A stretch of 34,726 nt of DNA from Symbiobacterium thermophilum (lineage in GTDB: Bacteria > Bacillota > Sulfobacillia > DYFQ01): positions 1 through 34,726 of the forward strand of contig DYFQ01000031.1 of assembly GCA_020725105.1 (NCBI GenBank), written 5' to 3'. The stretch's first letter is position 1. Each line of letters begins with the position of its first letter. Position numbers and translations under genes: made by a program. Positions 1 through 34,726 of this stretch are shown here, piece by piece. Below the pieces are notes generated by a model. It was not told the origin of the DNA. It saw nothing but the letters and a program-made list of their open reading frames with translations, and searched no databases.

Positions 1-65
1 CCAGACCGCGCGGCGGGCGGCCGGACCCGCCGCGATGGGGCGGTCGGGCCGGTGAACCTCGAGGC
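1..65. other. Downstream flank of ccmG, no gene recognised
   Basis: This short stretch lies downstream of the leftward ccmG gene. It is almost entirely G and C and contains an imperfect inverted repeat at about 18-55, which could act as a weak terminator, but the arms need bulges and no T tract follows. No start codon with a convincing ribosome binding site is visible, so a following leftward gene, if present, begins outside the window. Confidence 0.3.
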
Positions 66-578
66 TCAGTTGCCGGCGGCCTCCACCAGGTTGCGCAAGG
101 CGGCCGCGGTCAGCGGCCCCACCCACCGGCCGGCAATCCGGCCGGTCCGGTCCAGCACGTAGGTCTCGGGGACACCCGTGATCCCGAACACCTGGGCCCA
201 GCGGCCGGTCTCGTCGAGGCCGGCATAGTAGCCTTCGCCGGGCTGCACGGCGAACTTGCGGGCTTCCTCGGGGTCGCTCTGCACGCAGACGGCCACGAAG
301 GCGACGTTGCGGGAGCGGTAGTACCGCCACCCCCAGGTCAGGACCTCCGGTTCCTCCCGGCAACTGGGACACCAGGCGGCCCAGAAGTTTACCACCACCA
401 CCCGGCCGCGCAGTTCGGCCAGGTCCAGGGTTCCGCCGTCCAGAAGCGCCAGGGTCAGGTCGGCCACCGGTGCCGCTCCGAGCGCCGCGGGACGTCCCTC
501 GCCGGCCAGGCCGCGGAAGAAGACAAAGAGGAGCAGGGCGACGGTCAGCACGGCCAGGAACGGCCCCACGCGCCGCAT
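66..578 (-). CDS. ccmG: CcmG/ResA-type thiol-disulfide oxidoreductase
   Basis: This 170-residue membrane-anchored thioredoxin-fold protein probably keeps the CXXCH cysteines of apocytochrome c reduced on the outer face of the membrane, the role of CcmG/DsbE/ResA. An N-terminal membrane segment covers about residues 6-22. The thioredoxin active site WCPSC has its cysteines at 70 and 73, and the cis-proline loop GVPETYV has its proline at 137. Length is typical. Its ATG directly follows the TAG stop of ccmE, so the two are almost certainly co-transcribed. The many multihaem cytochromes on the opposite strand are its obvious clients. ResA and CcmG share this fold, and the CcmE and CcmF neighbours favour the CcmG name. 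Confidence 0.93.
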   Translation of the reverse strand: MRRVGPFLAVLTVALLLFVFFRGLAGEGRPAALGAAPVADLTLALLDGGTLDLAELRGRVVVVNFWAAWCPSCREEPEVLTWGWRYYRSRNVAFVAVCVQSDPEEARKFAVQPGEGYYAGLDETGRWAQVFGITGVPETYVLDRTGRIAGRWVGPLTAAALRNLVEAAGN

Positions 579-1022
579 CTAACCCGTTCCTCCGCCCGGT
601 TGGGGCTCGGTGGGCGGATGGGGCGGCGGCTGGTCGGGCGGCCGCTCGTACCTGGACGGGCACTGCATGAGCAGCCGGTCGGCGGTGAGGGTGCCGTCGG
701 CGCCCAGTTTCCCCTCGACCACCGCCTGGACGCCGGGGTTGTCAAACAGGTCGGGCTTCAGGCCACGGTAGACCACCGGCAGCCGTAAGCCGCCCTCCAT
801 CAGGTTGAACCGCAGGGTCACCTCGCCGGGACGCCAGTCCACCGACTCCCGGTCGATGGCCCCGGCCACCCGGATCCGGCGGCCTTCCAGGGATGACAGC
901 TGGGTGAGAGTCTCGGAAACGGTGTAGTAGACCACCCTGGATCGGGCGGCCGACACGAACAGGTAGCCGATGGCGCCGGCAACCAGGCTCAGGGCCAGGA
1001 CGATGCGCAGGCCTCTGGTCAT
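579..1022 (-). CDS. ccmE: CcmE haem chaperone, cysteine (CXXXY) variant
   Basis: This 147-residue protein has one N-terminal membrane helix (about residues 5-24) followed by an OB-fold domain with the CcmE pattern EGRRIRVAG and VVYRGLKPDLF. CcmE carries haem covalently from CcmC to CcmF. Classical CcmE binds haem through His in an HXXXY motif. Here the aligned motif is C121-P-S-R-Y125, the CXXXY form known from Desulfovibrio, archaea and a few Gram-positives and called System I*. The tail after residue 126 is rich in Pro and Gly and probably disordered. It is the first gene of a leftward pair with ccmG. The ATG start is supported by the family-typical N-terminus, and a good promoter lies upstream at 1078-1106. 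Confidence 0.93.
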   Translation of the reverse strand: MTRGLRIVLALSLVAGAIGYLFVSAARSRVVYYTVSETLTQLSSLEGRRIRVAGAIDRESVDWRPGEVTLRFNLMEGGLRLPVVYRGLKPDLFDNPGVQAVVEGKLGADGTLTADRLLMQCPSRYERPPDQPPPHPPTEPQPGGGTG

Positions 1023-1077
1023 CGGGCCGAACCTCCATCAAGTTGGGCCTGCCCGGCGCGTCCCCGACTGCGGGTTC

Positions 1078-1106
1078 ATTCTAAGCTGGCTCCGGGACAC
1101 TGCCAA
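1078..1106 (-). promoter_or_regulatory. Probable sigma-A promoter of ccmE-ccmG
   Basis: Reading leftward, TTGGCA (plus positions 1101-1106) and TAGAAT (1078-1083) are separated by 17 bases, close to the vegetative consensus. The predicted transcript would begin near 1070, about 50 bases before the ccmE ATG at 1022. The call rests on sequence resemblance only. Confidence 0.6.
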
Positions 1107-1151
1107 TGGACCGAACGGACCAGGCATCCTTCGTACTAGTCTGAAGGAACC

Positions 1152-1181
1152 TTGCAACGCAAGGAATCCGCAACACATAAT
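1152..1181 (+). promoter_or_regulatory. Possible sigma-A promoter for the nonahaem cytochrome gene
   Basis: TTGCAA (1152-1157) and CATAAT (1176-1181) are separated by 18 bases and point toward the multihaem genes. The -35 element lies in a perfect six-base inverted repeat, CCTTGC-AAC-GCAAGG (1150-1164), which could bind a regulator. The transcript would begin near 1188, leaving a leader of about 275 bases before the TTG start at 1464. Confidence 0.45.
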
Positions 1182-1227
1182 GGCAGCGGGCAGGGTGGGG
1201 TGGCCTGCCCGTTTCTGACCCGAGAAA

Positions 1228-1243
1228 AGTGAATAATTTCACA
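1228..1243. promoter_or_regulatory. CRP/FNR-type palindromic operator, copy 1
   Basis: The site reads AGTGA-ATAATT-TCACA, matching the CRP-family consensus TGTGA-N6-TCACA at nine of ten arm positions. It is an AT-rich island in very GC-rich DNA. It lies between the divergent ccmE and nonahaem genes, about 45 bases downstream of the possible rightward promoter. A nearly identical site occurs at 12390-12405. The regulator is not encoded in this window. Confidence 0.6.
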
Positions 1244-1463
1244 AAATGCGGAGTCCAAGGCCAGGCGCCACGAGCCACGAGGCCGCTGCCCGGTGTCCCG
1301 GACGCAACCCGGGCGGCCCGGTTCGGGGGGTGCCTGGCCACGTCTTTTGGGCCGGGCCCGCCGTGGCGGGTGAGCGGAACTCCCCCTCTGGAGCAGCGGA
1401 TGTCCCCCGCTCCGCAAGGCGGAAGCGGTGGCACAGACGCCAGAAGAAGGGAGGGAAAACGCG
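1244..1463 (+). other. Long structured leader before the nonahaem gene
   Basis: About 220 bases without a credible gene separate the operator from the TTG start. The segment is rich in inverted repeats. The clearest is at 1407-1428 (CCGCT and CCGC pairing with GCGG and AGCGG around an AAG loop, one bulged A), about 20 bases before the ribosome binding site at 1449-1455. It could be a structured 5' untranslated region. I could not match it to a riboswitch class. Confidence 0.35.
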
Positions 1464-3332
1464 TTGCCACATCATCTCCACCGGACGGCCGTGGCTGTGG
1501 TGCTGGCCCTCGTCCTGGTGGCCGTCCCGGCCGCCGGGGTAATGGCCTTTACCGACACGGCGGGGCACTGGGCGGAGTCCATCGTCGCCGAGGCGGCCCG
1601 GGCGGGCCTGATCTCAGGATACCCCGACGGGACCTTCCGGCCGAACGACCCCGTCGTCCAGGCCCACTTCGCGGCAATCCTGGCCAACGCCGGGAAACCG
1701 GTGACCGTTGATAGCCCGGCCGCCTACACCACCCGGGAGGAAGCCGCCAAGTACCTGGTCATCGCTCAGGGACTGGAGGCCGAGGCCAACGGGCTCTCCA
1801 GCGCCGCCACCGAGGACCTGCTCGCCGGCTTTGCCGACCGTAGTCAGATCGGCCTGGCTTACCGGCGCTACGTGGCCACGGCGGCCAAGCACAAGCTGCT
1901 GCAGGGGCAGGTGCAGAACGGCGCCACCCTGTTCAACCCCAAGGCCAACCTGACCCGGGCCCAGGCGGCCGCCGTCGTGCTGCGGCTGCTGGGGCGGACC
2001 CAGCTCCCCGGTCGCTTCACCCTGGGCGCCCACGTGGGCTCCGAAGCCTGCCTCGGCTGCCACGTCAAGCAGTACGAGGGCTGGCGCGACACGGCCCACT
2101 CCATGATGATCCTGGACGCCAAGGGGCCGGCGGTCCAGGCCGACTTCACCACCTTCCCCAACCCGGAGTACAAGAACCTCCTGCTTCAGGCGCACTACGT
2201 GATGGGCATCCCCCGTCAGGAGCGGTTCCTGGTCAAGCTGGAGGACGGGCTCCACTACGTGCTGCCCTACTACTGGGACCGGGAAGCCAAGGCCTGGAAG
2301 GAATACAACCTGGCCACCTGGCGGGCCCGGTCGTGGGAAGACGGCTGCGCCAAGTGCCACACGGTGGGCTTCGCCGCGGCCACCAGGACCTTCGCCGACA
2401 CCCGGATCGGCTGCGAGAACTGCCACGGGGCCGGCAGGGAGCACATCCTGGCCCGGGGCGACCCGGCCAAGATCACCCTGAGCTTCAGCGCCTCGGTCTG
2501 CGAGCCGTGCCACGGCGGGCGGCCGCAGTACCAGACGTGGAAGGGCTCGGCCCACGCCAAGGCCCTGGCGGCGCCCTTGACCACCGGGCACGCCCGGGAC
2601 TACTGCGTCACCTGCCACTCGGCCGAAGGCGTCCTGGCCAGGGCCGGCCAGGTCGTCACCCTGAAGGACGCGGTCCACAGCGTGGAGTGCTCGGTGTGCC
2701 ACGTGATGCACGAGAAGGGCTTCACCGACCACGCCCAGCTACGCTGGTCGCGGGAGGAGGCCTGCACCAGCCCGTGCCACGGCGGCGTGCCGGCCACGGG
2801 GACGTTCGCCCCGGGAGCCACCGCCCGGCGTCAGTTGCCGCTCTACAGCGGCGTCGGCGCCATCGGAGTGGCCAGCATTCCGAGCTTCCACTACACCAAC
2901 GGGGTGACCTGCGTCGACTGCCACATGGTCCCCACCAGGCAGGGCCGCTACACCGGATCCAACCACAGTCTCCAGGTCGTGATGCCTCGCGACGCGGCCG
3001 CGGCCGGGTTGATCGCCGACAGCTGTGGCATCTGCCACGCCTCGTCACCGCCGGAAGTACGCCAGCGGTACATCGACCTGTGGCAGGAGACCGTGTCGGC
3101 CAGCCTGTTCGAGACCAAGCAACTCCTCGACCAGGCCCAGGCCAGGGTCAAGGCTACGCCTGCCATCTCGGCCGACCTGAAGCGGCTGGTGGACACCGCC
3201 TACACCAACTGGACCATGGTCTCCAACGACGGGTCGAAGGGCGCCCATAACTTCGACTACGCCATCGTGATCCTGGAGAAGGTCAAGCAGGACCTGCAGA
3301 CGTTCCTGAAGGCCACCGGGACCACCCAGTAA
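1464..3332 (+). CDS. SLH-domain nonahaem cytochrome c, S-layer linked
   Basis: A signal peptide (about residues 1-27, hydrophobic core after PHHLHRT) precedes an SLH repeat (FTDTAGHW...GYPDGTFRPND, about 29-72) and a second weaker SLH-like region (about 88-175). SLH domains bind secondary cell-wall polymers. From about residue 196 there are eight CXXCH motifs plus one CX3CH (CTSPCH), giving nine probable c-haems. The C-terminal helical part, with its NDGSKGAHNFDY signature, resembles the NrfA, octahaem reductase and nonahaem OcwA group of multihaem reductases. The in-frame ATG at 1428 is rejected because the TTG at 1464 has a strong AGGGAGGG eight bases upstream and gives a clean signal peptide. 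It leads the divergent cytochrome operon. The terminal acceptor (iron, electrode, nitrogen or sulfur oxyanion) cannot be read from sequence. Confidence 0.9.
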   Translation: MPHHLHRTAVAVVLALVLVAVPAAGVMAFTDTAGHWAESIVAEAARAGLISGYPDGTFRPNDPVVQAHFAAILANAGKPVTVDSPAAYTTREEAAKYLVIAQGLEAEANGLSSAATEDLLAGFADRSQIGLAYRRYVATAAKHKLLQGQVQNGATLFNPKANLTRAQAAAVVLRLLGRTQLPGRFTLGAHVGSEACLGCHVKQYEGWRDTAHSMMILDAKGPAVQADFTTFPNPEYKNLLLQAHYVMGIPRQERFLVKLEDGLHYVLPYYWDREAKAWKEYNLATWRARSWEDGCAKCHTVGFAAATRTFADTRIGCENCHGAGREHILARGDPAKITLSFSASVCEPCHGGRPQYQTWKGSAHAKALAAPLTTGHARDYCVTCHSAEGVLARAGQVVTLKDAVHSVECSVCHVMHEKGFTDHAQLRWSREEACTSPCHGGVPATGTFAPGATARRQLPLYSGVGAIGVASIPSFHYTNGVTCVDCHMVPTRQGRYTGSNHSLQVVMPRDAAAAGLIADSCGICHASSPPEVRQRYIDLWQETVSASLFETKQLLDQAQARVKATPAISADLKRLVDTAYTNWTMVSNDGSKGAHNFDYAIVILEKVKQDLQTFLKATGTTQ

Positions 3333-3399
3333 GGGACCCGGAGGCCGGTTCCGCCGGGCGCCGGGGCCGGAGGAACGGATGGCAGGCCAAGGTTCCGCG

Positions 3400-3435
3400 T
3401 CTCGGGGGCCGCCGGCCCGGCGGCGGCCCCCGAGA
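3400..3435 (+). other. Strong GC hairpin between nonahaem and octahaem genes
   Basis: A perfect 15-base inverted repeat (3400-3414 with 3421-3435, loop GCCCGG) ends about ten bases before the ribosome binding site of the octahaem gene. It lacks a T tract, so it is more likely an mRNA-stabilising or processing element, or a weak attenuator, than a full terminator. Confidence 0.55.
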
Positions 3436-3460
3436 TGCGGGCAATGAGGTGAGTAAGCCA

Positions 3461-4537
3461 ATGAAGAGCCGCCTCCACGCAGTGGTGGTCGCTGTCCTGG
3501 CCACTGCCTTTCTGCTTTCCCTGGCCGGCTCCGCTCCGGCCGCCGGGGTTGAGGTTCGAGAGCCGGCCTCGGAGTACGCCGGGTCGGAAGCCTGCTTCCG
3601 GTGTCACCCCGCCCACTACAGCGATTTCATGGCCTCGAGCCATCCCTGGAAGCTCAAGCCGGCTTCGGTGGCCAGATTCTGGCCGCTCCCGCTTCCTGCC
3701 GGTTATAGCTGGGACGACATTTCCTACGTCATCGGCGGTTACCGCTGGAAGGCCCGGTACATGGACAAAAACGGTTACATCATCACCGTCACCGACGGCA
3801 AGCCGGGCAACAACCAGTACAACCTGGCCACCGGCAAGTGGTCCAATTACGACGCCGGCAAGGTCACGAAGTATGCCTGTGGCCAGTGCCACAACACCGG
3901 TTTCTCCAAGGCGGGCAGCCAGGACGGCCTGCCGGGGATCGTCGGCACCTGGGTCTTTCCCGGGGTCCAGTGCGAGGCCTGCCACGGCCCGGCGGCGGCC
4001 CACGTCGCCTCGGGCGGTGACAGGAGCCTGGTCAAGGTGGACCGGTCGGCCGCCATGTGCGGCCAGTGCCACGTCCGGGGGAACCCCAAGGTCGTTCCGG
4101 CCAGCCGCGGGTTCATCGAACACCGGGAGCAGTACAACGAGCTTCTGGCCAGCCCCCACGGGTTCCTGGAGTGCGTGGACTGCCACAACCCGCACAAGCG
4201 GGTAGAGTTCTCCATCGTCAAGACCTGCGCCGACTGCCACACGTCGGCCGCCGATAAGTTCAAGGACAGCACCCATGACCTGGTGGGCGTGGACTGCATC
4301 GACTGCCACATGCCCCACGCCGTCAGGAACGCGGTCGCCTTCAGCAAGTACAAGGGCGACGCCAGGACCCACCTGATGCGCATCAACACCTACGGCGCCA
4401 TCAGCATGTTCACCGACGACGGCACCCGGGCCCGCAACTTTGTGTCGCTGGGCTTTGCCTGCCTCTCCTGCCACCAGAACCGCGACCTGGTCTGGGCGGA
4501 GAAGCACGCCCGGGGTGTCCACAGCGTCGGGAAGTAA
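3461..4537 (+). CDS. Secreted octahaem cytochrome c
   Basis: This 358-residue protein has a signal peptide (residues 1 to about 28, ending near SAPAAG) and eight CXXCH motifs, the first at 45-49 (CFRCH) and the last at 334-338 (CLSCH). No membrane segment follows the signal peptide and no lipobox is seen, so it should be soluble outside the membrane or trapped in the cell wall. Opening and spacing (EYAGSEACFRCH, then paired CGQCH and CEACH) resemble the start of the haem region of the upstream nonahaem protein, so the two may share ancestry. The ATG at 3461 is chosen over GTG 3449 because GAGGTGA at 3446-3452 sits eight bases before it. It probably relays electrons between the membrane cytochromes and the S-layer. 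No catalytic role can be assigned. Confidence 0.9.
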   Translation: MKSRLHAVVVAVLATAFLLSLAGSAPAAGVEVREPASEYAGSEACFRCHPAHYSDFMASSHPWKLKPASVARFWPLPLPAGYSWDDISYVIGGYRWKARYMDKNGYIITVTDGKPGNNQYNLATGKWSNYDAGKVTKYACGQCHNTGFSKAGSQDGLPGIVGTWVFPGVQCEACHGPAAAHVASGGDRSLVKVDRSAAMCGQCHVRGNPKVVPASRGFIEHREQYNELLASPHGFLECVDCHNPHKRVEFSIVKTCADCHTSAADKFKDSTHDLVGVDCIDCHMPHAVRNAVAFSKYKGDARTHLMRINTYGAISMFTDDGTRARNFVSLGFACLSCHQNRDLVWAEKHARGVHSVGK

Positions 4538-4550
4538 CGCCTGAGGGATG

Positions 4551-4586
4551 CCCGGCGGGGGGCGGCAAAGGCGGCCCCCCGCCGGG
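4551..4586 (+). other. Strong GC hairpin after octahaem gene
   Basis: CCCGGCGGGGGGC (4551-4563) pairs perfectly with 4574-4586 around a ten-base loop. No T tract follows. With the hairpin at 3400-3435 it brackets the octahaem gene, which suggests differential stability or partial termination between the cytochrome genes and ccmF. Confidence 0.5.
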
Positions 4587-4609
4587 ACCACGCGAGGAGG
4601 ATGAGGCCC

Positions 4610-4711
4610 GTGAGCCAACCCGCAGCCCCCAGCAGGGCAAGGGCAAACCGGGGCGGCCGGGAGTCCCTCGGACGCAACCGCTCCGAGAAGGGGGGCGCCC
4701 GGCGTGCTTAG
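4610..4711 (+). CDS. Possible 33-residue basic peptide overlapping ccmF
   Basis: A short open frame from GTG 4610 to TAG 4711 is preceded by GAGGAGG (4594-4600) at ideal spacing; an in-frame ATG at 4601 abuts that site and is less likely. The product is rich in Arg, Gly and Ser with no hydrophobic segment, so it is not CcmD. Its last eight bases overlap the GTG of ccmF at 4704, an arrangement typical of translational coupling. It may be a leader that delivers ribosomes to ccmF rather than a functional protein. Existence of the product is uncertain. Confidence 0.35.
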   Translation: MSQPAAPSRARANRGGRESLGRNRSEKGGARRA

Positions 4712-6701
4712 TCTGGGCCGTGCCGGCCTGCTGGCCGCAGCGGTGATAGCGGCCTGCGCCGTGGCCGTCTTGGTCATCGGCCTGTGGCGCCGGGACGCCC
4801 GCTACCTGGAAAGCGGCCGGCGGGCCATCCTGGCCCAGTTCGGCCTGCTGACCGTGGCGTCTCTGTCCCTGGTGGCGCTGTTCGTCACCGACCGGTTCGA
4901 CGTGGCCGCCGTCTTCTACCACAGCCGCTCGGACCAGCCGCTACAGTACAAGATCGCCGGGCTCTGGGCCTCGGCCGAGACCTCGCTGCTCTTCTGGGCC
5001 TGGGTGCTCTCGGGCTTCGCGGCCCTGGTGGCCGCCTTCCCGCCCCGCCAGGCCCGGGAGCTGACGCCTCACGCCCTGGCCATCATGGCGGCCATCAATG
5101 GCTTTTTCAGCTTTCTGGTGGCGTTTGTGTCAAACCCCTTCGTGCTCCTGCCGGCTCCCCAGCCCGACGGCTGGGGGATGAACCCGATGCTGCTGAACCC
5201 GGGCATGCTCATCCACCCCACCACCCAGTACCTGGGCTACGTGGGCTTCACCGTCCCCTTCGCCTTCGCCGTGACGGCGCTGCTCCTGAAGCGCACGGAC
5301 GACGCGTGGATCCGGGCCACCCGGCCGTATACCCTGTGGGCCTGGCTGTTTCTCTCGGTGGGGATGATCTACGGCGCCCAGTGGGCCTACACGGAACTGG
5401 GGTGGGGCGGCTTCTGGGCCTGGGACCCGGTGGAGAACGCCGCGCTGCTACCCTGGCTGACGGGGACCGCCTTCCTCCACTCGGTGATGCTCCAGGAGCG
5501 GCGGGGCATGTTCAAGCTCTGGAATGTCGGGCTCATCGCGGTGACCTTTCTGTTGACGGTGTTCGGCACCTTCATCACCCGTTCGGGGGTGCTCGCGTCG
5601 GTCCACGCCTTCTCGGACACGACCATCGGCCACTACTTCCTCGGCTTTCTGGCGGCGGCGGCCGGCTTGTCGTTATACCTGTCCATCAGCCGCCGGCACC
5701 TGCTGGCGGGTGAGCACCGCCTCGAATCGCCGCTGTCCAAGGAATCCAGCTTCCTCCTGAACAACCTGCTCCTGCTGGCCATGGCGGTGGGGGTGTTCTG
5801 GGGGACGGTCTATCCCCTGGTCTCCCGGGCCTTCACCGGCCAGACGGTAAGCCTCGGCGAGCCGTTTTTCAACCGGGTGGCCGTGCCCGTGGGCGTCCTG
5901 CTGGTGCTGCTCATGGGGATCTGCCCCCTCATCGCCTGGCGCCGGGCGTCCGCCAGGAACCTGGCGCGGAACTTCCTGTGGCCCCTGGTGGCGGGCGTTG
6001 CCGCCCTCGCCGCCCTGGTGGCGAGCCTGGGTCCCGACCGGTTCTGGGCGGCTCTGGCCCTGGCGGCAGCCGTGTTCGCCCTGGCCACCGTCGTGCTGGA
6101 CGTGGCCCGGGCGGTGGCGGTGCGGCGGCAGCTGTCGGGCGATCCCGCGGGCCCAGCCGTATGGCGGCTCTTGAGCGGCAACCGGCGCCGTTACGGCGGT
6201 TACCTGGTCCACGTGGGCGTCGTCTTCATGATCGTGGGCATCGTCGGCGGGAGCGCCTTCGTCCAGGAGGTGGAAGCCCCCCTCGAGGTCGGGCAGTCGC
6301 TGACGCTCAGGGACTACACCGTGCAGTACCGCGGCCTCTCCGTGGAGGAGCAGGGGCGGATCAGCGTGGTCCACGCCGACCTCCTGGTGCTCCGGGGCGG
6401 CCGGGAGGTCGGAACCCTGCGGCCGGCCAAAGAGTTCCACCCCCAGTCCGAAAACCCCCGCTCGGAAGTGGCTATCCTGGGTAGCCTTCGCGAGGACCTC
6501 TACGTCATCCTGGGCGGGTGGGAGGACTACGGCCGGATCGCCGCCTTCAAGGTACAGCTTCACCCGCTCATGGCCTGGCTCTGGCTGGGAATGTACGGCC
6601 TCATCCTGGGCACCGTGTTCGCCGCCTGGCCCCAGGCCCGGCAGGTAGCCAGGGGACGCGCCCGCTCCTCGCTGGACGCGGCGGCCGGAGGTGGGCGTTG
6701 A
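4704..6701 (+). CDS. ccmF: CcmF cytochrome c haem lyase
   Basis: This 665-residue polytopic membrane protein attaches haem from CcmE to apocytochrome c. The haem-handling WWD motif is WGGFWAWDPVENAALLPW (about 234-251). Four histidines, H171, H259, H301 and H503, sit where the CcmF family has its haem-ligand and WWD-flanking histidines. A large extracytoplasmic segment from about 515 precedes the last membrane helix near 625-645. Length is normal for CcmF. The start is GTG 4704, overlapping a short upstream frame. It lies inside the cytochrome operon while ccmE and ccmG are divergent. ccmA, ccmB, ccmC and ccmH are not in the window. Confidence 0.95.
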   Translation: MLSLGRAGLLAAAVIAACAVAVLVIGLWRRDARYLESGRRAILAQFGLLTVASLSLVALFVTDRFDVAAVFYHSRSDQPLQYKIAGLWASAETSLLFWAWVLSGFAALVAAFPPRQARELTPHALAIMAAINGFFSFLVAFVSNPFVLLPAPQPDGWGMNPMLLNPGMLIHPTTQYLGYVGFTVPFAFAVTALLLKRTDDAWIRATRPYTLWAWLFLSVGMIYGAQWAYTELGWGGFWAWDPVENAALLPWLTGTAFLHSVMLQERRGMFKLWNVGLIAVTFLLTVFGTFITRSGVLASVHAFSDTTIGHYFLGFLAAAAGLSLYLSISRRHLLAGEHRLESPLSKESSFLLNNLLLLAMAVGVFWGTVYPLVSRAFTGQTVSLGEPFFNRVAVPVGVLLVLLMGICPLIAWRRASARNLARNFLWPLVAGVAALAALVASLGPDRFWAALALAAAVFALATVVLDVARAVAVRRQLSGDPAGPAVWRLLSGNRRRYGGYLVHVGVVFMIVGIVGGSAFVQEVEAPLEVGQSLTLRDYTVQYRGLSVEEQGRISVVHADLLVLRGGREVGTLRPAKEFHPQSENPRSEVAILGSLREDLYVILGGWEDYGRIAAFKVQLHPLMAWLWLGMYGLILGTVFAAWPQARQVARGRARSSLDAAAGGGR

Positions 6702-6764
6702 TCATGGGCGGCAGGGCGTCGCGTGATTGCGGACAGGCGGAACCCCTGGCGGGAGGAGATGGCG

Positions 6765-7259
6765 GTGGATAGCCTGGTGGGAGCCGCGCTGGCGGCAGCC
6801 GTGCTGCTGTACGTGGGGCGGCCCCTCTTCGGGCGGGCCGGTCCGGCCACCGCCGGCTGGCTCGGAACGCTGCCGGTCCGGGCGGGCCGGTCCGGTGACC
6901 GCGGACCGGCCGAGCGCGGGGCGCCCGACCTGGCGCGGGAACTCGCGGACCTGGAATACGACTACCGTATGGATAAGCTGGGCGCCGAAGACTACCGGCG
7001 CCTGAAGGCGGCGCTCGGTACCGGGGCGGCCGGGCAGAAAGCCGGGGGGCGACCGGCGCCATCGGCTGATGCCGGCATCGAGGCCGAGATCCGGGCCGCC
7101 GTGGCCCGGCGCCGGGCGGGGAGCCCGCAGGCCGGGGCGCCGGGTGCCCTCTTCTGCCCGGCCTGCGGCACGCGGCTTTTGTCCCCCGGCCAGCGTTACT
7201 GCCACCACTGTGGCGGCCAGTTGCCGGACGGCACGCCTGCGGGGGGTAGCCGCCCGTGA
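6765..7259 (+). CDS. Membrane protein with CcmI-like helical module and zinc ribbon
   Basis: The product, about 164 residues, has an N-terminal membrane segment (about residues 3-18), an acidic helical module (DLARELADLEYDYRMDKLG, then AEDYRRLK) resembling the N-terminal linker of CcmI-type proteins, and a C-terminal four-Cys zinc ribbon (CPAC...CHHC). It follows ccmF by about 60 bases and overlaps the next gene by four bases (GTGA), so it belongs to the maturation operon. GTG 6765 is preferred because GGGAGGAG (6751-6758) lies six bases upstream; ATG 6759 and GTG 6723 are in-frame alternatives. A role holding apocytochrome or the lyase complex is inference from context. No enzymatic motif is seen. 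Confidence 0.75.
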   Translation: MDSLVGAALAAAVLLYVGRPLFGRAGPATAGWLGTLPVRAGRSGDRGPAERGAPDLARELADLEYDYRMDKLGAEDYRRLKAALGTGAAGQKAGGRPAPSADAGIEAEIRAAVARRRAGSPQAGAPGALFCPACGTRLLSPGQRYCHHCGGQLPDGTPAGGSRP

Positions 7260-8239
7260 GGAGTCTGTCGCGCGGCGTGGCCCGTGCCACCGGCGGTGCC
7301 CGGCGTCTCGCGCTGACCACAGGCCTGGCGCTGGTGATGGTGCTGGTCCTGGCCCTGGGAACGCCGGTGGCCGCTGAGGACCAGGCGGTCCGCATCAGCG
7401 GCGCGCATCTGGTCCTGACGCCGGACGCCGACGGGGTGGCCGCGGTCCACATGGCGGCCTTCTACAACCCGGGCGAGACGGCCCAGAGCGCTCTCGACGT
7501 GCGGCTGCCCGAGGGTTACACGGCCCTGGCGGTGCTGCGCGGGGCGGACGTCGCCCCGGGGAGCCAGACGCCGGACGGGTTCGTGGACGCCTCCGGCCTG
7601 GCCCCCGGCGAGAAGCTGGTGGCCGTCGCGTACCGGCTCGACTGGACGGCCGAGGGCGAGGCGCGCCTGAGCTGGACCCCCGGTTACCCGGTGGACGGCC
7701 TGTTCGTGCTGGCCCCCCTGGGCTCACTACGGGTGGCCGACGCGGCATCGGGAGAGACGGTTGCCCCCGGCCAGCTCGAGATGGGAGGACGGATTTACGA
7801 CGCCTGGGCCTTCGGATCCCTGCCGGCGGACCAGGCCCTGACTCTCGTCCTCCGGCCAAACCCCGATCCGCCCGCCACCGGAGCGGCCGAGGCAGGCGGG
7901 AGCGGCCGGCCCGCGGTGGCTCCCGGAGCCAGTCCCGGTCTCTGGCAGCGGTTGATGGAAGCCCCCGGGGGCTCGGGGGCGGCGGGTCTGGCGGCCCTGG
8001 CCCTGGTAATTGGCCTGGTCGTCCTGGTGGGCCTGAGGGCGCGCCGGCGTTCGCCGGCCACCACCGCCGGGCGACCGCCCGCACCCGAGGACCGGCAGGC
8101 GTTGATCGAGGCCGTGGCCGACCTGGATATCGCCTTCGAGGCGGGGACCATCGACGAGGACGGATACCACCGGGAGCGGGAGGCGCTGTTGAACCGGCTC
8201 AGGGCCGTCCCGCCCGGGCGCGGGGGCGACCCGCGCTAG
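7256..8239 (+). CDS. Signal-anchored protein with extracellular beta domain and CcmI-like tail
   Basis: This 327-residue protein has a signal peptide (about 17-40, ending near VAAED), an extracytoplasmic domain of predicted beta character (about 42-200), a linker rich in Gly, Ala and Pro, a membrane helix (about 243-262) and a cytoplasmic tail. The tail (ALIEAVADLDIAFEAG, then TIDEDGYHREREALLNRL) is the same short helical module seen in the preceding gene and in CcmI N-termini. The start overlaps the upstream stop. The gene ends the ccmF cluster, with a terminator at 8307. A cytochrome assembly role is likely by position, but the family is not one I can name. Confidence 0.72.
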   Translation: MRSLSRGVARATGGARRLALTTGLALVMVLVLALGTPVAAEDQAVRISGAHLVLTPDADGVAAVHMAAFYNPGETAQSALDVRLPEGYTALAVLRGADVAPGSQTPDGFVDASGLAPGEKLVAVAYRLDWTAEGEARLSWTPGYPVDGLFVLAPLGSLRVADAASGETVAPGQLEMGGRIYDAWAFGSLPADQALTLVLRPNPDPPATGAAEAGGSGRPAVAPGASPGLWQRLMEAPGGSGAAGLAALALVIGLVVLVGLRARRRSPATTAGRPPAPEDRQALIEAVADLDIAFEAGTIDEDGYHREREALLNRLRAVPPGRGGDPR

Positions 8240-8306
8240 AGGGCGTCCTCGGAGCGGGCTGGAGAACATCGGAATACCGGACAGCCCGGAGGTTCGGAAC
8301 CCCAGA

Positions 8307-8333
8307 GGCCGGCGGAGGCGCCGCCGGCCTTTC
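8307..8333 (+). terminator. Terminator-like hairpin after the ccmF cluster
   Basis: GGCCGGCGG (8307-8315) and CCGCCGGCC (8321-8329) form a perfect nine-base stem with loop AGGCG, followed by TTT. It lies between the end of the ccmF cluster and the zinc-ribbon gene at 8392. The T tract is short, so termination may be partial. Confidence 0.6.
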
Positions 8334-8391
8334 CGTCGCAGGACGGCGCCTGCGGGCGGAAGGCCGGGCCCGGTGCCGGACGAGGAGGCGG

Positions 8392-8652
8392 ATGCCCATG
8401 CTGCCGCTGCGCTGTCGCTGCGGCAAGATCCTGGCCGAGCTGGCGGACGAGGGACCCGACGCCGTCGTCCTGCCCGAAGCCTTGCCTGAAGGCCCGCCGA
8501 ACGTCGCCAGCCGGGCCATCGTCGTCAAGTGCCGCCATTGCAAGCGGTTCATGGTGCTGTGGATCACCGGCCTGGAAACCGTGGACTTCGTCGATCACCG
8601 GCACCAGGTGGGCCGGCCCGGGCGTTCGGCGCCGGCCGCCTCGGTCCGGTAG
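8392..8652 (+). CDS. Com-like zinc-ribbon protein, copy 1
   Basis: This 86-residue cytoplasmic protein has two metal-binding half-sites, RCRCGKIL near residues 7-14 and VKCRHCKRF near residues 45-53, the layout of the small Com family first described in phage Mu, where Com is an RNA-binding translational activator. The first half-site is CXC rather than CXXC. Downstream is LETVDFVD and a basic tail. A GAGGAGG at 8382-8388 suits either ATG 8392 or ATG 8398. It immediately precedes the 22-haem gene. A paralogue lies at 12516. Metal binding is probable; a regulatory role on the cytochrome transcripts is inference. Confidence 0.75.
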   Translation: MPMLPLRCRCGKILAELADEGPDAVVLPEALPEGPPNVASRAIVVKCRHCKRFMVLWITGLETVDFVDHRHQVGRPGRSAPAASVR

Positions 8653-8678
8653 GCCGGGGTACTGGGGGGAACTGGCTG

Positions 8679-10937
8679 ATGGGTACGGCGGACGCGCGTT
8701 GCGGTGCGCCCCGAAGGTGGCCCCGGGGGCTGTCGGGCGTCTGGACGGCGGTAGTGGCCGTCGCCGGGGTCATGGCCCTCTTCATCCTCACGTCGCTCGG
8801 CACCGGCGGGGCGGGAGCAAGCCCGGCCGCCGGTCAGCAGCCGGCCGTCGACTGGCGGGAGAGCCTGACCGAGGGCCCGGTCCACGGCCCGGACCTCCCT
8901 GGCGGCCGCCCCAGGGCCACCTGCGCCGACTGCCACGCGCCGAGGCCTGAGGTTCCCGGCGCCGTGCCGCGGCTGCCGGCCCGGTTGAGTCCGGTGACCC
9001 AGACGGCCTGCGCGGCCTGCCACGCGGGCCCGGCGGCGGACGTGACCCGGGGCGCCCACGGGCTGGCGGCGGCGGGGCCCGAGGGCGCGCCTTTGCCGGC
9101 CTGCAGCACCTGCCACGGGACCCACGGCATCCTGCCCGCGACCGCCCTGGCCGGCCGGATCGGTTCCACCTGCGCCGACTGTCACCCGGGCCCCGCCGCG
9201 GGCCTTGGCCCGCCCCACCAGGGGGCGGTCAGCCGTCAGGGACCGGTCAGCTGCGCCAGTTGCCACCGGAGCCACGCGGTGCTGGACTTTGTCGGCCGGC
9301 CGGAGGCGACCACGACTTCCTGCGCCACCTGCCACCGGACGGCCGGCCGGGAGCTTGCCTCGAGCGTTCACGGGGCCACCAGCCCCGCGACGGGGCTGCC
9401 CGCCGCCAGTTGCGCCTCGTGCCACCGGGGCCACGCCACCGGCACCGGGGCGGCGGCCCCGAGCCGGGCCGCCACGGCCTGCGCCACCTGTCACCAGGCC
9501 GTCCCGGCCCGCCTGGCCGGCACGGCCCACGCCCAGGTGGCCTGTGTCACCTGCCACGGCAGCCACGGCGTGGCCGGCGACCCGGTGGTGGCCACCGGGG
9601 CGGCGTGCGTCAGCTGCCACGCCTCGGCCGCCGCGAGGCTGGCCGGGACCCCCCACGGCCCCGGGACCGCCGACGGGGCCGGCGTGAGCTGCGCCAGCTG
9701 CCACGGGGTCCACCCCGATCCGGCGGCGAAACCGCCCGAGGAAATGCCGGCGGCCCTCGGCATCGCGGGAGCCCTGGACCAGAGGTGCGCCGGCTGCCAC
9801 GCCGAGGCGGTGAAGACGTTCCTGACGAGCTTCCACGCGGCTCCCGCTCCCGACGGGCGGCCGGCCGCCACGTGCACCGACTGCCATGCCGGCCACCTGC
9901 CCGCCACGGACCGGCGGGCCACGTCCCAGACGAAGGACATGCCGCCGGTGGCCACCGGCAGCGACATCGAGGCGCGCTGCGCCACCTGCCACCAGCAGGC
10001 CGGCGCGTCGCTCGCCGAGAGCGCCCATGCGGGCCTGGACGGCAGCTCTCCCGACCCGCAGGCTCCTGGCTGCCTCACGTGCCACCCGGGGCACGAGGGA
10101 CTTCCCCCGGCCGCCAACAGGCCCGCCGCCCTGCTGGCCCTGGCCGAGTCGCGGCTGGAGACCTGCCGTTCCTGCCACGAAGAGCCGGCCAAGGGTTTCG
10201 GCGAGAGCGTCCACGCCGAGGCCGATCCGGCCTCGGGCCGGCTGGCCTACTGCTTCAGCTGCCACACCGCCCACGCCGTCCAGCCCATCGGGCGGACGCC
10301 CGCCGAGCGGGGCAAGTTCTGGCTGAGCATGGCGGAGAACTGCAGCCACTGCCACGAGGAGCCCGGCAACGGCTACCGGTCCAGCGCCCACCGGTCGGTC
10401 CTGGAGGACGGGTGGCTGGCGGCCTCGTGCCGGGATTGCCACGGCGGGCCCGCGCGCGGCCTGGCCCTTGAGGCCCCCGCCGCCCTGGCCCACACCGGGC
10501 TCACCAGGGACGTGGCGTGGCGTGACCCCGAACGCTGCCTGGCCTGCCACGAAGGCATCCGGCCAAGCTGGGAATACAGCTTCCACGGCGTGACCTACCG
10601 CAAGGGCTGGGACAGGGCGCCTGACTGCCTCTCCTGCCACGAGGGGAAGCCCCACGCCGTCCTGGCCATGACCGATCCCCGGTCCACGGTCCACCCGGAC
10701 AACGTCCCCGAGACGTGCGCCCGGTGCCACCGGCTGGCCCAGCCCAACTTTGCCCGGGGCCTGGAGCACGTGACACCACGGGATCGGGACCGGGCCTTCC
10801 CCATGTGGGCCGTGTACAAGTTCTTCATGGCCCTGATCCTGTTCGACGTGGTCAAGGATGGGCCCATCGTCGTCCTGGAACTGGTGCGCAGGCTGAAGCG
10901 CCTGAACCGCCGAGGAGGCAGTCGCCATGGCCACTAG
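8679..10937 (+). CDS. 22-haem membrane-anchored cytochrome c
   Basis: This 752-residue protein has an N-terminal membrane segment (about 22-40), 22 CXXCH motifs between about residues 82 and 684, and a hydrophobic C-terminal segment (about 711-733) followed by a short basic tail. The motifs run in doubled units: one CXXCH followed by a distal His of the SVHG or TAHA type, then CASCHRGH or CVTCHGSH, the doubled-CXXCH pattern of multihaem electron wires. It uses ATG 8679, with GGGGGA eight bases upstream. It overlaps the cytochrome b start by 11 bases, so the two are translationally coupled and probably form one complex that takes electrons from menaquinol. The expected location is outside the membrane, spanning the wall. 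Confidence 0.93.
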   Translation: MGTADARCGAPRRWPRGLSGVWTAVVAVAGVMALFILTSLGTGGAGASPAAGQQPAVDWRESLTEGPVHGPDLPGGRPRATCADCHAPRPEVPGAVPRLPARLSPVTQTACAACHAGPAADVTRGAHGLAAAGPEGAPLPACSTCHGTHGILPATALAGRIGSTCADCHPGPAAGLGPPHQGAVSRQGPVSCASCHRSHAVLDFVGRPEATTTSCATCHRTAGRELASSVHGATSPATGLPAASCASCHRGHATGTGAAAPSRAATACATCHQAVPARLAGTAHAQVACVTCHGSHGVAGDPVVATGAACVSCHASAAARLAGTPHGPGTADGAGVSCASCHGVHPDPAAKPPEEMPAALGIAGALDQRCAGCHAEAVKTFLTSFHAAPAPDGRPAATCTDCHAGHLPATDRRATSQTKDMPPVATGSDIEARCATCHQQAGASLAESAHAGLDGSSPDPQAPGCLTCHPGHEGLPPAANRPAALLALAESRLETCRSCHEEPAKGFGESVHAEADPASGRLAYCFSCHTAHAVQPIGRTPAERGKFWLSMAENCSHCHEEPGNGYRSSAHRSVLEDGWLAASCRDCHGGPARGLALEAPAALAHTGLTRDVAWRDPERCLACHEGIRPSWEYSFHGVTYRKGWDRAPDCLSCHEGKPHAVLAMTDPRSTVHPDNVPETCARCHRLAQPNFARGLEHVTPRDRDRAFPMWAVYKFFMALILFDVVKDGPIVVLELVRRLKRLNRRGGSRHGH

Positions 10938-11766
10938 GGCTCTGGACCTTGGGGAGCAAACCGCTTCAGTTCCCCGGGAGATCGAGCGGTGGAACATCCA
11001 CCACCGGCTCCAGCACCTGGGCCTGTTCATCAGCGTGAGCATCCTCATCGTCACCGGCTTCTCCATGAAGTTTCCCGACGCGCCGCCGGCCATGCTGACC
11101 ATGCGGCTCCTGGGGGGCATCAGGAACACCCTTTACGTCCACCTGGCGGCGGCGGTCATGATGGTGGCCACCGGGCTCTACCACATCGGCTATCTCGTCT
11201 GGTATGTCCGGCGACACGGGCCCACCTGGGACATGCTCCCCAGGTTCCAGGACTTCAAGGACGCCTTCCACCACGGGCTCTACCTCCTGGGCATCCGGGA
11301 CGACCGGCCCCGGTTCGGCCGCTACTCCTACCTGGAGAAGTTCGAGTACCTGGCCGTCTTCTGGGGCTTCATCTTCATGGGTGGCTCAGGGCTGGTGCTG
11401 TGGTTCCCGGAGGTCGCGGCCTACGCCCTGCCCCGCTGGGCCATCTCGGCGCTGCGGGTGGTCCATTCCAACGAGGCGTTCATCGCGCTCCTGTCCCTGG
11501 CCTACGGGCACTTCTTCTTCGTCCACTTCGACCCGGAGGTCTTCCCCGGTTCCAAGGTGTGGCTGACGGGCAAGATGTCGGTGGCCAGGATGTGGCACGA
11601 GCACCCACTGGAGGCCGAGGCCCTGGGCCTGCTCCACGTCCCCCCCGAGCCGCCCAGGCGCTGGTTTGGACTGAGCCCGGCGGCCTTCGTCTGGGTGCAG
11701 ATCCTGCTGTACGCGGCAATAAGCATCATCGTGTTGCTCTGGGTGCTTCCCGAACTGTTACGCTGA
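10927..11766 (+). CDS. Cytochrome b, probable menaquinol oxidase subunit
   Basis: This 279-residue integral membrane protein has five likely helices (about 28-45, 69-90, 139-160, 183-200, 253-275). Candidate b-haem ligands are H25, H26 and H30 at the first helix, H72 and H86 in the second, and H180, H195 and H200 around the fourth. The pattern resembles the cytochrome b561, formate dehydrogenase gamma and Cbc-type b subunits that pair with multihaem cytochromes. It has GAGGAGG upstream and its ATG lies inside the end of the 22-haem gene. It probably oxidises menaquinol and passes electrons to that protein; direction could be reversed. Substrate specificity is not readable from sequence. Confidence 0.88.
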   Translation: MATRALDLGEQTASVPREIERWNIHHRLQHLGLFISVSILIVTGFSMKFPDAPPAMLTMRLLGGIRNTLYVHLAAAVMMVATGLYHIGYLVWYVRRHGPTWDMLPRFQDFKDAFHHGLYLLGIRDDRPRFGRYSYLEKFEYLAVFWGFIFMGGSGLVLWFPEVAAYALPRWAISALRVVHSNEAFIALLSLAYGHFFFVHFDPEVFPGSKVWLTGKMSVARMWHEHPLEAEALGLLHVPPEPPRRWFGLSPAAFVWVQILLYAAISIIVLLWVLPELLR

Positions 11767-11839
11767 GCCGAGGACGCGATCCGCAGGCCAGATCAGGCCA
11801 GCGAGCCATGCCCGACCCGAAAGAAGGAGGAGGGCGGCC

Positions 11840-12034
11840 GTGGCCGGTAGCGGCCCTGCTGGAAAGGGTCCCGGAGACGCCCTGGGCACGGTGGCGACGC
11901 AACTTGTCATCGCCGCGGGACTCATCGTCCTGCAGGGGCTGGGACTCTTCCCCCGGGTGGGCGTGGACCCGTGGCGGTGGGCGGCGGCGGAGACAAGCCC
12001 GGCGCTGGTCAGCCGGGCACGTGCGGCCTGCTGA
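11840..12034 (+). CDS. Small membrane protein, possibly frameshifted
   Basis: A 64-residue frame starts at GTG 11840, seven bases after an excellent AAGGAGGAGG, and has one membrane helix (about residues 20-38). Its last third loses membrane character. In another frame the DNA continues to encode a second hydrophobic stretch (GLLMLTLAWAAVECW) and ends in TAG at 12130-12132, directly before the next ATG. That fits a two-helix protein broken by a one-base shift near 11985-12000, where GGC repeats occur. It could be a sequencing error, a real mutation or programmed slippage. Function is unknown; position suggests an accessory subunit of the cytochrome b complex. Confidence 0.5.
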   Translation: MAGSGPAGKGPGDALGTVATQLVIAAGLIVLQGLGLFPRVGVDPWRWAAAETSPALVSRARAAC

Positions 12035-12132
12035 TGCTGACCCTGGCCTGGGCGGCTGTGGAATGCTGGACCCGCTGGGGCTCCGGTAGCTCCGATCCTG
12101 GCAAGGCAAGAGCGAGGAGGACTGAAGGTTAG

Positions 12133-12288
12133 ATGGCGGTCCAACGCAAAGCCGGCGGCGTGCTGCCCCACGAGTCGGACTCCGGCTGGATCAAGCTGGC
12201 CTCGGGGGTGGGCCGCCTGGCGCAGGTAGTGGTGTTTCTGGTCCTGCTCGGGGTGGTGGTGGCCCTCGTGGACCAGTTGCTCCGGTAA
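12133..12288 (+). CDS. 51-residue single-helix membrane protein
   Basis: The frame from ATG 12133 to TAA 12288 encodes a cytoplasmic-looking head (MAVQRKAGGVLPHESDSG) and one hydrophobic helix (about residues 31-47). An AGGAGG lies upstream, a little far (about 13 bases). It ends the cytochrome b operon; its ATG abuts the stop of the alternate frame of the preceding small gene. Small single-helix subunits are common in membrane redox complexes, so a structural role next to the cytochrome b is plausible. No family is recognised. Confidence 0.6.
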   Translation: MAVQRKAGGVLPHESDSGWIKLASGVGRLAQVVVFLVLLGVVVALVDQLLR

Positions 12289-12344
12289 GCCGTAGTAGAC
12301 GAGGCCCATGGCCGGCGGCCAGCGGTACTGATTCCAACGGCTTA

Positions 12345-12373
12345 TTGACAGCCCGGAAAAGCCCTGGTAGATT
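12345..12373 (+). promoter_or_regulatory. Strong sigma-A promoter for Com-like copy 2
   Basis: TTGACA (12345-12350), an exact -35 consensus, is followed after 17 bases by TAGATT (12368-12373). The predicted start is near 12380, giving a leader of about 135 bases before the ATG at 12516. The operator palindrome at 12390-12405 sits just after the predicted start, so a bound regulator would probably repress. Confidence 0.78.
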
Positions 12374-12389
12374 GAACCTGCCAGGACTC

Positions 12390-12405
12390 TGTGAATTTTT
12401 TCACT
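12390..12405. promoter_or_regulatory. CRP/FNR-type palindromic operator, copy 2
   Basis: The site reads TGTGA-ATTTTT-TCACT, nine of ten arm positions of TGTGA-N6-TCACA. The inner core GTGAA-N4-TTCAC is identical to that at 1229-1242. Relative to the promoter at 12345 it covers about +10 to +25, which suggests repression by steric block. Confidence 0.62.
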
Positions 12406-12515
12406 TTTGCAAGGCGGGTGCAAGACCTGGGCAACGCTTTGGAGCCGGTTGAGGACGACCCTGCCGCCGGTCGTTCAGGCGCGGTGGCCGGGCATTCCCG
12501 AGAGGAGCCCGCGAT

Positions 12516-12767
12516 ATGCAGTACGAAACCCTGGAATCCCACGCCGGTGCCACCACCGCGGAACTCCGCCACGTCCGCTGCCGATGCGGAAAGATCCTCT
12601 GCCAGACGGCGGTCGACACCCAGTCCCGGGCGGCGGAGCCACCCCCTGCCGAACTGCGCGCCGCCAGCACCATCGTCATCAAGTGCCGCCACTGCAAGCG
12701 TTACCTGGCGCTGCGGGTGGACCAGATCGCCGGAGTCCGGTTCGTCGACGACCCTTCGCAACTCTGA
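12516..12767 (+). CDS. Com-like zinc-ribbon protein, copy 2
   Basis: This 83-residue paralogue of the protein at 8392 shares VRCRCGKIL (about residues 20-28) and IKCRHCKRYLAL (about 54-65), and a similar VRFVDD near the end, but has a longer N-terminus. The ATG at 12516 follows GAGAGGAG by eight bases. Unlike copy 1 it has its own strong promoter with an operator. It ends the rightward block, facing guaB. Com-family proteins bind RNA in phage Mu; here no phage genes surround it. A post-transcriptional role for the cytochrome mRNAs is speculation. Confidence 0.75.
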   Translation: MQYETLESHAGATTAELRHVRCRCGKILCQTAVDTQSRAAEPPPAELRAASTIVIKCRHCKRYLALRVDQIAGVRFVDDPSQL

Positions 12768-12823
12768 GACCGGCAGCGCCCGGGCCCGCCGGGGCGCCGG
12801 GTGGGCCGAGGCGCGCGGCAACT

Positions 12824-14551
<1,728 letters not shown>

Positions 14552-14564
14552 TCACGCCCGGCCG

Positions 14565-14582
14565 CGCCGGGTTACCCCGGCG
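14565..14582 (-). terminator. Hairpin downstream of the gamma carbonic anhydrase gene
   Basis: CGCCGGG and CCCGGCG form a perfect seven-base stem with a four-base loop, between the end of the long leftward operon at 14622 and the guaB promoter. There is no T tract, so intrinsic termination is uncertain, but the position is right for an operon end. Confidence 0.4.
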
Positions 14583-14621
14583 GTCAAAGGCCGGCGGCTC
14601 TCGAACCGGGGCAGCGGCAGG

Positions 14622-15146
14622 TCAGGCGGTATGACCGACACGGTGGTACAGTCCCTGCCAGCGGGCCAGGTACCGGCGGGGGCCGGCGTCGAGTTCGTGC
14701 ACTTCTTCCCGGGTCAGGGGCCGGACCACCCGGGCCGGGACGCCGGTGGCCAGCATCCCGCCGGGGATCCGCCGCCCCGCGGGAACCAGCGCTCCGGCAC
14801 CCACCATCGCGCCGGGCTCCACCACGGCGCCGTTCAGCACGATGGCGCCCATCCCCACCAGGGCGCCGTCGCCGACGGTACAGCCGTGGAGCGTCGCCCC
14901 GTGGCCGATGGTAACCCCCGCCCCGATGGTGGTGGGAAAGCCGGCATCGGTGTGGAGCACCGCGCGATCCTGGACGTTGGTGCGTGGGCCCACCCGGATC
15001 GGCTCGATGTCACCCCTGAGCACGGCGCCAAACCAGACGCTGGCCTCTTCCTCCAGGACCACGTCGCCGATGACCGCCGCGCCCGGGGCGATGAAGACCG
15101 GGCCCAGGAGCCGGGGAGCCCGGCCGTCGGCCAGGGGTAGAATCAG
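14622..15146 (-). CDS. Gamma-carbonic anhydrase-like hexapeptide protein
   Basis: This 174-residue left-handed beta-helix protein of the gamma carbonic anhydrase/YrdA/PaaY group has repeated hexapeptides (for example VIGDVV, VQDRAV, IGHGAT), the segment [11 protein letters not shown] with the Arg and Asp typical of the family, and zinc-ligand-like histidines in VLHTDAG and [11 protein letters not shown]. The family-typical N-terminus [15 protein letters not shown] is reached only if translation starts at CTG 15146-15144, nine bases after GGAGGT and overlapping the upstream TGA. The GTG at 15062 would delete the first repeats. It is last in the leftward operon. Carbonic anhydrase activity is not assured, as many family members lack it. 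Confidence 0.88.
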
Positions 15147-16384
15147 TGGACCATGACCTCCAGGTTCTGCCAGGGAACGGTCACCTCCTCGCCCGTGTCC
15201 AGCGCCACGCGGGCCGCCGGGACCTGGCGTCCCGTCTCCAGGGCGAGAGGCTCGGAGGGCAGGCTCAGCAGCCGTCCGGTGGCCCCGAAACGGGTCTTTC
15301 CGATGAGGCGGACCCGGGCCCCTTCTGCCAGCCGGGCCATGGCCTGCTGCCCGGCGTCTTGCACGGCCGCGGCAGTGGCTCCGGGCCGGCCGGATTCTTC
15401 GGTCACGGGATCGGCGTCGGTGACCTCCGGGTCCGGGACGACCACCTCCGGTCTTCCCGCCTGGCCGCGGATCCGCACCCGGCCGTCAAGGTAAGCCGGC
15501 CTGCCGGCGGCCCGGAGCAAGAGCGCCCACGCCTCCTCCCGCATGGGTACGCGCCCGAAGCCCTCCGTCGCCACCAGGGTGAATGTGACCGGCTCGCCGC
15601 CCGCCGAATCGCGGGCGGTGCCGGCGCCTGAGCCGGCGTCCCCCTCGGGAGCGGGCGTGTAGTAACGCGCCTCCAGTTCCTCCCTGCTGAGGCCGGTCAT
15701 CAGCCTGGCGAACCCGCGCAGCAGCCACCGGTCGACGCTGCCCACCACGGCCCCCCGGGCGCCGAACCTGACCGCCTGGACCAGGCTGTGGTCGTCGGGC
15801 CACGTCCGGGCCACCACCACGCGCCCCCGGACCTGCGGGCCGAGGTGGCCCGGCGCCAGCGCCTGGCGCCCGTCGCCGGTCTCGGCGACCGGGTGCAGCC
15901 GGCCCCAGGTGGGATCGCCGAAGCCGGCCGTGCCCTCGACGACGGCCCCGATGGTCTCCAGGAGCACCCCCTCCCCCGGCCAGACCAGGGCCACCGTGCC
16001 CGCCAGCAGAGCCCTGACGGCGGTGGGGGGCTGGCGGATCACGAAAAACCCGTTTCGCGGCTGGATCTCCACCACCGTTCCGTCCACCGGCGCCACGTAC
16101 TCCCGGTAGCCCAGGCCGAACAGGTAGGTGGAATACGCCACCGGTTCTCCCCGCCGCACCGGGTCGCCCACCTGCTTCAGCAGGGTGGCCTGCAGTTCAC
16201 CGCGCTCGACCTCCAGCTTCAGCACGTGCAGGTTCTGCTCGGAGGAGTCGCGGCCGATCACGTCGTCCGGGCCGACCCGGCGCCCCGGCTCGACCAGGAT
16301 CTCTCCCCGCACCGGGAGCCGCCGGGGCCGGCGGACCACGGCACGAGCCACCGTCAAGACGCCGGGCGCCAGCCAGGCCGCCAT
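15143..16384 (-). CDS. GlmL-associated protein with C-terminal KOW-like domain
   Basis: The 413-residue protein begins with a barrel-sandwich-like region ([18 protein letters not shown], and later [20 protein letters not shown]), typical of lipoyl-like or RNA polymerase hybrid folds, followed by an uncharacterised middle (about 150-290) and a C-terminal SH3/KOW-like domain ([19 protein letters not shown] ending [11 protein letters not shown]). ATG 16384 directly follows the stop of the GlmL-type gene and has GAGGGGGG nine bases upstream, so it is preferred over ATG 16411. Pairing with the GlmL-type protein suggests joint function. No enzymatic motif is recognised. Confidence 0.7.
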
Positions 16385-16388
16385 CGCC

Positions 16389-18230
16389 TCACGCCCCCCT
16401 CGCCCGGGCAAAGCTCTCGAAGCTTGACAGGCTGCTCTCGGGATAGGCCTCCATGGCCAGGCACCACTCGCGGATCCGCTCGGCCCGGTGCTCCCCCGCC
16501 CCGAGCACCAGCGGCCGGCCGCGGCCGTCGAGGATGACGCCGAGCACGCCCCCGGCCACCTCGGCCCGGACCCGCTGGCCCGGCCCGGCGCCGAAGTCCT
16601 GGTCCCGGGCGGGGCTGATCTCCAGCTGTCCGACCTCCCCGGGGGCCAGGGCCAACCGCTTCAGGCTGCCCGCCACCAGGCTGGTGCGGGCCTCGCCGCC
16701 CCCCGGACCGCGACGCAGGATGACCGAGGCCAGCCTGGAGCCGGGCCGGACCCAGTCCCACACCCCCCGCTTGACCGGGGCGACGCAGGTGCCGAGGGCG
16801 GTCAACCACTCCCCGGCCAGGACCGTTTCGGCGTCGGCGGGGAAGGCGGCCGCCAGAGCGCCCAGGTGCCCCATGATGCCCTGCGCGTCCAGGGCCAGAA
16901 AGGTCAGCCCGGCGGGCTGGGCGGCGTCCAGCAGCAGGAGCCCCGCCTGCCGCGGGTCGGCGTCGGTCAGGCCGCCGCCGGTCCCGACCACCGCGTCCAC
17001 GTGCAGCAGGTCAAGCAAGGGGCGGCGCTCCAGGCCAAACACGGCCCGCAGCCGCTCCCCGAGGTCCGCCGCCCGGAGCACTCCCTTGAGGGCGCGGGCG
17101 ACCCGCTGGTGGCCCAGGAGCGCCCCCCGCAGGAGTTCCCGGCGGCGGGCGTGTTCCAGCCACAGCTCCGGCCAGGACTCCGGGACGCCCAGCGGCCGCA
17201 ACTCCCGGTTACCGAGCCAGTTGTCGACGGCGTGCAGGTCGGCGGGGTAGGGGAGCCACTCCGCCACCGCCTCGGCCGACAGCGGCGAGGCGGCGTACGA
17301 AACCGCCTCGGAGGTCCTGGCGGCCGGTTCCACCTCCGGCTCGAAGCGGGACCGCACGTAGCCACCGTCGATGACCGAGTGGACGTCAGCCCCCGCGGCC
17401 CCGAGATCGAGCACCAGCAGGTTACCCTCCCAGGCCCTGGCCAACCACCTGGCTACCTCCCCCACGGCGAGCGGAGCCGGGAGCAAGCGCTCCCCCGCCA
17501 GTTCGGCCAGGCCGCGGGTGTGGGCCAGGCGGGGCGCGATCTGCCGCCCGAACAGGGCCAGGATGGTGTCCACCGCCGGCTCCAGGTTTTCGGCTTCCAT
17601 CTCCGGTCGCACGTTCTCGGTGAAGACGAGTTCCCCCCTCACCCCGTCGCCGTTGGGCCCCTCGAACACCTCCCGGATCAGATCCCTTGCCTCCAGGCTG
17701 CCGGCGAAAACTACCGGTACCGGGGCTGCCGGGTCGAAGCGGGGCCGGGGCAGACCCCGGCGAACCAGGTCGGCCATGGTGACCACCTGCCGGCCCGAAC
17801 CGTAACCCATGAGCCCTTCGTCCACCCCGCCGGCCAGGACCACCAGGTCCAGCGGGCACTGCTTGAGGGCCCGGATCTTCTCGTGGGGCAGCCGGCGGTC
17901 GTCGATGGCCAGCAGATCGACGACGCTTGCGCCGGCGTTCAGGGCGGCCCGGAGGGCGCTTTCGGCCGAGATCTCCCGGACCACGCCCACCACCGCCGCC
18001 AGGAGCGACCCCCCGGGCACGGTCACCACCGCCGCGCCGGGCACCGGACGGCCGCTTGCCGCCGCCACCCGCTCGACGGCCGCCCGGAACCCTTCGGCCA
18101 GGTCCTGGGGGTTGGTGGGAGCCACTCCCCGGGCGACCACCCGGGGCTGGCCCCCGGCCCGGTCAAACAGGACCGCCTTGGTCATGGCCGTGCCGCAGTC
18201 CACGGCCAGCAGCGATCCGGGTTCGGGCAT
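16389..18230 (-). CDS. GlmL/MutL-type ASKHA ATPase
   Basis: This 613-residue protein carries the actin-like nucleotide-binding phosphate-1 motif AVDCGTAMTKAVLFD (about 9-23), a second motif LLVLDLGAAGADVHSV (about 271-286) and VGTGGGLTDADP (about 413-424). It matches the GlmL/MutL family, named for a gene beside B12-dependent glutamate mutase and thought to act as a repair or activating factor. No mutase subunit (GlmS, GlmE or OraS/OraE) lies in the window, so the partner is unknown here. It follows the ABC permease by 27 bases, with GGAG before the ATG, and is coupled to the KOW-like protein. Confidence 0.85.
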   Translation of the reverse strand: MPEPGSLLAVDCGTAMTKAVLFDRAGGQPRVVARGVAPTNPQDLAEGFRAAVERVAAASGRPVPGAAVVTVPGGSLLAAVVGVVREISAESALRAALNAGASVVDLLAIDDRRLPHEKIRALKQCPLDLVVLAGGVDEGLMGYGSGRQVVTMADLVRRGLPRPRFDPAAPVPVVFAGSLEARDLIREVFEGPNGDGVRGELVFTENVRPEMEAENLEPAVDTILALFGRQIAPRLAHTRGLAELAGERLLPAPLAVGEVARWLARAWEGNLLVLDLGAAGADVHSVIDGGYVRSRFEPEVEPAARTSEAVSYAASPLSAEAVAEWLPYPADLHAVDNWLGNRELRPLGVPESWPELWLEHARRRELLRGALLGHQRVARALKGVLRAADLGERLRAVFGLERRPLLDLLHVDAVVGTGGGLTDADPRQAGLLLLDAAQPAGLTFLALDAQGIMGHLGALAAAFPADAETVLAGEWLTALGTCVAPVKRGVWDWVRPGSRLASVILRRGPGGGEARTSLVAGSLKRLALAPGEVGQLEISPARDQDFGAGPGQRVRAEVAGGVLGVILDGRGRPLVLGAGEHRAERIREWCLAMEAYPESSLSSFESFARARGA

Positions 18231-18257
18231 GTCTTCACTCCTCCTTGCCGTCCGGCG

Positions 18258-19421
18258 TCAGGCGCCCCGCCCGATCCTGACTCGCTGGGTCACCAGGTGG
18301 ACCCGGGCGTCGGTCAGCAACTGGTTCACCGTGGCCGCCCGGGCCAGCGCCAGGGGCAGGAGTACCGAAAGCCCCACTACGGCCAGGGTGACGACGACGC
18401 CCCACGCAACGCTGGCCGCCCCGGGCTCGACCGGCCGGGCCAACGCCGCCCGGACCCACCCGGCCGCCCACAGTCCGCCGGCCACGCCGGCCAGCACGCC
18501 CAGCCCCGCAGCCAGGCCCACTTCGGCCAGGAACAGGGCGCCGATGACCCGCTGGTCGGCACCCACGGTCTTCAGAATCGCCAGTTCCCGCTTGCGGTCA
18601 AGAAACCCGGCCAGGAGCACCGTGAAGCTTCCGAGCCCCACGAAGCCCAGCGCCAGGGCGAGCGCCCGCCGGGTCGGCCCGAACACGTCCGCCGAGCGCA
18701 GCGTGGCCTCGCGGATCGGGGTCGCGGCCGTCATGACCGTGCCCTGCATGCCTGAAGCCTGGAGCCGCGCCCGCAACCGCCCCGCAATCTCGTCGGGGTC
18801 CTCACCGGGCCGTACGTGGATGAAGGCAGCCGTCTGCCCGGCCACCGAGACGCCGGCCATGGAGATGAGCGGGACGTCCAGGAGCCGCGAGACCGGCCGG
18901 AAGACGCCGACCACCCGAAGCTCCCGCACGGGACCAGGGCGTTCGCCCGGCAACATGAACCTGACCGGCAGCCGGCCGCCTGGCTCCAGCCCCGCCAGCC
19001 GGCTCAGGGTGAGCGGCACCATCACCTCGTCCGGGCCCCGCGCCCCGCGGCCCGCCACCAGTTCCAGCCCGCGGGCCAGCACCGCCGCGTCAGGCGGGAA
19101 GGCCCAGACGTCCACGTCGCCGGCCACGGTGAGGCCCCGCTCCACCCTGGCAAAGTCCACCGCCGCCACGCCCGGGCCCGCCAGCACCTCTTCCAGCAGG
19201 GGCGGCGGAACGGCGGCCGAAGTTCGCAGGACCACCGCGGCTGGCAGGTCGAGGGGTTCCACCGCCAGGGCGGCAGCGCATGCCACCACGCGCCACGAGC
19301 CGCTGGCCACCACGAAGGTGGCCAGGCCCAGGCCCGCCAGGCCGCCCAGGATGGCGTACCGGACCCACCAGGTCCGCAGGTTCCGTCCGGCAAGGGGCAA
19401 GACGTCGGACCAGCCGGCCAT
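18258..19421 (-). CDS. FtsX/MacB-type ABC permease
   Basis: This 387-residue permease has an N-terminal helix (about 20-45), an extracytoplasmic domain (about 50-255) and three C-terminal helices (about 262-285, 310-335, 345-370) of the FtsX core. The signature RKRELAILKTVGADQR is typical of MacB/LolC permeases. It starts at ATG 19421, two bases past the ATPase stop. It forms an ABC system with the ATPase and the second permease upstream. Such systems export lipids, peptides or antibiotics or act mechanically; the substrate cannot be named. Its second half of the operon is the GlmL-type pair. Confidence 0.88.
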   Translation of the reverse strand: MAGWSDVLPLAGRNLRTWWVRYAILGGLAGLGLATFVVASGSWRVVACAAALAVEPLDLPAAVVLRTSAAVPPPLLEEVLAGPGVAAVDFARVERGLTVAGDVDVWAFPPDAAVLARGLELVAGRGARGPDEVMVPLTLSRLAGLEPGGRLPVRFMLPGERPGPVRELRVVGVFRPVSRLLDVPLISMAGVSVAGQTAAFIHVRPGEDPDEIAGRLRARLQASGMQGTVMTAATPIREATLRSADVFGPTRRALALALGFVGLGSFTVLLAGFLDRKRELAILKTVGADQRVIGALFLAEVGLAAGLGVLAGVAGGLWAAGWVRAALARPVEPGAASVAWGVVVTLAVVGLSVLLPLALARAATVNQLLTDARVHLVTQRVRIGRGA

Positions 19422-19423
19422 GG

Positions 19424-20167
<744 letters not shown>

Positions 20168-20303
20168 CTCGACGACTCCTCCCTGGCTGGCCGGCAGCCC
20201 TCAGGCCCCCCACCCGTGAGGTGCCGGGCACCGGCCGGGGCATCTGGTTGCTTGGCGTTCTTCGGCAAAACCTCCTGCCGGCGCCCGGCGCCGGGCTCCC
20301 GCT

Positions 20304-21797
20304 TCAGCGGGTCCGCAGCGCCTCCATGACGGTCAGCCGGGCGGCGCGCCAGGCCGGCACCAGGCCGAAGGTGAGGCTGAATCCCACGGCCAGCAGCACC
20401 AGCCAGCCCAGGGTCCGCGCGCTGGTCAGGCCCACCGCCGCCAGGTCGGGCCGGCTGGTCAGGATGTTGACCGCCACCATCCACTGGACCAGGAGAAATC
20501 CTGCCACCACCCCGGCCAGGCTGACGGTCAGCGCCTCCACCAGGACCATGGTGAGGATCTCCCGGCTCTTGGCGCCCACCGCTTTCAGGACGGCGATCTC
20601 CCGGCGCCGGCCGTGCACGACGACCAGCAGGTTGGCCACCATCATCAAGGACGCGATGCCGAAGACCAGCCCGACCAGGGCCGGCCCGAAGTCCACCTCC
20701 ACGGCGAAGGCCGGTCCGGCGTAGCCGGCCTGGAACAGCTCCGCCCCGGCCTCGGCCCGTTCTGGCCGGCCGGCCTGGTTGGCCAGGCGCGCCTGGCGGA
20801 CGGTGCTGATCACGCTATGTTCCGGCAAGAGCCGCTGGAGCCGGCGGACGGCGTTTTCCACGAAGGCCAGGTTGTGAACGACCAGGGCGACCTCGGCCAC
20901 CGGCATCGGGAGCCGGCCGCCGGCCGCCGCGAACAGGGCCAGCAGGGTCTCCTGGGGCACCAGCACCTGGGGCGTGACCCAGTAGTACTGGCGAACGCCC
21001 CTGGTGCCGGCGGGGGCCACTCCCCCGTAGATGTGGCCCGTGTTCAGGTTCCGCCAGCGGGTCGGCACGGTGTAGAGGCCGATGACCTCCAGTTCCACCG
21101 GCTCGGCGGCGGCGTAGTCGAACCAGGGCTGGCCGTCAGGGCCGTAGCGGACCCGCGGGACCAGCAGCCGCAGGGTCGAACCGACGGCCGCCGCCGGTAG
21201 ACCCACGTCGGCCGCGCGGGCGTCCACCAGGGCCACCGGCCGGCCGGCGTCACCGGGCTCGAAGTAGCGGCCCGCCACCACACGCCGCTCGAAACGCCAG
21301 ACGGCCCGGTCCAGTTCCAGGTTCCGGCCGCGGAGTTCGCGTTTGAAGGCGCCAGCGGCTGTTTCCTGCAGCGCCGGCAGGCTGTAACGGGGATAGACCG
21401 CCCGGACCGCGGGCTCGGCCAGCGCCCGCCGGGCGATGGCGTCGGGATCCATGAGCGGCGGGGATCCGGCGGGCATCAGGGTCCCCACGGTGAACAGTTC
21501 CGGATGGAAGTCGGCCAGGTGGGTGCCGGGATCCCGGGGCAGAACCCGCCAGACCAGGCTCCCGGGGGCCTTCTCGCCCGTCAGGTGCGTCTCGCGCACC
21601 TGGTGGCCGCTGGCATAGATGAGCACGTCGCCGCCCACGAAACGCCGGTATTCGTAGGCCGCCCCGCCGGGGTAGCCGGCGCTCAGCGAGAGGGCCACGA
21701 CGGTGACGGCCGCCGCCATGCCCATCCCGAGAGCCGCCAGCGCGCTCCGGTTCAGGTTGCGCCAGGCGTTGATGAAGCCCAGGGCAAGAAAGGTCAA
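20304..21797 (-). CDS. FtsX/MacB-type ABC permease, larger
   Basis: This 497-residue permease has an N-terminal helix (about 14-42), a long extracytoplasmic domain (about 45-365) and three C-terminal helices (about 370-395, 415-440, 460-485). GRRREIAVLKAVGAKSREIL is the permease coupling signature. It starts at TTG 21797, overlapping the stop of the acyltransferase (TTGA). It and the permease at 18258 share the signature but differ in length, so the transporter may be a heterodimer. About 136 bases before the ATPase hold inverted repeats but no gene. The substrate is unknown. Confidence 0.87.
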   Translation of the reverse strand: MTFLALGFINAWRNLNRSALAALGMGMAAAVTVVALSLSAGYPGGAAYEYRRFVGGDVLIYASGHQVRETHLTGEKAPGSLVWRVLPRDPGTHLADFHPELFTVGTLMPAGSPPLMDPDAIARRALAEPAVRAVYPRYSLPALQETAAGAFKRELRGRNLELDRAVWRFERRVVAGRYFEPGDAGRPVALVDARAADVGLPAAAVGSTLRLLVPRVRYGPDGQPWFDYAAAEPVELEVIGLYTVPTRWRNLNTGHIYGGVAPAGTRGVRQYYWVTPQVLVPQETLLALFAAAGGRLPMPVAEVALVVHNLAFVENAVRRLQRLLPEHSVISTVRQARLANQAGRPERAEAGAELFQAGYAGPAFAVEVDFGPALVGLVFGIASLMMVANLLVVVHGRRREIAVLKAVGAKSREILTMVLVEALTVSLAGVVAGFLLVQWMVAVNILTSRPDLAAVGLTSARTLGWLVLLAVGFSLTFGLVPAWRAARLTVMEALRTR

Positions 21798-22333
21798 CGG
21801 CCCGTCCCGCCCTCTCCGGGCCCGGGCGGCGCCGGCCGCCGCAACGGCCGGGCGGGAACGCCCCCCACGAAGCCGCCGGGCGGTACGTCCCGGTTGACCA
21901 GCGACCCGGCCGACACCACGGCCCCCTCGCCGATGGAGACCCCGGCCAGCACGGTGGTGTTGGCGCCGATGACGGCGTCCCGGCCGATGCGGACCGGGCC
22001 CGTCCGGTACTCCTCCCGCATGAACTCGTGGGCCAGCACGGTGGCGTTGTACCCGATGATGGCGTTGTCCTCGATGGTGATCAGCTGGGGAAAGAACACG
22101 TCAAACATGGCCATCAGCCCCACCGACACGTGCCGGCCCACCTTGATCCCCGCCAGCCGGTACATGGCGTTCTTCAGGGGCAGGTGCGGCACGAAGCGCG
22201 CCACGTAGATCAGGACAAAGTTGAATCCCACCCGGAGGGGATGAACCGCCAGGTACCACGTCCAGAGCGAGTTCGGACCGCCGGTCGGGTGGCGGTTGAG
22301 TCTTCGCTGGGGGGCAGTCGGGGGTCCGTCCAT
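21794..22333 (-). CDS. Hexapeptide-repeat acyltransferase, maltose acetyltransferase-like
   Basis: This 179-residue protein has an N-terminal helical part (about 20-55) and a left-handed beta-helix (IGRDAVIGANTTVLAG, VSIGEGAVVSAGSLV) with the C-terminal DVPPGGFVGGVPAR of the LacA/Maa/NodL-like acyltransferases. A candidate catalytic His is in VLAHEFM. ATG 22333 overlaps the tsaD stop (ATGA). Such enzymes transfer acetyl groups to sugars or other acceptors; this one lies between a tRNA-modification gene and an ABC exporter, so a cell-surface glycan or lipid acceptor is possible. Confidence 0.83.
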   Translation of the reverse strand: MDGPPTAPQRRLNRHPTGGPNSLWTWYLAVHPLRVGFNFVLIYVARFVPHLPLKNAMYRLAGIKVGRHVSVGLMAMFDVFFPQLITIEDNAIIGYNATVLAHEFMREEYRTGPVRIGRDAVIGANTTVLAGVSIGEGAVVSAGSLVNRDVPPGGFVGGVPARPLRRPAPPGPGEGGTGR

Positions 22334-23412
22334 CAACCGGTTGGGTTGGCCACCGCCCCCGCGGGTTCCTGCGCGGCACCGGCGCCGGTCTCCAGGGGCA
22401 GGTTCGCCCGGACGTCCAGGGACAGGTCGTCCCGGTGGCCCAGCCGCCACCGGTGGTAGCCGGCGTAGGCAATCATGGCGGCGTTGTCGGTGCACAGCGC
22501 GGGCCGGGGGATGGTGAGCGCCAGGCCGGCCCGGGCGGCGGCCGCGGCCATGTCCCGGCGCAAGACCGAGTTGGCGGCCACCCCGCCCACCACCGCCACC
22601 CGGCTGGCCCCCGTCTCCCTGGCGGCCCGGATGGTCTTCTTGACCAGCACGTCGACGACAGCCTGCTGGAAGCTGGCGGCCACGTCGGCGAGGGGCGGCT
22701 CCTTGCCCGCCGCGCGCGCCCGCCGGTAGAACTGGACGACCGCCGTCTTCAGGCCGCTGAAGCTGAAGTCGAGGCTCGGGTCCTCCAGCATCGCCCGGGG
22801 GAAGGGCACCGCCTCGGGATCGCCTCCGGCCGCCGCGCGGTCGATGGCCGGGCCGCCGGGGTAGCCCAGGCCCATCACCCTGGCCGACTTGTCGAAGGCC
22901 TCCCCGGCGGCGTCGTCCCGCGTCCGGCCCAGCAGGCGGTACCGGCCGTCGGCCTCCACCCAGACCAGGTCGGTGTGGCCGCCGGACACGATCAGGCAGA
23001 GATAGGGCGGGGCCAGGCCGGGGTCCTCCAGGCGGGCCGAGTACACGTGGCCCTCCAGGTGGTTCACCCCGACCAGGTCCACTCCCCAGGCCAGGGCCAG
23101 CCCCTTGGCGGCGGCCACCCCCACCAGAAGGGCGCCCACCAGCCCGGGGCCGCGGGTGACGGCCACGGCCGCCAGGGACTCGGGCCCGGCTCCGGCTTCC
23201 CGCAGCGCCGTGTCGACCACCGGCAGGACGGCGGGCACGTGCTGCCGCGACGCCACCTCCGGCACCACGCCGCCGTAGCGCCGGTGCAGGTCCACCTGGG
23301 AAGCGATGACGTTGGCGCGGATCTCTGCCCCGGCCGTCACCACCGCCGCCGCCGTCTCGTCGCAACTGGTCTCGATCCCCAGGACCAGCGCGCCCTGGTC
23401 GGGCTGCCGCAC
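22333..23412 (-). CDS. tsaD: tRNA threonylcarbamoyltransferase TsaD
   Basis: TsaD transfers the threonylcarbamoyl group to A37 of ANN-decoding tRNAs with TsaB and TsaE. The 359-residue protein has the ASKHA start VLGIETSCDETAAAVV, the metal-binding HLEGH (H118 and H122), VSGGHTDLV, and CTDNAAMIAYAG with the third metal ligand Asp. Length is normal. GTG 23412 follows GGAGGGG by five bases. Its usual partners rimI, tsaB and tsaE are present but separated from it by a plus-strand gene at 23651-24895. Confidence 0.97.
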   Translation of the reverse strand: MRQPDQGALVLGIETSCDETAAAVVTAGAEIRANVIASQVDLHRRYGGVVPEVASRQHVPAVLPVVDTALREAGAGPESLAAVAVTRGPGLVGALLVGVAAAKGLALAWGVDLVGVNHLEGHVYSARLEDPGLAPPYLCLIVSGGHTDLVWVEADGRYRLLGRTRDDAAGEAFDKSARVMGLGYPGGPAIDRAAAGGDPEAVPFPRAMLEDPSLDFSFSGLKTAVVQFYRRARAAGKEPPLADVAASFQQAVVDVLVKKTIRAARETGASRVAVVGGVAANSVLRRDMAAAAARAGLALTIPRPALCTDNAAMIAYAGYHRWRLGHRDDLSLDVRANLPLETGAGAAQEPAGAVANPTG

Positions 23413-23650
23413 CGTTACCCCTCCGTAGCCATCGTAAACGGTTCTGTCCTTCCGCTATAGCCTTGCCCCGGACGCGGAGTACGCCTGCCGCCGCTCCCGC
23501 GTCCGCTGCCGGATGCGGTGGCAAGGCGCAGGCGCGCTTCAGCCATGAGCGGCGCGGACGCCGCCGTGGGCGCATGGCTTCGGCGCCCTGCCGCCGCGAA
23601 CCTGCGTGGTATCATCGAGGCATGACACATGCGAGGTGGGAGGTCAGAGG

Positions 23651-24895
23651 ATGGCCGAGACGTACGATATCGTCATCAGGCAGGTACGGCTGCGCTCGCG
23701 GCCTGGAGAACTGGTCCAGGTAGGGATCCGGGCCGGCCGCATTGCCGCCATTGCCACCGGGCCGCTGGCCGGGAAGGTGGAGTTGGACGGGGAGGGCAAC
23801 CTGGTCAGCGCGTCCTTCGTGGATGCCCACCTGCACCTGTGCAAGGTCTACACTTTTCCCATGGCCGGAGACGAGGCGCTGCAGCGGTACACCGGCGGCA
23901 GTATGGGCCAGGCCATGAGCGCCATCGAGTTGGCCGCGGCGGTGAAGGATCGCTACGACGAGAGCTGGATCTATCCCAACGCCCGCCGGGCGGTGCTGGA
24001 GGGCCTGCGCCACGGCGTGACCCACGTGCAGGCCTTTGCCGACACCGACACCCGGGCCCGCCTGGAAGGGGTCAAGGCCCTGCTGCGACTGCGGGATGAA
24101 CTGCGTGGCGTCGTGGACCTGCGGGTGGTGGCCTTTCCCCAGGACGGCCTGCTGCGGGACCCAGGGGCAGAGGACTACGTGCGGCAGGCCCTGACGCTGG
24201 GGGCAGACGTGGTGGGCGGCATCCCCTGGATTGAGTACACGGACCGTGAGGCCCGAGAGCACGTGGACCGTATGCTCCGCCTCGCGCGGCAGTTTGACCG
24301 CGACGTGGCCATGCTGACCGACGACGCCGGCGACCCCGGCCTTCGCTCCACGGAGATGCTGGCCGAGGCCACTGTCCGGGAGGGGTGGGTCGGCCGGGTC
24401 ACCGCCTGCCACGCCCGGGCCATGAGCCTGTACCCAGAGCCCTACTTCCGCCGGCTGGTGGGGTTGGCCCGCCGGGCCGGACTGGCCTTTGTCACCGACC
24501 CCCACACCGGCCCGCTGCACCTGCGCGCCCCTGACCTGCTGGAGGCCGGGCTGCCGGTGGCGCTGGGGCAGGACGACATTGCCGATGCGTACTACCCATA
24601 CGGCCAGCACAACATGCTGGAGGTGGCCTTCCTGGCCTCCCACCTCCTGGGGCGCTCCACCCCGCAGCAGATGGAGCAACTGCTGGACATGGTCACCGTC
24701 CAGGGGGCCCGGGTGCTACGGCTGCCTGACTACGGGCTGGAGGTGGGACGTGCCGCCCACCTGGTGGTACTGGAAGGGGCCACGGTGCCGGAGGTCCTCA
24801 CCCGGCACCGGCCGCCTCGGTATGTCATCAGCCACGGGCGACTGGTGGCGGAGAACGCCGAGACTACCCGGTGGCACGGCCAGATCGGAGCCTGA
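23651..24895 (+). CDS. CodA-like amidohydrolase, probably lacking two active-site residues
   Basis: This 414-residue cytosolic protein follows the cytosine deaminase/AtzC layout: VDAHLHL (H60, H62), the third-metal-ligand region VTACHA (H254), and GQDDIADAYYPYG, then NMLEV, matching CodA including Asp308. However, where the family has HXXEXDD, this protein has VAMLTDD (residues 219-225): the metal His is Val and the catalytic Glu is Leu. So either the enzyme uses a different mechanism or substrate, or it is not a deaminase. It is the only rightward gene between 12768 and 34726, splitting the tsa operon. ATG 23651 has GGGAGG upstream and is preferred over GTG 23606. Confidence 0.85.
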   Translation: MAETYDIVIRQVRLRSRPGELVQVGIRAGRIAAIATGPLAGKVELDGEGNLVSASFVDAHLHLCKVYTFPMAGDEALQRYTGGSMGQAMSAIELAAAVKDRYDESWIYPNARRAVLEGLRHGVTHVQAFADTDTRARLEGVKALLRLRDELRGVVDLRVVAFPQDGLLRDPGAEDYVRQALTLGADVVGGIPWIEYTDREAREHVDRMLRLARQFDRDVAMLTDDAGDPGLRSTEMLAEATVREGWVGRVTACHARAMSLYPEPYFRRLVGLARRAGLAFVTDPHTGPLHLRAPDLLEAGLPVALGQDDIADAYYPYGQHNMLEVAFLASHLLGRSTPQQMEQLLDMVTVQGARVLRLPDYGLEVGRAAHLVVLEGATVPEVLTRHRPPRYVISHGRLVAENAETTRWHGQIGA

Positions 24896-24948
24896 ATCGT
24901 GAAGGCGGCCCGAACCCGCCGCTGCCGGCGATGGACTTCCTGACGAGC

Positions 24949-25482
24949 TCACCCGCCCTGACCCGCCGGACCGGGGGACGGGCCGCCCTCCGGCGAGACC
25001 GCCTGCTCCAGGCGCTCGTGCCACATGACGATGGCGTCCTCCTTGGTGTCCGAGTAGTACCGGCGGCGAATCCCGTGGCGGTGGAATCCCAGCTTGGCGT
25101 AAAGCCGCTGGGCCGGCGAGTTGGAGGGCCGGACCTCCAGCGTCATGCGGCTGGCTCCCGCCTCGCGGGCCAGGCGCATGAGTTCCCGCATGAGGGTCTC
25201 GCCCAGGCCGCGCCGGCGGTACCGGGGGTGGACGGCAATGTTGGTGACGTGGGCTTCCTCGAGCAGTACCCACATGCCGGCGTAGCCCACCACCTGGCCG
25301 TCCCGGGTGGCCACGACGTACCGGGCGTAGGCGTTGTCGGTCAGTTCCCGGTGGTAGGCCGCCCTGGACCAGGGAGTCGGGAACGAAACCCGCTCGATCT
25401 CCATCACCTGGTCCAGGTCGTTCACGGTCATGGCCCGGACTTCGAGGTCGTCCAGGGGTGCCAGTTCGGCCGGTTCGCTCAA
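24949..25482 (-). CDS. rimI: Ribosomal-protein-S18-alanine N-acetyltransferase family
   Basis: This 177-residue GNAT protein has the acetyl-CoA binding segment HPRYRRRGLGETLM, EVRPSNSPAQRLYAKLGF and the RimI-typical VTNIAVHP. The family acetylates S18 N-termini or other proteins. The N-terminus is about 20 residues longer than the E. coli enzyme. The likely start is TTG 25482, overlapping the tsaB stop (TTGA) with GGGAG six bases upstream. It belongs to the thiL-tsaE-tsaB-rimI group. The exact acceptor is not provable by sequence. Confidence 0.9.
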   Translation of the reverse strand: MSEPAELAPLDDLEVRAMTVNDLDQVMEIERVSFPTPWSRAAYHRELTDNAYARYVVATRDGQVVGYAGMWVLLEEAHVTNIAVHPRYRRRGLGETLMRELMRLAREAGASRMTLEVRPSNSPAQRLYAKLGFHRHGIRRRYYSDTKEDAIVMWHERLEQAVSPEGGPSPGPAGQGG

Positions 25483-26195
25483 GGGCCGCTCCCTTCCCCG
25501 GCTGACCTTCGCTCCGCTTCGGAAGGCCTGAGGTACAACGGGCTGAGGGTCAGCGGGTCGTCCCCTCGACCGCCCTCGAGCCGGGTCCGGCCCAGCGCCG
25601 CCACGGCCCAACCTCTGGGCCAGGCCACCGGCTCCGGCATGACCCGGGCGGCATCGCCAAGTCGCCGTTCGATGCGCCCGGCGTGGCGCAACGCCCCGTC
25701 GCCAACGAAGGCGACCGGGCCGGGGGCGCCGGCCGCCAGCCGCTCGAGCAGGTCGGTGACCGACACAAACCAGGGCCCGGCCAGCCTGGACGGCCAGGAG
25801 GCGCCGGCCCCCGGTTGGTAGAGCGCGGCGAACAGGTTCTGGCGCCGGGCGTCCAGGGCAGCGCAGACGAGCCCGGCAGCGCCGGCCGCGTTCAGCGCCA
25901 GGGCGTCCAGAGTGCTCACTCCCGCCAGCGGCCGCCCCAGGCCGTAGGCCATCGCCTTGGCAAAGCTCACGCCGATCCGGACCCCGGTGAAGGATCCGGG
26001 TCCCAGACCCACGGCCACCCCGTCCAGATCGGCCGGGGACGCCCCCGCCTCCCGCAAGAGCCGCTCGACGGTGGGAGCCAGGGCCACCGAGTGCCGTTCG
26101 GGCAGGGCCCACAGGATGTCACCCACCAGGCCGCCGGCATCGACCAGCCCGGCGGCGCAGCCCCGGGTTGCCGTGTCCAGTCCCAGGACTAGCAC
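25479..26195 (-). CDS. tsaB: tRNA threonylcarbamoyl protein TsaB
   Basis: This 238-residue ASKHA-fold pseudo-enzyme forms the t6A complex with TsaD and TsaE. It shows VLGLDTATRGCAAGLV at the N-terminus, VGLGPGSFTGVRIGV (about 62-76) and DARRQNLFAALY (about 115-126), the TsaB hallmarks. It uses GTG 26195 behind GGGAGG, overlaps tsaE by seven bases and rimI by four bases, indicating a tight operon. Confidence 0.96.
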   Translation of the reverse strand: MLVLGLDTATRGCAAGLVDAGGLVGDILWALPERHSVALAPTVERLLREAGASPADLDGVAVGLGPGSFTGVRIGVSFAKAMAYGLGRPLAGVSTLDALALNAAGAAGLVCAALDARRQNLFAALYQPGAGASWPSRLAGPWFVSVTDLLERLAAGAPGPVAFVGDGALRHAGRIERRLGDAARVMPEPVAWPRGWAVAALGRTRLEGGRGDDPLTLSPLYLRPSEAERRSAGEGSGP

Positions 26196-26722
26196 GTGGT
26201 CACGGCCTCCCTGAGCCGCTCAAGGTAGCCGCGGTGGTCCGGACCGCCAGTCCCGGCGCCCCTGGCCCAGACCCGGACCCGCCGGACGTTCTCGTCCTCA
26301 CCCGCCGGTTGCGGGCCGGCCTCCGCGGCCGGCCGGGCCAGTTCGACCCGGAGGTGATCCTCGGGGAGCCGGTCGCGCACGGCGTCGGCCCACTCCACCA
26401 GGGTCACGCCATCCCCGTAGAAGTATTCGTCCGGCCCCAGTTCTTCCAGTTCGGCCGGGCACGCCAGCCGGTACAGGTCCATGTGATAGACGGGCAGCCG
26501 CCCGCGGTACTCGCGGATCAGCACAAAGCTGGGGCTGGTCACCTGCTCCCTGACGCCCAGCCCGCGCGCGATGCCCTGGGCCAGCACGGTCTTGCCCGCC
26601 CCCAGTTCTCCCACCAGGCAGACCACCGCTCCGGCCCCCAGCACCCGGCCCAGGGCCTCGCCAAGGGCCCTGGTCTCCTCGGCCGACCGGGTCGCAGTCT
26701 CCAGGTCCGGTTCCCGCAGCAC
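26189..26722 (-). CDS. tsaE: tRNA threonylcarbamoyl ATPase TsaE
   Basis: This 177-residue P-loop protein has Walker A GELGAGKT (38-45), TSPSFVLIREYRG and YHMDLYRL as in TsaE, which drives turnover of the TsaBD complex. GTG 26722 follows GGAGGAG. The C-terminus (about 145-177) is somewhat longer and richer in charged residues than usual. It lies between thiL and tsaB. Confidence 0.95.
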   Translation of the reverse strand: MLREPDLETATRSAEETRALGEALGRVLGAGAVVCLVGELGAGKTVLAQGIARGLGVREQVTSPSFVLIREYRGRLPVYHMDLYRLACPAELEELGPDEYFYGDGVTLVEWADAVRDRLPEDHLRVELARPAAEAGPQPAGEDENVRRVRVWARGAGTGGPDHRGYLERLREAVTTC

Positions 26723-26751
26723 GGCGCCTCCTCCGGACGTTCATTGCAAGT

Positions 26752-27873
26752 CTATTGTAGCCGCCGGTCACCTTCTCCGGGCGCCCGGCTCTCGCCGGCG
26801 TCCCGGGCCGTGGGGGCCAGGTGATCGTGGCCCCGGCGGGCCAGGTTCCGGAGCCTTCCCTCCTCGGTCTCCAACCACAGCCCGGGCCGCTCGACCACGC
26901 GGCCGATGACCGTCACCGGGGTGCCGGTGGCGTCGCCGACGGCCTTCATCCCCCGGCCCGCCCCGCCGGGTTCCACCGCCAGGAGCAACTGGTAATCTTC
27001 CCCACCATGGAGCACCCAGTCCATGGCGTCGACGCTCAGGAGGTCCGCCGCTCGCCACAGGGCCTCGGGCACGGGCAGGTCGTCCTGGCGGACGACGGCT
27101 CCCACCCCGCTCGCCTCGGTCAGGTGGCCCAGGTCGGCCGCCAGCCCGTCGGAGAGGTCGATGGCGGCCCGCACCGCACCGGTGGCCGCGGCCGCCAGCG
27201 CTTCCCGGACCCGGGGGACCGGCGTCAACTGGGCCTGGACCAGGGACTCGGCCACCGCGTCCAGCAGGCCCCCCGCCGGACGGGTGCCGCCCCAGGCCTC
27301 CAGCAACTGGAGCCCGGCCGCCGCAGCCCCCAGTTCCCCGGTGACCAGGAGGAGGTCGCCGGGACGGGCTCCCGACCGCAGCGTGGCCCGGCCGGCGTCG
27401 ACCAGGCCGAGGGCGGTCACGTCAAGGGCCAGCCCGCCCGAGGAGGCGCTGATGTTGCCGCCCACCACCGCCAGCCCGGCGGCGGCGGCCAGCGCTCCCA
27501 GGCCGTCCACCAGCCCGTCCACGGTCGCGAGGGTCGCCTCGCCGGGCAAGAAGAGGGACACCACGGCCACCCACGGCTCGGCGCCCATTGCCGCCAGGTC
27601 GCTCAGGTTCACCGCCAGCGCCTTGTGGCCCACGTCCCGGGGCGAGCACCAGTCCAGGCGGAAGTGGACTCCTTCCACCAGCCCGTCGCAGGTGGCCACC
27701 ACCTGTTGCCCGGCGGGAACCTCCAGCACCGCGGCGTCGTCGCCGGAGCCCACCACGACTCCGCGCCGGGCTTCGCCGCCGGCCAGAAGCCCGCGGGGCC
27801 TGGCGCCGGCCCGCTCCAGCCGGGCGGTGATCCGGGCGATCAGGCCGAACTCACCAAGCTCCCGAAGGTCCAC
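26752..27873 (-). CDS. thiL: Thiamine-monophosphate kinase
   Basis: ThiL phosphorylates thiamine monophosphate to the diphosphate cofactor. The 373-residue product shows the PurM-like fold: GDDAAVLEVP (metal-binding Asp pair, about 44-53), NLSDLAAMGAEPW, VVGGNIS, AIDLSDGLAADLGHL and HGGEDYQLLL. It has a charged C-terminal extension of about 20 residues beyond the usual end. GTG 27873 is behind GGAGGGAG. thiL commonly precedes tsaE in Bacillota, so this is the head of the tsa operon. No thiamine riboswitch was recognised upstream. Confidence 0.95.
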   Translation of the reverse strand: MDLRELGEFGLIARITARLERAGARPRGLLAGGEARRGVVVGSGDDAAVLEVPAGQQVVATCDGLVEGVHFRLDWCSPRDVGHKALAVNLSDLAAMGAEPWVAVVSLFLPGEATLATVDGLVDGLGALAAAAGLAVVGGNISASSGGLALDVTALGLVDAGRATLRSGARPGDLLLVTGELGAAAAGLQLLEAWGGTRPAGGLLDAVAESLVQAQLTPVPRVREALAAAATGAVRAAIDLSDGLAADLGHLTEASGVGAVVRQDDLPVPEALWRAADLLSVDAMDWVLHGGEDYQLLLAVEPGGAGRGMKAVGDATGTPVTVIGRVVERPGLWLETEEGRLRNLARRGHDHLAPTARDAGESRAPGEGDRRLQ

Positions 27874-28261
27874 GGTCTCCCTCCGGACGTAGGATTTCTG
27901 AGCGCCGCGAGCGGCTCCCTGCCCCCCGGCAGGCGGAGGTACGGCGGCCGCCCGGGCGGCCGGACCTGGACGACCTGGAAGGCAAGACCCCGGCCCGTCG
28001 CCGGGCCGGGAGCCATCGGCCGGGAAATGGCCGGCGGGGCCCGGTCATCTTCGACGACGGGTGCGGGGCCTGTGACCATGTGCCCGGTGACGGCGATGGC
28101 GGTGGCCTCAAAACGAACCGTACGGCTTCACCAGGGCCCCCCCGGGGCAAGCCGAACCGCAAGCAAGGAGCGGGCCATGATTCTCTGTGTGCCTCCGGGG
28201 CGCGGGGGGCGGTGGCGATGCGTTCGGCCAGGTGCCTTGCTCCCGGCGGCGCCCCCGGCTA
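27874..28261. other. 388-base gap, no gene recognised
   Basis: This stretch lies upstream of thiL and downstream of the leftward short-chain dehydrogenase gene. It is GC-rich with several inverted repeats (for example around 27941-27965). Frames of 79-152 codons cross it but lack ribosome binding sites or family resemblance. No thiamine-box pattern and no good vegetative promoter were seen. It is a candidate junction between the housekeeping and accessory parts of the window. Confidence 0.4.
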
Positions 28262-29002
28262 TCACCCGCGCCACCCGCCGTTGACCTCGAGCACCGCACC
28301 GGTGACGAAGTCCGCCTCTCCGTCAAGGAAGAAAAGGACTGCGTTCGCCACGTCTTCGGCCGTGCCCGGCCGACCCGCGGGAACATCCGGATCAGAAATG
28401 CCTCGGGCCTCCTCCCTTGAGCGATCCGGATCCGGTACGACGCCGGGGCAAACCACGTTGACAGTGATGCCGTGGCGAGCCTCTTCGAGGGCAAGGCAGC
28501 GGCTGAAGGCGATCATCCCCGCCTTCGCCGCGACATAGGCCGCCATGTGCGGTGCCGGGTCGGTGTACTGTCCGCCCGTGATGCCCAGGTTGACGATGCG
28601 TCCCCAGCGCCGGGCGCGCATCGGAGCCAGCACCGCGCGGCAGGTGTAAAAGACGGAGGAAAGGTTGCTTTCCACGACGGTTTGCCACTCTTCAACGCTT
28701 TGCTCCGCCACGTCCCTCCACAGGAACATCCCAACGTTGTTGACCAGCACGTCCAGCCGATCGTGCCGCTGCAGCACGGCGTCTACAAGGGCCCTCACCT
28801 GAACCGGGTCTGTGACGTCCGCCCGATAGGGCCACGCGTCGCCGCCCCCGGCGGTGACGCGCCGGACGGTTTCCGCCGCCTCGTCGTCACGGGAAAGGTA
28901 GTTCACGACGACGCGGGCGCCCCTCCGTCCCAGAGCCACCGCGATTCCTCTCCCGAGTCCCCGGGAACTTCCTGTGACCAAGGCCACCCGCCCTTCGAGC
29001 AC
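28262..29002 (-). CDS. Short-chain dehydrogenase/reductase
   Basis: This 246-residue classical SDR has the cofactor motif TGSSRGLGRG (10-19), NNVG (88-91), Asn113, and the YXXXK pair Y156 and K160. The catalytic Ser of FabG-like enzymes aligns with Ile141, with Thr142 next to it, so the hydroxyl donor may be Thr. The end, VTGAVLEVNGGW, is typical. GTG 29002 is eight bases after GGAGGAGGG. NAD(P) specificity and substrate are unknown; NYLSRDD after the second strand could accept NADP. It lies downstream of the AzlCD genes. Confidence 0.88.
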   Translation of the reverse strand: MLEGRVALVTGSSRGLGRGIAVALGRRGARVVVNYLSRDDEAAETVRRVTAGGGDAWPYRADVTDPVQVRALVDAVLQRHDRLDVLVNNVGMFLWRDVAEQSVEEWQTVVESNLSSVFYTCRAVLAPMRARRWGRIVNLGITGGQYTDPAPHMAAYVAAKAGMIAFSRCLALEEARHGITVNVVCPGVVPDPDRSREEARGISDPDVPAGRPGTAEDVANAVLFFLDGEADFVTGAVLEVNGGWRG

Positions 29003-29067
29003 GTGTCACCCTCCTCCGCCGAATCGGCCGCCTTGCGCTGTGGGACTGGGGTCTCCCCCGCCTGATC

Positions 29068-29373
29068 CTAACCGACCGCGAGCCGAATGAGCCAGTAGGC
29101 GGCAAGGCCTGCCACGATGGTGGGCAGCACCTTACCGGCTCGCCGGGCGACCAGAAGGCCGGCCAGCCCGGCCAGGGCTTCGGGGCCGGCCTGGGCTGTT
29201 TTCCCGGGCGGCAACAGTCCGGGAACCACGAGCGCGGCAAAAATCGCGACGGGCACGTACTTCAGCCAGTTCGCCACCCAGGAGGCGACGCTGCCGCCGA
29301 GCAGCGCGATCATGGCGAAACGCGTGAAAAAGGTCACGGCGGCCATGCCCGCGATGATCAGAATCGCTTCCAT
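29068..29373 (-). CDS. azlD: AzlD branched-chain amino acid export subunit
   Basis: This 101-residue protein has three to four membrane helices (about 5-20, 28-55, 70-82, 86-99), with TFFTRFAMIALLGG and WLKYVPVAIFAALVVPGLL, the AzlD pattern. It works with AzlC to export branched-chain amino acids or analogues. ATG 29373 follows GGAG by five bases and overlaps azlC by 16 bases, indicating coupling. Confidence 0.92.
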   Translation of the reverse strand: MEAILIIAGMAAVTFFTRFAMIALLGGSVASWVANWLKYVPVAIFAALVVPGLLPPGKTAQAGPEALAGLAGLLVARRAGKVLPTIVAGLAAYWLIRLAVG

Positions 29374-30071
29374 CGTCGCTCCAGCACGGCCCCAAGGGCG
29401 CCGCCGCCCAGGCCGGCGATCAGAATGTGCCAGCTCCCCGCCAGCAACGACGCCGCGGCCCAGGCTGCCGCGCCGGCGACCGCCGCCACCGCGAGGTCGA
29501 TCCGGTCGTTGAGCATGGGGCCGAGCAGTCCGAGAAAGGCCAGCGGAAAGACGAGATCGAGCCGGTAAGGCGTCAGTTCCGGCATGGCTGTCGCGAGCGC
29601 GGCGCCACCCAGGCTGGCCAGGGCCCACTGGACGTACAGACCGAAGTTGGCCCCCAGAAGGTAAGCAACGCTTCCCCGGCCCGACGCGTAGCGGGCCATG
29701 GCCAGGGCGTAGGATTCGTCCGACAGCATGAACGCCGCAAAGGCCTTCCGCCCCCATGACAGCTCCCGCACATGGGGCGCGACCGAGGCCCCCAGCAGAA
29801 GGTAGCGGAGGTTCACCACCAGGGCCAGCAGAACGATCTGCCCGGCGGTCGCGGTCGCCCAGACCTGCAGGGCCGCGAACTGGGCCGCACCCGCGAAGAC
29901 GGTCAGCGACATGAGCCAGCTCTGCCAGGCCATCAGCCCCGCCTGGCGACTGGCCAGACCGTAAACCAGGCCGAAGGCCATCACGCCCGGCGCCAGGGGA
30001 AGGGCGGCCACGAACCCGTCGCGCAGCTCGTCCACCCGATACCGAACGGGCCTGTACGTCGGCTCCGACAT
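29358..30071 (-). CDS. azlC: AzlC family amino acid exporter
   Basis: This 237-residue integral membrane protein has the AzlC signature FVAALPLAPGVMAFGLVYG, an AGAAQFAALQ stretch and NLRYLLLGASVAPH, with about seven helices. AzlC forms the large subunit of the branched-chain amino acid exporter. ATG 30071 is used; the upstream frame has no better start. It follows the RraA-like gene by about 46 bases and precedes azlD. Confidence 0.92.
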   Translation of the reverse strand: MSEPTYRPVRYRVDELRDGFVAALPLAPGVMAFGLVYGLASRQAGLMAWQSWLMSLTVFAGAAQFAALQVWATATAGQIVLLALVVNLRYLLLGASVAPHVRELSWGRKAFAAFMLSDESYALAMARYASGRGSVAYLLGANFGLYVQWALASLGGAALATAMPELTPYRLDLVFPLAFLGLLGPMLNDRIDLAVAAVAGAAAWAAASLLAGSWHILIAGLGGGALGAVLERRWKRF

Positions 30072-30117
30072 CGGCGGCCGTCCTCACGTCGCCCGCAGGG
30101 CCACCGCCGAACCCCGG

Positions 30118-30825
30118 CTATTCCTCAATGGCGCCACCCAGGTTTCGCAGGTGCTGGCGAAAGGTGTAGGACGGGTTCCTCGACCGGGCATGCAGGTACT
30201 CCCCGAATTGCAGCTGTTCGCGCAGGCTCGTTCCGGCCCGTATCTTCTCGGCCTGCGCGCGCTCCGTGTGCCAGATCAATTCGGCGATCTCTAGAAGCAC
30301 CTCAACGCGCTGCCCGGGGACAAAAAGCGCACCGTCGTCGTCCGCGAAAACGACGTCCTCCCGGCTCACCCGCACGCCGCCGACCCTGGCGCTTTCCAGG
30401 GCGTCGGGCGGCCGTGGGTCGAGCCTTCTCGGGCCCGCGGGGCAGCTGCCGTAACTGAAGACGGGAAAGCCCATCTGCGCCAGCTCCGCCGTGTCCCGGT
30501 GGGCGCCCCAGACCACGATGCCGCTCAGCCCGGCGTGGAGGACCTCGAGCGCCGTGAGATCGCCCACGCACCCCTCGTCAAGCCGCCCGTCGTTGTCCAC
30601 GACCATAACGTCGCCGCGGTCCGCTCCTTCAAGGGCCTCGAAGAAGACGTCCACGCTGCCGTAGTGGCGGACCGGCAGCGCCCGGCCGGCCACCCGCCAT
30701 CCGGGGACGAGAGGGCGCATTCCCGACGGCGCCATGCGGACATCGACCCCGAGCCGCAGGCACGCGTCGGCGATGAGCGGCGTCGAGAGATGTGAAAAAG
30801 CGGCAGCGATCTTGTGGTTATCCAT
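30118..30825 (-). CDS. RraA/HMG-aldolase family protein
   Basis: This 235-residue protein of the RraA fold shows LIADACLRLGV (about 17-27), GDVMVVD (71-77) and GAHRDTAEL (107-115) with the Arg110-Asp111 pair that is catalytic in HMG/CHA aldolases, which cleave 4-hydroxy-4-methyl-2-oxoglutarate-like acids to pyruvate. It is not a menaquinone methyltransferase despite common labels. The C-terminal extension of about 60 residues is longer than usual. It follows the MocR-type gene and precedes azlCD. Confidence 0.85.
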   Translation of the reverse strand: MDNHKIAAAFSHLSTPLIADACLRLGVDVRMAPSGMRPLVPGWRVAGRALPVRHYGSVDVFFEALEGADRGDVMVVDNDGRLDEGCVGDLTALEVLHAGLSGIVVWGAHRDTAELAQMGFPVFSYGSCPAGPRRLDPRPPDALESARVGGVRVSREDVVFADDDGALFVPGQRVEVLLEIAELIWHTERAQAEKIRAGTSLREQLQFGEYLHARSRNPSYTFRQHLRNLGGAIEE

Positions 30826-30903
30826 GGCTCCGCTCCCTTCAGGAAGGTCGGCTGCTCGGCTCGTCGGAAGCCTCTGCCCGGCTCATCGGCGCGGGTCGAC
30901 GCG

Positions 30904-32424
30904 TCATCGGTTCGGCTTTGCTCCGACGACGAGGGCATGGCAAGGGTCCACGTCCGGTGGGCCTGGGCCCGGCGGACCCGGCTCTCCGTCGACAGGCGCC
31001 GGCTCGGCCAGGTACTCCTCGCGAAGGTAAGCGGCAAGCCGTTCCAGGCCCACCGGGATCTGTGACGAGAGCGCACTCATGACCGAGAGCCCCAGATAGT
31101 TGCCGCCCCGGCCGTCCACGAAGTGCCGAGGTCCCTCTCGAAACGCCACCCCGTAGCGGCCGGTTGCCACAGCGTTCGAAACGGCCCGCCCGGACGCGGA
31201 GGCCGGCAGCCGTATCCACACCGAGAGGTGCGCCTCGGTGAGTTCCCATCGGCTTCCAGGGGGGAGCGCGTGGGGAAGCATGGCGGCCAACCGGTCGCGC
31301 CGCGCCCGGTACGCCCGGCGGGCGATGGCAAGCTGCTGGTCGAGATGGCCCTGCGACGCGTACTCCACGATGGCAGCCTGGCTCACGGTGTTCGTAAAGG
31401 AATCGGTGACAGCCTTCACCCGCGTGAGCCGCCTCACCAGAGCCGGCAGCCCTGCCACCCATCCCACCCGCAGCGCGGGGCAGATCACCTTCGAGAACGT
31501 ACCGATGGAGACGACCCCGCCGGCGTCGGCCATGGCCTGCAGCGGGACGACGAAGCACCCGCCACACAGGAGTTCGTCGGAGAACAGGGCTTCCACGATG
31601 AGCAGACCGTGGCGGGCGCAGAGTTCCAGAAGCTTCTGCCGGCGGCTGTGCGAAAGCGTCACTCCTGTCGGGTTGTGATGCGTCGGGATGGTGTACAAGA
31701 ACCTCGGTCGTACCCGCTCGAGCCGGGCTTCGAGGAGGTCCACGCGCATGCCCTCGCGGTCGAGGGGTATTCCGACGACGCGGGCTCCGAAGTACCGCAG
31801 GACATCCAGTGCCGCGGGGTGAGTCGGATCCTCCGTGAAGACGGCGTCGCCGGGCTCGAGCAGGGTCTGGGCCAGCAGGCTCAGCGCCTCCTGGAACCCG
31901 TTGACCACGAGCACCCCTTCGGTGCAGGCACTGCTGATGCCGTGGCGGCGAAGGCGGTCCACGAGAAACTCCCGAAAGGGCGGATAGCCCTCGGGAGACC
32001 CGTAGCCGAGCAGCCGTGAACCCTCTCGGGCCAGAACGTCTCGAAAGGACCCCCGGAGACGTTCAACCCAGCTCTCGTCGCCAAGAACGGGCTCGCCGGT
32101 GAAACGGATCAGGTCGGGAGGGGCGTTTGAATCGTCCTGGACCACGGGTGTGTTCTCGTCTCCCGCGGGTGCCGTGCGGGGCCAGTGATCACCGTCGACG
32201 AAGACGCCCTTTCGGGCGACCACCTTCAGGCAGCCATCCGCTACCAGATCGTCGTAGGCGCGTATGACGGTGTTGCGGCTCACCCCGAGCAGGCGCGCCA
32301 TCTCCCGGGTTCCGGGCAGCCGGGCGTCGGGAGGCAGGATTCCCCGTTGAACCAGCTGCCGGAGCTGGGTGCGAATCTGGTCGTGGAACGGCACCTGGGC
32401 CCGGCGGTTCAGGTCGACCATCAT
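30904..32424 (-). CDS. MocR-type GntR/aminotransferase regulator with altered PLP site
   Basis: This 506-residue regulator has an N-terminal GntR winged helix (FHDQIRTQLRQLVQRGIL, then TREMARLLGVSRNTVIRAY) and a C-terminal aminotransferase fold. The Schiff-base Lys312 in SIGTFSKVICPALRVGW is kept. But the usual EDDY segment reads EALF (278-281), losing the Asp that contacts the PLP pyridine nitrogen and the Tyr, and the usual LRL Arg that holds the substrate carboxylate is LGL (Gly444). It may bind a different ligand. ATG 32424 is chosen because this start puts the Lys at 312 as in GabR; TTG 32442 is also possible. It lies between the cupin and RraA-like genes. Confidence 0.88.
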   Translation of the reverse strand: MMVDLNRRAQVPFHDQIRTQLRQLVQRGILPPDARLPGTREMARLLGVSRNTVIRAYDDLVADGCLKVVARKGVFVDGDHWPRTAPAGDENTPVVQDDSNAPPDLIRFTGEPVLGDESWVERLRGSFRDVLAREGSRLLGYGSPEGYPPFREFLVDRLRRHGISSACTEGVLVVNGFQEALSLLAQTLLEPGDAVFTEDPTHPAALDVLRYFGARVVGIPLDREGMRVDLLEARLERVRPRFLYTIPTHHNPTGVTLSHSRRQKLLELCARHGLLIVEALFSDELLCGGCFVVPLQAMADAGGVVSIGTFSKVICPALRVGWVAGLPALVRRLTRVKAVTDSFTNTVSQAAIVEYASQGHLDQQLAIARRAYRARRDRLAAMLPHALPPGSRWELTEAHLSVWIRLPASASGRAVSNAVATGRYGVAFREGPRHFVDGRGGNYLGLSVMSALSSQIPVGLERLAAYLREEYLAEPAPVDGEPGPPGPGPPDVDPCHALVVGAKPNR

Positions 32425-32469
32425 GGGCAATCCGACCCCCAATCGCTGCGGGTGTCGTCCGGGTTCGGT

Positions 32470-32817
32470 TCACCCCGCCGTGTCCGCCGCAGGCGAGTCC
32501 ATGTACTCTTCACGGGGCGGCGAGAAGGCGTCGACGGCGACTGTCCGTTCCAGTGCTCGCTGGGCGTGCGGAACGTTGGGAGCAACCCGGTAACTGTCGC
32601 CCTTCCGGCACACGACCTTCTCTGAGCCGATGGTGACCTCGTAGGCGCCTTCGACGACGTAGCTGAGCTGCTCGTGGGGGTGATGGTGCAGCGGCATGGA
32701 CGCGCCCGCCTCCATGACCGACTCGACGAGCATGAGCCGCTCGCCAACGGTCAGGGTGCGCCTGGCCACCCCCGGGAACATCTGAACGACGCGGGTTGCC
32801 GCTCGCATCACAAACAC
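32470..32817 (-). CDS. Small cupin-domain protein
   Basis: This 115-residue single-domain cupin has the first metal motif MPLHHHPHEQLSYVVEG (histidines 44-46 and 48, Glu49) and the second with P79...H84 (APNVPHAQ). A divalent metal is expected. Start GTG 32817 is seven bases after GGAGGT. Such cupins act as isomerases, dioxygenases or sensors; the function is unknown. It is first in the cupin, MocR-type, RraA-like, AzlCD order. Confidence 0.85.
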   Translation of the reverse strand: MFVMRAATRVVQMFPGVARRTLTVGERLMLVESVMEAGASMPLHHHPHEQLSYVVEGAYEVTIGSEKVVCRKGDSYRVAPNVPHAQRALERTVAVDAFSPPREEYMDSPAADTAG

Positions 32818-32866
32818 GTCTGCCACCTCCGTCCCTCCAGTCCCAAGCCAGATGCTGCCTGACGCC

Positions 32867-32872
32867 ATCATA
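32867..32872 (-). promoter_or_regulatory. Possible -10 element before the cupin gene
   Basis: On the minus strand TATGAT lies at plus positions 32867-32872, about 50 bases before GTG 32817. No good -35 hexamer is visible at 16-18 bases, so this is a weak call. Confidence 0.3.
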
Positions 32873-32926
32873 CCGCCGCACCCGGTGTACCACCAGGATC
32901 CTGCGGGGACGGGTTTTTTGGAAGGG

Positions 32927-34069
32927 TCAGGCTCGTTCTGCGCAATCGTCCAGAGCGGCGGCGATCTCTTCGCGCACCGCCGGCTCGCTCTCCCGCGCGA
33001 GCGCGGCCTCCAGCGCCTGTTTTGCCGCGGGAGTGGCGAACCTTCCCAGGGCCCAGGCCGCGTGGCCACGTACGACCGGGACCTCGTCAGAAAGGAGGTT
33101 GCCCAGCAGCGGCAGCGATGTCGGGTCGGCAGCGTTTCCGATGGCCACGACGGCGTTCCGACGGATGTCGTTGCGATCCGGGTTGTAAACGAAGTACTTG
33201 GCCCAAACGGCGTGATATTCTTCGTCGCCCACGGTGGCCAGGCGAGCCAGGTCGAAGTCCGGCTCCCCCGGTGGCGCTGAGGCCGGAGCTGCCGAGAGCA
33301 CTCGCCTGTTGAACGGGCAGACCTCCTGGCAGACGTCGCATCCGTAGATCCGCGTGCCCAGGTCCGAACGCAGCGACCGGGGCAGCGACTCGCCGGCCCT
33401 CCAGGTATTGCGATCGATGCAGCGGCACGGATCGAGAACGTAGGGGCTCGCGAGGGCCCCGGTCGGGCACCGGTCGATACACAGGCGGCATCCCCCACAT
33501 GGATCGTGGCGGGCGCCCGGATAGACGAACCCGGTCAGGGGCGTGGCGCGGACCGCGCCCGTATCCTGCCGTAACAGCCGGCCCGGTTCGATCTCAGCGT
33601 CCACGGCCCACGCGAACAGGGAAACGAAGGAGTGCCCGGCCGGGAGGTACCCCAGGCAATTCCTGCGCTGCTGGACGAGCCCGGCGGCAACCGCCGCCTC
33701 TCTGCGGGGAAGGGCCGCCGTAAACTTCCATCCCCGGCTCTTGAAGAACTGTTCCATGAGCCGCCCCGCCGGATGGTCGCCCTGTTCGGGCGGGTCGCTG
33801 CGCGAGAGGTACAGGCGGGCGACCTTGCCCCGGCCGGAGCGTGGCGTCGGAATCGTGGAATAGTCCCATACGGCCACGATGACGCTGCGCGCGCCGGCCA
33901 GGGAAGCCCTCGGGTCGGCCCGGGACGGCAGGGAGGGGAAATCCTCGTAGCCCGGCCTGCTCAGGACCACCTGCCGCCAGTCGGAAAACTCGACAGCAGG
34001 CATCGCCGCCGCCGCCAGAAAGCCGGCCTTGCTTATTGCGCGCCGCAGTTGCTCCAGGCTGAAGGCCAC
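32927..34069 (-). CDS. QueG-like iron-sulfur protein with HEAT repeats, altered active site
   Basis: This 380-residue protein has two [4Fe-4S] cluster motifs: CGGCRLCIDRCP (Cys191, 194, 197, 201) and a second set (Cys215 or 217, 244, 247, 251, in YGCDVCQEVCPFNR), followed by HEAT-like repeats (about 285-380). This is the layout of epoxyqueuosine reductase QueG. The N-terminal part diverges: the QueG segment VDSAPVLERPLA, whose Asp is catalytic, aligns with TAALPRREAAVA, placing Ala at residue 118, and the following GLGWTGK stretch is GLVQQRR. So QueG activity is doubtful. GTG 34069 has a weak GAGGGTGG upstream. It is an isolated gene next to cobyrinate synthase. Confidence 0.82.
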   Translation of the reverse strand: MAFSLEQLRRAISKAGFLAAAAMPAVEFSDWRQVVLSRPGYEDFPSLPSRADPRASLAGARSVIVAVWDYSTIPTPRSGRGKVARLYLSRSDPPEQGDHPAGRLMEQFFKSRGWKFTAALPRREAAVAAGLVQQRRNCLGYLPAGHSFVSLFAWAVDAEIEPGRLLRQDTGAVRATPLTGFVYPGARHDPCGGCRLCIDRCPTGALASPYVLDPCRCIDRNTWRAGESLPRSLRSDLGTRIYGCDVCQEVCPFNRRVLSAAPASAPPGEPDFDLARLATVGDEEYHAVWAKYFVYNPDRNDIRRNAVVAIGNAADPTSLPLLGNLLSDEVPVVRGHAAWALGRFATPAAKQALEAALARESEPAVREEIAAALDDCAERA

Positions 34070-34249
34070 TTTCCACCCTCTGTCCGCCCACTGGTTCCGT
34101 TATGAGGTTATCACCCGCGCCGACCGTCGTCAGGGTCCACAGTGGCCGAAAAGACGCGGCCGTCTGGTGCCAGCACGCTGGGGCCGGAAAGGGGGAATAT
34201 GTGTCGGGCGTGGATCTCGGGAGCGCCAGGCTCGACAACCCCACCCGCC

Positions 34250-34726
34250 TCACGTCCCCCGTCGCCTGCTCCCGGCTGCCCGGCAGCGCGCCAGAAACCA
34301 CCGGGCCAGCCGGTGCTCGACGGCGAAATGCACGTGTAGGTAGCCGGCCAAGACGGCCCCGCCGACGACGCCGTCCTCACGCTCGAAGGACCCGTCGGCA
34401 TGCGACAGGCGCCACGCGGGACGTCCCTTTACCGCTTCCGAGCGCCCGTAGTGAAACACGTGCCCGCGAACCTCGCCGGCCTCGGCCAGCCAGGGGCGGC
34501 CCCCGGCGCCCGTCGCCGGCCGGCCCGCGCGGTAGCCGATGCCCTCCAGCCGCCTGGCCATGACGGTACGCCCCGGCAGGCATCCGCTCATGGGATGGGT
34601 CCCGTCCTCGACGGCCATCTCCCGAAGCAGGTACTGGTAGCCGCCGCATTCGGCGTAGATGGGCGTCCCCAGCCGGAACGCTTCTTTGATCTGCCGCCGC
34701 ATGACAACGTTGTCGGCGAGCGCCGC
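34250..34726 (-). CDS. cbiA: Cobyrinate a,c-diamide synthase, C-terminal part
   Basis: The open frame runs off the right edge, so only about 158 C-terminal residues are seen. They include ALADNVVMRRQIKEA and the glutamine amidotransferase nucleophile segment IYAECGGYQYLLREM, with GLIGYR-like EGIGYRAG and RGHVFHYG as in CobB/CbiA. The C-terminal His in GYLHVHFA fits the triad. It amidates cobyrinic acid in B12 synthesis. The other option is hydrogenobyrinate synthase (CobB). The B12 link may relate to the GlmL-type gene. Confidence 0.85.
   Translation of the reverse strand, partial: AALADNVVMRRQIKEAFRLGTPIYAECGGYQYLLREMAVEDGTHPMSGCLPGRTVMARRLEGIGYRAGRPATGAGGRPWLAEAGEVRGHVFHYGRSEAVKGRPAWRLSHADGSFEREDGVVGGAVLAGYLHVHFAVEHRLARWFLARCRAAGSRRRGT

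Follow-up and report, generated by a model that had tools for sequence, protein, structure and literature searches.

Two overlapping genes in the window (the whole 34,726-nucleotide stretch of DNA analysed here) encode a 22-haem c-type cytochrome and a dihaem cytochrome b. To judge from homology, their products together represent a two-chain version of the CbcL/MtrH/MtoC quinol:cytochrome c oxidoreductases and would act like CbcL, the link to the Geobacter enzyme being one of common layout. We consider it probable (about 0.78) that the two chains form a menaquinol:multihaem-cytochrome-c oxidoreductase of this type, in which a free, apparently bis-His-ligated arm exports electrons outward. The pair is thus a lengthened two-gene variant of a known electron-export enzyme and no new type of machine. 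The features on which the argument draws are the following.

66–578, minus strand: ResA/DsbE-type thiol-disulfide protein of cytochrome c maturation, divergent
579–1022, minus strand: CcmE, cytochrome c maturation, divergent (PF03100)
1428–3332, plus strand: SLH-domain OcwA-like multihaem cytochrome, probable surface electron outlet (SLH and NrfA/c554 families; match to 6i5b; gene order as in locus L022)
3449–4537, plus strand: octahaem c554/OcwA-related cytochrome, probable extracellular partner (8 CXXCH; Pfam)
4704–6701, plus strand: CcmF haem lyase, in the gene run of the cytochromes (PF16327, PF01578; equivalent place in L022)
8679–10937, plus strand: 22-haem c-type cytochrome, the putative electron-accepting arm of the module (22 CXXCH; Pfam; +12/+3 His ligands)
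8730–8819, plus strand: N-terminal hydrophobic segment, probable cleavable signal peptide with a possible AGA|SP site after residue 47 (hydropathy; AxA sites of homologues)
8922–10172, plus strand: extended haem array, roughly haems 1–16 (long only here and in L022/L050 among split members of the class)
10173–10760, plus strand: conserved C-terminal haem core, common to all partners (matches, invariant columns, pLDDT)
10803–10919, plus strand: C-terminal transmembrane helix, residues 709–747, with KDGP motif and basic tail (predicted helix; homologue alignment)
10927–11766, plus strand: FdnI/HydC-like dihaem cytochrome b with five hydrophobic segments (PF01292; FdnI 1kqf_C profile match; invariant His; hydropathy)

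The 22-haem reading frame runs from an ATG at 8679 to a stop at 10937 and specifies 752 amino acids. Its 22 CXXCH motifs, the number given in the initial annotation, are far in excess of chance: shuffling of the composition (2000 trials) yielded a mean of 0.15 and a maximum of 2. Matches to the Pfam families Cytochrome_C7 and Cytochrom_c3_2 exceed their cut-offs. Successive motifs are separated by 21–36 residues and form doubled units of about 42–65 residues, close to the 45–60 originally estimated. From haem 2 to haem 18, two ligand types alternate strictly. In type A the next histidine lies 11–12 residues on (+12); type B has the form CXXCHxxH (+3). Because the chain contains 26 histidines beyond those of the motifs, all 22 haems could be bis-His ligated.

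The conserved part of this protein lies toward its C terminus. Matches in 11 other genomes of the class fall mostly within residues 485–750, the alignment (A2) has the last three haems in invariant columns, and the predicted structure has a pLDDT of 71–89 across most of residues 541–690. Over the haem array the pLDDT is about 30–58, and a fold search with the model, which is of low confidence there, returned nothing usable.

The adjoining frame, whose 11-base overlap with the 22-haem frame is confirmed by the coordinates, is by its sequence a genuine cytochrome b. It scores 47.5 bits against Pfam Ni_hydr_CYTB (PF01292), for which the cut-off is 30.1, and a profile built from 12 of its relatives matches E. 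coli FdnI (1kqf_C) with an E value of 5e-7. Four histidines (H30, H72, H180 and H195) are invariant in the family and stand at the ligand spacing of FdnI. In a model of a fused homologue (L065), the membrane part matches 1kqf_C with a TM-score of 0.73 on the target. A single-sequence search of the PDB had returned 1rli, which we regard as a chance result; the profile gave FdnI instead.

When the genome collection was scanned with an alignment of the cytochrome b, 80 relatives emerged (a scan with the single sequence gave no matches), drawn from Bacillota, Acidobacteriota, Bacteroidota, Verrucomicrobiota, Chloroflexota, Gemmatimonadota, Methanoperedens and others. In 45 of them a multihaem c domain of 6–23 haems precedes the cytochrome b in one fused chain, and in 34 a separate multihaem gene comes directly before it; a single relative (L086) has neither. 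The proposed coupling of the 22-haem protein to a b subunit therefore recurs, by fusion or direct adjacency, in 79 of the 80, and the two components do co-occur. Of 154 genomes in the window's class, 13 have the cytochrome b, and every class locus that was read has a multihaem gene next to it, provided that the contig extends far enough. In the tree, the window groups with the 19-haem system of L050/L022 (support 98), within a clade of 32 Bacillota rows that are all split.

The single-chain, fused CbcL/MtrH/MtoC proteins have 3–23 haems and, for the most part, six membrane segments; no Firmicutes are among the homologues listed (PMC6295460). The window resembles them in coupling a multihaem c domain to an FdnI/HydC-like dihaem cytochrome b, with a helix between c and b, and in retaining the conserved histidines of that cytochrome. 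Its 22 motifs fall within the published range, and hydropathy gives six transmembrane segments, here five in b and one in the c protein. It differs in having two overlapping genes rather than one polypeptide, in its monoderm host, and in the size of its arm, since CbcL of Geobacter sulfurreducens has nine haems. Split Cbc-like clusters have been described in Carboxydocella thermautotrophica, where a diheme b protein accompanies a multihaem c protein with one transmembrane helix (PMC6085454), and the window, with its b gene adjoining the gene of a one-helix multihaem c protein, fits this layout. C. thermautotrophica is itself among the loci compared (L056); its partner has six haems, and in the membrane helix a histidine takes the place of the window's KDGP motif. 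Given this published split pair and the published range of haem numbers, the pair counts as a variant of a known enzyme type.

Two other systems bear comparison. In Mco, the methanophenazine:cytochrome c oxidoreductase of ANME archaea (PMC9012536), a cytochrome b gene likewise adjoins that of a 7–11-haem cytochrome, and there are separate S-layer multihaem proteins; its cytochrome b is archaeal and VhtC-like, so that it is likened to the window by layout and no kinship with the window's family is claimed. E. coli formate dehydrogenase-N shares the FdnI-type dihaem cytochrome b and differs in its partner, the iron-sulfur protein FdnH taking the place of a multihaem arm. There, too, a C-terminal helix anchors the electron-carrying partner, FdnH, next to FdnI. 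A quinol dehydrogenase of the NapC/NrfH/CymA kind was considered and rejected: the 22-haem protein has no NapC/NirT Pfam match, and its conserved membrane helix is C-terminal, not N-terminal.

In the mechanism that we propose, the FdnI-like cytochrome b would oxidise quinol, and its two b haems would take the electrons across the membrane, where they would enter the 22-haem protein at its C-terminal core. This protein would be held beside the cytochrome b by its single C-terminal transmembrane helix, which together with the five segments of b would make up six, as in CbcL. Once the signal peptide is removed, the N-terminal part would be a free, apparently all-bis-His haem arm that could carry electrons out through the monoderm wall, where the S-layer-anchored OcwA-like cytochrome of the operon would receive them. 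The early steps, from quinol oxidation through the b haems to the c core, are well supported by the family; we infer the handover from the array to the OcwA-like protein and the direction of flow. As to the quinone, the futalosine-pathway family was not found in the window's genome, and MenD matched there only below cut-off.

The genes that accompany the pair are consistent with a route to the cell surface. Upstream on the same strand lie the genes for the SLH cytochrome, its octahaem relative, CcmF, a zinc-ribbon protein, a membrane protein and a small Cys-rich protein. The operon of L022 (SLH cytochrome, CcmF, two small genes, Cys-rich protein, 19-haem cytochrome, cytochrome b) keeps the order of the window; the octahaem cytochrome is without a separate counterpart gene there. 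The best PDB match of the SLH cytochrome is OcwA (6i5b, E 2e-54), which is characterized by nine haems and an NrfA-family core; the match fits such a core, and eight CXXCH motifs and one CX3CH suggest the nine haems. The CX3CH motif, CTSPCH, aligns with a CXXCH in the L022 relative and appears to be a one-residue insertion that would keep the ninth haem. Omp85 was looked for in the window's genome and none was found, and the genome has 28 SLH domain matches, a combination that points to a monoderm with S-layer proteins. As read from its genes, the module likely serves to export electrons from the membrane to the surface of such a cell. Thermincola, with OcwA, CwcA and ImdcA, offers a Gram-positive parallel in which export ends in OcwA (PMC6703420, PMC7911101). 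Stacked hexahaem CwcA and decahaem shuttles have been proposed for that organism (PMC6703420, PMC7911101), whereas in the window one long arm, anchored in the membrane, could take over some of this work.

Electron flow might run the other way, with the pair taking electrons from outside, for example from Fe(II), and reducing quinone as has been proposed for MtoC. CbcL/MtrH/MtoC homologues have been implicated in both directions (PMC6295460), and the terminal oxidases of the genome could consume such electrons. We nevertheless think this direction unlikely, because the surface partner is OcwA-like and OcwA is a proposed terminal reductase in Thermincola (PMC6703420). The genome has three COX1-type oxidase genes (contigs C68, C58 and C2), so that the organism can probably respire oxygen or NO as well, and electron export would not be its only respiration. 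A scan of the genome for the CXXCH codon pattern found no further dense multihaem cluster, the sole exception being five scattered sites beside the COX1 gene on contig C2.

It is also improbable that outward flow ends at an oxyanion or nitrogen-compound reductase of the surface or wall, acting on nitrite, sulfite or the like, rather than at solid acceptors. The operon neighbours do belong to the NrfA/c554/OcwA superfamily, and in vitro the substrates of OcwA include nitrite and hydroxylamine (PMC6703420). However, the SLH domains would put the neighbour at the S-layer, within reach of solid acceptors, and a regular, apparently bis-His array such as this one is typical of conduction.

How the arm is fixed to the membrane depends on its two ends. 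Kyte-Doolittle hydropathy confirms that both are hydrophobic, at about residues 18–42 (values up to 2.2) and 706–737 (up to 1.9), as was noted at the outset. At the C terminus, AlphaFold predicts a single 39-residue helix (709–747, pLDDT mostly 77–88) and, at the equivalent place in the fused homologue L065, a helix of 34 residues. Nearly every homologue inspected has a hydrophobic helix after the last haem, usually followed by basic residues, and in the fused homologues this helix runs into the cytochrome b and connects it with the c domain. The claimed C-terminal membrane segment is thus a conserved transmembrane helix, equivalent to the c–b connecting helix of the fused proteins, and the prediction gave no sign of a soluble one. 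By analogy with the known topology of FdnI, the connecting helix may answer a topological need, as the c domain lies outside and would have to reach the inside N terminus of an FdnI-like protein. The C-terminal helices of Bacillota fall into two subfamilies, one with a conserved histidine near the inner end and the other, which includes the window's, with a KDG(P/S/T) motif. Cytochrome b residues beside H195 vary in parallel (glycine versus tryptophan); a difference at the quinone site is possible.

The N-terminal segment is probably better read as a cleavable signal peptide than as a membrane segment. It has a basic n-region, a 20-residue h-region and the sequence AGA|SP, and most homologues begin with an ordinary AxA-type signal sequence. 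The initial annotation had pictured fixation at two points and perhaps a hairpin wire, leaving the membrane and re-entering it. In favour of such a loop are the two hydrophobic termini, the predicted N-terminal helix (residues 17–42, pLDDT about 81) and a few homologues (L051–L053) that begin with unusually long hydrophobic stretches. But a predicted helix cannot tell a signal peptide from an anchor, and published CbcL has all six transmembrane helices in its C-terminal half (PMC6295460). With the signal-peptide layout here and in most homologues, the hairpin becomes improbable. The simpler model, and the one that these sequence features favour, has the chain tethered through its C terminus, beside the cytochrome b, and its N-terminal arm free.

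It is in the length of this arm that the window departs from most of its relatives. Counting of CXXCH motifs in the homologues gave 4–7 haems for the partners of cytochrome b in most members of the class; long arms occur in the split class set only in the window, with 22 haems, and in L022/L050, with 19. Fused relatives, too, can carry long arms (17–23 haems), so that 22 is no record. The +12/+3 ligand rule of the array is found also in the core of the 7-haem partners and in L022, and with the haem motifs masked the array matches the 7-haem cores weakly (E about 0.005 at best). These observations suggest that the arm probably lengthened as the two-haem unit of the core was repeated, the likeliest origin given that the separate carriers of related lineages do not follow the rule and are not linked to the array by the masked search. 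Fusion of a short anchor cytochrome with such a carrier is very improbable, for although sister lineages (L032, L134, L025 and L055) do encode a 4-haem anchor and, beside the module with its cytochrome b, a separate 14–20-haem cytochrome, the ligand offsets and haem spacings of these carriers are quite different from those of the array, and the haem-masked search found no match between the two.

The passage of electrons across the thick Gram-positive wall is unsettled, and current proposals invoke stacks of small cytochromes. Here, in two related genomes, a putative quinol-oxidising module has an arm of 19–22 haems where 4–7 are usual, and lies beside an S-layer OcwA-like cytochrome. Hexahaem CwcA measures about 5 nm, and Gram-positive walls are 20–80 nm thick (PMC7911101). 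At about 5 nm per six haems, a 22-haem array would be about 18 nm long if extended, a little short of the thinnest of these walls. We suggest, tentatively and with some doubt, that one polypeptide might span most of the wall from the cytochrome b to the S-layer reductase, its length gained by repetition of the two-haem unit. If so, one operon would yield a shuttle-free electron outlet from the quinone-oxidising cytochrome b to the S-layer. The parts form a small, testable set, and the natural series of 4, 7, 19 and 22 haems poses the question of whether arm length replaces separate carriers.

Several other genes deserve mention. Two related Cys-rich proteins (8392–8652 and 12516–12770; CRCGKI...KCRHCK) flank the cytochrome pair. 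A Pfam search with both returned no family, and similar proteins lie beside the module in L022, L023, L024, L029 and L033. The product of 7256–8239 is a predicted secreted or membrane protein that is kept in the L022 operon and shows a weak, sub-threshold similarity to GvpG. Farther along, on the minus strand, the gene at 16389–18230 matches the MutL family PF13941.
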